This document shows positions 1 through 52,595 of a DNA stretch of 52,595 nucleotides, in pieces. Origin of the DNA: Eubacteriales bacterium (GTDB lineage: Bacteria; Bacillota; Clostridia; Lachnospirales; Lachnospiraceae). The stretch covers positions 1 to 52,595 of the forward strand of contig JAUNNI010000015.1 in NCBI GenBank assembly GCA_030531555.1. Direction: 5' to 3'. The notes under the pieces are model-generated. The model had not been told where the DNA came from. It searched no databases and was given only the letters and a program-made list of their open reading frames with translations. Position 1 is the first letter of the stretch. Each line of letters starts with the position of its first letter. The position numbers and the translations under genes are program-made.

Positions 1-11
1 GCTAATCAGTC

Positions 12-34
12 TGTCGGACTTCTATAGTCCGACA
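12..34. repeat. perfect 9-bp inverted repeat (hairpin)
   Basis: TGTCGGACT and AGTCCGACA are exact reverse complements separated by five bases. No T tract follows, so this is not a clear intrinsic terminator. It could be the end of a structured element or an operator whose context lies left of the window. Confidence 0.5.
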
Positions 35-177
35 AACTGGGAATGATTTAATTAATTAGTGGTTTAGACAATGCTTTTGATAAACTGAACGATTAACTAT
101 TAGTCCGGCCTCTATCTAGTGGATAATCATGGTAGCGAGCCGGATTCTACTTGAAAATTGATATGGGGGTAATAGTA

Positions 178-429
178 ATGAAAAGAACAACACCAAGACA
201 GATAAGAAAAAGAACCTTCATTATCTTAGGAGCAGGATTACTGATCGCATTGCTTGGGATTGCAATGAATGAACTGACCGCTGTGATTATGATTGGTTTG
301 CTTATCATGTTTTCTTCAATAATCCATCATGCAATCTGCTATCGGTGTCCGCATTGTGGAAAATTCCTTGATAGAAGTACTGGTGAATTTTGCCCCGGCT
401 GTGGAAAGAAAGTAAATGAGCTGGAGTAA
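178..429 (+). CDS. small membrane protein with C-terminal zinc ribbon
   Basis: An 83-residue protein of unknown role. A basic N-terminus (KRTTPRQIRKRT) precedes two closely spaced hydrophobic segments at about residues 11-50. The tail carries two CxxC pairs (CPHCGK and CPGCGKK, about residues 63-80) forming a zinc-ribbon. This resembles generic membrane zinc-ribbon proteins, with the ribbon probably cytoplasmic. The ATG at 178 is chosen because a G-rich ribosome binding site (GGGGGT) lies about eight bases upstream; a TTG at 151 in frame has none. It sits in accessory DNA before another small membrane gene and an HTH membrane regulator, which may form one unit. No function is claimed. Confidence 0.6.
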   Translation: MKRTTPRQIRKRTFIILGAGLLIALLGIAMNELTAVIMIGLLIMFSSIIHHAICYRCPHCGKFLDRSTGEFCPGCGKKVNELE

Positions 430-440
430 TAATATAATTA

Positions 441-483
441 TTAGGGTGCAGAACCGAATACTACAATCAAAAAATCACCCTAA
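441..483. repeat. 8-bp inverted repeat between small genes
   Basis: TTAGGGTG (441-448) pairs exactly with CACCCTAA (476-483) around a 27-base loop, just after the zinc-ribbon gene. It could end that transcript or act as an operator. A short A-rich run follows rather than a T run, so terminator activity on the plus strand is doubtful. Confidence 0.35.
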
Positions 484-586
484 AAGAAAATTGGATATAA
501 ACGGGAGAGCATGAAGCATCCAATTCATTAATTATCAGGAGGTTCATAATCCTTCTGCCAGAAGATTTATTCAGGAGGCGGTGTCA

Positions 587-763
587 ATGTCAAAGAACGT
601 ATATAAAGTACTATCAATTATATTTTTAATAATCACGATAATTGGAGTGATAGCATTTTTGGGTGGAGCCAGAAAAGTCAATGCTGGTGCAGTTATATGT
701 CCCGCAATTATAACAGCTATAGCATTCAAAAACCTTACAGATCATAAAAATGATACACATTGA
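587..763 (+). CDS. 58-residue two-helix membrane protein, unknown
   Basis: A very small hydrophobic protein with two predicted transmembrane segments (about residues 7-25 and 32-50) and a polar tail (TDHKNDTH). I recognise no family. The ATG at 587 follows AGGAGG at 573-578 with a spacing of eight bases, which is excellent. The in-frame GTG at 581 is too close to that site. It lies between the zinc-ribbon membrane gene and an XRE regulator with membrane helices. Small two-helix proteins in such places can be toxins, immunity proteins or sensor partners, but nothing here decides between them. Confidence 0.55.
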   Translation: MSKNVYKVLSIIFLIITIIGVIAFLGGARKVNAGAVICPAIITAIAFKNLTDHKNDTH

Positions 764-900
764 ATTAGCGAGCGAATTAGTAGTTGACTATTAGAAAATC
801 AAGGATGCAACTGCAGGTTGACAAAGTTCAAGCCCTATTTGGTGGCTATGCAACCACAATTTTGCTATTCTATAGCCAGAAATGCAAAGGAGGTAGAGGA

Positions 901-1374
901 ATGAATATTGCTGACAGAATTCAAAAATTACGAAGGACCAAGGGCATTTCACAGGAGCAGCTTGCAAATGTGGTTGGAGTATCAAGACAAGCAGTATCAA
1001 AATGGGAAAGTGAGCAGACTATTCCGGATCTTGATAAGATTATTATTATGAGTGAGTACTTTGGAGTGACTACGGACTATCTTTTGAAAGGACTTGAGCC
1101 TATAAAAGAAGAAAAGAGCGTTGGAAAATCTTATGATATCAGAGTATTCGTTTCAACACTGTTGGCTTGTTTAGGGATTGTAAATATGTGCTTATTGCCG
1201 CTATGGGCTAAACTATATCAAACTTTTATTTTTGCAAATGAGCACGAGGCATATACTGATGCGAATTGGTATATTTTTCATTATCCACTTGTAAGTTTGT
1301 TGTACTTATCGATTGTACTCATATTATTTGGGGCCGGATGGCTATTATATATCATGAAAAAGAGAAATATGTAA
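901..1374 (+). CDS. XRE-family regulator with C-terminal membrane helices
   Basis: 157 residues. An N-terminal HTH of the XRE/Cro type spans about residues 5-60 (helix pair around SQEQLANVVGVSRQAVSKWE). A short linker follows, then two hydrophobic segments at about residues 78-97 and 130-150, so the DNA-binding domain is probably membrane-tethered. This layout is common in Firmicutes, where such proteins often respond to envelope or membrane partners. The ATG at 901 follows AAAGGAGG, ruling out the longer reading from 784. A GGCTAT/ATAGCC inverted repeat (844-849 and 872-877) just upstream could be an autoregulatory operator. The two small membrane genes before it are candidate partners. Confidence 0.75.
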   Translation: MNIADRIQKLRRTKGISQEQLANVVGVSRQAVSKWESEQTIPDLDKIIIMSEYFGVTTDYLLKGLEPIKEEKSVGKSYDIRVFVSTLLACLGIVNMCLLPLWAKLYQTFIFANEHEAYTDANWYIFHYPLVSLLYLSIVLILFGAGWLLYIMKKRNM

Positions 1375-1476
1375 ATAATCCTCTTAAATCAGAAGAATGG
1401 TCGTAGACAATTACCAGGTCTACTATGTTGTCCGTTCTAGAGTTGTAACGGTTATTGCAGTGTTTAATGGGGCATC

Positions 1477-1559
1477 TGACGTTCATCCACGATTACGAGA
1501 AAGAAACGAATAAGAAGTTTTGATTGTACAGCCAGCAAATCAATAAAGGTTTGCTGGCT
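1477..1559. repeat. cassette-flanking direct repeat, copy 1, ending in a hairpin
   Basis: This stretch is clearly homologous by eye to 3381-3466 in the same orientation (shared blocks TGACGT, CACGATT, GAGAAA, GAATAAG, GCCAGCAAATC, GGTTTGCTGGCT). It ends in a perfect 10-bp stem, AGCCAGCAAA (1530-1539) with TTTGCTGGCT (1550-1559), around a 10-base loop. The two copies bracket the ATPase/Toprim-like gene pair. The hairpin may be a terminator, but the homology extends about 50 bp beyond it, which suggests a duplicated module boundary. Confidence 0.75.
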
Positions 1560-1624
1560 AAAATAATGCCATTTTTAGGTTTTGCGTTGTTTTGTTGAGG
1601 ATATCTTAAAAATAAACAAAAAAC

Positions 1625-1653
1625 TTGTTTTAAAACGAGATTTATGGTAAGAT
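1625..1653 (+). promoter_or_regulatory. candidate sigma-A promoter of the ATPase/Toprim-like pair
   Basis: TTGTTT (1625-1630), a 17-base spacer and TAAGAT (1648-1653). Transcription would start close to 1660, only just before the ribosome binding site of the gene at 1673, so the leader would be very short. The match is moderate. Confidence 0.4.
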
Positions 1654-1672
1654 ATTCATGGAGGTGAATACC

Positions 1673-2791
1673 ATGAAACTATTACGTGTGAAAGCCAGTC
1701 ATTTCAAAAACTGTAAGGATGAATTCACCATTGATTTCATCGCACAGTCTAAGAAAACAACTGAAGATAAAGAATACGAGCTTCAGGAGATTGCAGACTC
1801 TCTGTTCGTTTACAATACTGCTGCTTTTATTGGCAAGAATGCGTCCGGTAAGACTACAGCTATTGAATTATTAGATTGCTGTTATTCTATCTTGAGTGAT
1901 TTTCGTCTGGAGGGTAAGAATTACAGCTACGACAACATCAATCTTGAGATGATCTTCTACCATGAGGGATACGTGTATCGCTACACCACCATCCTTCATT
2001 CAGATTCATCTCTTGGAAACAAGGCCGTCTTCTCTGACCAACAGCTTTCCAAGAAGAAATATGCAAAGACGAACCTCAAGGCAATCTACGACGAGAAAAA
2101 TTTCAAACCAGTGTCCGGTATAGGTATTCTTCCGGAGGATACTTCCATTGTATTCTTTGTGTTGAAAAAGAAAGAAACCAGAGCCGTCTATTTCGACAGC
2201 AATGGTCTTGGTGTAGATACTTACCAGCTTTTGTTTAAGGCACTGAAGAATTATTCCATTTCCGGAGAGTACTTGAGCAACATCATAAAGATATTTGATG
2301 ATACCATTCAGGATTTACAGATGATTGATGACCACAACTATCGCCTCACCTATCAGGATAAGAGTGAGGTTATTTCTGATAAGGAATTGATCTATCTTCT
2401 TTCCAGCGGTACCACCAAGGGACTTCTGCTCTACGTCATCGTAGTCGCATCCTTGAAAAATGGTTTCGATCTGCTCATCGATGAAGTCGAGAATCATTTC
2501 CATAAGACCCTTGTTGAGAACATGATTAGTCTTTATAAAGACAAATCTGTAAACAAGAAGAATGCTTCTTTAATTTTCACCACGCATTACTGCGAGGTAC
2601 TGGATCTCTTCAATCGTCAGGACAACATCTGGATCTCCAAGGCAGATGGGCAGGTTTATCTTACGAACATGTACGAGGGTTACAACGTAAGGCCTGAGCT
2701 TCTGAAGAGCCGTCAGTTCTACAACAACGCTTTTCAGACCTCTGTCAATTACGAGGAACTCATGAATCTGAAAAGGAAGCTGAAAAAATGA
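1673..2791 (+). CDS. AAA ATPase of the SMC/OLD-like defence type
   Basis: 372 residues. Walker A GKNASGKTT lies at about residues 55-63, a Walker B with a catalytic acid (DLLIDEVENH) at about 266-275 and an H-loop TTH near 303. This is the ABC/SMC-like order seen in AAA_15/AAA_21 ATPases, which pair with Toprim or nuclease partners in phage defence (RloA, AbiL, PARIS AriA and OLD-like systems). The next gene overlaps it as ATGA, implying translational coupling. The start at 1673 has GGAGGTG seven bases upstream; the ATG at 1658 lies before that site. Codon choice leans toward C-ending codons (ATC, TTC, TAC) more than in the neighbours, hinting at transfer. It likely senses or energises an effector encoded by its partner. 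The defence role is inferred, not shown. Confidence 0.72.
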   Translation: MKLLRVKASHFKNCKDEFTIDFIAQSKKTTEDKEYELQEIADSLFVYNTAAFIGKNASGKTTAIELLDCCYSILSDFRLEGKNYSYDNINLEMIFYHEGYVYRYTTILHSDSSLGNKAVFSDQQLSKKKYAKTNLKAIYDEKNFKPVSGIGILPEDTSIVFFVLKKKETRAVYFDSNGLGVDTYQLLFKALKNYSISGEYLSNIIKIFDDTIQDLQMIDDHNYRLTYQDKSEVISDKELIYLLSSGTTKGLLLYVIVVASLKNGFDLLIDEVENHFHKTLVENMISLYKDKSVNKKNASLIFTTHYCEVLDLFNRQDNIWISKADGQVYLTNMYEGYNVRPELLKSRQFYNNAFQTSVNYEELMNLKRKLKK

Positions 2792-3321
2792 AGTACCTGA
2801 TTATGTGTGAAGGCCCAAACGAGCGAGAGATTATCAACATCCTCCTGGAGAATGACCTTCTGAAATTCACAGAAGATGACCTGTTAGGCTTGACCCCGTA
2901 CCATGCAAGACAGATTGCTTCTTCCGGTCAGGTAAAGACCGAACTTAACATCTATCCCGGTGAAGTTGCCGTGTACCGTATCGGCGATGGCTTGAACGAA
3001 AAGCTCAAGATTCCGGCTGAGTACAAGGACAAGATTAAATCGGTAGAAAAGTACTGTACGAAACCGGAACTGGAGATGCTACTCATTATTGCAGAAGAAC
3101 TTACTTCTGATTATGAAAAGCACAAATCTAAAACCAAACCGAAGATCTACGCTAAGCAGAACATCCGCTGCGGTCGAAAGAAATACGACAACAGCACTGC
3201 CTTCTATAGAGACTACTTTGGAGATAATCCTGAACTTCTGGTCAGCTGTATCAAGAAATACAAGCAGCTAAAAGGCGCTCACAAAAACGATGAAGGTTAC
3301 CTGGCTGATCTTTTGAAATAA
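2788..3321 (+). CDS. short Toprim-like partner protein of the ATPase (candidate effector)
   Basis: 177 residues. The N-terminus (KYLIMCEGPNEREIINILL) has the shape of a first Toprim strand, with a conserved glutamate before a helix, as in RloB, OLD and AriB-type nucleases. A possible later acidic site is RIGDGLNE near residue 69, but a clear DxD pair is not seen. The C-terminal third is basic and aromatic (GRKKYDNSTAFYRDYFG). It overlaps the ATPase gene by four bases, so the two proteins are likely made in a fixed ratio and act together. Canonical Toprim partners are usually longer. An alternative reading is a nucleotide-binding or RNA-interacting effector of unknown fold. The pairing is certain, the fold assignment moderate. 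Confidence 0.6.
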   Translation: MKYLIMCEGPNEREIINILLENDLLKFTEDDLLGLTPYHARQIASSGQVKTELNIYPGEVAVYRIGDGLNEKLKIPAEYKDKIKSVEKYCTKPELEMLLIIAEELTSDYEKHKSKTKPKIYAKQNIRCGRKKYDNSTAFYRDYFGDNPELLVSCIKKYKQLKGAHKNDEGYLADLLK

Positions 3322-3380
3322 TACCGAAATCTTAGATTGGGGTTAAAGAAAATTTTATATAAATTTCAATATCTGTGATA

Positions 3381-3466
3381 TGACGTCCCTTCACGATTGA
3401 GAAAATAAATGAATAAGTAGTTATAATGATGGTAAAGCCAGCAAATCTATATCAGGTTTGCTGGCT
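3381..3466. repeat. cassette-flanking direct repeat, copy 2, ending in a hairpin
   Basis: Second copy of the repeat at 1477-1559, same orientation. Its hairpin is extended to 13 bp: TAAAGCCAGCAAA (3433-3445) with TTTGCTGGCTTTA (3457-3469). It sits between the 3' ends of the Toprim-like gene and the convergent XRE gene, so it could serve as a two-way terminator. The homology upstream of the stem is not explained by that role. Confidence 0.75.
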
Positions 3467-3480
3467 TTAATATTATCCTT

Positions 3481-4299
3481 TTATTTTTTTCTGGCCTTGT
3501 GCTTGTGGCTTGGCACTATATAAAGTTTCTTGGCTTTTTTTAGTATTTGCTTAAAGATACGGTCTTCCTCATCCGTTATTTTTTTTCTGTTGATTCCGAG
3601 TATTTCATATATCATCTTTGTGGTTTCTTCGAGTGGATTAGCTTTGTAGCTGAGTGTTTTGATAAAGTTCTGTATCTTTTTTGCATAAGAAGGTTGTTCT
3701 ATAGGAGCAGATTCGAAATCTTTTTCATGTTCTTGGCGAATCGTCCTTATAACACTGTCTAAATCATTGTGAATATTATGGAAAAAGAATTCTTCTTCAT
3801 CAATGCAGGCTGCTTCTAAAACACGAAGATATTTATCGTCTGCATCGGGATTATGCTGCTGAACAACTTGCCTGCGCATAATATTTACCCAATCATTCAA
3901 ACTTTTAATATTCATAGAGGCAATCCCATCAACGTAGATTTCAGCATCAGCAATCAGCTTTAAAAACATAGGATGCTTGATCATCTCGCATAACAATCGA
4001 TTATTTAATCTTCCACTCTTTAAAATATCAAGTGTTTCATCATCTAAATGTAAATCTGCAATATCATGATTCAATATTTCTCTGGATTCGGATATTCCCA
4101 GTAGCCAATCTGCAGACACATCATAAAACTTAGCGAGTTCCAATAGATAAGTGTGGCTGATATCTTTGTCATCCTTCTGTTCATAGTTATCCAATGTGGA
4201 TTTCGAAATGCCGGTTGCCTTGGCTGCTTCCTCGAGAGAAAGCCCTCTTTCCACACGAAGATCTTTCAGTTTTTCTTGAATAGATAAATTAACTTTCAT
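3481..4299 (-). CDS. XRE-family regulator with long C-terminal domain
   Basis: 272 residues from an ATG at 4299 preceded by GGAGGTG; the longer reading from 4350 lacks a ribosome site. Residues about 8-65 form a Cro/XRE HTH (LSLEEAAKATGISKSTLDNYE, then SADWLLG). The remaining ~200 residues are helical and acidic with a basic tail (KKAKKLYIVPSHKHKARKK), and I do not recognise their fold. It faces away from the mobilisation genes, and its upstream region holds a palindrome at 4389-4410, so it plausibly represses itself and the element genes starting at 4655. Similar HTH proteins are frequent at the head of Clostridia mobilizable elements. It could also belong to the preceding cassette. Confidence 0.7.
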   Translation of the reverse strand: MKVNLSIQEKLKDLRVERGLSLEEAAKATGISKSTLDNYEQKDDKDISHTYLLELAKFYDVSADWLLGISESREILNHDIADLHLDDETLDILKSGRLNNRLLCEMIKHPMFLKLIADAEIYVDGIASMNIKSLNDWVNIMRRQVVQQHNPDADDKYLRVLEAACIDEEEFFFHNIHNDLDSVIRTIRQEHEKDFESAPIEQPSYAKKIQNFIKTLSYKANPLEETTKMIYEILGINRKKITDEEDRIFKQILKKAKKLYIVPSHKHKARKK

Positions 4300-4324
4300 A
4301 GACACCTCCGAGACCTTTTCTTTT

Positions 4325-4354
4325 ATTTTATCATACAGACAAAATATCAATCAA
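4325..4354 (-). promoter_or_regulatory. candidate promoter of the XRE gene
   Basis: Read on the minus strand: TTGATT (4354-4349), an 18-base spacer and TAAAAT (4330-4325), about 25 bases before the start codon at 4299. The spacing is slightly long and the match moderate. Confidence 0.4.
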
Positions 4355-4388
4355 CCTTTCTGAATTTTGAAGAAGACCTCTGAAATCA

Positions 4389-4410
4389 CATTTTCACAAA
4401 CGTGGAAATG
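4389..4410. promoter_or_regulatory. palindromic candidate operator
   Basis: CATTTTCAC (4389-4397) and GTGGAAATG (4402-4410) are inverted copies with one mismatch around AAAC. It lies between the divergent XRE gene and the mobilisation genes, where an element repressor would be expected to bind. Confidence 0.45.
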
Positions 4411-4654
4411 TTGGTTTTTTCTGCATTTTTCCTAATTTGTAGACATACGGGACGGCCCCCTTTTTTGTTATATGATGAAGCTACTTCAGCAGATAACGAA
4501 AATTGAATGATCGTCCGAGATGATATAAACCGCCATGATCATATGGGAGCGCTTCTATTAAGGAAGACTGGACAGCTCCGAACAGGGGATTTGCCTCCAA
4601 GGAACCATCAAGGGAAGAACGGCACAAACTTTAGAAGGAAAGGAGCGAAAGAAA
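4411..4654. other. non-coding upstream region of the mobilisation genes
   Basis: No gene is visible. A short GC-rich stretch followed by a T run (GGGACGGCCCCCTTTTTT, 4449-4466) could form a weak terminator-like stem. I found no good promoter or known RNA family. AAAGGAGCG just before 4655 is the ribosome binding site of the next gene. Confidence 0.4.
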
Positions 4655-4948
4655 ATGAATCTTACAAAGTATGAGAAAGAAACCATACTTCTGACTAGCG
4701 AAGGTGATGATAGCTATAATGTCTACACTTTTAATGGAAAATTTAAGCGCAAGCTTAATGATTACGCAGAAAAGTATCCGGAATATTGTAGGAAAATAGC
4801 TTCTACGGATGAAGGCAGCGAAACTTTTGAGATAAAGAAAGCAAGAGTCAGTATTCGTCTGCTGCCACCTTATTCAGAGGAACGTCGAAAAGAAGCCTGT
4901 GAAAGAGCTAAGAATTCAGAATTGATTAAGTCCCGGCAAAACGAATAA
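4655..4948 (+). CDS. conserved small protein of Firmicutes mobile elements
   Basis: 97 residues, charged, no membrane segment. The pattern LTKYEKETI.L...DDSYNVYTFNGKFKRKL, ending in a basic helix with RLLPPYSEERRKEA, matches a small protein I recall from Firmicutes conjugative and mobilizable elements, where it usually sits at the start of the transfer module. Its function is unknown. AAAGGAGCG precedes the ATG. It is followed by a DUF3847-like gene and the oriT/relaxase module, so it likely belongs to the mobilisation or early control genes. Confidence 0.6.
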   Translation: MNLTKYEKETILLTSEGDDSYNVYTFNGKFKRKLNDYAEKYPEYCRKIASTDEGSETFEIKKARVSIRLLPPYSEERRKEACERAKNSELIKSRQNE

Positions 4949-5090
4949 TTTCGTAAAAATGATGGATGTAGAGTGGGGGTTTTAGTATTGAATTCAATTG
5001 TTTTGGAGATGAAGTTTAAGTGACTCAGATCATATCTTGTTTTCAATAGATACAATTACAAACATTCAATAGAAATGGAGGTTTATCAGT

Positions 5091-5390
5091 TTGACAAATC
5101 GTAAGATGCCCGACACGCTTGAAGGGCTTGATGCTGAAAGAAAAGAAGCGGAGAAAAAAGTTCGGTATTGGGAGAATCGAGAGAAGATACTGAAGCATCA
5201 GCAAACTCAGCTTACAAGAAAGGAACGAACTAACAGGCTTTGTATCAGAGCCGGAATGCTGGAATCTTTCCTGAAGAAACCGGAACAACTGACGAATGAA
5301 CAGGTAATGGAGCTCTTGAAAGTTGCCTTCCGTCAGCCGGATGTGATGGGATTTTTAAGTGAAATGCTGAAAGGTGAAACAGAGATGTGA
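5091..5390 (+). CDS. DUF3847-like mobilisation accessory protein
   Basis: 99 residues starting at TTG, with GGAGG nine bases upstream. The first half is a charged coiled coil (ERKEAEKKVRYWENREKILKH) followed by KERTNRLCIRAGMLESFL and a C-terminal helical part. This layout is that of DUF3847 proteins, encoded directly before MobA/MobL relaxases in Clostridia elements. The position immediately before oriT suggests a MobC-like helper of relaxosome assembly, although this is inferred from place and size. No catalytic residues are expected. Confidence 0.65.
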   Translation: MTNRKMPDTLEGLDAERKEAEKKVRYWENREKILKHQQTQLTRKERTNRLCIRAGMLESFLKKPEQLTNEQVMELLKVAFRQPDVMGFLSEMLKGETEM

Positions 5391-5426
5391 TACGAAAATG
5401 TGATACAAATTCAGACCCTTTAGAAT

Positions 5427-5463
5427 AAAGGGCGCAATTATACACCGGTCCGGTGTGATTGCG
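5427..5463. other. oriT: candidate origin of transfer (oriT) with MOBQ-type nic motif
   Basis: AAAGGGCGCAATTA (5427-5440) reads TAATTGCGCCCTTT on the minus strand, close to the TAAGTGCGCCCT nic region of RSF1010/IncQ-type oriTs. The adjoining imperfect inverted repeat joins CGCAAT (5433-5438) to ATTGCG (5458-5463), with inner arms ACACCG (5442-5447) and CGGTGT (5451-5456). It lies just before a MobA/MobL relaxase gene, the usual place. More inverted repeats follow: GAGCC/GGCTC (about 5473-5492) and GATAAGAA/TTCTTATC (about 5493-5529). Confidence 0.7.
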
Positions 5464-5610
5464 TTCTTCGAAGAGCCTTAGCCAGGCGGCTCGATAAGAA
5501 TTGTACGCCATATGGCTTCATTTCTTATCCAAGAGGAACGAAGTTCCCCTTGCGCCGCTTTGCGGCTATCCCCATATTAACAACATTTAAGGACGAGGAG
5601 GTGATACAAG

Positions 5611-7179
5611 ATGCCATGTCCTGATTTTAATGTTCGACTGGTATCACGAAAAGCTGGAGAGTCAGCTGTTGCAGCTGCAGCATATCAGAGTTGCAGCAAA
5701 ATCTATTCGGAATATGATGAGCAATGGAAAAGATACACTTATAAATGGCTTGAGCTGGTACATCAGGAAATCATGCTTCCTGCCAATGCGCCCCCTGAAT
5801 ATGCTGACAGGAAAATTCTTTGGAATGCGGTGGAAGCATCAGAAAAAAGCTGGAATGCCCAGCTTGCCAGACGTCTTCGAATGGCGCTTCCCAGAGAAGT
5901 TCCTTCAGAACAGTATGTCACCATGGTCAGGGAATATTGTCAGGAATATTTTGTGAGCAAAGGAATGATCTGTGATTTTGCTATTCACGACAAAGGTGAT
6001 GGCAATCCACATGTGCATATGCTATTGACACTTAGATCTTTAAATGAGCAAGGCAATTGGTGTCAGAAGTGTATAAAAGAATATATCCTTGATGATGAAG
6101 GGAATAAGATCCGACTTCCTTCCGGAGAATGGAAAAGTCGTCGGGTTGATGTGAATGATTGGAATAATAAATCAAATTGCGAAGTGTGGAGACATGGTTG
6201 GGAAGTTATTCAGAATCGCTATCTTGAGATGAATAACTGCCCAGAAAGAGTGGATCTTCGTTCCTATGCCCGACAGGGAATTGATCAGATTCCCACTGTT
6301 CATATGGGACCTGCTGTTGCAGCATTGGAACGTAAAGGTATTCAGACTAATATCGGCAATCTGAATCGTGATATCAGAGAAACGAATTCTCTGATGCAGA
6401 CAATTCGAAATATTATTCGAGGACTTAAAAACTGGATATCGGATATTTCTGTAGCAAAACAGGCGATTCTTGATGCAATTGCAGAGATGAAAGAACCGAC
6501 ATTAGCTGAAATTCTTGTTCAGTATATGGAACTACGACAGGAGGAACGTAGTACCTGGTCTTCTAAAAGTCAGTTAAAAGGTACTTTATCTGATTATGAG
6601 AAGATATCAAAAGCCGTAGATTTCCTAAAGGAGAATAAGATTGAAACAGTGCAGGATCTCAGCATTCATCTGGAACGATTGGAAAAAACGACTGCAGAAG
6701 CAAAAGGGATTATCAAGAATAACGAGAAACGATATCAGACCATTAATTCGATTAAGAAGGCAGTGGGTATTCTTGAAAAATACAAACCGATTCATGATGC
6801 TTATATGAAAAAAGGATTCAAGATTGCCAAAGATCATTATGCAGAAACTCATAAGGAAGAGCTGGACGCATATAACAGAGCTTACCGTTTCCTTATGAAA
6901 GTTGAAGGAAGTGTTGAGATAGACATTGCAAAGCTTGATTCTGAAATTGCTGACAGGAAAAAACAGGATCATAAGGAGCAGGCAAAGTTGGATTTGATTC
7001 AGGGTAATCTTGAACAGCTTCGTACTGTCCGGTATTATGTGAGCCGTGTAATGCCAGAAAAGATTGAGCCAAGGACGATGAAAGAACAGCTTGAAATCAG
7101 TAAGATAATAGCTGACAGGGAAAATGTAAAACGTACAGAAGGATTAAGCAAAGAGAAGAAACAGAATATTGAGATTTAA
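5611..7179 (+). CDS. mobA: MobA/MobL family relaxase (MOBQ)
   Basis: 522 residues. The N-terminal ~220 residues form an HUH relaxase: a start close to MPCPDFNVRLVSRKAGESAVAAAAY (probable catalytic tyrosine in AAAY, about residue 25) and the metal-binding HxH in GNPHVHMLL near residues 132-136. It would nick the oriT just upstream and carry the strand to the recipient. The C-terminal ~300 residues are helical and charged, with coiled-coil character. No primase or helicase domain is fused. The length is normal for this family. GAGGAGGTG precedes the ATG. The coupling protein is absent from the window, so it must borrow one from a co-resident conjugative element. Confidence 0.9.
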   Translation: MPCPDFNVRLVSRKAGESAVAAAAYQSCSKIYSEYDEQWKRYTYKWLELVHQEIMLPANAPPEYADRKILWNAVEASEKSWNAQLARRLRMALPREVPSEQYVTMVREYCQEYFVSKGMICDFAIHDKGDGNPHVHMLLTLRSLNEQGNWCQKCIKEYILDDEGNKIRLPSGEWKSRRVDVNDWNNKSNCEVWRHGWEVIQNRYLEMNNCPERVDLRSYARQGIDQIPTVHMGPAVAALERKGIQTNIGNLNRDIRETNSLMQTIRNIIRGLKNWISDISVAKQAILDAIAEMKEPTLAEILVQYMELRQEERSTWSSKSQLKGTLSDYEKISKAVDFLKENKIETVQDLSIHLERLEKTTAEAKGIIKNNEKRYQTINSIKKAVGILEKYKPIHDAYMKKGFKIAKDHYAETHKEELDAYNRAYRFLMKVEGSVEIDIAKLDSEIADRKKQDHKEQAKLDLIQGNLEQLRTVRYYVSRVMPEKIEPRTMKEQLEISKIIADRENVKRTEGLSKEKKQNIEI

Positions 7180-7241
7180 GGCACAGACTCTTCACATAGA
7201 AGATGTTCCGGTGCCTTTTTGCTTTGAAAGGAAGCGAATCA

Positions 7242-7898
7242 ATGAGCCAGCTATTTTCTATTGTAAAAGCGAATGTTAACGCCAGACAGGCGGCTGACGC
7301 ATATGGGCTGAAGGTTGGGAGAAATGGTATGGCTTGCTGCCCTTTTCATCGGGATAAATCGCCCAGTATGAAAGTAGACAGGAGGTATTATTGTTTTGGC
7401 TGTGGTGTTACTGGAGATGCTATCGATCTGACAGCGAAACTTCTTAACCTTACTCCTAAGGATGCTGCACTGAGGCTGGCTAATGATTTTGGACTTTCGA
7501 TTTCTGAAAATAGAAAATCAGTACTCAACAGGATAAAAACAGTAAATTCTGATACAGTCCCAGAACTGGAGCCAAAAGAATGGCTGCAGAACGCGGTTAG
7601 AATACTACTTCAGTATCGCGATCTATTGAAGGTTTGGGAAACTCAATATGCCCCGAAAAACATGGATGATGAGTGGCATCCTTTGTTTTGTGAGGCATTG
7701 AATCAGAAAAATTATATTGAATATTTGTTAGATGAACTGCTGCAATGCAGCAAGGCGCAGTTTATGGAAATGAAAAATTGTTGCAGAAAGGAGGTGGATC
7801 GGATTGAGAAAAGACTTAGCGAAGCTCTCACCACAGGAGAAGTTCAGGCTGGCAGAGGAACTAAGAGCAGATGCAGAAGCTCACATTACAGAGATTGA
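7242..7898 (+). CDS. CHC2 zinc-finger (DnaG-type) replication protein
   Basis: 218 residues. The N-terminal ~95 residues are a DnaG-type CHC2 zinc finger: CPFH (C33, H36) and CFGC (C51, C54), with the conserved HRDKSPSM and GDAIDL segments. The rest is helical with no Toprim or archaeo-eukaryotic primase catalytic motifs that I can see. It therefore looks like the zinc-binding half of a primase, perhaps recognising initiation sites for the helicase encoded next, whose gene overlaps its last 95 bases. The ATG at 7242 follows AAAGGAAG and gives a normal CHC2 start (SQLFSIVKANV); the reading from 7203 adds 13 unlikely residues. Split CHC2/P4 pairs are common in Clostridia mobilizable elements. 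Confidence 0.8.
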   Translation: MSQLFSIVKANVNARQAADAYGLKVGRNGMACCPFHRDKSPSMKVDRRYYCFGCGVTGDAIDLTAKLLNLTPKDAALRLANDFGLSISENRKSVLNRIKTVNSDTVPELEPKEWLQNAVRILLQYRDLLKVWETQYAPKNMDDEWHPLFCEALNQKNYIEYLLDELLQCSKAQFMEMKNCCRKEVDRIEKRLSEALTTGEVQAGRGTKSRCRSSHYRD

Positions 7899-9213
7899 TG
7901 ATCCGGATTGGTTTGATGGGAAAAAGATTGATGAGGTAGCATATTGCGAGCATTTACTGGCTAAGCAGGAGATGCGCTGTATCAATCACAGAATTTATAC
8001 TATGGATGGTCTGATTGAGGATGATAAATTGCGTGGACGAATAGCAGAAGATCTGAAGCCTTATGTAAGAACGTATCTGGATAAAGCAGTAGAGAGAGTG
8101 CTGAGCACCTTAAAGCTTCTTTGTGTTTCAGAGCCTATCAGACCCACAGCTGACAGAGTGCATTTTAGAAATGGAACGTATTATCTTGATGGAAATTTTT
8201 GCAATCAGCGTGAATGGACGATGAACCGGCTTCCGGTCGATTATAATCCAGAGGCTGCAGAACCGAAAAAATGGATATCATTTCTTGCAGAACTGATGCA
8301 TGAAGATGATATCATTACTCTTCAGGAATTCCTGGGTTATACGATGATTGCCACAAATAAAGGACAGTCCATGCTGCTGATCATTGGCAGTGGTGGAGAA
8401 GGGAAGAGCAGAATCAGTGCAGTGATGCAGGAATTGTTTGGCAATAATATGAATATCGGAAATATCTGCAAGATGGAATCAGATAAGTTCGCCCCGGCAA
8501 ATCAGGAAGGAAAACTGTTATTCATAGATGATGATATGAAGATGGAAGCCCTTGCTTCCACGAATGTGATTAAGGCGATTGTAACCTGCGATGGAAAGAT
8601 GGATCTGGAACGGAAAAATAAACAGAGTTACCAGGGAATGATGTATGTCAGGATGATTGGTCTTGGTAACGGTACGTTAAAGGCCCTGCATGATAAAACA
8701 AATGGCTTTTACCGAAGGCAGATCATCATCCAGACAAAGGATAAGCCCGTCAGTCGTGTGGATGATCCCTTCCTTAAAGAAAAGCTGGAGGCAGAGCTTG
8801 ATGGCATTCTTCTGTGGTGTTTGGAAGGATTGCACCGACTGGTGGCGAACAGATATAAGTTTACCGTCTCTGAAAGATCAAAACTGCTGAAACAAGAGTT
8901 TATGGAGGATGATAATAATATCAAGGGATTCCTGACTTCTACAGGATATATTGCATTTGATCCATCGGAGCGATGCACTACAAAGAAGTTGTACGATGTT
9001 TACCGGAAATGGTGCTATGACAATGCAGAAAAGCCTATGGCAGCATCAACCTTCAGTAAGTATCTGGCAGGTCATGAAAAAGAACTTCATATCAAGCGTA
9101 ATAAAAATATCCCTTTTGAGGGTACCAAATATGCAAGAGGATATGAGGGGATAAAGACATTAACGGATGGCTTTGCTCCGATAGTAGATAATTCAGATAA
9201 TCCGTTTGTATAG
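7804..9213 (+). CDS. phage/plasmid P4-type (D5-like) SF3 helicase
   Basis: 469 residues from a TTG with AAAGGAGGTG seven bases upstream. The middle holds Walker A GSGGEGKS (about residues 195-202) and an acidic Walker B FIDDDMK (about 238-244). The start of the D5_N-like region is near NYNPEAAEP-type residues 140-175 (VDYNPEAAEPKKWISFL). The C-terminus contains a winged-helix-like part (TTKKLYDVYRKWC). This is the P4/poxvirus D5-like helicase family that unwinds origins of phages, plasmids and integrative elements. No primase active site is seen at its N-terminus. Together with the CHC2 protein it should drive element replication after excision or transfer. Confidence 0.85.
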   Translation: MRKDLAKLSPQEKFRLAEELRADAEAHITEIDDPDWFDGKKIDEVAYCEHLLAKQEMRCINHRIYTMDGLIEDDKLRGRIAEDLKPYVRTYLDKAVERVLSTLKLLCVSEPIRPTADRVHFRNGTYYLDGNFCNQREWTMNRLPVDYNPEAAEPKKWISFLAELMHEDDIITLQEFLGYTMIATNKGQSMLLIIGSGGEGKSRISAVMQELFGNNMNIGNICKMESDKFAPANQEGKLLFIDDDMKMEALASTNVIKAIVTCDGKMDLERKNKQSYQGMMYVRMIGLGNGTLKALHDKTNGFYRRQIIIQTKDKPVSRVDDPFLKEKLEAELDGILLWCLEGLHRLVANRYKFTVSERSKLLKQEFMEDDNNIKGFLTSTGYIAFDPSERCTTKKLYDVYRKWCYDNAEKPMAASTFSKYLAGHEKELHIKRNKNIPFEGTKYARGYEGIKTLTDGFAPIVDNSDNPFV

Positions 9214-9290
9214 GCACTGGGCATACAGGAAAGTGGATATGCTTTTCTGTGTGCAGAGTGTCTTTATTTTTTGAATCATTTAAAAATCTC

Positions 9291-9408
9291 ATGCCTATAT
9301 GCCTATTTATAGGAAATTACAGGGATTATCAGACCTTTCGTATGCCTGATAATCTGCCGGGGATGCCTGAACTGTGGTTGTCCTTGTCGGGCTAAGCGCC
9401 ACAGGCAT
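9291..9408. repeat. iteron-like array of ATGCCT hexamers
   Basis: ATGCCT occurs at 9291, 9299, 9342 and 9363, and inverted as AGGCAT at 9403, all within 118 bases between the helicase gene and the HTH/xis/int genes. Spacings of 21 and about 40-43 bases are near whole helical turns. This could be a replication origin for the helicase or binding sites for the small HTH protein that follows. Confidence 0.45.
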
Positions 9409-9454
9409 GATAATTGTGTCATTAATAATGACGGTATTACAGGGAGTAGTCATT

Positions 9455-9664
9455 ATGAGTATCAGAAATGAAATTAAAGCAAAACTTGTCGAAGAGGGCG
9501 TAACCATGCAGGAAGTCCTCAATCGACTTAAGAAACGATATTGCTGGAGTAACAGCATATCGAATCTGTCCGGGAAACTTGGCAGAGAATCATTAAGATA
9601 TAAAGAAGTCATTGAGCTTGCCGACGTGCTGGGCTATGACATCATATGGGTAAAAAGGAGGTAA
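9455..9664 (+). CDS. small HTH-type control protein of the element
   Basis: 69 residues. The sequence (SIRNEIKAKLVEEGVTMQEVLNRLKK, SNLSGKLGRESLRYKEVIELADVLGYDIIWVKR) is a compact Cro-like HTH lacking a C-terminal domain. I recall near-identical small proteins just before xis and int in Firmicutes elements. Its likely role is control of excision or replication genes. The ATG at 9455 has only a weak AGGGAG site. The longer reading from 9374 covers the iteron region and is unlikely to be translated. The xis gene follows after only six bases. Confidence 0.7.
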   Translation: MSIRNEIKAKLVEEGVTMQEVLNRLKKRYCWSNSISNLSGKLGRESLRYKEVIELADVLGYDIIWVKRR

Positions 9665-9670
9665 ATGCTT

Positions 9671-9868
9671 ATGGCAAAAGAAATTCCCATCTGGGAGAAG
9701 TCTAATCTTACTCTGGAGGAAGCTGCTGCATATTCCGGTATCGGTGTTGGCAAGCTGCGAGAAATTACTAATGATAAGAATTGTAATTTTGTTCTCTGGG
9801 TCGGCAAAAAACGACTGATCAAGAAACGTTTGTTTGACAAGTATATCGAGGAGGCATACTCAATTTAA
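9671..9868 (+). CDS. xis: Tn916-type excisionase
   Basis: 65 residues. It matches the Tn916 Xis layout: IPIWEKSNLTLEEAAAYSGIGVGKLREI (MerR-like winged helix), then a basic strand (FVLWVGKKRLIKKRLFDKYIEE). Such proteins bend the element ends and steer integrase toward excision. The ATG at 9671 is eight bases from AAGGAGGT; the ATG at 9665 is too near. The integrase gene follows after 88 bases holding a strong hairpin, so read-through from xis to int is probably limited. Confidence 0.88.
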   Translation: MAKEIPIWEKSNLTLEEAAAYSGIGVGKLREITNDKNCNFVLWVGKKRLIKKRLFDKYIEEAYSI

Positions 9869-9890
9869 CATCTGTAGAACTTGCGTGGAA

Positions 9891-9943
9891 AAAGGGAGTC
9901 AGATGTGATATCATTTAGATGTCACATCGAGACTCCTTTTTTG
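9891..9943 (+). terminator. strong two-part hairpin terminator between xis and int
   Basis: GGAGTC (9895-9900) pairs with GACTCC (9931-9936), and GATGTGA (9902-9908) with TCACATC (9922-9928), followed by a T run. The stem is interrupted by one unpaired A opposite GA. It could attenuate int expression. Confidence 0.75.
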
Positions 9944-9956
9944 AAAGGAGATCGAA

Positions 9957-11162
9957 TTGGATAAAAAAAGAAAGGATTATAAAGGCCGTGTCCTGAGAAC
10001 AGGAGAAAGCCAGCGAAAGGATCTGGTCTATCAGTATCGCTATACGGACTGTCATGGAAAGCGTAAGACAGTTTATTCATCCAATCTGCAGGAACTTCGA
10101 CAGAAGGAAAAGGAAATCCAGAAGCAGATGGATGATGGCATCGATTATGAGGCAGGCCAGATTACAGTTATCGAACTGTTAGAAAAGTATATTAGCCTAA
10201 AAAAAGGTGTGCGTTACAATACGCAGGTGAATTACAATTTTGTTCTGAATCTTGTCAGGGCTGAAGCATTTGGGCAGAGAAAGATCAGTACTATTAAGGT
10301 CTCAGATGCAAAACTGTGGTTTGCCAAGCTTCAGAAGGATGGAAGAAGTTGTAGTACCATCTCAACTGTCAGAGGGGTTGTGAAGCCTGCATTTCAGATG
10401 GCATATGATGAAGATGCGATTCGTAAGAATCCCTTTATCTTTAAGCTGACAGATGTTGTGGTTAATGATGCTGTTCCCAGAGTTGCTCTTACGGAAGAAC
10501 AGCTGTCTATCTGGATGGATTTTATCAAGAATGACAAGACCTATACCAAATACTATGATGAATTCATCGTTCTTCTGGGAACCGGTATGAGAGTCAGCGA
10601 GTTCTGTGGATTGACCATGAGTGATCTGGATTTTAAGAATCGTAAAATTCGTGTAGATCACCAGCTGGTACGTGAACGTGGCGGAAAGTATTATGTCGAA
10701 GAGACCAAGACGGCCAGCGGCTGTCGTTTTCTTCCTATGACAGATGAGGTTTATCATGCACTTAAAAGAATGCTGGAGCATCGTCCAAAGGTAAAGAGTG
10801 AGCCTATGGTGGATGGCCGTGTCGGATTCATCATGCTTGATAAGAATGGTAATCCTAAAGTTGCACTTCATATTGAAAATGAGATGCGCTGGGCGATGAA
10901 GAAGTACCAGAAGCTTTATCCGGATAAACCTTTGCCGAATATTACTCCTCATGTATTCCGTCACACTTTTTGCACAAATTATGCGAATGGAGGAATGGAC
11001 ATCAAGGACCTGCAGTATCTGATGGGACATTCTGATGCCGGAGTAACTCTTAACGTTTACACACATGCAAGCTATGATCATGCAGCCGAACAGATGGCTA
11101 AGATTTCTAACTTTCGAAAGAACCCTGATACAGTTGAAGAAGGGGTAACAGCTGCTGTCTAA
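9957..11162 (+). CDS. int: tyrosine recombinase, Tn916-type integrase
   Basis: 401 residues. An N-terminal arm-binding domain (KDYKGRVLRTGESQRKDLVYQYRYTD) is followed by a SAM-like core-binding domain (about residues 60-160) and the catalytic domain. Catalytic residues seen: Arg in GTGMRVSE (about 211), HxxR in HVFRH (about 331-334), the GHS histidine near 357 and tyrosine in NVYTH (about 368). The start is TTG with AAGGAG upstream. It catalyses integration and, with Xis, excision. Its 3' side contains repeated ACTACACCATTT blocks that fit integrase arm sites, so the element end should be close by. Confidence 0.93.
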   Translation: MDKKRKDYKGRVLRTGESQRKDLVYQYRYTDCHGKRKTVYSSNLQELRQKEKEIQKQMDDGIDYEAGQITVIELLEKYISLKKGVRYNTQVNYNFVLNLVRAEAFGQRKISTIKVSDAKLWFAKLQKDGRSCSTISTVRGVVKPAFQMAYDEDAIRKNPFIFKLTDVVVNDAVPRVALTEEQLSIWMDFIKNDKTYTKYYDEFIVLLGTGMRVSEFCGLTMSDLDFKNRKIRVDHQLVRERGGKYYVEETKTASGCRFLPMTDEVYHALKRMLEHRPKVKSEPMVDGRVGFIMLDKNGNPKVALHIENEMRWAMKKYQKLYPDKPLPNITPHVFRHTFCTNYANGGMDIKDLQYLMGHSDAGVTLNVYTHASYDHAAEQMAKISNFRKNPDTVEEGVTAAV

Positions 11163-11194
11163 TCAGCAGATATGGTAGTAATACTTAGTGAATT

Positions 11195-11230
11195 ACTACA
11201 CCATTTACTACACCATTTAGTGGTGTAGTT
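11195..11230. repeat. candidate integrase arm sites at the element's right end
   Basis: ACTACACCATTT occurs twice in tandem (11195-11206 and 11207-11218), followed at once by an inverted copy (AGTGGTGTAGTT, 11219-11230). A further CCTTG/CAAGG inverted repeat sits at 11286-11301. The crossover core is not identified because no matching left copy was found in the window. Confidence 0.55.
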
Positions 11231-11332
11231 ACATAGATTTATAGAGACTTACATGAAATTGACAATAAACCAAAAGTCGGAAAAACCTTGTAAAATCAAG
11301 GGCTTTGAGACTTATGGAGGGATATAGAGATT

Positions 11333-11809
11333 ATGATTAAAGTGTTATTTATCTGCCACGGCAATATCTGCCGCTCACCTATGGCAGAATTCATTATGAA
11401 AGATTTAGTGAAAAAAGAAGGTTTAGAGGACTGGTTCCTCATTGAATCCGCAGCCACAAGCTCGGAAGAAGTATGGCGCGGAGTTGGCAATCCGGTTTAT
11501 CCACCGGCTCGCCAGGAATTGGCTCGCCACGGTATTTCCTGTGAGGGAAAAAGAGCCAGAGTTCTTGTGAAGGAAGACTATGAAAAATACGATTATTTAA
11601 TTGGTATGGAAAGATATAACATCCGTAACATGAATCGTATTTTAGGCCAGGATTATGCGGAGAAAATTTATAAGATGATGAGCTTCACAAAAGAAGGGGG
11701 AGACATTGCAGACCCATGGTATTCCGGCGATTTTGAAGGTGTTTATAAACAGATTGAGAGAGGATGTAAAGGATTTTTAGAATACTTAAGAAGGAATAAA
11801 GAGTGTTAG
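11333..11809 (+). CDS. low-molecular-weight protein-tyrosine phosphatase
   Basis: 158 residues, the normal size. The P-loop at the N-terminus is CHGNICRSP (C-x5-R, about residues 9-17). The general-acid loop is DPWYSGDF (about residues 124-131). It hydrolyses phosphotyrosine (or phosphoarginine in the YwlE branch) in cytoplasmic proteins; which substrate applies here is not evident. It is the first chromosomal gene after the element's right end, and its ribosome site GGAGGG is intact. An unknown small gene follows 18 bases later, probably in the same transcript. Confidence 0.9.
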   Translation: MIKVLFICHGNICRSPMAEFIMKDLVKKEGLEDWFLIESAATSSEEVWRGVGNPVYPPARQELARHGISCEGKRARVLVKEDYEKYDYLIGMERYNIRNMNRILGQDYAEKIYKMMSFTKEGGDIADPWYSGDFEGVYKQIERGCKGFLEYLRRNKEC

Positions 11810-11827
11810 GAGAGAAGAGGTAACAGA

Positions 11828-12178
11828 ATGAGAAATATTTTGATGATTGAAGCAAGTTTGAAGGAAAATCCATTTTTCAGTAAATCTATTGAGACTTTAG
11901 GTTGTGATGAAAATGGAGAGGAGATGTTTGGAGAAGTCTTTGAAATTACAACTTGTAGTCAGTTGCGCGAATATGAAGAGTTAAATGATTTTGCCATTGC
12001 CATTACTAGTTTTATGATGGATGCCATTGATCCATTTGATCTTCTTGTTGTAACAGCAGCCAGCGATGAAAATATTCTTCGCTGGAGTCTGGAAATCAAA
12101 TTGGAAGGTGATCAGATCAGCCTGAGAACGATTGATTGGAAGAATGGTCAGTGTGTTTATAAACACGAAGATAAATAA
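11828..12178 (+). CDS. conserved hypothetical protein, 116 residues
   Basis: I do not recognise a family. The protein is acidic and soluble, with alternating strand/helix segments (NILMIEASL, FGEVFEITT, FAIAITSFMMDAID, DLLVVTAA) and a C-terminal strand pair (GDQISLRTIDWKNGQCVY). A mixed alpha/beta single domain is likely. It has a proper ribosome site (AGAGG) and follows the LMW phosphatase gene closely, so a related regulatory role is possible but unproven. A strong terminator at 12220 ends the pair. Confidence 0.6.
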   Translation: MRNILMIEASLKENPFFSKSIETLGCDENGEEMFGEVFEITTCSQLREYEELNDFAIAITSFMMDAIDPFDLLVVTAASDENILRWSLEIKLEGDQISLRTIDWKNGQCVYKHEDK

Positions 12179-12219
12179 TTTAATACTTTACCACATTAAA
12201 ATAAGAAGAAACTCTTGAA

Positions 12220-12254
12220 TAATAGCTATCAATATTCTTGATAGCTATTATTTA
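12220..12254. terminator. perfect 15-bp hairpin terminator
   Basis: AATAATAGCTATCAA (12220-12234) pairs exactly with 12240-12254 around a five-base loop, followed by a T-rich stretch. It ends the phosphatase transcript. Confidence 0.8.
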
Positions 12255-12273
12255 TTTTATGAAATATATTAAT

Positions 12274-12303
12274 TTGACGGAAGTATGAGATGTTTGTTAT
12301 TAT
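12274..12303 (+). promoter_or_regulatory. sigma-A promoter of the ABC importer operon
   Basis: TTGACG (12274-12279), 18 bases, then TATTAT (12298-12303). The ~70-base leader has no T-box or recognisable riboswitch; a weak CACTTT/AAAGTG inverted repeat (about 12319-12346) lies in it. Confidence 0.65.
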
Positions 12304-12382
12304 TAATCCGTGACTCAGGCACTTTCATACTTTTATATGTTAAAGTGTTATTATATTTTAAAGGGGTAAAGGAGAAAAAACA

Positions 12383-13375
12383 ATGAGAAAAAAATTATTC
12401 GCAGTTGCAATGGCAGCAACTATGGCAATTTCCATGGCAGCATGTGGCGGCTCTAATGCAGACACATCCGCAGAATCTACAGGCGCAGCAACAGGTGATT
12501 CCTACAAGGTAGGTATCTGTCAGTTAGTTCAGCATCCAGCTCTTGACGCTGCTACAGAAGGTTTTAAAGAAGCGTTAACAGAAGAATTAGGTGATGCAGT
12601 TACATATGACGAACAGAACGCACAGGGCGAACCTAATACATGTTCTACAATCATCAATGGTTTTGTATCTGATGGTGTTGATCTTATCATGGCAAATGCT
12701 ACACCAGCTCTTCAGGCTGCACAGGCAGGTACAAATGAAATCCCTATTCTTGGTACTTCCGTAACAGAATATGGTGTTGCACTTGGTATTGAAAACTTCG
12801 ATGGTCTTGTTGGAACAAACATTTCCGGTACATCCGATCTTGCTCCACTTGATGAACAGGCTGCAATGTTAAATGAATTATTCCCAGACAAAAAGAAAGT
12901 TGGTCTTTTATACTGTTCTGCAGAAGCTAACTCCCAGTATCAGGTTGATACTGTAAATGCTGCACTTACAGATCTTGGTTATACATGTACATACTATACA
13001 TTTACAGACTCTAACGACATTTCTTCCGTAGTTACAAAAGCTGTTTCTGAATGTGAAGTTATTTACGTTCCTACAGATAACGCAGCAGCTTCCAACACAG
13101 AACTTATCAATAACATCTGTTTAGATGCAAAAGTTCCTGTAGTTGCTGGTGAAGAAGGTATCTGTGCAGGTTGTGGTGTTGCTACACTTTCTATCAGCTA
13201 CCATGATCTTGGTGTTGCTACTGGTAAAATGGCTGCTAAAATCTTAAAAGGTGAAGCAAAAGTAGAAGAAATGCCAATCGAATACGCTCCACAGTTCACA
13301 AAGAAATACAACAAAACAAATTGTGAAGCACTTGGTATTACAATTCCAGAAGGCTACGAAGCAATCGAGGAGTAA
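12383..13375 (+). CDS. ABC transporter substrate-binding lipoprotein (TrpX-like, ABC_sub_bind)
   Basis: 330 residues. The signal peptide ends in a lipobox with Cys21 (ISMAAC). The mature part follows the ABC_sub_bind (PF04392) pattern: KVGICQLVQHPALDAATEGFKEAL, NAQGE, GVDLIMANATPALQAA, and IYVPTDNAAASN. This is a periplasmic-binding fold tethered to the outer face of the membrane. Together with the next two genes it resembles TrpXYZ (tryptophan uptake in streptococci), but the same family also serves other aromatic or unknown ligands, so the substrate is left open. Confidence 0.88.
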   Translation: MRKKLFAVAMAATMAISMAACGGSNADTSAESTGAATGDSYKVGICQLVQHPALDAATEGFKEALTEELGDAVTYDEQNAQGEPNTCSTIINGFVSDGVDLIMANATPALQAAQAGTNEIPILGTSVTEYGVALGIENFDGLVGTNISGTSDLAPLDEQAAMLNELFPDKKKVGLLYCSAEANSQYQVDTVNAALTDLGYTCTYYTFTDSNDISSVVTKAVSECEVIYVPTDNAAASNTELINNICLDAKVPVVAGEEGICAGCGVATLSISYHDLGVATGKMAAKILKGEAKVEEMPIEYAPQFTKKYNKTNCEALGITIPEGYEAIEE

Positions 13376-13381
13376 TACAGA

Positions 13382-14281
13382 ATGGTTAGTTTAGTAAATG
13401 CTTTACCGGGAGCGGTTGCTCAGGGTTTAATATGGGGCATTATGGCGATAGGTGTATATCTCACCTATCGCGTTCTTGATATTGCGGACCTTACCGTTGA
13501 TGGTTCTTTGGGAACTGGTGGTGCCGTATGTATCATGCTTATGCTCACAGGACATAATGTATGGGTTTCCTTATTGGGAGCCATTGCGGCTGGTATGTTA
13601 GCCGGTTTTGTTACAGGTATCTTACATACTTTTATGGGAATTCCAGCAATTCTTGCCGGTATTCTTACTCAGCTTGGTTTATATTCCATCAATTTAAAAA
13701 CCATGGGAAAATCGAATCAGGCAATCAATGTTGACAACTATAAGTTATTGATCTCTCTTCGTTTTGTAAAAGGAGTATCGATTTATAAAAATACAATCTT
13801 TGTTGTTGCATTGATCACTATTGTTTTAATTGCACTTTTATATTGGTTCTTTGGAACTGAGCTTGGTAGTTCCATGCGTGCGACTGGATGTAATCCAAAT
13901 ATGTCACGTGCGCAGGGTATCAACACGAATTTTAATATTGTGCTTGGACTCATGCTTTCCAACGGACTGGTTGCCCTTTCCGGTGCACTTTTATGTCAGT
14001 ATCAGGGATTTGCTGATATCAACATGGGACGTGGTGCCATCGTAATCGGTTTGGCTGCAGTTATTATCGGACAGGCTGTATTTGGCAAGATCTTCCGTAA
14101 TTTCGCGCTGAAACTTTTGGGGGTTGCATTTGGTTCTATCATTTACTATCTGGTTCTTCAGCTGGTAATCTGGATGGGAATTGATACTGACCTCTTGAAA
14201 TTACTCTCTGCAGTTGTAGTAGCAATCTTCTTATCCGTACCAACCATGAAGAGTCGCTATTTTTCAAAAGGAGGGAAATAA
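13382..14281 (+). CDS. ABC transporter permease (BPD_transp_2 family, TrpY-like)
   Basis: 299 residues with about eight to nine hydrophobic segments. The start (ALPGAVAQGLIWGIMAIGVYLTYRVLDIADLTVDGS) and the motif SSMRATGCNPNMSRAQGINT are typical of permeases paired with ABC_sub_bind proteins. It forms the membrane channel, presumably as a homodimer. It begins six bases after the lipoprotein gene and ends three bases before the ATPase gene, so the three are one operon. Confidence 0.88.
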   Translation: MVSLVNALPGAVAQGLIWGIMAIGVYLTYRVLDIADLTVDGSLGTGGAVCIMLMLTGHNVWVSLLGAIAAGMLAGFVTGILHTFMGIPAILAGILTQLGLYSINLKTMGKSNQAINVDNYKLLISLRFVKGVSIYKNTIFVVALITIVLIALLYWFFGTELGSSMRATGCNPNMSRAQGINTNFNIVLGLMLSNGLVALSGALLCQYQGFADINMGRGAIVIGLAAVIIGQAVFGKIFRNFALKLLGVAFGSIIYYLVLQLVIWMGIDTDLLKLLSAVVVAIFLSVPTMKSRYFSKGGK

Positions 14282-14284
14282 AAG

Positions 14285-15082
14285 ATGTTAGAATTGATTA
14301 ATATTTGCAAAACATTTAATAAAGGCACTGTGAATGAAAAACAGGCTTTAAATGGTTTATCCCTCAAATTAAATGAAGGTGATTTCACAACGATCATTGG
14401 CGGAAATGGTGCTGGAAAATCCACCATGTTGAATGCAATTTCTGGTGTTTGGCCAGTCGATGAAGGCCAGATTCTCATCGATGGAGAAGATATTACAAAA
14501 CTTCCAGAATATAAACGTGCTAAATTCTTAGGACGTGTTTTCCAGGATCCTATGACAGGAACCGCTGCCACCATGAGTATTAATGAAAATATGGCTCTGG
14601 CGAATCGACGTGGAAAGAGAAGAACATTACGACCTGGAAATCCAGCCCATGAAAGAAAATTTTTCAAAGAACAGGTTGCAAGACTTGGTCTTGGTCTGGA
14701 AGATCGTATGACCAGCAAAGTTGGTTTATTATCTGGTGGACAGAGACAGGCAATCACACTTCTCATGTCCACATTGAAAAAACCAAGACTTCTTCTTTTG
14801 GACGAACATACTGCGGCACTTGATCCAAAAACTGCTGCAAAAGTATTGGAGCTTACTAAGGAAATGGTAGAAGAGCAGAATCTCACTGCTTTGATGGTAA
14901 CTCATAATATGAAGGATGCCATCCATCTTGGTAACCGTCTCATCATGATGCATGAGGGCAGAATTATTTATGATGTATCTGGTGAAGAAAAGAAGAATCT
15001 TAAAGTCGAAGATCTTCTTCGTAAATTTGAAGAAGTAAGCGGAGAGGAATTCGCAAACGACCGTATGATGCTTGCAAAATAA
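14285..15082 (+). CDS. ABC transporter ATP-binding protein (TrpZ-like)
   Basis: 265 residues. Walker A GGNGAGKST (about residues 39-47), signature LSGGQRQA (about 149-156), and Walker B LLLLDEHTAALD, whose DEHTAALDP form is characteristic of the ATPases that partner ABC_sub_bind systems. It powers import through the preceding permease. AGGAGGGAAATAAAAG provides its ribosome site. The gene ends before a bidirectional terminator. Confidence 0.92.
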   Translation: MLELINICKTFNKGTVNEKQALNGLSLKLNEGDFTTIIGGNGAGKSTMLNAISGVWPVDEGQILIDGEDITKLPEYKRAKFLGRVFQDPMTGTAATMSINENMALANRRGKRRTLRPGNPAHERKFFKEQVARLGLGLEDRMTSKVGLLSGGQRQAITLLMSTLKKPRLLLLDEHTAALDPKTAAKVLELTKEMVEEQNLTALMVTHNMKDAIHLGNRLIMMHEGRIIYDVSGEEKKNLKVEDLLRKFEEVSGEEFANDRMMLAK

Positions 15083-15100
15083 ATATTTTATAATAAGATA

Positions 15101-15133
15101 AGAGCTGTTACGCATTTGCATAACAGCTCTTTT
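15101..15133. terminator. bidirectional terminator between convergent genes
   Basis: AGAGCTGTTA (15101-15110) pairs exactly with TAACAGCTCT (15121-15130), with a T run after it on the plus strand. It separates the importer operon from the convergent acetyltransferase gene. Confidence 0.8.
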
Positions 15134-15139
15134 GATATT

Positions 15140-15694
15140 TTATACTAATATTTCATATCCATATCTTGGATCGCCGACCTCGTCTCCATCCACCAGATAC
15201 AAGAGTCCACACAGTGTAAAACCACTTTTGGATAGAGCATGCTGCATAGACTGATTCTCCGGATGGGTATCGATACGGATGCTTTTTGCTCCATTTGCTC
15301 TGGCAAAATCAGCCACCTTCGAGAATAAAAATGGTGCGATATTACGCCCACGGAAACGTTGCGCTGTGGCACAACGATGAATGGTTGCATAAACAGCATC
15401 GTCATCGGTCAACCATTTTCCTTCCGCAAATGATTCATAAGAGGGTTCTTTGGTGAGAGTAACTGCACATACGGCGGCCACTTCATTTTCCAGGGTAACA
15501 ACATATCCAATTCCATCTGCTACATCTTGTATAAAAATCTCTCGGCTTGGATAATTGCCTCTTTGCCATTGGTTGATTCCACGACTTTTTAATAATAATT
15601 TTCCTTCTTCTGCAATTTTTTCCATGGCATCAATATCATCCAGGGTTGATTTGCGAAAATTTAGTTCATCTAAAAATTGAATTGATTGATTCAT
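15140..15694 (-). CDS. GNAT-family N-acetyltransferase
   Basis: 184 residues. The acetyl-CoA binding loop is in CATAQRFRGRNIAPFLF (Q/R-x-x-G-x-G/A-like, about residues 108-124), preceded by the central strands and followed by IRIDTHPENQSMQHALSKSGF, the usual GNAT C-terminal part. The acceptor molecule cannot be read from sequence. Its ATG overlaps the stop of a degenerate sigma-54 activator fragment, so the gene may now be expressed from whatever promoter served that fragment, or from an internal one. The length is normal. Confidence 0.82.
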   Translation of the reverse strand: MNQSIQFLDELNFRKSTLDDIDAMEKIAEEGKLLLKSRGINQWQRGNYPSREIFIQDVADGIGYVVTLENEVAAVCAVTLTKEPSYESFAEGKWLTDDDAVYATIHRCATAQRFRGRNIAPFLFSKVADFARANGAKSIRIDTHPENQSMQHALSKSGFTLCGLLYLVDGDEVGDPRYGYEILV

Positions 15695-16005
15695 TCTTTT
15701 TCTTCTTCTAAGACAAATGTGACCACATCTCGGTTGATTTCCTGCAAAGTTTTTCTGGTATTGATTCCATAATAGCCATCTAAAAGAACATGATCTTTCC
15801 CTGCCTCTGTACTCAAAATGTAATTGACATCATCATAAAGGATATATGGAGTTGTAGTGCGGACGATCAGTTCCTTTAAAACACGTTTTAGCTGATTGAG
15901 ATTGTATGGCCAGCTATAGCTTTTCATCAAATCCATGGCGTTTGGAGCAAATCCAATAACCTGTTTTCCGAAACGAGTATTGTACTCATTGAGATATAAA
16001 GCACA
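15691..16005 (-). pseudogene. fragment of a sigma-54-dependent activator (AAA C-terminal part)
   Basis: Read on the minus strand from about 16005, the frame gives LYLNEYNTRFGKQVIGFAP, then AMDLMKSYSWPYNLNQLKRVLKEL. This is the end of the NtrC/PrpR-type AAA domain, with a WPxN motif. Everything N-terminal (sensor, Walker motifs, GAFTGA loop) is missing. The C-terminus stops at VTFVLEEEKE, just where the Fis-type DNA-binding helix pair should begin. An ATG at 15936 could start an 81-residue peptide, but it would have neither ATPase nor DNA-binding function. It is joined head to head with a cyclase fragment at about 16000-16015, consistent with a deletion that removed both 5' ends. Confidence 0.8.
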
Positions 16006-16159
16006 ATATCTCTTAGTTCAGCAGGGTGTTCATATCATTGAATTCCTTCAGTTAGATGAATTAGCAGCAGATAAGGAATATGAATTCTGCTTCATCTGTA
16101 CACCATCTAAGATTAAAGGTGCAACTGGTATGTTTATTCGTCCAATCGCAATCGTATAA
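16006..16159 (+). pseudogene. 3' fragment of a cyclase/kynurenine formamidase-like gene
   Basis: The plus-strand frame ending at 16159 reads LLVQQGVHIIEFLQLDELAA, then YEFCFICTPSKIKGATGMFIRPIAIV. This is the C-terminus of the cyclase family (PF04199; compare the usual KIKGATGSPVRPVA ending). The HxGTHxD metal motif and all N-terminal residues are missing. The apparent open frame back to 15935 runs through antisense of the sigma-54 activator fragment, so it is a fusion artefact. Codons in the remnant are intact, which suggests a recent loss. Confidence 0.78.
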
Positions 16160-16210
16160 TTTATACCATAATCATATTTCATTCTTTCAATTGCATAATT
16201 GATGCAAGAC

Positions 16211-16243
16211 AACAGGCTCTCTACTTAAAGTAGAGAGCCTGTT
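16211..16243. terminator. bidirectional hairpin terminator
   Basis: AACAGGCTCTCTACTT (16211-16226) is complementary to 16228-16243, giving a long stem with a small loop. It separates the cyclase remnant from the convergent shell-protein gene. Confidence 0.8.
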
Positions 16244-16259
16244 TGTTGTATAGCAATAT

Positions 16260-16967
16260 TTATTTTTTAAAATGTAAGATAGATTCTGGTTTAGAGCCAT
16301 AGGCTTCGATCAGAAGAGATGCTTTTTCATAGGCAGTTTCTACTGCGGTAGATACCGCACCATAATCTCCAGTGATACCAATTATAACTTCATTAGTATG
16401 CGATAAGTTATAAGATGGAGTTCCATGCCAGATAATCTCAACATCTGCAGCTTTCATGGCAGTATCCGCAGCCACCATGGCAATTCCAGCCGGTCCTGCA
16501 CAGACAAAACCAAAAGCGCGGTCTAAAGGAGTGTTGAAAATCTGATGAAGAATTCTACCAGCTCTGGCCACGTAATGCATCTCCATATGTCCCACTTCAT
16601 TGATATAGATACGTTCTGCACGTTCATCAATGCCTTTTAAGGCAAGTTCCACACAACGACGGCAATCTGTAACATTTGGACCACCAAGAACGAAAAGATT
16701 TCCATGACCACTGTAGCCTTCTGTATCTCTTGGTAATTCAAAAATCAGTAATTCGACATCAGCGGATTTTGCAGCATCATCAATGGCGATGGCTTGCGCG
16801 GCTGCACCAACCCTTGATGTGAGAATGGCAAGAGAACGATAGGTTTCTGGAATCTTCAGTAATTCTCTAACGATTGGGTCAATAGAAGGAATTACCATAC
16901 CAATGGTGTGACCTGCAGCTGTTCCCACATATTCAATTAAGTCAGGATGAAAGAGTTCTTGCATCAT
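16260..16967 (-). CDS. EutL-like trimeric microcompartment shell protein (BMC-T), orphan
   Basis: 235 residues with two tandem BMC-type halves. The first half contains ETYRSLAILTSRVGAAAQAIAIDDAAKSADVELL and LFVLGGPNVTDCRRCVELAL. The second contains HYVARAGRILHQIF, GPAGIAMVAADTAMKAADVEII, then the GSQAA-like GITGDYGAVSTAVETAYE. This aligns by eye with EutL along its full length. EutL forms pseudohexameric trimers with a gated pore in ethanolamine microcompartments. No enzyme or other shell gene is present nearby, so it is either a leftover or acts with a distant locus. It is 19 bases downstream of a DtxR-type gene in the same direction, which is an unusual pairing. Confidence 0.78.
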   Translation of the reverse strand: MMQELFHPDLIEYVGTAAGHTIGMVIPSIDPIVRELLKIPETYRSLAILTSRVGAAAQAIAIDDAAKSADVELLIFELPRDTEGYSGHGNLFVLGGPNVTDCRRCVELALKGIDERAERIYINEVGHMEMHYVARAGRILHQIFNTPLDRAFGFVCAGPAGIAMVAADTAMKAADVEIIWHGTPSYNLSHTNEVIIGITGDYGAVSTAVETAYEKASLLIEAYGSKPESILHFKK

Positions 16968-16986
16968 TTCTTTTTCCCCTATCGGC

Positions 16987-17364
16987 TTATTGTTTTAATT
17001 TTGTACAATGATTTTTAATGGCTTCGAAGCTTTCTTTGCTGATCACATGTTCAATCTTGCAGGCATCTTTTTCTGCAATTTCAGAGTCCACTCCGAGATA
17101 TTCTAAGCAAGAAGTAATCAGCTTATGTCTTTCATACACCATTTCTGCGATGGCCTGTCCTGTTTCTGTCAGGTAAATATAACCGGCATCTGTCATAGTA
17201 ATATGCTGTTTTTCACGAAGGTTCTTCATGGCAATGCTAACACTGGATTTTTTGAAATCCAATTCATTGGCGATGTCAACGGAACGAACAACAGGGAGTT
17301 TCTGGCTAAGGATTAGAATCGTTTCGAGATAGTTCTCTGCAGATTCATTATACTTGTCTTTCAA
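16987..17364 (-). CDS. DtxR/IdeR-type metal-dependent transcriptional regulator
   Basis: 125 residues from a TTG start preceded by GAGGTGA. The N-terminal winged helix (VRSVDIANELDFKKSSVSIAMKNL) and dimerisation region are followed by metal ligands: H in YERHKLI, and the CxxEH of DACKIEH, the cysteine-containing version typical of iron-type DtxR/IdeR (MntR has Glu there). There is no SH3-like third domain, so it is the short form. It heads a transcript with the EutL-like gene and is divergent from a heterodimeric ABC exporter. The 201-base intergenic region contains TTGAA-N5-TTCAA (about 17443-17457), but no clear DtxR operator. Confidence 0.85.
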   Translation of the reverse strand: MKDKYNESAENYLETILILSQKLPVVRSVDIANELDFKKSSVSIAMKNLREKQHITMTDAGYIYLTETGQAIAEMVYERHKLITSCLEYLGVDSEIAEKDACKIEHVISKESFEAIKNHCTKLKQ

Positions 17365-17565
17365 ATCTATTCACCTCAAATTTTAATACAATTCATACTT
17401 TTATTAAATTTCTAATAATCGCTGTACTATTTTAACATATTTTTGAAAATGATTCAATAAAATTAGGAAAATACACACTTTTTCTTTCTACTTATATATG
17501 ATAAAGTAGGAAGGTATGGTTATGAAATATTGATACTAGGATGTATAAAATGAAAGGAAGAAGAT

Positions 17566-19281
17566 ATGAAAACCGTGTTACATTTTATGTCCTCTTACAA
17601 AAAAGAGAGCGTGCTTGCCCCTCTTTTTAAAATGTTTGAGGCATTACTTGAATTATTCGTACCTTTGGTAGTTGCATCCATCATTGATGTGGGAATTCTA
17701 AAAGGAGATAAATCTTTTATTATCACACGTTGTCTGATGATGCTTGCTCTTGCTGTCTTTGGTATGGTTTGTGCCATTACTGCACAGTATTTTGCGGCAA
17801 AAACAGCGGTTGGGTCTGCTGCAGCTATGCGAAAAGAATTGTTCCAGCACATTTTATCTTTTGGCTATGTGGAGATGGACCAGGTGGGAAGTTCTACTCT
17901 GATCACTCGTATGACCAGTGATATCAATCAGGTGCAAAATGGAATTAATATGGCACTTCGTTTATTTTTACGTTCCCCATTTATTGTATTTGGGGCTATG
18001 ATCATGGCTTTTACCATTGATTGGAAAGCTGCCATGATTTTTGTGGTGACCATTCCTCTTTTAAGTGTGGTTGTGTTTGGAGTCATGTTTGTCACGAAAC
18101 CTATGTATAAAAATGTACAGGCAGGTGTGGACCGAATCCTTGGGATTACCAGAGAGAATCTGACGGGAGTTCGTGTTATACGTGCCTTCCATCAGGAAAA
18201 AGGGGAGATCCAGCGTTTCAATGAGGCCAATGAGGAATTAACGGTATTGCAAAAACTAGCCGGTAGAATTTCTGGTCTTACCAATCCGCTGACCTTCGTC
18301 ATCATTAATTTTGCCATTTTGTTTTTGATTTATACCGGCGCTTTGCGAGTAAATGATGGAACATTATCCACAGGTCAGGTGGTTGCATTATATAATTACA
18401 TGTCCCAGATTCTTGTGGAACTTGTAAAACTGGCCAACTTGATTATTCTTGAAACAAAAGCCATCGCCTGTATGAACCGTATTGATGATATCTTTGCGGC
18501 AAAAGCATCCATGAAAGGTGGCAATGAAGTCTTTGGAGATAAAAAAGAAAAAGGTATCGCCATTTCATTTGATGATGTTTCCTTCACTTATGAAGGGGCT
18601 AGAGAAGCATCTTTACAAAACATATCTTTTGAGGTTAAAGCAGGAGATACTCTTGGTATCATCGGTGGTACCGGCGCTGGTAAATCATCATTAATTCAGT
18701 TGATTGCGAGATTCTACGATGCAAGTGAAGGAAAAATTCTTTTGGATGGAAAAGCCATTGAATCCTATGACTTAAGTGAACTTCGCCATGACATTTCGTT
18801 GGTACCACAAAAAGCACAGCTTTTTAAAGGAAGTATCCGTGAAAATCTTCTTTTTGGAAATGATCAGTTAACTGAGAAAGATCTGGAGAGAGCTTTGGAG
18901 ATCTCCCAGGCTAAAGAATTCGTAGATGCCAGAGAAGGTGGTTTAGATGCCCCTGTGGAACAGGGTGGTAGAAACCTTTCTGGTGGCCAGAAACAGCGTC
19001 TTACCTTAGCACGTGCCATCGCCAGAAATGCTGGCATCTTAATCATGGATGACAGTGCCTCTGCTCTCGATTTTGCAACCGATGCAAAGCTTCGTAAAGC
19101 CATCAAGGAGATGGAAGATCGCCCAACGACGATCATTGTTTCCCAGAGAGCATCCTCCATGATGCATGCCGATCAGATTCTTGTATTAGAGGATGGAAAG
19201 ATGGCAGGCCTTGGAAGCCATGAAGAACTGATGAAATCCTGTGAAGTATATCAGGAAATCTATGGTTCCCAGTATGAGTAA
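17566..19281 (+). CDS. ABC exporter half-transporter, subunit with degenerate catalytic site
   Basis: 571 residues. Six transmembrane helices (ABC_membrane, about residues 15-300) are followed by a nucleotide-binding domain: Walker A GGTGAGKSS (about 367-375), canonical signature LSGGQKQR (about 471-478), and Walker B LIMDDSASALD, where aspartate replaces the catalytic glutamate. With the next gene it forms a BmrCD/TM287-288-type heterodimer in which one ATP site is non-hydrolytic. Substrates are typically drugs, lipids or peptides; none can be named. It is divergent from the DtxR-type gene, which may control it. Confidence 0.9.
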   Translation: MKTVLHFMSSYKKESVLAPLFKMFEALLELFVPLVVASIIDVGILKGDKSFIITRCLMMLALAVFGMVCAITAQYFAAKTAVGSAAAMRKELFQHILSFGYVEMDQVGSSTLITRMTSDINQVQNGINMALRLFLRSPFIVFGAMIMAFTIDWKAAMIFVVTIPLLSVVVFGVMFVTKPMYKNVQAGVDRILGITRENLTGVRVIRAFHQEKGEIQRFNEANEELTVLQKLAGRISGLTNPLTFVIINFAILFLIYTGALRVNDGTLSTGQVVALYNYMSQILVELVKLANLIILETKAIACMNRIDDIFAAKASMKGGNEVFGDKKEKGIAISFDDVSFTYEGAREASLQNISFEVKAGDTLGIIGGTGAGKSSLIQLIARFYDASEGKILLDGKAIESYDLSELRHDISLVPQKAQLFKGSIRENLLFGNDQLTEKDLERALEISQAKEFVDAREGGLDAPVEQGGRNLSGGQKQRLTLARAIARNAGILIMDDSASALDFATDAKLRKAIKEMEDRPTTIIVSQRASSMMHADQILVLEDGKMAGLGSHEELMKSCEVYQEIYGSQYE

Positions 19282-19294
19282 AGGTGGTGTGGAT

Positions 19295-21049
19295 ATGAGT
19301 CAGAAAAAAGAAGTATCAAAAAGAGAGACTTTTAGAAAACTGTGGAAATATCTGTCCGGCCACTGGTTCTTCTTAGTATTATCAATCGTTATGGCTGCAG
19401 GAACCGTTGTGGGTTCTCTCTATATCCCAATTCTTGTGGGAAAAGCCATTGATCAGATTATTGGACAGGGAAATGTAAATATTTCAGCTATTTTACGAAT
19501 TCTTATGACAGGTGCAGCTGTGATTCTTTTTACTTCGGCAGCTCAGTGGATAATGAATATCTGTAATAACCGCATCACTTTCCATGTCACCAGAGACATT
19601 CGAAACGATGCCATGAGAAAAATTGAAATTCTTCCTTTAAAATATATTGATGGTCATCCTTATGGGGATGTGGTAAGCCGAGTAATTACCGATGTTGATA
19701 CCTTTGCGGATGGTCTTTTGATGGGGTTTACTCAGTTTTTTACAGGAATTGTTACCATTTTTGGCACCATTGGTTTTATGTTCTCCATTCATTTTAAAAT
19801 TGCACTTTTAGTGGTATGTCTTACACCAATTTCTCTTTTGGTGGCAAGATTTATTGCAACGCACACTTATGATATGTTCCAGCTGCAGTCTAAAACTCGA
19901 GGAGAGCAGACGGCGCTGATAGAAGAAATGATGGAAGGACAAAAGGTTGTCAAAGCATTTGGTTATGAAGATAAGGCGAATGAGCGTTTCCAGGATGTCA
20001 ATGAACGTCTTGCAAACTACTCTTTACGTGCCACATTTTTCTCCTCCATCACCAATCCAAGCACACGTTTCGTAAATAGTATTGTTTATGCTTCTGTGGC
20101 TTTAAGTGGAGCTTTTGTGGCTTTATCCGGACGTTTAAGCATCGGACAATTATCTTGTCTTTTAAGCTATGCAAACCAATATACAAAACCATTTAATGAG
20201 ATTTCCGGTGTGATCACAGAGTTACAGAATGCTTTTGTATGCGCTGCCAGAATTTTGGAATTAATTGAAGAAGAGCCTCAGATTCCAGAAGATGAGAATG
20301 CGGTGGTTCTTGATCAGGTGGAAGGAAATGTTTTATTAGAAAATGTAGATTTCTCTTATGAAGCATCACAGAGGCTGATTGAAGATTTCAATCTCAATGT
20401 AAAAGCAGGTCAGAGAATTGCCATTGTCGGTCCTACCGGTTGCGGAAAGACGACCATTATTAACCTACTCATGCGTTTTTACGATGTTAATGATGGAAAG
20501 ATTGCTGTGGATGGAGAAGATATTCGTAAAGTGACAAGAGAGAGCCTCCGTTCTTCTTATGGTATGGTATTACAGGATACCTGGCTTCGCTCTGGCAGTA
20601 TTCGTGATAATATTACTATGTTTGACTCTTCTTATACCGATGAAGAGATTATTAAGGCAGCCAAAGAAGCACATTCCTGGAGCTTTATCAAACGTTTGCC
20701 AAATGGTCTGGATACCATGATTCATGAAGATGGATCTGGAATGAGCCAGGGGCAGAAACAGCTCTTATGTATCACAAGAGTTATGCTTTGTCTGCCAAGT
20801 ATGCTGATTTTAGACGAGGCTACATCCTCCATCGATACCAGAACCGAATTAAAGATCCAGAATGCGTTTGCTAAAATGATGGAAGGGCGTACCAGCTTTA
20901 TTGTTGCTCACCGTTTATCAACAATTAAGAGCGCCGATATCATCCTTGTTATGAAGGATGGACATATCATTGAGCAAGGAAACCATGAAAGTCTGATGGC
21001 GAAGGGTGGATTCTATCATACTCTATATCAGAGTCAGTTCCAACAATAG
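19295..21049 (+). CDS. ABC exporter half-transporter, catalytic partner
   Basis: 584 residues from an ATG preceded by AAGGTGG; the reading from 19241 overlaps the upstream gene and is unlikely. Six membrane helices (about 20-320), then Walker A GPTGCGKTT (about 378-386), an altered signature SQGQKQ (about 483-488), and canonical Walker B LILDEATSSID. The non-consensus signature faces the degenerate site of the partner, while its own Walker motifs pair with the partner's LSGGQ to make the active site. This is the reciprocal arrangement expected of a heterodimer. A strong terminator follows. Confidence 0.9.
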   Translation: MSQKKEVSKRETFRKLWKYLSGHWFFLVLSIVMAAGTVVGSLYIPILVGKAIDQIIGQGNVNISAILRILMTGAAVILFTSAAQWIMNICNNRITFHVTRDIRNDAMRKIEILPLKYIDGHPYGDVVSRVITDVDTFADGLLMGFTQFFTGIVTIFGTIGFMFSIHFKIALLVVCLTPISLLVARFIATHTYDMFQLQSKTRGEQTALIEEMMEGQKVVKAFGYEDKANERFQDVNERLANYSLRATFFSSITNPSTRFVNSIVYASVALSGAFVALSGRLSIGQLSCLLSYANQYTKPFNEISGVITELQNAFVCAARILELIEEEPQIPEDENAVVLDQVEGNVLLENVDFSYEASQRLIEDFNLNVKAGQRIAIVGPTGCGKTTIINLLMRFYDVNDGKIAVDGEDIRKVTRESLRSSYGMVLQDTWLRSGSIRDNITMFDSSYTDEEIIKAAKEAHSWSFIKRLPNGLDTMIHEDGSGMSQGQKQLLCITRVMLCLPSMLILDEATSSIDTRTELKIQNAFAKMMEGRTSFIVAHRLSTIKSADIILVMKDGHIIEQGNHESLMAKGGFYHTLYQSQFQQ

Positions 21050-21060
21050 CATAATAGTTA

Positions 21061-21093
21061 AGGTCCATATCATGATTGTGATATGGACCTTTA
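21061..21093. terminator. perfect 12-bp bidirectional terminator
   Basis: AGGTCCATATCA (21061-21072) pairs with TGATATGGACCT (21079-21090). It ends the exporter operon and the convergent nuclease gene, whose stop codon touches it. Confidence 0.8.
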
Positions 21094-22215
21094 TTCTTGT
21101 CTGATTTTTTCTAAGAAAATTGCCTGTATGATCTGTCCCAGATAATGCCTGCATTCATCGGACAAATGATCTCCTACAATTAAATCATTAAAATTCAAAT
21201 AATAGTGAGAGCTTTCATAATTTCGCTTATAAGCAGCCAGGACAGATGTTTTCTGAAAAGATACTTCAAAGCCGTATCCTTTAGCATTTTCGGGTATAGG
21301 GAGAAAGACACTTTCCTCACTTACGTAGCATGTTTTTGCACTTGCTTTTTTGCGATGTTCTTTATCGACATAGGAACCAATACTTTTATGGATTGCCCGG
21401 TCTTCCAATGGAAGATAATAATAATCCTGATAATTGTCATAAAAGTGATAAAGCTTGTCTTCGATGATCGGAAGAGTCACAGTAGCTCTTCTTTTATCTT
21501 GCATGGTAAAAATACCAGTGTTTCCAGTGACTGAAAAACTCTTCGCTAAAGAATCTTTTAGTTCGATGGTAAATGTGATGGCTGCTTTTTCCATCCATTG
21601 ATCTTCTTTCAGATCAATAATCTCGAATTCCTCTTTTTGAAGCTGTTCCAGAGAAAGAAGTGGCATGAGGGAGAAAAGTCCTTCCACATCCTCTTTATTA
21701 TGAAGAAGAATCAAGGATTCCATTTCTTCCTTTTTTTCTTTTAAATATTTTTTATAGAATGAAATCAATGTTCGACCACTTAACTGATCCTCACGACCAA
21801 TGCCAAGGTAGTATTCCCATGCTTTTTGTTTTCCATTTTCCAGATCAAGAAGGGAGACATAGCCACGAAGAAAGCGATAAAGATCAAATCCTGGCCTTTC
21901 TTCAAGCCACGCAACAGGCAAGTCATTATAATCGAAATGCGTTTTTAGGAAAGGGAGATCAAATTGGCCTCCGTTGAAGGTAATGATTGGTCCGGAGATT
22001 GACTTCATAAGATCATAGAAGGAGGATAGAATCGCTTCTTCGCTGATGGCATCGTCATTGAACCATTGTACGATATGAAGAGTACCTTCTTTTTTATATC
22101 CGCAACCCAAAACAGTTAAAAGGGCGGTTTCTTTCTTTAATCCTGTCGTCTCAATATCCAAAAATACGGCCTCATATTCCATTGTAAGTTCTGTATTATA
22201 CTCGAAATATTTCAT
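21091..22215 (-). CDS. YprB-like 3'-5' exonuclease, RNase H-like fold
   Basis: 374 residues. The N-terminal ~190 residues match the ribonuclease-H-like exonuclease family (PF13482, B. subtilis YprB): DIETTG near residue 20 (D and E ligands), TFNGGQFDLPFL near 80-90 and HNKEDVEGL near 173-181 supply the DEDD acids. The C-terminal half is a beta-rich domain of unknown role. The family is linked to DNA or RNA processing, with substrates not established. AGGAGGTTT precedes the ATG. It is divergent from ruvAB, separated by about 200 bases containing the ruvA promoter. Confidence 0.78.
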   Translation of the reverse strand: MKYFEYNTELTMEYEAVFLDIETTGLKKETALLTVLGCGYKKEGTLHIVQWFNDDAISEEAILSSFYDLMKSISGPIITFNGGQFDLPFLKTHFDYNDLPVAWLEERPGFDLYRFLRGYVSLLDLENGKQKAWEYYLGIGREDQLSGRTLISFYKKYLKEKKEEMESLILLHNKEDVEGLFSLMPLLSLEQLQKEEFEIIDLKEDQWMEKAAITFTIELKDSLAKSFSVTGNTGIFTMQDKRRATVTLPIIEDKLYHFYDNYQDYYYLPLEDRAIHKSIGSYVDKEHRKKASAKTCYVSEESVFLPIPENAKGYGFEVSFQKTSVLAAYKRNYESSHYYLNFNDLIVGDHLSDECRHYLGQIIQAIFLEKIRQE

Positions 22216-22322
22216 TGAGAAACCTCCTTTTTAGTAAATTAACAAAGAAAAGATGGAATGTCAACGAGAGAAATGACGAAAGAGTTTATGGGAGAAATAG
22301 ATGACTTGTCAGGAATGATACC

Positions 22323-22358
22323 CGAACAGTTGTTTTTTTTTCGAAAATATGCTACATT
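22323..22358 (+). promoter_or_regulatory. ruvAB promoter overlapped by a LexA-like box
   Basis: TTGTTT (22330-22335), 17 bases, then TACATT (22353-22358). The box CGAACAGTTGTTTT (22323-22336), which matches ten of 14 positions of CGAACATATGTTCG, covers the -35 element. ruvAB belongs to the LexA regulon in B. subtilis, so SOS control here is likely. Confidence 0.6.
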
Positions 22359-22416
22359 AGAACATAATGGGCTTTCCATAAGATTTATCAAATATTTTAG
22401 AAGAGGTGTAATACTT

Positions 22417-23031
22417 TTGATATCATATATTAAAGGAATTGCGGCATATGTTGATTCAGAGGGTGTAATTGTAGAAAATCATGGAATTGGTTATCAGATT
22501 AAAACGCCTTCTTCCATTGTAGAGCAGGTGAAAAGTGGCCAGGAGGTCATGCTTCACACGCATCTCTATGTTAGAGAAGATGTGCTGGCATTATTTGGAT
22601 TTATGACAAAACAAGAACTGAATACCTTCCAGACACTGTTAAGTATTACTGGAATTGGACCAAAGGTAGCTTTGTCGATTCTTTCTACCATGACCGTGGC
22701 GGATCTTTATTATGCAGTTTTCAGTGAAGATGCAAAAAGTATTGCCAAGACGCCTGGAATTGGGCCAAAAGGTGCCAAGCGTATGATCATTGAGCTGAAA
22801 GATAAACTGAAAATGGAAGATATTACACCAGGAATGGAAATCGAAGAAACAGCAGTTTCCACATCCATTGACAGTAGTGATCATGTGGCAGATACCATCG
22901 AGGCGATGGTTGCTCTTGGTTATAGCAACGGGGAAGCTTACCGTGCTGTTCATGGTGTAAAAGGGGCCGCAGATATGGATTCCGAGCAGCTTTTAAAAGA
23001 AGCGTTAAAAGTAGTTCTGACATTGAGGTAA
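22417..23031 (+). CDS. ruvA: Holliday junction DNA helicase subunit RuvA
   Basis: 204 residues, the family norm. It begins with the OB-fold (ISYIKGIAAYVDSEGVIVENHGIGYQI). Two helix-hairpin-helix motifs follow (LLSITGIGPKVALSIL and KTPGIGPKGAKRMIIELKDKL). The C-terminal UBA-like domain (IEAMVALGYSNGEAYRAV) contacts RuvB. The TTG at 22417 is chosen because it gives the canonical N-terminus and follows AGAGGTG. The frame open from 22258 runs over the promoter and is not translated. RuvA tetramers bind four-way junctions and load RuvB, encoded six bases downstream. Confidence 0.95.
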   Translation: MISYIKGIAAYVDSEGVIVENHGIGYQIKTPSSIVEQVKSGQEVMLHTHLYVREDVLALFGFMTKQELNTFQTLLSITGIGPKVALSILSTMTVADLYYAVFSEDAKSIAKTPGIGPKGAKRMIIELKDKLKMEDITPGMEIEETAVSTSIDSSDHVADTIEAMVALGYSNGEAYRAVHGVKGAADMDSEQLLKEALKVVLTLR

Positions 23032-23037
23032 TGTAGA

Positions 23038-24042
23038 ATGGATCGAATGATAACAACAGAGTTTATGGATGAAGATATTGCCATTGAGGGGAGTCTTCGT
23101 CCGCAAAGTTTAAATGAATATATTGGACAGGAACATGTAAAGCATAACCTTAGTATCTTTATTGAGGCGGCAAAAATGCGTGGAGAGGCATTGGATCATG
23201 TTCTCTTATATGGTCCTCCGGGTCTTGGAAAGACCACATTGGCTGGAATCATTGCAAACGAAATGAATTCCCATCTTAAGATCACATCGGGTCCTGCCAT
23301 TGAGAAGCCAGGCGATATTGCAGCCATACTGAATAGTTTAAATGATGGAGATATCTTATTTATTGATGAGATTCATCGTTTGAATCGTCAGGTGGAAGAA
23401 GTTTTGTATCCGGCTATGGAAGATTATGTCATCGATGTTATGATTGGAAAAGGTCCTACCGCCCGTTCCATTCGTCTGGATCTTCCGAAGTTTACTTTGG
23501 TTGGGGCCACCACAAGAGCTGGAATGTTAACAGCGCCACTTCGAGATCGTTTTGGTGTGGTAAACCGACTGGAGTTTTATACCGTAGAAGAACTGGCATT
23601 TATTGTTCGCCGCTCCAGCGAGCTTCTTGATGTGGAAATTGATCAGGAAGGAGCCATGGAGATTGGATGTCGCAGTCGAGGGACACCAAGACTTGCCAAT
23701 CGTCTGTTAAAGCGTGTACGTGATTTTGCACAGGTAAAATATAAAGGAAAGATTACAAAAGCTGTCGCACAGGAGGCATTGGATATGCTTGATATTGATA
23801 GTCTGGGACTGGATGCCACCGACCGTGTGATGTTAGAAGCGATGATCTATAAATTTAATGGGAGACCGGTTGGTCTTGACACTCTTGCTGCTTCTATCGG
23901 AGAAGATTCCGGTACCATAGAGGATGTCTATGAACCTTATCTGATTCAGAGAGGTCTTATAAAAAGAACTCCACGAGGAAGAGCACTCACTAAAAATGCA
24001 TATGAACATCTGGGACTTCCTGTTCCTGATGAATTATTCTAA
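23038..24042 (+). CDS. ruvB: Holliday junction branch-migration ATPase RuvB
   Basis: 334 residues, standard length. The N-terminal AAA+ domain has Walker [10 protein letters not shown] (about residues 61-69), Walker [11 protein letters not shown] (about 111-120) and sensor 1 GATTRAG (about 158-164). A lid follows, then a winged-helix domain near the C-terminus ([18 protein letters not shown]). RuvB hexamers drive branch migration with RuvA during recombinational repair. It is cotranscribed with ruvA. The next gene, zapA, starts 21 bases later, linking repair and division genes in one transcript. Confidence 0.97.
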
Positions 24043-24063
24043 GAATGACTGGAGGAAAAGAGA

Positions 24064-24465
24064 ATGGAAAATAAAGCAAAATTATCCGTAGTGATTGATG
24101 GAAAAGTATATATGTTATCTGGAGGCTCCAGTGAGACTTATATGCAAAAAATTGCATCCTATGTTGATAACAAGATTCGTGAGCTGAAATCCGTAAATGG
24201 TTATCAGAAACTTTCTCCAGACTATCGTAATATTCTTTTGGCTTTAAATCTTGCAGAAGAACTTTTCAAGGTACAGGATGAAAAGGATGTAAGTAGCCGC
24301 GAATATCGTGAAAAAGAAGAGGAAATCTACCGTTTGAAACAGGATCTTGTAGAAAAAGATATGCGTATTGAAACAGCAAATCGTCTTGTGATTGAATATA
24401 AGACCAAAGTAAATGAATTACAGAAACGGATTATTGAATTGGAGACAAGACATGAATTATCCTAA
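24064..24465 (+). CDS. zapA: cell division protein ZapA
   Basis: 133 residues. The N-terminal head domain is recognisable (KLSVVIDGKVYMLSGGSSETYMQKIASYVDNKIREL) and is followed by LLALNLAEELFKVQDE. A long C-terminal coiled coil spans about residues 75-130. ZapA dimers and tetramers bundle FtsZ filaments at midcell. The stop codon overlaps the start of the U32 gene by 14 bases. The downstream FtsW/PBP pair fits a division and cell-wall theme. Confidence 0.9.
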   Translation: MENKAKLSVVIDGKVYMLSGGSSETYMQKIASYVDNKIRELKSVNGYQKLSPDYRNILLALNLAEELFKVQDEKDVSSREYREKEEEIYRLKQDLVEKDMRIETANRLVIEYKTKVNELQKRIIELETRHELS

Positions 24466-26968
24466 GATTATTTTGCCGGAGCTTTTGGCTCCGGCAGGTT
24501 CTTTAGAACATCTAAAAGCAGCCATTTTAGCAGGTGCTGATGCGGTTTATTTTGGAGGTTCTCGTTTTGGAGCCAGAGCGTATGCAGAAAACTTTACGAA
24601 AGAGAAAGTAATGGAAGGGCTTGATTATGCTCATTTTCATGACAGACGTGCATACATGACGGTGAATACATTATTAAAAGAAAAAGAATTGCAGGAGAGC
24701 TTGTATGAATACCTCTTGCCATTCTATGAAGCAGGGCTGGATGGTGTGATCGTACAGGATCTAGGTGCTGCTTCTTTTATTCGTCATCATTTTCCTAAAA
24801 TGGAAGTCCACGGAAGCACACAGATGATGATTACTGGTGTAGAAGGGGCACAAATTGCCAAAAAAATGGGAATGACACGAGTAGTTCCCGCAAGAGAGCT
24901 ATCTATGGAGGAAGTAGACCGAATTAAGAAAGAAACCGGTTTGGAAGTGGAGATTTTCATCCATGGTGCCCTTTGTTATTGTTATTCCGGGCAATGTCTC
25001 TTCAGCAGTATGTACGGTGGCAGAAGTGGAAATCGTGGCCGTTGTGCGCAGCCTTGCCGTTTGCCATACCATTTGTTAGATGCAGATGGAAAGATGATAT
25101 CTGAAAAGGAGAAACATCTTTTAAGTCCCAAAGATCTCTATTCTTTGAATACCTTACCTTCCATGATTGAACATGAAGTGGATTCTTTGAAGATTGAAGG
25201 ACGTATGAAAAATGTGGATTATGTGGCAGGGGTAACAGCAATCTATCGAAAATATCTGGATTCCTATGTAGCCGGGAAAACATGGAAAGTGGATCCTGCG
25301 GATAAAGATAAGCTGGAAGAGCTTTATTCTCGTTCAGGTTTTACAGATGGTTATTGGATCCAGCATAATGGCAAAAATATGATGTCCATTGACACCCCAA
25401 GACATTTGGGACTTAAAGTTGGCAATGTGGAAAACATTCAGAAAAATCGCATTCAGGTAAGCTTAACTCACCCCCTTTCCCCAAAGGATATTCTTGTAAT
25501 TCCTGGTGGGAAAGAAGATGAGATTGTTCTTACTGTTCCGGCCTCTTTAGAATCTGTTTATTCTAAAGGAAAAAAAGGCTTTAAGATTACTTTAAATGTG
25601 CCAAAAACCAAATGGTTAAAACCTGGCCTGCCTGTCTATCGCAGACATAGTGAAGAAATTGAGAAAGCCATAGAGAATGACATTTTAAAGAAAAAGATGG
25701 AATATCCTGTGAATGGAAAGATTATCGTTCATTCTAATGAGCCAATTCGATTGACTTTGCAGAGCAGAAATGATGAGATTATGGTCACTGGAGAGACACC
25801 AATGCCAGCACAGAATCGTCCAATCAAAGAAGAAGATATCCTTCGTCAGATGAAAAAAACAGGAAATGTTCCTTTTTGTTTAAAGGATTTTTCCATTGAT
25901 TTGGAAGATGGACTTTTTCTACAGGCATCTGCTTTAAAAGAATTGAGGCAGAAGTCCTATGAATTATTAGAGGAGAAGCATAAGAAAGCATTCCGTCGTT
26001 TAAAGAATGATGATTTGGGAGAGAAGAAGCTGAAAGAATTTTCAGTAGAGAATTTCTTTGAGAAAGAAAAGGAAAGCAGTGAAATTCACCGAAAGAAACA
26101 TATTGCAGCAGTTTATGATTCCTCCATGTTAGATCTTTGCCTGGATTCTGAATTTTTCCATGGAATTAGTCTCAGTATGGATTTCTTCAAAAGCTATGAA
26201 TTGCTGGAAATGAAAAAACAAATCCATGCAAAGGGAAAAGAAGCATGCCTTTCCCTTCCTCGTGTTTTCCGTCAGGAATCCACAGAAAGTGTATCGAAAA
26301 TATTAAATGATACTATGGTTGATGGAGAAAAATGGGACGTTATTTATATAAATAACATTAATGAAATGAATATCCCTATGGAGGGATGGGCAAAAATTCC
26401 TAAAGTCTATGGTGCTTCTCTCTATCAGTGGAATACAGAATCAAGACTTGAAATCCAACGTTTGCAAAGGGAACTGTCCTGTGATGCTATCTGGGAGATT
26501 CCTTATGAAATCTCATATAGAGAAGCGGTGGACGCAGCAACAAAATCCATGGAATGTCTGGTTTACGGAAGATTTCCAGTCATGCTTTCTGCACAATGCT
26601 TAAAGAAAACCACAGGTAGATGCAATGGAAAGGAAGAGATTCTTACTCTGGTGGATCGAAATCAAAGAAAATTGGCAGTGTCTACTCACTGTCACCCAGA
26701 ATGGGCTGATCCTAATCTGGTAAAACAAAAGATGACAGGCCTTGCCTGCTATAATATGATTTGGACCGATGAGCCAAGAAATCTGATTGGTCAGGAGTAT
26801 GAAGGGTTATCCCAGCAAACCATTCGTTATCGTTTCGATTTCTTTGGTGAAAAAACTAAGCATATTACTGATATTATTCATCGCTTTGAGAATTGGGAAA
26901 AAGCTTTCTTTAAAGAAATTACAGATGCACCATCCCAGATGCAGCATTGGAATTGCGGAATTGAGTAG
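24452..26968 (+). CDS. U32 family protein, RlhA-like (DUF3656-containing)
   Basis: 838 residues. The N-terminal U32 domain begins LPELLAPAGSLEHLKAAILAGADAVYFGG, with the cysteine cluster CYCYSGQCLFSSMYGGRSGNRGRCAQPC near residues 170-200. A central DUF3656/collagenase-like part (about 330-560) and a C-terminal extension with further cysteines (CLVYGRFPVMLSAQCLKKTTGRC) complete it. E. coli RlhA hydroxylates C2501 of 23S rRNA, and the cysteines likely bind an iron-sulfur cluster. Old peptidase labels are probably misleading. The ATG at 24452 gives the canonical start and overlaps zapA, implying coupling. Confidence 0.85.
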   Translation: MNYPKIILPELLAPAGSLEHLKAAILAGADAVYFGGSRFGARAYAENFTKEKVMEGLDYAHFHDRRAYMTVNTLLKEKELQESLYEYLLPFYEAGLDGVIVQDLGAASFIRHHFPKMEVHGSTQMMITGVEGAQIAKKMGMTRVVPARELSMEEVDRIKKETGLEVEIFIHGALCYCYSGQCLFSSMYGGRSGNRGRCAQPCRLPYHLLDADGKMISEKEKHLLSPKDLYSLNTLPSMIEHEVDSLKIEGRMKNVDYVAGVTAIYRKYLDSYVAGKTWKVDPADKDKLEELYSRSGFTDGYWIQHNGKNMMSIDTPRHLGLKVGNVENIQKNRIQVSLTHPLSPKDILVIPGGKEDEIVLTVPASLESVYSKGKKGFKITLNVPKTKWLKPGLPVYRRHSEEIEKAIENDILKKKMEYPVNGKIIVHSNEPIRLTLQSRNDEIMVTGETPMPAQNRPIKEEDILRQMKKTGNVPFCLKDFSIDLEDGLFLQASALKELRQKSYELLEEKHKKAFRRLKNDDLGEKKLKEFSVENFFEKEKESSEIHRKKHIAAVYDSSMLDLCLDSEFFHGISLSMDFFKSYELLEMKKQIHAKGKEACLSLPRVFRQESTESVSKILNDTMVDGEKWDVIYINNINEMNIPMEGWAKIPKVYGASLYQWNTESRLEIQRLQRELSCDAIWEIPYEISYREAVDAATKSMECLVYGRFPVMLSAQCLKKTTGRCNGKEEILTLVDRNQRKLAVSTHCHPEWADPNLVKQKMTGLACYNMIWTDEPRNLIGQEYEGLSQQTIRYRFDFFGEKTKHITDIIHRFENWEKAFFKEITDAPSQMQHWNCGIE

Positions 26969-26976
26969 GTGATCAT

Positions 26977-28359
26977 ATGTTACATTTTATTTCAACTAGT
27001 TCAAACTATTTACTGATGTTTATGTGTGCAATCTATGCCTTAAGTTGTTTTACAGTATTTCTTCCATCGAAAGAATCCAGACAGATTCGAAGAATGGACC
27101 GGCAGGAAGGCTTTGTCTACATTTTTCAGATCATTTGTTTTCTTGTTCTTACTTTGCACACAAAAGATCCAAAAGTTATTGCCCTTTGTGTAGGTCAGTT
27201 GATTTATTTTAAATTAATGATAACCATCTACGGGCATTTTTATACGGATTGCTCCAGAATTTTAATGAATCATACCTGCTTCCTTTTATCCGTCGGATTT
27301 GTTATGCTTGCCAGATTATCGTTGGAAAAAGCTATCAAGCAGTTTGCCATTGTTGTTGTGGCCAGTATGCTTTGTTTGATTTTTCCGATCTTTGTTAAGA
27401 AGGCATTCTGGTTAAAGAAGCTCCGCTGGCTCTATGGCCTGGCAGGTTTGATATTTTTGGCAACTGTCTTTATTATTGGTACTACAAAAAATGGTTCCAC
27501 CAACTGGATTTCTCTGGGGCCTCTTGCTTTGCAGCCATCAGAATTCGTTAAGATTTCTTTTATCTTTTTTATCGCTGCAACTTTGGCTAACCCTCCAAAG
27601 ATCCGTACTATGTGGATCACAATTTTATTTGGTGCCCTCCATGTATTGATTCTTGTTTTAGAACGAGATCTTGGTGGAGCTTTCTTATACTTTGTATTAT
27701 TTGTTTTTATGTGTTTTGTGGCCACAGGACGATTGATCTATCCATTGGGTGGATTGGTCTGTGGAAGTGGAGCGGCCTTTTTAGCCTACAAGTTATTTTC
27801 TCATGTGCAGGCTCGAGTTCTGGCCTGGTCTGATCCATGGAGCATCATCGAAGGAAAAGGATACCAGATTACCCAGTCTTTATTCGCCATCGGAACCGGT
27901 GGGTGGTTTGGTATGGGACTGACACAGGGGCGTCCAACGGATATCCCTGTGGTGGACAGTGATTTTATCTTTTCCGCCATTTCGGAAGAACTTGGTATGG
28001 TTTTTGCCATCTGTATTTTGTTTGTATATATTGGAATATTTGTCCATTTTATTACCATTGCTATGGATGTAAAAGATAAGTTCTATAAACTGTTGGCCTT
28101 TGGTTTTTCCATTTGCTTCCTCTTTCAGGTGTTTTTGACGGTCGGTGGTGTGACCAAGTTTATTCCATCCACCGGGGTCACATTACCACTCATTAGTTAC
28201 GGGGGAAGCTCTGTTTGCAGCACTTTAATAATTTTTGCGATTATGCAGGGAATCTTTATGATCGCTTATGAGACAAAGGAGGAATACGATGAGGAAGAAG
28301 AAACAGCTGAATCAATGGGATCAGTGGACCGAATTGCCATCGGAGACTCCGAAGAGTAA
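26977..28359 (+). CDS. FtsW/RodA/SpoVE family peptidoglycan polymerase (SEDS)
   Basis: 460 residues with roughly ten to twelve membrane segments. SEDS landmarks are NWISLGPLALQPSEFVKISFI (about residues 170-190), the ERDLGGA loop with its conserved acid (about 229-235) and the C-terminal PSTGVTLPLISYGGSSV (about 393-409). It polymerises glycan strands from lipid II with a class B PBP partner, which is encoded immediately downstream and overlaps by 71 bases. The last 40 residues are an acidic tail. Sequence alone does not say whether it serves division or elongation; the zapA neighbour favours division. Confidence 0.92.
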   Translation: MLHFISTSSNYLLMFMCAIYALSCFTVFLPSKESRQIRRMDRQEGFVYIFQIICFLVLTLHTKDPKVIALCVGQLIYFKLMITIYGHFYTDCSRILMNHTCFLLSVGFVMLARLSLEKAIKQFAIVVVASMLCLIFPIFVKKAFWLKKLRWLYGLAGLIFLATVFIIGTTKNGSTNWISLGPLALQPSEFVKISFIFFIAATLANPPKIRTMWITILFGALHVLILVLERDLGGAFLYFVLFVFMCFVATGRLIYPLGGLVCGSGAAFLAYKLFSHVQARVLAWSDPWSIIEGKGYQITQSLFAIGTGGWFGMGLTQGRPTDIPVVDSDFIFSAISEELGMVFAICILFVYIGIFVHFITIAMDVKDKFYKLLAFGFSICFLFQVFLTVGGVTKFIPSTGVTLPLISYGGSSVCSTLIIFAIMQGIFMIAYETKEEYDEEEETAESMGSVDRIAIGDSEE

Positions 28360-29839
28360 AAAAGAAAAAAAGAGCTTCTGGGAGATTCTCTTTCTTCCCA
28401 ATGAGAAAAAATTGAAGCATACCAATCGGTACATGTTTTTGGTTTGCCTCTTCATGGTCCTGCTCTTTTTCTCTATGATTGGATATATGATTCGTTTCCA
28501 GCTGGTAGATTCTCAGGCAATCATTACCAATCCATATAATCAGAGGACAGAGAATCTGAAAAAACAGATTATCCGCGGTGATATCTTAAGTGCGGATGGA
28601 GATGTCCTTGCCAAAACTGAGATTGATGAGGAAGGAAATGAGACAAGAGTGTATCCTTATGATGAGATATTTGCCCATGTTGTTGGCTTTTCTACCCACG
28701 GGAAAGGTGGTTTGGAATCCGCTTACAATTACGAGCTATTGACTTCTCATACCGATATTATGACCCAGCTGGGAAATGGAATTAGCAGCAAAAAAAATCC
28801 AGGAGATGATCTGGTTACTACTTTGGATCCAACTTTGCAGGAAAGAGCATATGAGGCATTGGATGATTATCAGGGAGCTATTGTTGCCATTGAGCCATCC
28901 ACCGGTAAAATCCGTGCCATGGTTTCAAAACCTGTGTTTAATCCCAATGACCTGGAAGAAATATGGGCAGACATCGTCAATGACGATAGCAGCAGTGTAC
29001 TTTTAAACCGATGTACACAAGGCTTGTATCCTCCAGGATCTACCTATAAAGTAATTACAGCTTTAGAATATATTTTAGAACATGCGCAGTCCTATGAAGA
29101 TTTTCGTTACACCTGTGAAGGAAAAACTGTGGTCGATAGCGTTAAGATCAAATGTTATGAAGATACAGAACATGGCAAAGAAAACTTAACAGAAGCATTT
29201 GAAAATTCCTGTAATACTGCCTTTGTAACCATAGGGTCTGCTTTGGATCGTAAGAAGTATATTTCTTTAAATGATGCCTTTCTGTTTAACCAGAAGATTC
29301 CAGGTGACCTTTCTGTGGCAAAAAGTCGTTTTGATATCACCATGAAAAGTGATAAAAGTTCGCTTCCACAAACAGTGATCGGTCAGGGGAATACGCTTAT
29401 GTCCCCACTTCATAATGCTCTTGTTATGTGTATGATCGCCAACGATGGTGTCATGATGAAACCAATGCTGGTAGATAAGATTCAGAGTAAAGATGGAGTG
29501 ACAGTAAAACGTTTTGATCCAAAATCCATCGCTCGTTTAGAGGAAGAAGATATTGATTCGGTAAAAGCAGTACAGCAGATGCTTCGAAAAGTTGTCACAG
29601 ATGGAACGGGTCATGCTCTGCAGGATGATGACTATACTGTGGCAGGCAAAACCGGCAGTGCTGAAAATGAAAAAGAGGGTGCCCATTCATGGTTTGCAGG
29701 CTATTCCAATGTTGAAGATCCTGATCTTGTTGTCTGTGTCATTGCAGAAAATGCAGGGGCAGGCAGTAAAGTGGCTGCTCCAATTGCCAAAGAAATTTTT
29801 GATGCCTATTATGAAGAAGGTCTTGATAAAAAATACTGA
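28289..29839 (+). CDS. class B penicillin-binding protein (transpeptidase)
   Basis: 516 residues. A basic cytoplasmic tail (about 45 residues) precedes one membrane helix (YMFLVCLFMVLLFFSMIGYMI). A short pedestal carries IRGDILSADGDVLA. The transpeptidase domain has STYK (about residue 250, nucleophile serine), SCN (about 307) and KTGSA (about 454). It crosslinks peptidoglycan with the SEDS partner upstream. The ATG at 28289 has AAAGGAGG seven bases upstream, ruling out the frame start at 28268. The 71-base overlap suggests coupled translation. It resembles the short RodA-associated PbpA type more than the large FtsI forms with PASTA domains. Confidence 0.92.
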   Translation: MRKKKQLNQWDQWTELPSETPKSKKEKKSFWEILFLPNEKKLKHTNRYMFLVCLFMVLLFFSMIGYMIRFQLVDSQAIITNPYNQRTENLKKQIIRGDILSADGDVLAKTEIDEEGNETRVYPYDEIFAHVVGFSTHGKGGLESAYNYELLTSHTDIMTQLGNGISSKKNPGDDLVTTLDPTLQERAYEALDDYQGAIVAIEPSTGKIRAMVSKPVFNPNDLEEIWADIVNDDSSSVLLNRCTQGLYPPGSTYKVITALEYILEHAQSYEDFRYTCEGKTVVDSVKIKCYEDTEHGKENLTEAFENSCNTAFVTIGSALDRKKYISLNDAFLFNQKIPGDLSVAKSRFDITMKSDKSSLPQTVIGQGNTLMSPLHNALVMCMIANDGVMMKPMLVDKIQSKDGVTVKRFDPKSIARLEEEDIDSVKAVQQMLRKVVTDGTGHALQDDDYTVAGKTGSAENEKEGAHSWFAGYSNVEDPDLVVCVIAENAGAGSKVAAPIAKEIFDAYYEEGLDKKY

Positions 29840-29881
29840 AAATTCATAGGATAAGCCATACCATTCATCAAATATGTTATA

Positions 29882-29910
29882 GTGACAAAGATATTATCTT
29901 ATGTTATAAT
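29882..29910 (+). promoter_or_regulatory. promoter of the NUDIX gene
   Basis: GTGACA (29882-29887), 17 bases, then a perfect TATAAT (29905-29910), about 50 bases before the gene. Confidence 0.6.
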
Positions 29911-29959
29911 GATATCAAGTGTATGACACACCAGAATTGTTTGCATAGGAGGAAGCACT

Positions 29960-30412
29960 ATGATTAAAGCAACAAGTTGTGGTGGTGTGGTTATTTTCAG
30001 AGGGAAGATCCTCCTTTTATTCAAAAATTATAAGAATAAGTATGAGGGATGGGTTCTTCCAAAAGGAACCGTCGAAGAGGGCGAGGATTACAAAGATACT
30101 GCAATTAGAGAAGTAAGAGAGGAGACTGGTTCAAAGGCTTCCATCATTAAATATGTTGGAAAGAGTCAGTATACTTTTAATACATCTCATGATATCGTGG
30201 TCAAGGATGTTCACTGGTATCTTATGATGGCAGACAGTTATTATTCAAAACCACAAAGAGAAGAGTATTTTGTTGATTCTGGTTTCTACAAGTTCCATGA
30301 AGCGTACCATCTGTTACGATTTCCTAATGAAAAGCAGATTCTTGAAGATGCATATCATCAATATTTGGATCTGAAAAAAGCCAACCTGTGGGGAAGCAAA
30401 AAGTATTTTTAA
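29960..30412 (+). CDS. NUDIX hydrolase
   Basis: 150 residues. The NUDIX box is complete: G(TVEEG)E(DYKDTA)REVREETG, about residues 38-60, with the REVxEExG metal-binding glutamates. These enzymes cleave nucleoside diphosphates linked to another group, using magnesium. The N-terminus (TSCGGVVIFRGKILLL) resembles the Ap4A hydrolase/RNA pyrophosphohydrolase-like group, but the substrate cannot be fixed. AGGAGG precedes the ATG. It has its own promoter and is followed by a tRNA gene. Confidence 0.88.
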   Translation: MIKATSCGGVVIFRGKILLLFKNYKNKYEGWVLPKGTVEEGEDYKDTAIREVREETGSKASIIKYVGKSQYTFNTSHDIVVKDVHWYLMMADSYYSKPQREEYFVDSGFYKFHEAYHLLRFPNEKQILEDAYHQYLDLKKANLWGSKKYF

Positions 30413-30428
30413 GTAAGTACAAAAAATG

Positions 30429-30457
30429 TTGACAATATCACTCTGTTATGCTATTAT
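30429..30457 (+). promoter_or_regulatory. tRNA-Leu promoter
   Basis: Consensus TTGACA (30429-30434), 17 bases, then TATTAT (30452-30457). It is well placed for a start a few bases before the mature tRNA. Confidence 0.75.
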
Positions 30458-30471
30458 AGCAGAGTTGATAT

Positions 30472-30554
30472 GCCGGCTTGTCGGAATGGCAGACGAGGCA
30501 GACTCAAAATCTGTTGTGGGTGACCACGTGCGGGTTCAAGTCCCGCAGCCGGCA
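30472..30554 (+). tRNA. tRNA-Leu (anticodon CAA)
   Basis: The acceptor stem pairs GCCGGCT (30472-30478) with AGCCGGC (30547-30553), with discriminator A. The anticodon loop CTCAAAA sits on a GCAGA/TCTGT stem, giving anticodon CAA for UUG codons. A long variable arm (TTGTGGGTGACCACG region) is typical of leucine tRNAs, and the T arm contains GGTTCAAGTCC. The 3' CCA is not encoded. It has its own promoter and terminator, so it is a single-gene unit. Confidence 0.95.
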
Positions 30555-30566
30555 TTAGAAAAATAG

Positions 30567-30597
30567 TCCTTAGAACCAAAGTTCTAAGGATTTTTTT
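30567..30597 (+). terminator. tRNA-Leu terminator
   Basis: TCCTTAGAAC (30567-30576) pairs with GTTCTAAGGA (30581-30590), followed by seven T. Confidence 0.88.
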
Positions 30598-30649
30598 ATA
30601 ATATTATTTTATATCAACATACTATGAAAAAACAAGAAGGATGGATGGT

Positions 30650-31465
30650 ATGGAACTAGCAAGTATTGCCAGCGGAAGTAGTGGCAATTGTCTTTATATT
30701 GGGAAAAAAGAAAAGCATTTTCTGGTAGATGCCGGAATTAGCCGAAAGAGAATTGTGGAAGGACTCACTCAACTGGCAGTGGATCCCGCTTCTATTTCCG
30801 GAATTTTTATTACCCATGAACATATTGATCATATTGGTGGACTTGGCGTACTTCTTCGCAAGTACAAGATTCCTGTTTTTGCAACGGCAGCTACCATTGA
30901 CCGTATCCTTACGACAAAATCTTTGGGTAAGGTTGATCCATCTTTGTTTGAAATTATCCGTCCAGATGCACCAATTACATTAGATGGAATCAAAATTGAA
31001 GCTTCCTCTGTGATGCATGATGCAGCAGATCCTGTTTGTTACACATTTACAGATGGGAGCACCAAGGTAGGAATTGCCACAGATTTTGGTACTTTTGATG
31101 ATTATCTGGTGGAGAAAATGAAGGGATGCGAGTCCTTATTGGTAGAAGCCAATCATGATCTTAATATGTTGATGGTTGGACCTTATCCATATCCATTAAA
31201 AAGACGTATTATGGGAAATAAAGGTCATATGTCCAATGAAAGGGCTGGAGAATTTTTATATAAAGTAATAGGGGAAGAAACAAAACATATCTTTTTAGGC
31301 CATTTGAGCAAGGAGAACAATTATCCGGATCTGGCTTATGAGACGGTGAAATGTGAGCTGGCCATGAGAAACCTTCCGATTGAAAAAAGCGGTATGACCA
31401 TGCAGATTGCTCAAAGAGAAGAGCCAACATTTTGCCATGCAAAAAGAATGACACAAATAACGTAA
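30650..31465 (+). CDS. MBL-fold metallo-hydrolase, WalJ/YycJ-like
   Basis: 271 residues. It begins ELASIASGSSGNCLYIG. The metal-binding HEHIDH lies near residues 57-62, a second ligand region is SSVMHDAADP and the late histidine is in FLGHLSKENNYPDLA. This last motif is characteristic of YycJ/WalJ, associated with the WalRK region and linked to DNA replication or cell-wall coordination in Firmicutes. Here no walRK genes are adjacent. The ATG at 30650 has AAGAAGG nine bases upstream; the ATG at 30641 abuts that site. Confidence 0.88.
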   Translation: MELASIASGSSGNCLYIGKKEKHFLVDAGISRKRIVEGLTQLAVDPASISGIFITHEHIDHIGGLGVLLRKYKIPVFATAATIDRILTTKSLGKVDPSLFEIIRPDAPITLDGIKIEASSVMHDAADPVCYTFTDGSTKVGIATDFGTFDDYLVEKMKGCESLLVEANHDLNMLMVGPYPYPLKRRIMGNKGHMSNERAGEFLYKVIGEETKHIFLGHLSKENNYPDLAYETVKCELAMRNLPIEKSGMTMQIAQREEPTFCHAKRMTQIT

Positions 31466-31500
31466 AGAATCACAGGCATAAGAACACATAGGAGGTTATT

Positions 31501-31782
31501 ATGAACGAATTAAAGAAATCTATCATCACAGTAATCGGGAAGGATTCCGTTGGTATCATCGCTAAAGTTTGTACTTATCTTTCCAGCAATAACATTAACA
31601 TTCTTGACATTAACCAGACCATTACAGGTGGTTATTTTAACATGATGATGATCGTAGAATCTGAAGAAGTAATCAAAACATTCCCAGATATGGCAGAAGA
31701 ATTAAAACAGATCGGTGACGAACTTGGTGTAGTAATCCAGGCTCAGCGTGAAGAAATCTTCCAGATGATGCACCGTATTTAA
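31501..31782 (+). CDS. ACT domain protein, UPF0237 family
   Basis: 93 residues forming one ACT domain: SIITVIGKDSVGIIAKVCTYLSSNNINILDINQTITGGYFNMMMIV. ACT domains bind small ligands, often amino acids, and regulate partners. It precedes a UPF0210 gene by 31 bases, a pair conserved widely in bacteria and archaea, suggesting that the ACT protein controls the UPF0210 protein. The ligand is unknown. AGGAGGTTATT precedes the ATG. Confidence 0.9.
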   Translation: MNELKKSIITVIGKDSVGIIAKVCTYLSSNNINILDINQTITGGYFNMMMIVESEEVIKTFPDMAEELKQIGDELGVVIQAQREEIFQMMHRI

Positions 31783-31813
31783 TGACTATATTTAGGTGAT
31801 CATAGGAGGGAAT

Positions 31814-33178
31814 ATGTTAAATATTAATGAAGTAATCGAAACCAATAAGATGATTCATGAGATGAATCTTGATGTTAGAACCATCACTATGGGTATCAGT
31901 CTTTTAGACTGTGTCAGTGAAGATTTGGAAGTATGTTGTGAAAACATTCATAATAAGATCACAACACTTGCGAAAGACCTCGTAAAAACAGGAAAAGAAA
32001 TTGAATTCGAATATGGAATTCCAATCGTAAATAAACGTATCTCCATCACACCAATCGCTTTAGTTGGTGGCAGATGTTGTAAATCTCCAGAAGATTTTGT
32101 TCGTATTGCCAAAGAACTGGATCGCTGTGCAGATGAAGTTGGCGTAAACTTTATCGGCGGATATTCCGCTCTTGTAAATAAAGGTATGACAAAAGCGGAT
32201 GAAATGCTGATTCGCTCCATTCCACAGGCATTAGCTTCTACAGAGAGAGTTTGTAGTTCCGTCAATGTTGGTTCCACAAAAACCGGGATCAATATGGATG
32301 CGGTAAAATTAATTGGTGAAATCATCGTAGAAACTTCTGAGCTTACCAAAGACAGAGACTGTATTGGTAATGCAAAATTTGTCGTATTCACCAATGCACC
32401 AGATGATAATCCATTTATGGCAGGTGCTTTCCATGGTGTAACCGAAGCAGACTGCATTATCAATGTTGGTGTAAGTGGTCCTGGTGTAGTAAAAAGAGCC
32501 ATTGAACAGGTTCGCGGACAGAACTTCGAAGTATTATGTGAAACAATCAAAAAGACAGCATTTAAGGTTACTCGTGTAGGTCAGTTAGTAGCCAAAGAAG
32601 CATCCAAACGTCTTGGGGTTCCATTTGGTATTATCGATCTTTCCCTTGCACCAACTCCAGCTGTTGGAGATAGTGTTGGTGAGATTTTGGAAGAAATCGG
32701 TTTAGAATATGCCGGTGCTCCTGGAACAACAGCAGCCCTTGCATTACTGAATGATCAGGTAAAAAAAGGTGGCGTAATGGCTTCTTCCTATGTTGGTGGT
32801 TTAAGTGGTGCTTTTATTCCTGTCAGCGAAGACCAGCGTATGATTGATGCGGTAGAGGCAGGTGCCCTTACCCTTGAAAAATTAGAAGCGATGACTTGTG
32901 TATGTTCTGTTGGTCTTGATATGATCGCAGTACCAGGGGATACGAAAGCAACTACTATCTCCGGTATTATCGCTGATGAGATGGCACTTGGTATGGTAAA
33001 CCAGAAAACAACAGCCGTTCGTATTATCCCAGTCATCGGAAAAGGAGTTGGTGATACAGTTGAATTTGGTGGCTTACTTGGCTATGCGCCAATCATGCCG
33101 GTCAATAAGTTCGATTGTTCTGCCTTTGTCAATCGTGGTGGAAGAATTCCTGCTCCAATCCATTCTTTCAAAAACTAA
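31814..33178 (+). CDS. UPF0210 (DUF711) family protein
   Basis: 454 residues, the usual length. Family landmarks are [25 protein letters not shown] at the start, [15 protein letters not shown], a Pro/Gly-rich [21 protein letters not shown] and the C-terminal [20 protein letters not shown]. The fold is related to glycyl-radical-type barrels according to structural work on the family, but no reaction is established. The ATG at 31814 has AGGAGGG seven bases upstream. It forms an operon with the ACT protein and is followed by a terminator. Confidence 0.9.
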
Positions 33179-33193
33179 TTGAAAGTTTACAAC

Positions 33194-33233
33194 ACAGAAA
33201 AGGTGTCAGCCTGCGCCTTTTCTGTTTCTTTTT
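33194..33233 (+). terminator. terminator after the UPF0210 gene
   Basis: ACAGAAAAGG (33194-33203) pairs with CCTTTTCTGT (33216-33225), followed by a T-rich run. Confidence 0.75.
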
Positions 33234-33290
33234 GTATAAAGATTTTATTTTTATATTTTCAGGACGTCATAATAAAGGAGATGATAACAT

Positions 33291-34928
33291 ATGATTAGCG
33301 CAAATAATGTCACACTTCGTATTGGTAAAAAGGCTTTATTCGAAGATGTTAATATAAAATTCACGGAAGGAAACTGTTATGGTTTAATTGGCGCCAACGG
33401 AGCCGGAAAATCCACTTTTTTAAAGATTCTTTCTGGGAAGTTAGATACCACAAACGGTACAGTAAGCATGACTCCGGGGCAGCGTCTCTCAGTCTTGGAA
33501 CAGGACCATTTTAAATACGATGGGGAGACAGTTCTTGATACCGTAATTATGGGGAACCAGCGTCTTTATGACATAATGAAGGAAAAAGATGCCTTATATT
33601 GTAAAGAAGATTTTTCTGATGAAGACGGCATCCGTGCCAGCGAATTGGAAAGTGAATTTGCAGAATTAAATGGCTGGGAAGCAGAGTCTGATGCAGCAAC
33701 CTTATTAAATGGACTTGGTATTGAGACAGAATTCCATTACAGTCTCATGGGAGATCTTACAGGCAGTCAGAAAGTTAAGGTCCTTCTTGCCCGTGCTCTT
33801 TTTGGAAATCCGGATATCCTTCTTCTTGATGAGCCTACCAACCATTTGGACTTAGATGCCATCGCCTGGTTAGAAGAATTCCTGATTAATTTTGAAAATA
33901 CAGTAATTGTTGTGTCTCATGACCGTTATTTCTTAAATAAAGTTTGTACTCAGATTGCAGATATTGATTATGGTAAAATTCAGCTTTATGCTGGTAACTA
34001 TGATTTCTGGTATGAGTCAAGCCAGCTTATGATTCGTCAGATGAAGGAAGCCAATAAGAAAAAGGAAGAAAAAATCAAAGAATTACAGGAATTTATTCAG
34101 AGATTCTCTGCCAACGCTTCCAAATCCAAACAAGCTACTTCAAGAAAACGAGCCCTTGATAAATTAGTTTTGGATGAGATTCGTCCATCCAGCCGTAAAT
34201 ACCCATACATCGATTTCAAACCAAACCGTGAGATTGGAAATGAAGTTTTAACTGTAGAAAATATCTCAAAAACCATTGATGGTGAAAAAATCCTTGATAA
34301 TATCAGTTTCATCATCGGACATGATGACAAAGTGGCTTTTGTTGGTGGAAATGAATTAGCAAAAACTACTTTATTTAAAATTCTTATGGGTGAAATGGAA
34401 GCAGATGAAGGAACGGTAAAATGGGGTGTTACAACCACACAGGCATATTTCCCTAAAGATAGTGCTAAAGAATTTGGTAATGAGCTGACCGTTTCTGATT
34501 GGCTTGCCCAATACAGTGACGATAAAGACGTAACTTATGTTAGAGGATTCTTAGGACGTATGTTGTTCTCCGGGGATGCGGGGGACAAACAGGTAAAAGT
34601 TCTTTCTGGTGGAGAAAAGGTAAGATGCCTTTTATCCAAAATGATGATTTCCGGTGCAAATATTCTTGTGTTTGACGAACCTACCAACCACCTTGACATG
34701 GAGTCAATCACAGCCCTCAACAATGGTATGATCAAATTCCCAGGTGTCCTTTTATTTGCCAGCCGTGACCATCAGATCGTACAGACAACCGCCAACCGTA
34801 TCATGGAAATCCTTCCTGACGGTAGCCTCATTGATAAGATGACCACATACGATGAATACTTGGAAAGCGATGCGATGGCTCGTAAACGTTCCGTATATAA
34901 TAATGATGACAAGGAAGAGGATAACTAA
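33291..34928 (+). CDS. ABC-F family ATPase, YkpA-like
   Basis: 545 residues with two ATP-binding domains and no membrane segments. Domain 1 has Walker A GANGAGKST (about residues 34-42) and Walker B LLLDEPTNHLD (about 178-188). The linker (QMKEANKKKEEKIKELQEFIQRFSANASKSKQATS) is the P-site tRNA interaction motif region. Domain 2 has signature LSGGEKVRC and Walker B LVFDEPTNHLD, with an altered Walker A (GGNELAKTT). B. subtilis YkpA has the same alteration, so this is a family trait. ABC-F proteins bind the ribosomal E site and relieve stalls. The DsbA-like gene starts two bases after it. Confidence 0.92.
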   Translation: MISANNVTLRIGKKALFEDVNIKFTEGNCYGLIGANGAGKSTFLKILSGKLDTTNGTVSMTPGQRLSVLEQDHFKYDGETVLDTVIMGNQRLYDIMKEKDALYCKEDFSDEDGIRASELESEFAELNGWEAESDAATLLNGLGIETEFHYSLMGDLTGSQKVKVLLARALFGNPDILLLDEPTNHLDLDAIAWLEEFLINFENTVIVVSHDRYFLNKVCTQIADIDYGKIQLYAGNYDFWYESSQLMIRQMKEANKKKEEKIKELQEFIQRFSANASKSKQATSRKRALDKLVLDEIRPSSRKYPYIDFKPNREIGNEVLTVENISKTIDGEKILDNISFIIGHDDKVAFVGGNELAKTTLFKILMGEMEADEGTVKWGVTTTQAYFPKDSAKEFGNELTVSDWLAQYSDDKDVTYVRGFLGRMLFSGDAGDKQVKVLSGGEKVRCLLSKMMISGANILVFDEPTNHLDMESITALNNGMIKFPGVLLFASRDHQIVQTTANRIMEILPDGSLIDKMTTYDEYLESDAMARKRSVYNNDDKEEDN

Positions 34929-34930
34929 AA

Positions 34931-35434
34931 ATGAATAAAAAGGTGAAGGTATATTTCGATTTTCTCTGTCCATTTTGTTATAAAGGGGTTATGAACATGA
35001 TTGAGCTTATGCCGGAATTTCCTGAGCTCATGGTGGATTGGGTTCCATGTGAAGCACATCCAAGACCAGAAAAACGGAGCCTTTATAGTGATATTGCAGC
35101 GGAAGCTTTCCTTTATATCAAAGGACATAAAGGAGACATGATTTCTTTTATCAAAGCTGTCTTTCGAGCATATTATGTAGAAAGAAAATCCATCGATGAT
35201 AAAGAAGTTCTTTTAGAATGTGCAAAGGATGCCAATGTTGAGCTGGATCGTTTTCGTGCTTCTCTGACCAGGAGAGATTACAAACAGGATGTGATTTCCA
35301 ACAATGAAACAATCTGGAATATCTATGATGCAGAAGCTGTTCCATCCTTCTATTGCAGAAACAAACAGCTTTTATCCAGAGAGAATCGTATGATCAGCAA
35401 AGAAGAATTAAGAGACTTTTTAGCTTCTTTATAA
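34931..35434 (+). CDS. DsbA-like thioredoxin-fold protein
   Basis: 167 residues. The N-terminus KVKVYFDFLCPFCYKG carries a CxxC (CPFC, about residues 13-16) at the start of a thioredoxin fold. An all-helical insertion follows, and a cis-proline region AVPSFYC near residue 140, as in the DsbA/FrnE/2-hydroxychromene isomerase group (PF01323). There is no signal peptide, so it is cytoplasmic. It probably acts as a disulfide oxidoreductase or glutathione-like isomerase. It starts two bases after the ABC-F gene and must be cotranscribed. Confidence 0.85.
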   Translation: MNKKVKVYFDFLCPFCYKGVMNMIELMPEFPELMVDWVPCEAHPRPEKRSLYSDIAAEAFLYIKGHKGDMISFIKAVFRAYYVERKSIDDKEVLLECAKDANVELDRFRASLTRRDYKQDVISNNETIWNIYDAEAVPSFYCRNKQLLSRENRMISKEELRDFLASL

Positions 35435-35542
35435 TACTGTTTATATTGCTATGAAATTTTTTGATGTTTAGTGATATAATTTCATATTATATTTTAAAAA
35501 ATATTAGTATCAAATATGTAAAAAAAGAATACATTAGTGCAG

Positions 35543-35581
35543 AATATTACCATTTACAGTATGGAATATTTATATTATAAT
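35543..35581 (+). promoter_or_regulatory. promoter with overlapping palindromic operator
   Basis: TTTACA (35553-35558), 17 bases, then TATAAT (35576-35581). The -35 lies inside a near-palindrome, AATATTACCAT (35543-35553) with ATGGAATATT (35561-35570), so a repressor bound there would block it. The XRE-cupin protein encoded downstream is the obvious candidate. Confidence 0.5.
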
Positions 35582-35587
35582 GATGAC

Positions 35588-35670
35588 AAGTTGATACAGG
35601 ATAACCATTTTTAATTGGACTTGAAATGGTGTGGTAAGAGCAGGGATAACATTTCCTGCTTTTTCTATGC
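35588..35670 (+). ncRNA. candidate short structured RNA or attenuated leader upstream of the pot operon
   Basis: From the promoter above, a transcript starting near 35588 would fold a 7-bp stem (ACCATTT 35604-35610 with AAATGGT 35624-35630). It would then meet a terminator, AGCAGG (35639-35644) with CCTGCT (35655-35660), followed by a T run. The ~80-base product matches no RNA family I know. It could be a small RNA or a premature-termination control of the polyamine operon. Confidence 0.4.
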
Positions 35671-35729
35671 CTTTTTTTATTTGTTTGGAAAAAATACGAA
35701 AGAATTTTGTAATAAAAGTATAATAATAA

Positions 35730-35757
35730 TTGACTTTTTGTTTAAAATAATTATAAT
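35730..35757 (+). promoter_or_regulatory. second promoter, directly before the pot regulator gene
   Basis: TTGACT (35730-35735), 16 bases, then TATAAT (35752-35757). The leader forms a 9-bp hairpin (GGCGTTTTT 35812-35820 with AAAAATGCC 35824-35832) ending about 19 bases before the start codon. The rest of the 35435-35851 gap is AT-rich with no gene. Confidence 0.55.
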
Positions 35758-35851
35758 TATCCTAGATAGTTTAGTAAAATCTGATTTTTTGTTTAGAATT
35801 AAGTTGATTTTGGCGTTTTTGACAAAAATGCCCATAAAAAGAAGGTTTATT

Positions 35852-36409
35852 ATGGAAGTAGAATATGTAAATGAGAAAATAGGAAAAAAAATCCGAGATC
35901 TTAGGAATCAAAATGGTCTTACCCAACAGGAATTGGCAGATCGAACAGAATTAACGAAGGGTTATATCTCTCAGCTAGAAAGAGGGCAGGTAACTCCTTC
36001 GGTTATCACATTACTCGATCTCATTGAATGTCTTGGTACCACTGCCTCAGAATTTTTTGAGGAAGCACATGAGGAACAGATCGTATATTCTGAAGATGGA
36101 TTTTTTGAAAAAATCGATGAAGGACAGAATAGTATTCAGTGGATTGTCCCCACGGCCCAGAACAATCAGATGGAGCCACTTCTTGTAGTGATCCAGCCAC
36201 ATCAGACTTTACCGGAAGATAAACCTCACGATGGAGAGGAATTCGGTTATCTGATCGAAGGGGAGATTGTTCTGCATTTGGACGAAAATACATATGATGT
36301 TAAAGAAGGTCAGAGTTTTTATTATCCGGCCAATCGTATGCATTATATTGAAAATATTAGTGATGAACCAGCAAAATTCGTCTGGGTAAGCACTCCGCCA
36401 TCGTTTTGA
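35852..36409 (+). CDS. XRE-cupin transcriptional regulator of polyamine uptake (PuuR-like)
   Basis: 185 residues. An XRE HTH occupies about residues 8-65 (LTQQELADRTELTKGYISQLERGQVTPS). A cupin domain spans about 105-182 (KPHDGEEFGYLIEGEIVLHLDE, then YPANRMHYIENIS). Cupin-type XRE proteins bind small ligands, and those placed before potABCD usually sense polyamines. The ATG at 35852 has AAGAAGG upstream; the long frame from 35615 crosses a promoter and terminator and is not coding. potA begins 30 bases later in the same operon. Confidence 0.88.
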   Translation: MEVEYVNEKIGKKIRDLRNQNGLTQQELADRTELTKGYISQLERGQVTPSVITLLDLIECLGTTASEFFEEAHEEQIVYSEDGFFEKIDEGQNSIQWIVPTAQNNQMEPLLVVIQPHQTLPEDKPHDGEEFGYLIEGEIVLHLDENTYDVKEGQSFYYPANRMHYIENISDEPAKFVWVSTPPSF

Positions 36410-36439
36410 TGAGTTTATTTATATCAGGAGGGATTTGCC

Positions 36440-37882
36440 ATGGCACAGGCCACAAATATTATTGAATTAAAGCATATCACCAAAATCTTTGATGATAATG
36501 GTTTTGCTGCAGTTTCCGATTTTAATTTAGAGGTAAAACGCGGAGAATTTGTTACTTTTTTAGGACCTTCCGGATGTGGAAAGACCACCACACTCCGTAT
36601 GATCGCAGGATTTGACATTCCAACGGAAGGAGAAATCTTATTAAATGGGGAAGATATTACCAAACTTCCACCAAATAAACGTCCTATTAATACGGTGTTC
36701 CAGAGATATGCTTTATTCCCTCATATGAACATCTATGAAAATATCGCTTTTGGACTAAAACAGAAAAAAATGCCAAAAGATGAGATTACAAGAAAAGTAA
36801 AAAAAGTTCTGGAGCTGGTTGATTTAGAAGGGTTTGAGCATCGTAAGATCAATACCTTATCTGGTGGTCAGCAGCAGCGTGTTGCCATTGCAAGAGCCCT
36901 GGTAAATGAGCCGGAAATCCTACTTTTAGATGAGCCGCTTGGTGCTCTTGATTTAAAGATGCGTAAAGAGATGCAGCTGGAATTAAAAGCCATGCATGAT
37001 GAGCTTGGCATCACATTTATCTATGTAACCCATGATCAGGAAGAAGCTCTCACCATGTCAGATAAGATTGTTGTTATGTCAGAAGGTCGTATGCAGCAGA
37101 TCGGCACTCCGGAAGATATCTACAATGAACCAGTGAATGCTTTTGTAGCCGATTTCATCGGTGACAGTAACATTTTCAATGGCATTATGACAGGAAAATG
37201 TCTTGCCAGATTCTGTGGAGCTCAGTGGAAATGTGTTGATGATATTGCGGAGGGCACCCATATCACTGCGGTTGTGCGTCCAGAAGATATTAACTTTACC
37301 GAACCTTCCAAAGGAACCATCCAGGGAGTTGTAACATCCGTTATCTTTAAAGGAATGCATTATGAGATTACTGTAGAATCCGGAAAGAATGAAATTGTCA
37401 TCCAGTCTGTTTATTCCGCGAAGATTGGAGATCGTGTTGGTATGGTAGTGGATCCTGATAATATTCATATCATGATTGCAGAAGACCATACAAACTTTAT
37501 CATAGGCAGTATTACAAAAGAATACAGCCTGGAATATAATGATCATGTGCTGGATGTGGATTTAAAAGATCTTATCCCAGGAAGCTCTCGTGATTCATCC
37601 GGACGTCTTCTTGATTCAAACGGAGAAGAAATCGATATTCGTCGTACTAAGATTCAGATCTCTATTCAGCCTCAGGATATCACTATGACAGATGATATTG
37701 AGCAAGGTCTTGTGGAGGGTTATATTTCCAACTTAATCTATAAAGGTGACCATTACAGTTATGTTATCCATACTGATTTGGAACAGGATTTCGTTGTCGA
37801 TGATGAGTACTTATGGAACATGGATGACCACGTAGGTCTTATCCTTCCAATTGAGAAAATGAAATTCTCTGTAAAGAAATAA
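36440..37882 (+). CDS. potA: spermidine/putrescine ABC transporter ATPase PotA, extended
   Basis: 480 residues, about 100-130 longer than common PotA. The ATPase domain has Walker A GPSGCGKTT (about residues 37-45), the LSGGQQQR signature (about 140-147) and Walker B LLLDEPLGALD (about 160-170). The first TOBE region (about 270-350) is followed by an extra segment with SITKEYSLEYNDHVLDVDL and a second TOBE-like stretch (PQDITMTDDIEQGLVEGYISNLIYKGDHYSYVIHT). The duplicated regulatory domain may give extra ligand or subunit control. It powers polyamine import with the three following genes. Confidence 0.92.
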   Translation: MAQATNIIELKHITKIFDDNGFAAVSDFNLEVKRGEFVTFLGPSGCGKTTTLRMIAGFDIPTEGEILLNGEDITKLPPNKRPINTVFQRYALFPHMNIYENIAFGLKQKKMPKDEITRKVKKVLELVDLEGFEHRKINTLSGGQQQRVAIARALVNEPEILLLDEPLGALDLKMRKEMQLELKAMHDELGITFIYVTHDQEEALTMSDKIVVMSEGRMQQIGTPEDIYNEPVNAFVADFIGDSNIFNGIMTGKCLARFCGAQWKCVDDIAEGTHITAVVRPEDINFTEPSKGTIQGVVTSVIFKGMHYEITVESGKNEIVIQSVYSAKIGDRVGMVVDPDNIHIMIAEDHTNFIIGSITKEYSLEYNDHVLDVDLKDLIPGSSRDSSGRLLDSNGEEIDIRRTKIQISIQPQDITMTDDIEQGLVEGYISNLIYKGDHYSYVIHTDLEQDFVVDDEYLWNMDDHVGLILPIEKMKFSVKK

Positions 37883-37901
37883 CGTAAAAGGAGATAAATT
37901 G

Positions 37902-38699
37902 ATGCATAAGTTTTCTTTTTCCAGAAAACAGCTGGCCATTCCATATGCCATCTATCTGTTATGTTTTGTGGTAGCTCCACTGATCGTATTGATCTACTAT
38001 GCTTTCACCAATAGTAACGGAGAGTTTACCGTATCCCATTTGATCACTTTCTTTTCAGATCCAAATACATTGGGAACCCTTTGGTATAGCCTTGCTGTTG
38101 CCATAGTGACAACTCTTGTTTGTTTGCTTTTGGCTTATCCAACTGCTTACATTCTTGCAAAAAGTAATATTTCAGGCAAATCCGCACTTTTGATGGTCTT
38201 CATTATGCCAATGTGGATTAACTTCTCCCTTCGAATTACAGCATTAAAAGAGATCCTTTCTTTGCTGGAAGGGAACCTTGCTTATTATCCTTTTTTAAAT
38301 GCTGTTATCGGTATGACCTATGACTTTTTACCATTCATGATCTTACCAATTTTTAATACCATCTCCAAGCTGGATGATTCCTTGATTGAAGCATCTCGCG
38401 ATCTTGGAGCGGATGAATTCCAGGCATTTCTTAAGGTGACACTTCCACTTTCTATTCCTGGAATTATCAGTGGTGTGGCCATGGTATTTTTACCAGCTAT
38501 GACGAACTATGTTGTTCTTGATATGCTTTACAACAGTACATACATCATGGGTAGCCTTATCGGAAGCTACTTTGCAGCCTACGATTGGCACGGTGGATCC
38601 ATGATTGCATTAATTCTCCTTGTTCTTATTTGCGTCTTCACTCTTCTTACTCGTGGTGGAGAAGAAGAAGGAGCTGGTAGAGGAGGTGTATTATTATAA
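37902..38699 (+). CDS. potB: polyamine ABC transporter permease PotB
   Basis: 265 residues with about six membrane helices. The cytoplasmic EAA loop is IEASRDLGADEFQAFLKVTLPLSIPGI (about residues 163-189), the contact point for PotA. The ATG at 37902 follows AAAGGAGA by seven bases. Its stop overlaps the start of potC by one base (TAATG). Together with PotC it forms the heterodimeric channel. Confidence 0.92.
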   Translation: MHKFSFSRKQLAIPYAIYLLCFVVAPLIVLIYYAFTNSNGEFTVSHLITFFSDPNTLGTLWYSLAVAIVTTLVCLLLAYPTAYILAKSNISGKSALLMVFIMPMWINFSLRITALKEILSLLEGNLAYYPFLNAVIGMTYDFLPFMILPIFNTISKLDDSLIEASRDLGADEFQAFLKVTLPLSIPGIISGVAMVFLPAMTNYVVLDMLYNSTYIMGSLIGSYFAAYDWHGGSMIALILLVLICVFTLLTRGGEEEGAGRGGVLL

Positions 38700-39505
38700 T
38701 GAAAAAGAGTTTGAAAGTCATTTTTATGGCTCTGGTTCTTACATTTATATATGCACCGGTCCTGATTCTTGCCGTATATAGTTTTACCAGTGCTACACAG
38801 ATTGGTGCCATCCGCGCCTTTTCTTTAAAAAATTATGTCACTTTATTTACTACAGAAGAACTGCGTAATATGATCATTGGAACACTGATTCTTGCACTTG
38901 TTTCTGCAGTTTTATCTACCATTTTAGGAACCATCGGTGCCATCGGTTCATTTTATTCCAAACGTGGTATGAATTCCTTCATTGGTACCGCAAACCAGAT
39001 TCCGGTTGTCAATGCTGACGTTGTAACTGGTTTCTCTATCTGTATTCTTTTAGTAATCGTTCTTGGTGTGGATAAAGAAAGTTATCTGCCACTTTTAATT
39101 GGCCATATGACGTTATGTGCGCCATTTGTTTACCTGTCTGTTATTCCAAAGCTGAAGCAGATGGATCCAAGCATTTACGAAGCAGCTCTTGATTTAGGAG
39201 CGACACCATTTACCGCTTTATTTAAGGTAGTGATTCCACAGATTTACTCCGGTATTTTATCCGGCTTTTCCCTGGCAATCACCCTTTCTCTTGACGATTA
39301 TTTTATTGCAACCTACACAAAACCAGCTACCTTTGATACCATCAGTACTTATGTAGTTAACGCTACAAAAGGGGCTCAGACCAGAATCAAAACGGCTCTT
39401 TGGGCTTTATCTACTGTGATTTTCCTTGTAGTTGTTCTCATTGTAATCATTTCCAATCTTCGTGCTATGAAGGCAGAAAATGTAGAAAGAAGAGGTGTGG
39501 CATGA
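38699..39505 (+). CDS. potC: polyamine ABC transporter permease PotC
   Basis: 268 residues with six membrane helices. The EAA loop is YEAALDLGATPFTALFKVVIPQIYSGI (about residues 160-186), and SLDDYFIATYT near 197-207 is typical of PotC. It pairs with PotB. It has GGAGGTG (about 38681) as ribosome site within the end of potB, and its end overlaps the potD start as ATGA. Confidence 0.92.
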   Translation: MKKSLKVIFMALVLTFIYAPVLILAVYSFTSATQIGAIRAFSLKNYVTLFTTEELRNMIIGTLILALVSAVLSTILGTIGAIGSFYSKRGMNSFIGTANQIPVVNADVVTGFSICILLVIVLGVDKESYLPLLIGHMTLCAPFVYLSVIPKLKQMDPSIYEAALDLGATPFTALFKVVIPQIYSGILSGFSLAITLSLDDYFIATYTKPATFDTISTYVVNATKGAQTRIKTALWALSTVIFLVVVLIVIISNLRAMKAENVERRGVA

Positions 39506-41025
39506 TACAAATGATGAATCGAAGAAAACATAAAATGCCTGCCATCTTTTTGATCCTTTTACTTATTGGTCTTCTTCTTCCATCTTTTGTAAAACCAATG
39601 ATGGTTCATGCAGAAGAAAGCAAAGAAGTTACCCTTCGCGTTTCCAATTGGGAAGAATACATCGACGAAGGTGACTGGGACGAAGATGAAGTGATTGATT
39701 TGGAAAGTGGCGATATCTTTGGGGAAAATAATATCATCGATGATTTTGAAGAATGGTATTATGAAACCTATGGTATTAAAGTAAATGTAGAATACTCCGC
39801 ATTTGGTAGTAACGAAGAGTTTTACAATATGTACTCTTTGGGCAATGTTTACGATCTGGTATGTCCATCGGAGTACATGATGATGAAGCTTGCCATGGAA
39901 GATCAGCTTCTTCCATATTCTCAGGATTTCTACGACTTAAGTGAAGAAAATAACTACTATATTCGTGGCCTTTCCCCATATATTCGAAAAATTTTCGATC
40001 GAAGTACTGTTGCTGGGGATCCGTGGTCAAAATATTTTGCAGGATATATGTGGGGTGTGACAGGTATTGTATACAATCCAGAGTTTGTTAGCAGAGAAGA
40101 AGCTTCCAGCTGGAATATCCTTACCAATCCAAAATTTAAACGTCAGGTTACCATCAAGGATAACGTGAGAGATTCCTACTTTGCAGCCTTAGGTGGAATC
40201 AAACAAGATCTTTTAACTTCCGATGACTTCCGTAACGATCCAAATTACGTTACGAATCTGGAAAATGAGATGAATGATGTATCCGATGAAACCATAGATA
40301 AAGCATTGAATTTTCTGAAAAAGGTAAAAGACAACACATATTCCTTTGAAAGCGATGCCGGTAAGGCAGATATGATCACTGGTAAAGTGGTTGCCAACTA
40401 TCAGTGGTCTGGTGATGGAGTTTATACTTTAGATCAGGCAGAAGAAGATGACCTTTATCTTGATTTTGCCGTACCAAAAGAAAGCACAAATATTTATTTC
40501 GATGGTTGGTGCATGTTAAAAAGTGGAATAAAAGAGGATCCTGCGAAACAACATGCTGCGGAGGCTTTCATTAACTTCATGTCTCGTCCAGACAATGCGA
40601 TTCGTAATATGTACTACATTGGTTATACCTCCTGTATCGTTGGTGAGAAAGGTGATCCAAGAATCTTTGAATATGCAGACTGGAACTTTGGAGCGGAAGA
40701 TGATGAAGAAGATACCGTAGACTATCCTTTAGGTTATTTCTTTACAGGTGATCCGGATGATGAAGATTATATCATCAGTGCACCTGCCGATTCTGTAAAT
40801 CGTCAGCTTTTTGCCCAATATCCTGATGAGGAAACCCTTTCTCGTTCTTCCATCATGGTGTATTTTGATAAAACAACCAATGATAAATTGAACCAGATGT
40901 GGATTCGCATTCGTTGCTATGATATCCGTAATGTATCACCATGGATCTGGGTTCTGACAGCTCTTGTTATATTTGCAATCCTTTTCTATTTTGCCCATAA
41001 AAAATGGGAAGAAAAACAATACTAA
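39502..41025 (+). CDS. potD: polyamine-binding protein PotD with C-terminal membrane anchor
   Basis: 507 residues, well above the ~350 of classical PotD. A signal segment (MPAIFLILLLIGLLLPSF) ends near VHAEE with no lipobox cysteine. The binding domain (LRVSNWEEYID, then VNVEYSAFGSNEEFYNMY, YDLVCPSEYMM, YFAGYMWGVTGIVYNP) is clearly PotD/PotF-like but contains acidic insertions (for example about residues 50-75 and 395-430). The C-terminus is a membrane helix, PWIWVLTALVIFAILFYF, followed by HKKWEEKQY. It is therefore tethered at its C-terminus instead of by lipid. ATGA overlap with potC. The ATG at 39502 is assumed; ATGs at 39511 and 39514 are also possible. Confidence 0.88.
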   Translation: MIQMMNRRKHKMPAIFLILLLIGLLLPSFVKPMMVHAEESKEVTLRVSNWEEYIDEGDWDEDEVIDLESGDIFGENNIIDDFEEWYYETYGIKVNVEYSAFGSNEEFYNMYSLGNVYDLVCPSEYMMMKLAMEDQLLPYSQDFYDLSEENNYYIRGLSPYIRKIFDRSTVAGDPWSKYFAGYMWGVTGIVYNPEFVSREEASSWNILTNPKFKRQVTIKDNVRDSYFAALGGIKQDLLTSDDFRNDPNYVTNLENEMNDVSDETIDKALNFLKKVKDNTYSFESDAGKADMITGKVVANYQWSGDGVYTLDQAEEDDLYLDFAVPKESTNIYFDGWCMLKSGIKEDPAKQHAAEAFINFMSRPDNAIRNMYYIGYTSCIVGEKGDPRIFEYADWNFGAEDDEEDTVDYPLGYFFTGDPDDEDYIISAPADSVNRQLFAQYPDEETLSRSSIMVYFDKTTNDKLNQMWIRIRCYDIRNVSPWIWVLTALVIFAILFYFAHKKWEEKQY

Positions 41026-41033
41026 TTCTAACG

Positions 41034-41070
41034 ATTCCCTTTACTGAAAATTCAGTAAAGGGAATTTTTC
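41034..41070. terminator. 15-bp hairpin terminator of the pot operon
   Basis: ATTCCCTTTACTGAA (41034-41048) pairs exactly with 41051-41065, followed by five T. Confidence 0.88.
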
Positions 41071-41193
41071 TATCTATCATTTATTATTTTTCTGTCATAA
41101 TTTTTAAAAATGTAGTATAATGAAACATAGTGATTTTTTCTTTTTTCCATGAAAAAATTTATGTTAAATAAAATGGAAAGGGTGTGAACTCTC

Positions 41194-42582
41194 ATGACCG
41201 ATAATATCGATAGCATGTATATAGAGGAAATATTACTTTTATTCCGAGAGCATGCCAACGATGCTGATCTTTTAGATAAACTTTCTGATTACCATGACAG
41301 CAATATTGCCGATGCCTTTGTTCAGCTGAATGAAGACGAACGAAAAGCATTGATTCCAATCTTGCTTTCAGAAGACATGACAGGAATGTTTTCTTATGTG
41401 GATGATCTTGGAGATTATTTAAAAGAACTGACTCCGGAACAGATTAGTAAAGTAATAGAATATATGGATTCTGATGATGTTGTTGACATCTTAGAAGACA
41501 TGGAAGAAGATAAACAGAAACGTATTCTTTCCTTGATGGGTGAAAAAAGAAGTCGTGATGTACAGATGATCTTATCCTACGAAGAGGATGAGATTGGTAG
41601 TCTCATGACTACAAACTATATTCTGATCAAGAATAACATCAATACTTATGAGGCCCTTCATGAGCTGACAAGACAGGCAGGAGAGAACGATAATATTTCT
41701 ACGATCTATGTAGTAGATGAAGAAGGGAAGTATTTTGGTGCCATCGATCTTAAAGATCTGATCATTGCCAGAGAGGATACGGAATTAGAGTCTATTATTC
41801 AGAAATCTTATCCGTTCCTTTATGATAAAGAGATCATAAGTGAATGTGTAGAACGTATTAAGGATTACGCCGAAGATTCTTTGCCTGTTATCAATGAAAA
41901 ACAACAGTTCCTTGGAATTATCACAGAACAAAATGTCATCGAAGTAGTCGATGAAGAGATGGGTGATGATTACGCGAAGCTGGCCGGTTTAACTGCGGAA
42001 GAAGATTTAAAAGAAACTTTATTGGATAGTATGAAAAAGCGTCTTCCATGGCTGATTGCCCTCTTCTTATTAGGCATTGCTGTTTCCAGTGTAGTAGGTA
42101 TCTTTGAAGGCGTTGTTGCTGTTTTACCAATTGTCATCTGTTTCCAATCTTTGATTCTTGGTATGGCCGGTAATGTTGGAACACAGTCTCTTGCCGTTAC
42201 CATCCGTGTACTTATGGATGAAAACATCAAAGGAAGTCAGAAGGTAAAGCTGGTATTTAAAGAAATTCGAGTTGGATTTTTCAATGGGCTTTCTCTTGGA
42301 ATATTGACCTTTATTTTTGTAGGTTTCTATATTGCCATTTTAAAACATACTTCGTTTCCATACGCTTTTCTTATTTCAGCCTGTGTTGGCTTCTCACTTA
42401 ATGTAGCCATGATAATTTCCAGTCTTGTTGGAACGGTTGTACCGATGTTCTTCCACAAGCTGCATGTCGATCCAGCGGTTGCTTCCGGACCACTGATTAC
42501 TACAGTAAATGACCTGGTAGCAGTCATTACCTATTATGGATTAGCCTGGATCTTATTAATTGAAGTATTACATATTGTATAG
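41194..42582 (+). CDS. mgtE: magnesium transporter MgtE
   Basis: 462 residues. The acidic N domain (about 1-130, with ADAFVQLNEDERKALI and LEDMEEDKQKRIL) is followed by a CBS pair (about 135-255), a connecting helix, and five membrane helices (about 285-460). The pore motif is near PIVICFQSLILGMAGNVGTQSLAVTIR. MgtE is a Mg2+ channel closed by Mg2+ binding to its N/CBS domains. A TATAAT (41116-41121) with a weak -35 lies upstream. The ~70-base leader is too short for an M-box riboswitch. Confidence 0.95.
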   Translation: MTDNIDSMYIEEILLLFREHANDADLLDKLSDYHDSNIADAFVQLNEDERKALIPILLSEDMTGMFSYVDDLGDYLKELTPEQISKVIEYMDSDDVVDILEDMEEDKQKRILSLMGEKRSRDVQMILSYEEDEIGSLMTTNYILIKNNINTYEALHELTRQAGENDNISTIYVVDEEGKYFGAIDLKDLIIAREDTELESIIQKSYPFLYDKEIISECVERIKDYAEDSLPVINEKQQFLGIITEQNVIEVVDEEMGDDYAKLAGLTAEEDLKETLLDSMKKRLPWLIALFLLGIAVSSVVGIFEGVVAVLPIVICFQSLILGMAGNVGTQSLAVTIRVLMDENIKGSQKVKLVFKEIRVGFFNGLSLGILTFIFVGFYIAILKHTSFPYAFLISACVGFSLNVAMIISSLVGTVVPMFFHKLHVDPAVASGPLITTVNDLVAVITYYGLAWILLIEVLHIV

Positions 42583-42648
42583 CAAAATGTATACAAATAT
42601 GCTATAATAAGATATAGATAAATGGATTGTAATTGGGAGGAAACCTTG

Positions 42649-43173
42649 ATGAATAAAGAGCAGCTGATTGAAAAAATCAAAGAAAAATTACTTACCGATT
42701 CTTTTGGACGAAGAGACATTTGTACGATCTACCGTGATAATGAATTGATGAATATAATCATTGATGAACTGGCAGCACCATATCGAGGAAAAGTTGATTA
42801 TGTGGCGGCTCCAGAATCTCTTGGATTCATTCTTGGCACTTATCTTAGCGCTGCGCTTGGCGTAGGATTTATTCCAATCCGTAATGGTAATATCGCAGTG
42901 CTTCAGGCGGACGACGCTATCCGAGCTTCCTATATTGATCATCGTGATACTGCACGCACTCTTCAGGTTAGAAAGAGTAATTTACCAAAAGACAGTAAAG
43001 TGTTGTTGGTAGATGACTGGGTAGAAACAGGATCTACACTTCATGCCTGCCGTGATATTTTGGACGAGGCAGGTGCAAAATGTGTTGGAATTGCAGCAAT
43101 CGGTTGTAACATCAATGAAAGAAGCAAAGAAATGTTAGAACAGGGAATCTTGTTTTGCATTGCACAAGCATAA
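42649..43173 (+). CDS. phosphoribosyltransferase, adenine PRTase-like
   Basis: 174 residues. The PRPP-binding motif is VLLVDDWVETGST (about residues 118-130), and the flexible hood contains VAAPESLGFILGTYLSAALGVGFIPIRN, as in Apt. This suggests base salvage (purine base + PRPP to nucleotide), although the N-terminus (RDICTIYRDNELMNIIIDELAAPYRGK) differs from classical Apt, so another base or a regulatory role is possible. The ATG at 42649 is preceded by GGGAGG. A TATAAT (42603-42608) lies upstream with no clear -35. A terminator follows. Confidence 0.82.
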   Translation: MNKEQLIEKIKEKLLTDSFGRRDICTIYRDNELMNIIIDELAAPYRGKVDYVAAPESLGFILGTYLSAALGVGFIPIRNGNIAVLQADDAIRASYIDHRDTARTLQVRKSNLPKDSKVLLVDDWVETGSTLHACRDILDEAGAKCVGIAAIGCNINERSKEMLEQGILFCIAQA

Positions 43174-43191
43174 AGAATAAATGTTATTTTT

Positions 43192-43220
43192 GGAGTCTGT
43201 ATTTGCAGGCTCCTTTTTTT
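43192..43220 (+). terminator. terminator after the phosphoribosyltransferase gene
   Basis: GGAGTCTG (43192-43199) pairs with CAGGCTCC (43206-43213) with one G-T pair, followed by seven T. Confidence 0.8.
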
Positions 43221-43377
43221 ACGGTATTTCCATGAAATAATGCTTGAAAATGCTTGATTTTCCTTGTATCATGGAAAAGATAGTGATATTCTGCCCATTT
43301 TATGGGTATATCATAATATTAGTATTAAATAGAAAGGAACCGTCTTAGGATTTATTTTCTTAAGATGTGTTATTAAT

Positions 43378-45264
43378 ATGCAAAATACACAGAATTTAGC
43401 GTTAAAGGATGAAATATTATTACAAGTTGAAAAGCCTGTACGTTATATCGGAAATGAAGTAAACATGGTGGTGAAAGACCCTGAAAAGGTAGATATCCGT
43501 TTTGCCATGTGTTTCCCGGATGTCTATGAGATTGGTATGTCTCATCTGGGTATGAAGATCATCTACGATATGATGAATCGAAGAGATGATATCTATTGTG
43601 AACGTGTCTTTTCCCCATGGGTGGATCTTGACAAGATCATGCGTGATGAGAAAATCCCTCTTTTCGCCTTAGAAAGTCAGGATCCGGTTTTTATGTTTGA
43701 TTTCCTGGCCATCACCATTCAGTATGAGATGTGTTACACAAACATTTTACAGATCCTTGATCTGGCACAAATCGGCATCTTCTCTAAAGACAGACGAGAG
43801 GATGCGCCAATCGTTATTGGTGGCGGACCTTGCACTTATAATCCGGAACCACTTGCTCCATTTTTTGATATTTTCTATATTGGCGAAGGGGAGACTGTCT
43901 ACTATGATATGATGGATCTCTACAAAGAGCATAAAGCAAATGGTGGCAGTAGAGCCGAGTTCTTACATCGTGTTGCAAGAGAGATTCCAGGTATGTATGT
44001 GCCTTCTCTTTATGAAACTACTTACAAGGAAGATGGAACCATCGAAAGCTTTGAGCCAATTTATGATGATATTCCAAGAACCATCTTAAAACAGGTGCAG
44101 ATGGATCTTTCCGATACTTTCTATCAGGATAAACCACTTGTTCCTTATATTAAGGTAACACAGGACCGCTGTGTTCTTGAAATTCAGAGAGGTTGTACCA
44201 GAGGCTGTCGTTTCTGCCAGGCTGGTATGATTTACCGTCCGGTTCGAGAAAGAGATCTTGGCTGGCTGGAAAAGACAGCAGATACCATGCTTGCATCCAC
44301 AGGAAATGATGAGATTTCCTTAAGTTCTTTAAGTTCCAGTGATTTCTCCAGACTTCCGGAAATGTGTAATTATCTGATTGATAATTATCGTTCAAAAAAT
44401 ATTAACATTGGCCTGCCATCTCTTCGTATTGATGCTTTTTCCTTAGATGTTATGAGCAAAGTGCAGGACGTAAAGAAGAGCAGTCTTACCTTTGCTCCGG
44501 AAGCAGGAACTCAGCGTATGCGTGATGTCATCAATAAGGGACTTACGGAAGAGGTGATCATTCACGGTTCTGAGATGGCCTTCAAAGGTGGATGGAATAA
44601 AGTAAAGCTTTATTTTATGATGGGTCTTCCAACAGAAACGGAAGAAGATATGAAAGGAATTGCCCACCTCTGTGAAAACATTGCCATGAACTATTACTCC
44701 TTAGACTCAGAATATCGTCATGGACGTGTACAGGTTGGTGCCAGCTGTTCCTTCTTCGTTCCAAAGCCATTTACCCCATTCCAATGGGCTCAGATGGTGG
44801 AACCGGAAGAGTATCAGCGTCGTGCTCACCTTGTAAATGATGAGTTTAAATCCATGCATAACCATAGAAGCTTATCTTTCAAATGGCACGATTCCAAAAC
44901 TACAGTCTTAGAAGGAATTTTAGCTCGTGGTGACCGCAAGATTGCCCAGGTTATCTATGACGTTTATAAAAATGGCTGTATCTACGATGCCTGGACGGAA
45001 TACTTCCGCTATGGTACCTGGATGAAATGCATGGAAGAAAATGGTTTGGATTATCATTTCTATACTACAAGAGAGCGTAGCTTAGATGAAGTATTCCCTT
45101 GGGACTTCATCGATATTGGTGTAACAAAAGCCTTCCTCAAACGAGAATGGAACAATGCCATGGAAGAAAAGGTGACACCAAACTGTCATCAGAAATGCTC
45201 CGGCTGTGGAGCCGCAAAATTCGGAGGAGGTGTCTGCTTTGAAAATAAGAATAAAATGGACTAA
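43378..45264 (+). CDS. TIGR03960-family radical SAM protein
   Basis: 628 residues. A B12-binding-like N-terminal domain (about 1-190, with IGMSHLGMKIIYDMMNRRDD) is followed by the radical SAM domain with CTRGCRFCQAG (three cysteines binding the 4Fe-4S cluster, about residues 275-285). A C-terminal cysteine set, CHQKCSGCGAAKFGGGVC, may bind a second cluster. Its reaction is unknown. It is always linked to the following TIGR03936 gene and to RNase G/rplU in Clostridia, so a role in RNA or ribosome modification is plausible. No good ribosome site is seen right before the ATG at 43378, so the start is less certain than the frame. Confidence 0.88.
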   Translation: MQNTQNLALKDEILLQVEKPVRYIGNEVNMVVKDPEKVDIRFAMCFPDVYEIGMSHLGMKIIYDMMNRRDDIYCERVFSPWVDLDKIMRDEKIPLFALESQDPVFMFDFLAITIQYEMCYTNILQILDLAQIGIFSKDRREDAPIVIGGGPCTYNPEPLAPFFDIFYIGEGETVYYDMMDLYKEHKANGGSRAEFLHRVAREIPGMYVPSLYETTYKEDGTIESFEPIYDDIPRTILKQVQMDLSDTFYQDKPLVPYIKVTQDRCVLEIQRGCTRGCRFCQAGMIYRPVRERDLGWLEKTADTMLASTGNDEISLSSLSSSDFSRLPEMCNYLIDNYRSKNINIGLPSLRIDAFSLDVMSKVQDVKKSSLTFAPEAGTQRMRDVINKGLTEEVIIHGSEMAFKGGWNKVKLYFMMGLPTETEEDMKGIAHLCENIAMNYYSLDSEYRHGRVQVGASCSFFVPKPFTPFQWAQMVEPEEYQRRAHLVNDEFKSMHNHRSLSFKWHDSKTTVLEGILARGDRKIAQVIYDVYKNGCIYDAWTEYFRYGTWMKCMEENGLDYHFYTTRERSLDEVFPWDFIDIGVTKAFLKREWNNAMEEKVTPNCHQKCSGCGAAKFGGGVCFENKNKMD

Positions 45265-45988
45265 AACCGGCGTTTTAAAATTCATCGGTCATCTTGATGT
45301 TCAGCGTTATTTCCATAAAGCGATGTTAAGAGCAGAGCTTCCGATTTCTTTCTCAAAAGGAATGAGCCCTCATCAGATTACCAGTTTTGCTGCTCCCCTT
45401 GGAATTGGTATGACAAGTGAAGGGGAATACATGGATGCCACATTTGATTGGAGTTACTCCAGTGAGGAAATGATGCGTCGATTAAATGCAGTCATGAACG
45501 AAGGAATTTCCATCTTAGAATTCCATCAGATTGACGAAAAAGAAAAAAACTGTATGGCAGTGACTGCCGCTGCAGATTATATGGTATCCTTCCGAGAAGG
45601 ATATTATAATAAAGAAGCTTTTACCAAACGTTGTGAGCCTTTCTTTTTCCAGGAAAGCATCAACGTAGTAAAGAAGACAAAACGTAGTGAAAAAGAAGTG
45701 GACATTGCTCCAATGATTTTAGAAATCCGTGGAGAAGGTGACAGTATCTTTATGAAGCTGGTTACCGGCAGTGCGGAGAATCTGAAACCACATACGGTAA
45801 TGGAAGCATTTTGTAATTATCTTGGATATGACTATGATCCAGTTGCATTCATGTACCATCGACTGGAGACTTATCTGGAACGAAATGGTAAGTTAATGCC
45901 ACTTGGAGCCGTAGGAAAAGATTTGATGGAAACTACCGGCTATGAGGAGTTTATGGCAAAAAAGGCGGCGGAAGCAGCAAATGAATAA
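45239..45988 (+). CDS. TIGR03936-family protein (DUF2344)
   Basis: 249 residues from a TTG with GGAGGAGG eight bases upstream, overlapping the previous gene by 26 bases. It begins KIRIKWTKTGVLKFIGHLDVQRYFHKAMLRAELPISFSKGMSPHQITSF, the family hallmark. In other bacteria this domain is fused to the C-terminus of the TIGR03960 radical SAM protein, so the two polypeptides here very likely form one complex. The molecular role is unknown. It overlaps the RNase G start by eight bases, again suggesting coupled translation. Confidence 0.88.
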   Translation: MKIRIKWTKTGVLKFIGHLDVQRYFHKAMLRAELPISFSKGMSPHQITSFAAPLGIGMTSEGEYMDATFDWSYSSEEMMRRLNAVMNEGISILEFHQIDEKEKNCMAVTAAADYMVSFREGYYNKEAFTKRCEPFFFQESINVVKKTKRSEKEVDIAPMILEIRGEGDSIFMKLVTGSAENLKPHTVMEAFCNYLGYDYDPVAFMYHRLETYLERNGKLMPLGAVGKDLMETTGYEEFMAKKAAEAANE

Positions 45989-47168
45989 GCTTGTCATTAC
46001 GGTTAAAGAAAATATTGTATATTACGGATATTTTGTCGATGGAAAAGCAGTGGAGCTATACTGTGAGAAGCTGGAATCTCCAACTATCCTCGGCAATATC
46101 TATGTGGCAAGAGTCGAACGTGTCGCAGAAGGGATTCAAGGAGCTTTCCTGGAGATTTCCCCGAGTCAGAAAGCTTACTATAACCTTTCTCCAGGGAAAA
46201 AACCGGTCAAGTTCACCCCAGGACATGAGGATGGTCTATATGGTGGCGATCTGATTTTGGTTCAGGTGACAAAGGATGCAGTGAAAACAAAGCTTCCTGT
46301 AGTGGATAGCAACGTCAGCATTTCTGGCAAATATTTCGTCATTTCCATGGAAAGAAAAGGAATTAATCTTTCGAAAAAGATTAAAAAGAAAGAAGAAAGA
46401 GACCGTCTTCTATCCATTGCCAGAGCCAATAGTACCAATGATTTTGGTCTCGTGATTCGCACAAATGCAGAGAATATATCCGAAGATATCTTGGTTCGCG
46501 AACTACGGTCTTTAATGCGTCAGACTGAGCTGATAATGCAAAAAGGACAAGTTGCTCCAGGGAAGACTCTGATACATAAAGATGCTTCCTACTACATTCG
46601 GCTTGCCAAAGAACTACCGATGAAAGAACTCGATGAAATCGTAACAGATTGCGATGACATTTTTAAGGAATTGAAGGAATATTATGCTTCTGATTCCAAT
46701 ATCGATTCAAAGATTCGCTTTTATAAAGACGAGTATTCTTTATATAAGCTTTACCGTATGGATCATTATTACGAGATGGCCTTACAGCGCTATGTCCCTT
46801 TAAATTCTGGTGGAAGCATTGTAATTGACCAGACGGAAGCCATGGTTGTCATTGATGTAAATTCTGGTGCTGTGATCAAAGGAAAACGGGGTGCCGACTC
46901 CATTTTCTCGAAGATGAACCGTGAAGCTGCCATGGAGATTGTCGATCAGTTAAGACTCCGAAATCTGTCAGGGATTGTTCTCATTGATTTTATTAATATG
47001 AAAGAAGAGAAAGAGAGAGACCGTTTCTTTTCTTTCTTACAAAATGAATGTTTAAGAGACCGCATTCCAATTCGAGTCATTGATTTTACAGCCCTTCACC
47101 TCGTAGAGATGACCAGGAACAAAGTGAGAAAGTCACTGAAGGAGCAGTGGAATGAGTGTCATTCATAA
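45981..47168 (+). CDS. rng: ribonuclease G/E family protein
   Basis: 395 residues. An S1-like domain lies at about 30-110 (GNIYVARVERVAEGIQGAFLEI). The catalytic core has the conserved aspartates in VVIDVNSGAVIKGKRG (about residues 290-305) and VLIDFINMKEE (about 333-343). There is no CPxC zinc-link and no scaffold tail, so it is the short form common in Clostridia. It cleaves single-stranded RNA near 5' ends and matures rRNA and mRNA. Its position just before rplU is conserved and fits a ribosome-biogenesis role. Confidence 0.9.
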   Translation: MNKLVITVKENIVYYGYFVDGKAVELYCEKLESPTILGNIYVARVERVAEGIQGAFLEISPSQKAYYNLSPGKKPVKFTPGHEDGLYGGDLILVQVTKDAVKTKLPVVDSNVSISGKYFVISMERKGINLSKKIKKKEERDRLLSIARANSTNDFGLVIRTNAENISEDILVRELRSLMRQTELIMQKGQVAPGKTLIHKDASYYIRLAKELPMKELDEIVTDCDDIFKELKEYYASDSNIDSKIRFYKDEYSLYKLYRMDHYYEMALQRYVPLNSGGSIVIDQTEAMVVIDVNSGAVIKGKRGADSIFSKMNREAAMEIVDQLRLRNLSGIVLIDFINMKEEKERDRFFSFLQNECLRDRIPIRVIDFTALHLVEMTRNKVRKSLKEQWNECHS

Positions 47169-47194
47169 GTTTTTAAATAAATTTGAAAAACATA

Positions 47195-47223
47195 TTGACA
47201 GATGGAAAATGTTCTGTTAATAT
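47195..47223 (+). promoter_or_regulatory. rplU operon promoter
   Basis: Consensus TTGACA (47195-47200), 17 bases, then TAATAT (47218-47223). Transcription would start near 47230, directly before the L21 leader. Confidence 0.8.
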
Positions 47224-47229
47224 ATCAAG

Positions 47230-47305
47230 CGTATGCCGCACGATTTATGGTAGAAGTTCCAAAAAGGACACCACAATCGGCGAGTAATTTTTAGGAGGTG
47301 CCATT
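47230..47305 (+). ncRNA. ribosomal protein L21 leader
   Basis: The stretch contains CCGCACGATTT (47236-47246), GGACACCACAATCGGCGAGTA (split across 47266-47286) and AGGAGGT. These are the conserved bases of the Firmicutes L21 leader (RF00559), thought to bind L21 for feedback control. Confidence 0.8.
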
Positions 47306-47614
47306 ATGTACGCTATTATTGCAACAGGTGGTAAACAGTATAAAGTAAGCGAAGGCGATGTAATCAGAGTTGAAAAACTTGGTGCTGAAGCTGGTTCTAC
47401 TTATACATTTGACCAGGTATTAGTTGTAAGTGGTGACGAAGTTAAAGTTGGTGATCCAGTTGTAGCTGGTGCTACAGTTGAAGCTTCTGTAATTGAAGAC
47501 GGTAAAGCTAAAAAAGTTATCGTTTACAAATACAAAAGAAAATCTGGATACCACAAAAAACAGGGTCACAGACAGCCTTACACAAAGGTTAAGATCGAAA
47601 AGATCAACGCTTAA
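47306..47614 (+). CDS. rplU: 50S ribosomal protein L21
   Basis: 102 residues, full length. Typical start [25 protein letters not shown] and typical basic end [25 protein letters not shown]. It binds 23S rRNA. It is first in the rplU-prp-rpmA operon, with its own leader RNA and AGGAGGT ribosome site. Confidence 0.97.
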
Positions 47615-47672
47615 TCTGGCTAGTATAAAGACAGCATAAGCAGTTTGTGAAAAACAAAAACTGGTAAAAAAT

Positions 47673-47999
47673 ATGATTGAGATTACAATCTTCAAAAAGC
47701 CGGATCATCAGTTTCGATGCATTACGGTAAACGGTCATGCTGACAGTGTGGAAGAAGGCGCGGATTTAGTTTGTTGTTCCGTTTCTGTTCTCACGATTAA
47801 TCTTGTGAACAGTTTGGATCATTTGACAGATGATGAATTTTCATTTGATCAGAATCCGGAGCTTGGTTTTATTTCCATTGCTTTTGTGGAAGAGCCAAGC
47901 GAAGAAGCAGACCTTCTTTTAAAATCCTATGAATTAGGTATTTATTCCATTGCTGAACAGTATGGAGACTGGTTAAAAGTTGACACAGAGGAGGTGTAA
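47673..47999 (+). CDS. prp: ribosomal-processing cysteine protease Prp
   Basis: 108 residues. The catalytic histidine is in NGHAD (about residue 22) and the catalytic cysteine in [11 protein letters not shown] (about residue 34-35), as in S. aureus Prp (YsxB family). It removes the N-terminal extension of L27, encoded five bases downstream. Its place between rplU and rpmA is conserved in Firmicutes that have the extended L27. The start codon lacks a strong ribosome site. Confidence 0.93.
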
Positions 48000-48004
48000 C
48001 AACG

Positions 48005-48286
48005 ATGATGAAAATGAACCTTCAGTTCTTCGCACATAAAAAAGGTGTAGGTTCTACAAAGAACGGCCGTGATTCTGAGTCCAAGAGACTTGGTGCGAAA
48101 AGAGCAGACGGACAGTTTGTTAAAGCTGGTAACATTCTTTACAGACAGCGTGGTACAAAGATCCACCCAGGTAACAACGTAGGACGTGGTGGTGACGATA
48201 CATTATTTGCATTAGTAGATGGTGTTGTACGTTTCGAAAGAAAAGGTAGAGATAAAAAACAGTGCTCTGTATATCCAGTAGCATAG
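48005..48286 (+). CDS. rpmA: 50S ribosomal protein L27 (precursor with Prp cleavage site)
   Basis: 93 residues. The N-terminus [14 protein letters not shown] carries the Prp recognition segment, with cleavage expected after QFF to expose [21 protein letters not shown]. The mature N-terminus reaches the peptidyl transferase centre, so cleavage is needed for function. AGGAGGTG precedes the ATG at 48005; ATGs at 48008 and 48014 are alternatives. A terminator follows. Confidence 0.97.
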
Positions 48287-48304
48287 TATATATCTTGTAA
48301 TTTT

Positions 48305-48337
48305 GCGGCTTCAAATTCTTTTTGGAGCCGCTTTCTT
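48305..48337 (+). terminator. terminator of the rplU-prp-rpmA operon
   Basis: GCGGCTTC (48305-48312) pairs with GGAGCCGC (48324-48331) with one mismatch, followed by a T-rich run. Confidence 0.7.
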
Positions 48338-48419
48338 TATCATTTACAAAAAGAACATATTTTTGATAAGATAAAAATTAGTAACATAACCATTTAATTG
48401 GTTTCATCGTATATATTGA

Positions 48420-49733
<1,314 letters not shown>

Positions 49734-49774
49734 AAATTGATGATTCATTTAGAAGAATCAGAAAGGAACAATCT

Positions 49775-50065
49775 ATGACAAGCAAACAGAGAGCTTATTT
49801 AAGAGGACTTGCTTCCAAATTAGAGCCAATCTGCCATGTTGGCAAAGCTTCCATCACACCGGAAGTGATTGAATCCATCCGTGAAGCAATCGATAAAAGA
49901 GAATTAGTAAAAGTTGCTGTACTTAAGAACTGTTTTGATGATCCAAAAGAAATTGCTAATCTTGTAGCAGAAAGAACTCGTTCCGAGGTAGTTACAGTAA
50001 TTGGTAAAAAGTTTGTATTATTCAAACAGGCTCGCGAAAACAGCAAGATCGAATTACCAAAATAA
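49775..50065 (+). CDS. yhbY: YhbY-family (CRM domain) RNA-binding protein
   Basis: 96 residues, a single CRM domain: TSKQRAYLRGLASKLEPICHVGKASITPEVIESIREAIDKRELVKVAVL. The GxxG-type loop is in HVGK. It associates with pre-50S ribosomal particles. It is 41 bases after obgE, an order conserved in Firmicutes. AAAGGAACA is its ribosome site. Confidence 0.93.
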   Translation: MTSKQRAYLRGLASKLEPICHVGKASITPEVIESIREAIDKRELVKVAVLKNCFDDPKEIANLVAERTRSEVVTVIGKKFVLFKQARENSKIELPK

Positions 50066-50088
50066 ATTGGGCGGAAAGGATACTGCCA

Positions 50089-50721
50089 ATGAAAATGACT
50101 AAAAAAATCGGAATTATGGGCGGTACATTTAATCCTATTCATTTCGGTCATTTGCTCCTTGCCGAAACAGCATACGAACAGTTTGGCCTGGATGAGATTA
50201 TGATCATGCCTACCAAAAATACCTATTATAAGAAAATGCCACATCATGTGACACAGGAACAGCGCCTTGATATGATTCGTCTGGCCATTGAAGATAATCC
50301 ACATTTTCATCTGTCTTTAGAAGAAATCAATCGAGAAGGAACGACCTATACCGTTGAGACTCTTCAGAATCTGACCAAAGAACATCCGGATTATGAATAT
50401 TATTTTATTGTTGGAGCCGATTCTCTTTATCATATGGAATCCTGGTATCAGCCAGAGGAGATATTCAAAATGGCCATTATTGTGGTTGCCGGACGTGGTG
50501 GTGCATCGGTTTCTGCCTTAGAAAGTCAGATTGAATACCTGGAAAATAAGTTTGATGACGCAAGAATTGAAAAATTATATTCTCCAATCATGGAGATTTC
50601 TTCCAGTGGCATTCGAAAAAGAATTATTCAGGGCGAAAGTATCCGTTATTTACTTCCACAGAATGTTGTGAATTATATTGAAGAACATAAAGTGTATTTG
50701 GCGGAGGAAACGGAAGAATGA
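50089..50721 (+). CDS. nadD: nicotinate-nucleotide adenylyltransferase
   Basis: 210 residues. The nucleotidyltransferase motif is GGTFNPIHFGHL (about residues 11-22) and the C-terminal ISSSGIRKRI (about 166-175) is the second ATP-binding motif. It joins ATP and nicotinate mononucleotide to give deamido-NAD in NAD synthesis. GGAAAGGA precedes the ATG. It overlaps the start of yqeK by four bases. Confidence 0.96.
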   Translation: MKMTKKIGIMGGTFNPIHFGHLLLAETAYEQFGLDEIMIMPTKNTYYKKMPHHVTQEQRLDMIRLAIEDNPHFHLSLEEINREGTTYTVETLQNLTKEHPDYEYYFIVGADSLYHMESWYQPEEIFKMAIIVVAGRGGASVSALESQIEYLENKFDDARIEKLYSPIMEISSSGIRKRIIQGESIRYLLPQNVVNYIEEHKVYLAEETEE

Positions 50722-51296
50722 CAACAGTAGAGATCAAAAAAGATCTTAGACAAATTTTATCAGAAAAGCGTTATGAACATACCTTAGGGGTGGAATATAC
50801 GGCTGCATGTCTTGCCATGCGCTATGGTGCTGATATGGAAAAAGCGAAGTTGGCCGGACTTCTCCATGACTGTGCAAAACAGCTAAGTACAGAAGACAAG
50901 CTGGCTTATTGTGAGCAGTATGGTCTTTCTGTATCGGAATATGAGGCCAGGAATCCAGAGCTATTACACGCAAAGCTTGGTGCTTTATTTGCCAAGATCC
51001 GCTATGGGGTGGATGATCCGGAGATATTATCTGCCATCACCTGGCATACCACCGGTAAACCGGAAATGACTCTTTTGGATAAAATTTTATATATTGCAGA
51101 TTTTATAGAACCAAACCGAGACCAGGCAAAAAATCTTCCACAGGTTCGTAAGATGGCCTTTGATGATATTGATGATTGTCTCTATCGTATTCTGGAGGAC
51201 TCTATTGTATATCTGAATGGAAGAAACATCACGGTTGATCCTATGACACAAATTACTTATGAAAGCTATAAAGCGATTCGCAAGAATCAGAAATAA
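50718..51296 (+). CDS. yqeK: YqeK, HD-domain symmetrical Ap4A hydrolase
   Basis: 192 residues. The HD motif is LLHDCAK (about residues 51-57), with an early histidine in KRYEHTLGVEYTA (about 21) and later WHTTG (about 112-116) and DKILYIADFIEPNR (about 121-134), all metal ligands of the family. YqeK hydrolyses diadenosine tetraphosphate to ADP. It is translated through an ATGA overlap with nadD, and the pairing is standard in Firmicutes. Confidence 0.93.
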   Translation: MTTVEIKKDLRQILSEKRYEHTLGVEYTAACLAMRYGADMEKAKLAGLLHDCAKQLSTEDKLAYCEQYGLSVSEYEARNPELLHAKLGALFAKIRYGVDDPEILSAITWHTTGKPEMTLLDKILYIADFIEPNRDQAKNLPQVRKMAFDDIDDCLYRILEDSIVYLNGRNITVDPMTQITYESYKAIRKNQK

Positions 51297-51307
51297 AGGA
51301 GAATATT

Positions 51308-51670
51308 ATGGTAGATTCTAAGAAAATGGCACTCCTTGTTGTAGAAGCATTAGAGGAGAAAAAAGCAGAAGATATCTCAATCCTTGATATTAGTACAATC
51401 TCCATTCTGGGAGACTATTTTATCATTGCAAATGGTTTAAACCGCAATCAGGTACAGGCCATGGCTGACAGCGTAGAAGAAGCTCTTGGACGTGCAGGAT
51501 ATCTTCCAAAACAAATTGAAGGATACCAGACAGCAAACTGGATCCTCCTTGATTTTAAAGATATTATCATTCATATTTTTGGAAAAGAAGATCGTGGATT
51601 CTATAATCTTGATCATGTATGGATGGACGGAACTCCAGTATCTTTAGAAGAACTGAAATCTGAAGAATAG
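51308..51670 (+). CDS. rsfS: ribosome silencing factor RsfS
   Basis: 120 residues with the family pattern: KKAEDISILDISTISILGDYFIIANGLNRNQVQAMAD, then ANWILLDFKDIIIHIFGKEDRGFYNLDHVW. It binds L14 and blocks joining of ribosomal subunits in starvation. AGGAGAATATT precedes the ATG. It ends the obgE group. Confidence 0.95.
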   Translation: MVDSKKMALLVVEALEEKKAEDISILDISTISILGDYFIIANGLNRNQVQAMADSVEEALGRAGYLPKQIEGYQTANWILLDFKDIIIHIFGKEDRGFYNLDHVWMDGTPVSLEELKSEE

Positions 51671-51700
51671 AATTGTCAGGCAAATAATAATAAGACAGAA

Positions 51701-51737
51701 AAATGGTGTTGCACTATGATGCAACACCATTTTTTTA
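51701..51737. terminator. bidirectional terminator between rsfS and lexA
   Basis: AAATGGTGTTGC (51701-51712) pairs exactly with GCAACACCATTT (51721-51732), with T runs on both sides. Confidence 0.88.
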
Positions 51738-51751
51738 TGTAAAGATATGAC

Positions 51752-52378
51752 TTATGAGAAGGAGCGGAAAAGACCAATTACCTTACCAACGATGGAGAAT
51801 GCTGCATTATTAGGGATCAAGATTGGATCCATACTGTCATTCTCCGGCTGTAATCGGATATGAGTGCTTTCTTTATAAAAGGTCTTTACGGTAACAGAGT
51901 CTTCAATTAATGCTACAACGGTATCCCCATTATTGGCAATCGGAGTTTCTTCTACGAGAATAAAATCACCATCAAAAATACCAACATTAATCATACTTTC
52001 CCCACGAACTTTTAACATGAAAGTCTGTTTGTTATGAACAAATTCTGGCATAATCGGAAAATATCCTTCAATGTTCTCAACAGCAAGAATCGGTTCACCA
52101 GCTGTCACAGTACCAACAATTGGCACATTGACAAGCTCTCGTCTTGCAAGATTAAAATTGTCATCGATAATCTCGATTGCTCTAGGTTTCGTAGGGTCTC
52201 TTCGGATATATCCATTCTTCTCGAGTGTCTCTAAATGAGAGTGAACAGAAGAGGTAGATTTTAAATTCACCGCATCACAAATCTCACGAACTGCTGGTGG
52301 ATATCCACGACTTAAAATAGACTGTTTCAAATATTCTAATATCTCGCGCTGTTTTGCACTGATTTTTCCGTAACTCAT
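51752..52378 (-). CDS. lexA: SOS repressor LexA
   Basis: 208 residues. The N-terminal winged helix (residues 1-70; YPPAVREICDAVNLKSTSSVHSHLETL) is followed by the cleavage site Ala93-Gly94 in VTAGEP. The S24 latent protease has Ser128 in RGESM and Lys165 in TVKTFYK. RecA filaments trigger self-cleavage and release the DNA-repair regulon. AAAGGAGACGATTT precedes the ATG. LexA-like boxes surround its own promoter, showing autoregulation, and another overlaps the ruvAB promoter in this window. Confidence 0.97.
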   Translation of the reverse strand: MSYGKISAKQREILEYLKQSILSRGYPPAVREICDAVNLKSTSSVHSHLETLEKNGYIRRDPTKPRAIEIIDDNFNLARRELVNVPIVGTVTAGEPILAVENIEGYFPIMPEFVHNKQTFMLKVRGESMINVGIFDGDFILVEETPIANNGDTVVALIEDSVTVKTFYKESTHIRLQPENDSMDPILIPNNAAFSIVGKVIGLFRSFS

Positions 52379-52398
52379 TCAAATCGTCTCCTTTGTAT

Positions 52399-52412
52399 CA
52401 AACATATGTTTT
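52399..52412. promoter_or_regulatory. LexA-like box at the lexA transcription start
   Basis: CAAACATATGTTTT keeps the central ACATATGT of the CGAACATATGTTCG consensus. It lies just downstream of the lexA -10, where bound LexA would block initiation. Confidence 0.65.
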
Positions 52413-52416
52413 TATT

Positions 52417-52445
52417 ATTTTACCATGTATAAAAAAAGAAAACAA
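52417..52445 (-). promoter_or_regulatory. lexA promoter
   Basis: On the minus strand: TTGTTT (52445-52440), 17 bases, then TAAAAT (52422-52417). LexA-like boxes sit on both sides, at 52399-52412 and 52452-52465. Confidence 0.65.
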
Positions 52446-52451
52446 ATGTTT

Positions 52452-52465
52452 CGAACATATTTTTG
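52452..52465. promoter_or_regulatory. LexA-like box upstream of the lexA -35
   Basis: CGAACATATTTTTG has an intact left half (CGAACATAT) and a weaker right half. Confidence 0.5.
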
Positions 52466-52491
52466 TTTTACAATCATAAAAATATAAAAAC

Positions 52492-52505
52492 CGAACATTT
52501 ATTCG
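52492..52505. promoter_or_regulatory. LexA box between the divergent promoters
   Basis: CGAACATTTATTCG has strong half-sites on both sides. Its reverse complement occurs 31 bases away as the next box. Confidence 0.7.
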
Positions 52506-52514
52506 AAATATATA

Positions 52515-52543
52515 TTGACAATCGAATAAATGTTCGATATAAA
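52515..52543 (+). promoter_or_regulatory. strong outward SOS promoter with LexA box in its spacer
   Basis: TTGACA (52515-52520), 17 bases, then TATAAA (52538-52543). The box CGAATAAATGTTCG (52523-52536) fills the spacer exactly. The controlled gene lies beyond the window and is transcribed away from lexA. Confidence 0.8.
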
Positions 52544-52595
52544 GTAAAATGTAATTATAAATTCTACTATTTTGCCCAATGTAAGAGTAAATTCT

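What the first reader, a model, noticed from the sequence alone, without database searches (positions are those of the whole stretch)
1477..3466. Candidate two-gene defence cassette: SMC/OLD-like ATPase plus short Toprim-like partner, bracketed by direct repeats
Seen: an ATPase with Walker A, Walker B and H-loop, an ATGA-coupled 177-residue partner starting with a Toprim-like strand and glutamate, and homologous ~85-bp repeats on both sides in the same orientation. Known: ATPase/Toprim pairs (RloAB, AbiL, PARIS, OLD-Gabija types) abort phage infection. Inferred: this is a compact, possibly undescribed member moving as a cassette inside a mobilizable element.
Basis: partly seen in the sequence, partly recalled or inferred. 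Interest (0 to 1): 0.75.

Follow-up and report, generated by a model that had tools for sequence, protein, structure and literature searches.

The report
Two-gene phage-defence-like ATPase/nuclease cassette
Two overlapping bacterial genes, an ATPase and a small nuclease-like partner, form a pair that recurs in gut bacteria, plasmids and phage genomes and most likely halts infected cells; the partner belongs to a protein family that the standard libraries searched do not describe.

Summary
The ATPase (1673-2791) has Walker A, a signature-like motif, Walker B and H-loop, and overlaps by 4 nt (ATGA) a 177-aa partner (2788-3321). The flanking repeats are real (78% over 96 bp; two copies found in the genome), each with a strong hairpin. 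The ATPase is AbiLi/RloA-like AAA_21, not specifically SMC/OLD. The partner has no match above noise in Pfam, PADLOC, NCBIfam or PHROGs. Its fixed residues (CEGxxE, RxxD-x3-[D/E], TxPExE) and weak profile matches to RloB, DUF4276 and OLD-Toprim proteins point to a divergent Toprim-like domain. ATPase sequence lies directly upstream in 31 of 31 GTDB-scan loci, 13 of 14 partner-found viral loci and the 3 plasmids examined. Distribution is patchy (17 of 392 genomes in the order). The pair has the two highest GC3 values of 41 window ORFs. In 6 of 14 viral contigs it lies near packaging genes. Of 52 loci, 7 keep the ATPase with a broken partner; none shows the reverse. Best reading: an ATPase-restrained Toprim-like nuclease that arrests infected cells, working like AbiL or PARIS but a member of neither by effector family.

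The parts
1673..2791 (+). ABC-type AAA_21 (AbiLi/RloA-like) ATPase, 372 aa; predicted sensor and restrainer of the partner
   Evidence: Pfam AAA_21 7e-15; PADLOC AbiLi 1.9e-36, AriA 1.3e-15; profile match to RloA-type alignment 99.7%; invariant nucleotide-binding motifs
1832..1855 (+). Walker A GKNASGKT (residues 54-61)
   Evidence: sequence, alignments
2399..2422 (+). ABC signature-like motif LSSGTTKG (residues 243-250)
   Evidence: alignments
2468..2485 (+). Walker B DLLIDE (residues 266-271)
   Evidence: alignments
2585..2587 (+). H-loop histidine H305 (FTTHY)
   Evidence: alignments
2788..3321 (+). 177-aa partner, divergent Toprim-like putative nuclease effector
   Evidence: no family above noise in Pfam, PADLOC, NCBIfam, PHROGs; E8, E12, D67, acid at D67+4, T91, E94, E96 in 33 of 33; profile matches to RloB, DUF4276 and OLD-Toprim sets above 100 of 100 decoys, not to DUF4435
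2788..2791 (+). ATGA overlap: partner start and ATPase stop (probable translational coupling)
   Evidence: sequence; 4-nt overlap in 22 of 30 loci measured, window copy included
1470..1570 (+). upstream copy of direct repeat, with terminator-like hairpin 1531-1558
3378..3472 (+). downstream copy of direct repeat, with terminator-like hairpin 3437-3465
3484..4299 (-). HTH_3 regulator next to the cassette, perhaps part of the mobile element
   Evidence: Pfam HTH_3 8.5e-13
5611..7179 (+). MobA/MobL relaxase of the neighbouring mobilizable element
   Evidence: Pfam MobA_MobL 1.8e-85
9957..11162 (+). Tn916-type tyrosine integrase of the element
   Evidence: Pfam Phage_integrase 6e-33, Integrase_DNA 1.4e-21

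Best explanation
A two-gene abortive-infection or toxin-antitoxin-like defence cassette. The AbiLi-type ABC ATPase is proposed to assemble, bind and hold the small Toprim-like protein inactive, and to sense an infection signal. On triggering, ATP-dependent change in the ATPase would release or activate the partner, a metal-dependent nuclease (RNA, perhaps tRNA, or DNA), which would stop growth of the infected cell. Shown here: conserved pairing and overlap, conserved nucleotide-binding motifs, conserved acidic residues in the partner, accessory distribution, presence on viral contigs and plasmids, deviating composition in the window, and asymmetric loss of the partner gene. Inferred: Toprim fold, nuclease activity, restraint by the ATPase, phage trigger and substrate, recent acquisition.
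For: Pairing: ATPase sequence directly upstream in 31 of 31 GTDB-scan loci, partial or damaged in L027, L028 and L030; in 17 of 18 survey loci (L036-L051, L085, L086), truncated in L041, L048 and L050, absent at fragment L049; in 13 of 14 viral loci found by the partner, L164 beginning at the partner; and in the 3 plasmid records examined. ATPase search: 14 of 344 genomes, 13 of these also partner-positive. Mirror-tree r 0.93, reached by 0 of 2000 permutations, n = 33; this also reflects co-inheritance of neighbours. Accessory: 17 of 392 genomes of the order, 4 of 398 of the phylum, own genome counted. GC3 ranks 1 and 2 of 41 ORFs of 150 aa or more. Phage context: near packaging genes in L033, L034, L161, L165 and, partly by eye, L168 and L170: 6 of 14. 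Asymmetry: of 52 loci 38 both intact, 7 ATPase intact with partner broken, 0 the reverse, 5 both broken, 1 fragment, 1 cut; about 4e-4 under length-proportional breakage. dN/dS 0.06-0.18 in 7 of 10 comparisons, the other 3 saturated. Toprim-like. Published analogues: PARIS, AAA-neutralised TOPRIM_OLD toxins.
Against: No structure. Profile matches to Toprim-type families are weak in probability (RloB 19-29%, DUF4276 41% on a profile of 2 sequences, OLD 2%), and DUF4435, the effector family of PARIS, is not matched (5 of 100 decoys reach its score). The partner lacks the usual DxD spacing in 31 of 33 sequences. No test of toxicity, nuclease activity or phage protection. Several loci have ordinary metabolic or housekeeping neighbours, and I made no random-gene control for defence genes nearby. 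No phage record in the INPHARED set encodes the partner at the limits used; the phage evidence comes from IMG/VR contigs. L146 carries the ATPase without the partner, so the ATPase may have its own role or be a remnant. Breakage counts come largely from draft assemblies. In published work F. nucleatum AbiLi did not neutralise its AbiLii, so an antitoxin role is not universal.
Confidence: 0.68

Rival explanations
1. A plain toxin-antitoxin addiction module that stabilises mobile elements: the ATPase is the antitoxin, the partner the toxin, with no dedicated phage sensing.
For: Same gene arrangement as AAA antitoxins with TOPRIM_OLD toxins in PMC10440598; asymmetric partner loss; relaxase/integrase set beside it and presence on plasmids.
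Against: Position near packaging genes in 6 of 14 viral contigs and kinship of the ATPase to defence ATPases favour defence. Some copies have ordinary chromosomal neighbours, where addiction would give no gain.
Confidence: 0.17
2. An AbiL system proper: the partner is simply a far-diverged AbiLii/RloB, with the same substrate and trigger.
For: ATPase AbiLi 1.9e-36; partner profile aligns in register with RloB over 95 columns, above 150 of 150 and 100 of 100 column-shuffled decoys.
Against: No AbiLii or RloB hit above noise for any of 31 partners: best AbiLii E 0.017 in one member, beside unrelated models at 0.015-0.027; no RloB in Pfam at 0.1. RloB is not singled out: DUF4276 proteins score higher (32.7 against 28.7). 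Window partner 177 aa against 207-321 aa for the 13 RloB proteins. Acid spacing differs: D-x3-[D/E] in 33 of 33 against D-x-[D/E] in 13 of 13 RloB.
Confidence: 0.1
3. A non-defence regulatory or repair pair carried incidentally by mobile DNA.
For: ABC ATPase/Toprim pairs also occur in repair and replication (recalled, from no call); some loci have housekeeping neighbours.
Against: Patchy distribution, deviating composition, repeated partner inactivation, phage position.
Confidence: 0.05

Closest known systems
AbiL (AbiLi/AbiLii) of Lactococcus and the RloA/RloB pair
   Same: Two adjacent genes, ATPase first; ATPase matches AbiLi and the RloA-type profile; partner motifs align in register with RloB.
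   Different: Partner not recognised by AbiLii or RloB models; shorter; second acid at D+4 instead of D+2; T-x-P-E-x-E where RloB has mostly [ST]N-x-x-FE.
PARIS (AriA/AriB)
   Same: ABC ATPase plus stand-alone small effector; ATPase matches AriA at 1.3e-15; PARIS is also found on phage satellites (passages).
   Different: No DUF4435 in the partner; ATPase scores better as AbiLi.
NetFlax AAA (D29) antitoxins with TOPRIM_OLD toxins D44 and D60 (PMC10440598)
   Same: AAA ATPase as neutralising partner of a TOPRIM_OLD toxin; the Fig. 6 legend reports toxicity-neutralisation assays for C. algidicarnis and S. agalactiae pairs (section 6 and part 1 of 2 of section 11 read).
   Different: D44 is RloB.
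OLD family / Gabija GajA, Septu PtuAB
   Same: Related ATPase; the OLD VEGxxE motif aligns with CEGxxE.
   Different: ATPase and Toprim-like part are separate genes; no GajB helicase or HNH partner identified beside the pair in the window.

Membership tests
AbiL | AbiLi-type ATPase | tested here: met
   PADLOC PDLC02335 E 1.9e-36
AbiL | AbiLii (RloB-family) partner recognised by its models | tested here: not met
   no AbiLii hit for the window partner at E<=1; best of 31 members 0.017; no RloB hit
AbiL | remote relation of the partner to RloB | tested here: inconclusive
   hhalign scores 29.1 and 28.7 against decoy maxima 21.1 (n=150) and 18.6 (n=100), but probability 19-22%, and DUF4276 scores higher
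AbiL | abortive infection phenotype | not testable with these tools
   needs bench work
PARIS | AriA-like ATPase | tested here: met
   AriA 1.3e-15, weaker than AbiLi
PARIS | AriB / DUF4435 effector | tested here: not met
   no DUF4435 hit; hhalign against 3 DUF4435 proteins gives probability 0.5%, a score reached by 5 of 100 decoys
Gabija / OLD class 1-2 | ATPase and Toprim fused in one protein, with GajB for Gabija | tested here: not met
   separate genes; GajA hit only 3e-4
Septu | HNH nuclease PtuB beside PtuA | tested here: not met
   PtuA hit 8.2e-8 for the ATPase, but the partner has no HNH match
Toprim superfamily | E after strand 1, acidic pair (DxD) after a later strand, further acidic residue (pattern recalled) | tested here: inconclusive
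   E8, D67, acid at D+4, E94 and E96 in 33 of 33; acid at D+2 in only 2 of 33
Toprim superfamily | Toprim fold | not testable with these tools
   structure prediction not accepted or switched off

The most novel reading that the evidence does not exclude
The partner founds a separate effector family: a minimal Toprim-like nuclease whose metal site is rebuilt (D-x3-[D/E] in place of DxD, with a fixed TxPExE motif). With its own ATPase subfamily it forms a widely exchanged defence system of Bacillota and Bifidobacterium that temperate phages carry beside their packaging genes, where different alleles occupy a like phage position.
Probability: 0.45. Interest if true: 0.62.

Novelty: new variant of a known kind. 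Interest (0 to 1): 0.52.

Why it matters
ATPase/Toprim pairs are a growing group of defences in which the ATPase senses infection and a small nuclease stops the cell. This family was seen in dozens of loci, many from gut or rumen Bacillota by their record titles, yet the profile libraries searched do not name its effector; on the three plasmids examined it is annotated 'hypothetical protein' twice and 'N-6 DNA methylase' once. It offers a compact effector with a changed acid spacing that can be tested directly for toxicity, nuclease activity and phage protection, and a phage position that may hold further defence cassettes.

Tried and rejected
Rejected: OLD/Gabija, Septu and PARIS membership. 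SMC as a label for the ATPase: it is AAA_21 of AbiLi/RloA type. Left end of the neighbouring element: no exact shared word of 11 or more bases between 11161-11345 and 1-5600; the window is a whole contig and may lack it. Empty site: DNA 3400-7200 searched in 250 genomes of the family gave matches in 39, own genome included; the other 38 gave only partial matches, the strongest (64-75% identity) mostly in the relaxase, so no empty site was read. A general repeat-flanked rule: (28 other loci with both flanks; only L026 strong). Defence-island enrichment: neighbours are mixed. L018 and L020 have an AbiLi/RloA-like ATPase upstream, L001 a DarG-like gene, L003 a resolvase, L012 an integrase; single neighbours matched TIR-TM, MTase_II, PDC-S and mad3 models, and a third matched AbiLi, but the summary table does not say which. 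Only the first 25 of 151 Pfam and of 79 PADLOC families were shown, and I made no random-gene control, so I claim no enrichment. First codon tool for dN/dS failed; own Nei-Gojobori script used (3 of 10 saturated, two more with dS above 2.5). PDB sequence searches: nothing for the partner, only weak matches for the ATPase, the best at E 0.0097 to ABC transporters. INPHARED phage records: none for the partner, 3 partial weak matches for the ATPase. NCBIfam on 33 partners gave single noise-like hits, best 6e-4 to a beta-lactamase model in one member. Literature searches; no description of this effector family was seen in their listings, but the library holds open-licence papers only.
Full report
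What is there. The window is one whole contig of a draft genome. At 1673-2791 lies a 372-aa ATPase and at 2788-3321 a 177-aa partner; the partner start and the ATPase stop share ATGA. A longer start at 1658 is in frame, but relatives begin at the position of 1673. A direct repeat flanks the pair: 1470-1570 and 3378-3472, 78% over 96 columns, only two copies found in the 3.1-Mb genome at E 0.01, each with a stable hairpin.

The ATPase. Pfam gives AAA_21 (7e-15); PADLOC gives AbiLi (1.9e-36) ahead of AriA (1.3e-15) and others. A profile of 23 sequences matches an alignment of 13 RloA-type ATPases at 99.7%. Walker A, signature-like LSSGTTKG, Walker B and H-loop are conserved.

The partner. The window copy matches no Pfam, NCBIfam or PHROGs family, and no PADLOC family above noise. 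Scanning relatives one by one gives only single noise-like hits (two members in one Pfam case): PADLOC and Pfam for 31, NCBIfam for 33. In 33 sequences E8, G9, E12, R64, D67, T91, E94 and E96 are invariant, and an acid stands four residues after D67 in 33 of 33, while an acid at +2 is seen in 2 of 33, the two Bifidobacterium copies. In 13 RloB proteins the acid stands at +2 in 13 of 13. Profile comparison with RloB scores 29.1 against at most 21.1 in 150 column-shuffled decoys; reversed and cross controls stay at or below 16.4. With the widest alignment the RloB match covers 95 columns and puts CEGxxE, the aspartate and the TxPExE motif on their RloB counterparts. In a second panel RloB (28.7), DUF4276 (32.7, from only 2 sequences) and OLD-Toprim proteins (23.6) each exceed 100 of 100 decoys, while DUF4435 does not, 5 of 100 decoys reaching it. 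So the partner is likely Toprim-like, but which Toprim branch is nearest is open: DUF4276 scores above RloB. That DUF4276 is Toprim-like is recalled, from no call.

Distribution. One scan of GTDB contigs gave 31 loci, all with ATPase sequence directly upstream, partial or damaged in L027, L028 and L030. The 4-nt overlap occurs in 22 of 30 measured loci, the window copy included. Surveys found the partner in 17 of 392 genomes of the order and 4 of 398 of the phylum, the own genome counted in both. Of 18 survey loci, 17 have ATPase sequence; L049 has none, nor has fragment L052. The ATPase profile at E 1e-25 found 14 of 344 genomes; 13 are partner-positive and one has an ATPase without partner, L146; the two draws differ in part, so the reverse count is not given. 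A plasmid search with the ATPase hit 8 records; the 3 with most of the query (one Ligilactobacillus salivarius, two Bifidobacterium) have the same two-gene order, and their partners match the family profile at 1.3e-37 or better; the other 5 were not examined. No INPHARED phage record encodes the partner at the limits used. IMG/VR contigs gave 14 loci with the partner, L033-L035 and L161-L171. ATPase sequence lies upstream in 13, cut by the contig start in L163; L164 begins at the partner. An ATPase search adds L176, also paired, and L175, whose contig ends after the ATPase.

Phage position. In L033 terminase small and large subunit genes begin within 2 kb after the pair, and portal about 4 kb after it. 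L161 and L165 have the same packaging genes after the pair. L161 carries a partner 62% identical to the window's, L165 one only 32% identical, so different alleles sit at a like position. L034 has HNH and terminase small subunit genes upstream on the other strand. L168 and L170 have terminase- and portal-like genes downstream; family counts include such proteins, but the assignment to these genes I made by eye. That makes 6 of 14. Others show an integrase (L164, by eye), other phage-like genes by eye, or were not resolved.

Asymmetric decay. In 52 loci found by the partner: 38 both genes intact (L043, with an altered end, counted as intact); 7 ATPase intact with partner broken (L016, L025, L029, L031, L040, L047, L051); 0 partner intact with ATPase broken; 5 both broken (L027, L028, L030, L048, L050); L049 a fragment; L041 cut by a contig end. 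L001/L002 and L018/L019 are near-duplicates, all in the intact class. If breaks fell by gene length, 7 of 7 in the shorter gene has a chance of 3.6e-4; 6 of 6, leaving out L016 at a recombinase-like junction, 1.1e-3. Since the loci were found with the partner, the bias runs against this result. It fits a harmful partner held in check by the ATPase; position at the end of the cassette, and assembly errors, are other possible causes. Intact copies look to be under purifying selection.

Composition and carrier. The two genes have GC3 0.52 and 0.54, ranks 2 and 1 of 41 ORFs of 150 aa or more with median 0.34. They lie left of a relaxase, a CHC2 zinc-ribbon protein, a D5-like helicase and a Tn916-type integrase, so the pair is probably a recent insert in, or next to, a mobilizable element; its left end is not resolved. 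The flanking repeat with hairpins fits duplication at insertion or shared terminators. In L026 a different hairpin repeat (34 nt, 97%) stands on both sides, apparently upstream of mutM and polA (inferred from sequence and family counts). Two of 29 loci with both flanks, the window included, is a hint, not a rule.

Mechanism and placement. In PARIS the ATPase hexamer holds AriB until a phage protein triggers release, and AriB cuts tRNA (PMC12409363, passages; PMC9122126, passages). AAA ATPases are reported to neutralise TOPRIM_OLD toxins in E. coli (PMC10440598, section 6 and part of section 11). OLD-family background is from passages of PMC10568477. F. nucleatum AbiLii is toxic, though its AbiLi did not neutralise it (PMC3985639, passages). 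By analogy the ATPase here senses and restrains, and the partner cuts a nucleic acid. It works like AbiL and PARIS; by effector family it is a member of neither. NetFlax node D60 (S. agalactiae) may be this family and could not be checked. Hence: new variant of a known kind, interest 0.52.

Noticed in passing
L016:6001-7482: The partner gene loses its end and runs in frame into a serine-recombinase-like piece (by eye); a mobile-element junction inside the cassette.
   Followed up: partly
L158:4124-4666: The partner on a L. salivarius plasmid is annotated 'N-6 DNA methylase', probably a misannotation, since it matches the partner family profile at 1e-44.
   Followed up: partly
L026 flanks (4716-4885 and 6523 onward): A different terminator-like hairpin is repeated on both sides of the cassette, apparently upstream of mutM/polA.
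   Followed up: partly
L018:3232-4167 and L020:3830-4750: A second, different AbiLi/RloA-like ATPase lies upstream of the cassette; its L018 neighbours matched no PADLOC model at 1e-8.
   Followed up: partly
L146:237-1400: An open, full-length ATPase of the family without a partner gene.
   Followed up: partly
window 4655-11162: Integrated mobilizable element: DUF3847, MobA/MobL relaxase, CHC2 zinc-ribbon protein, DUF5906/D5-like helicase, Tn916-type integrase; left end not found.
   Followed up: partly
window 901-1374: XRE-type HTH regulator with a probable membrane tail (by eye) just upstream of the first repeat.
   Followed up: no
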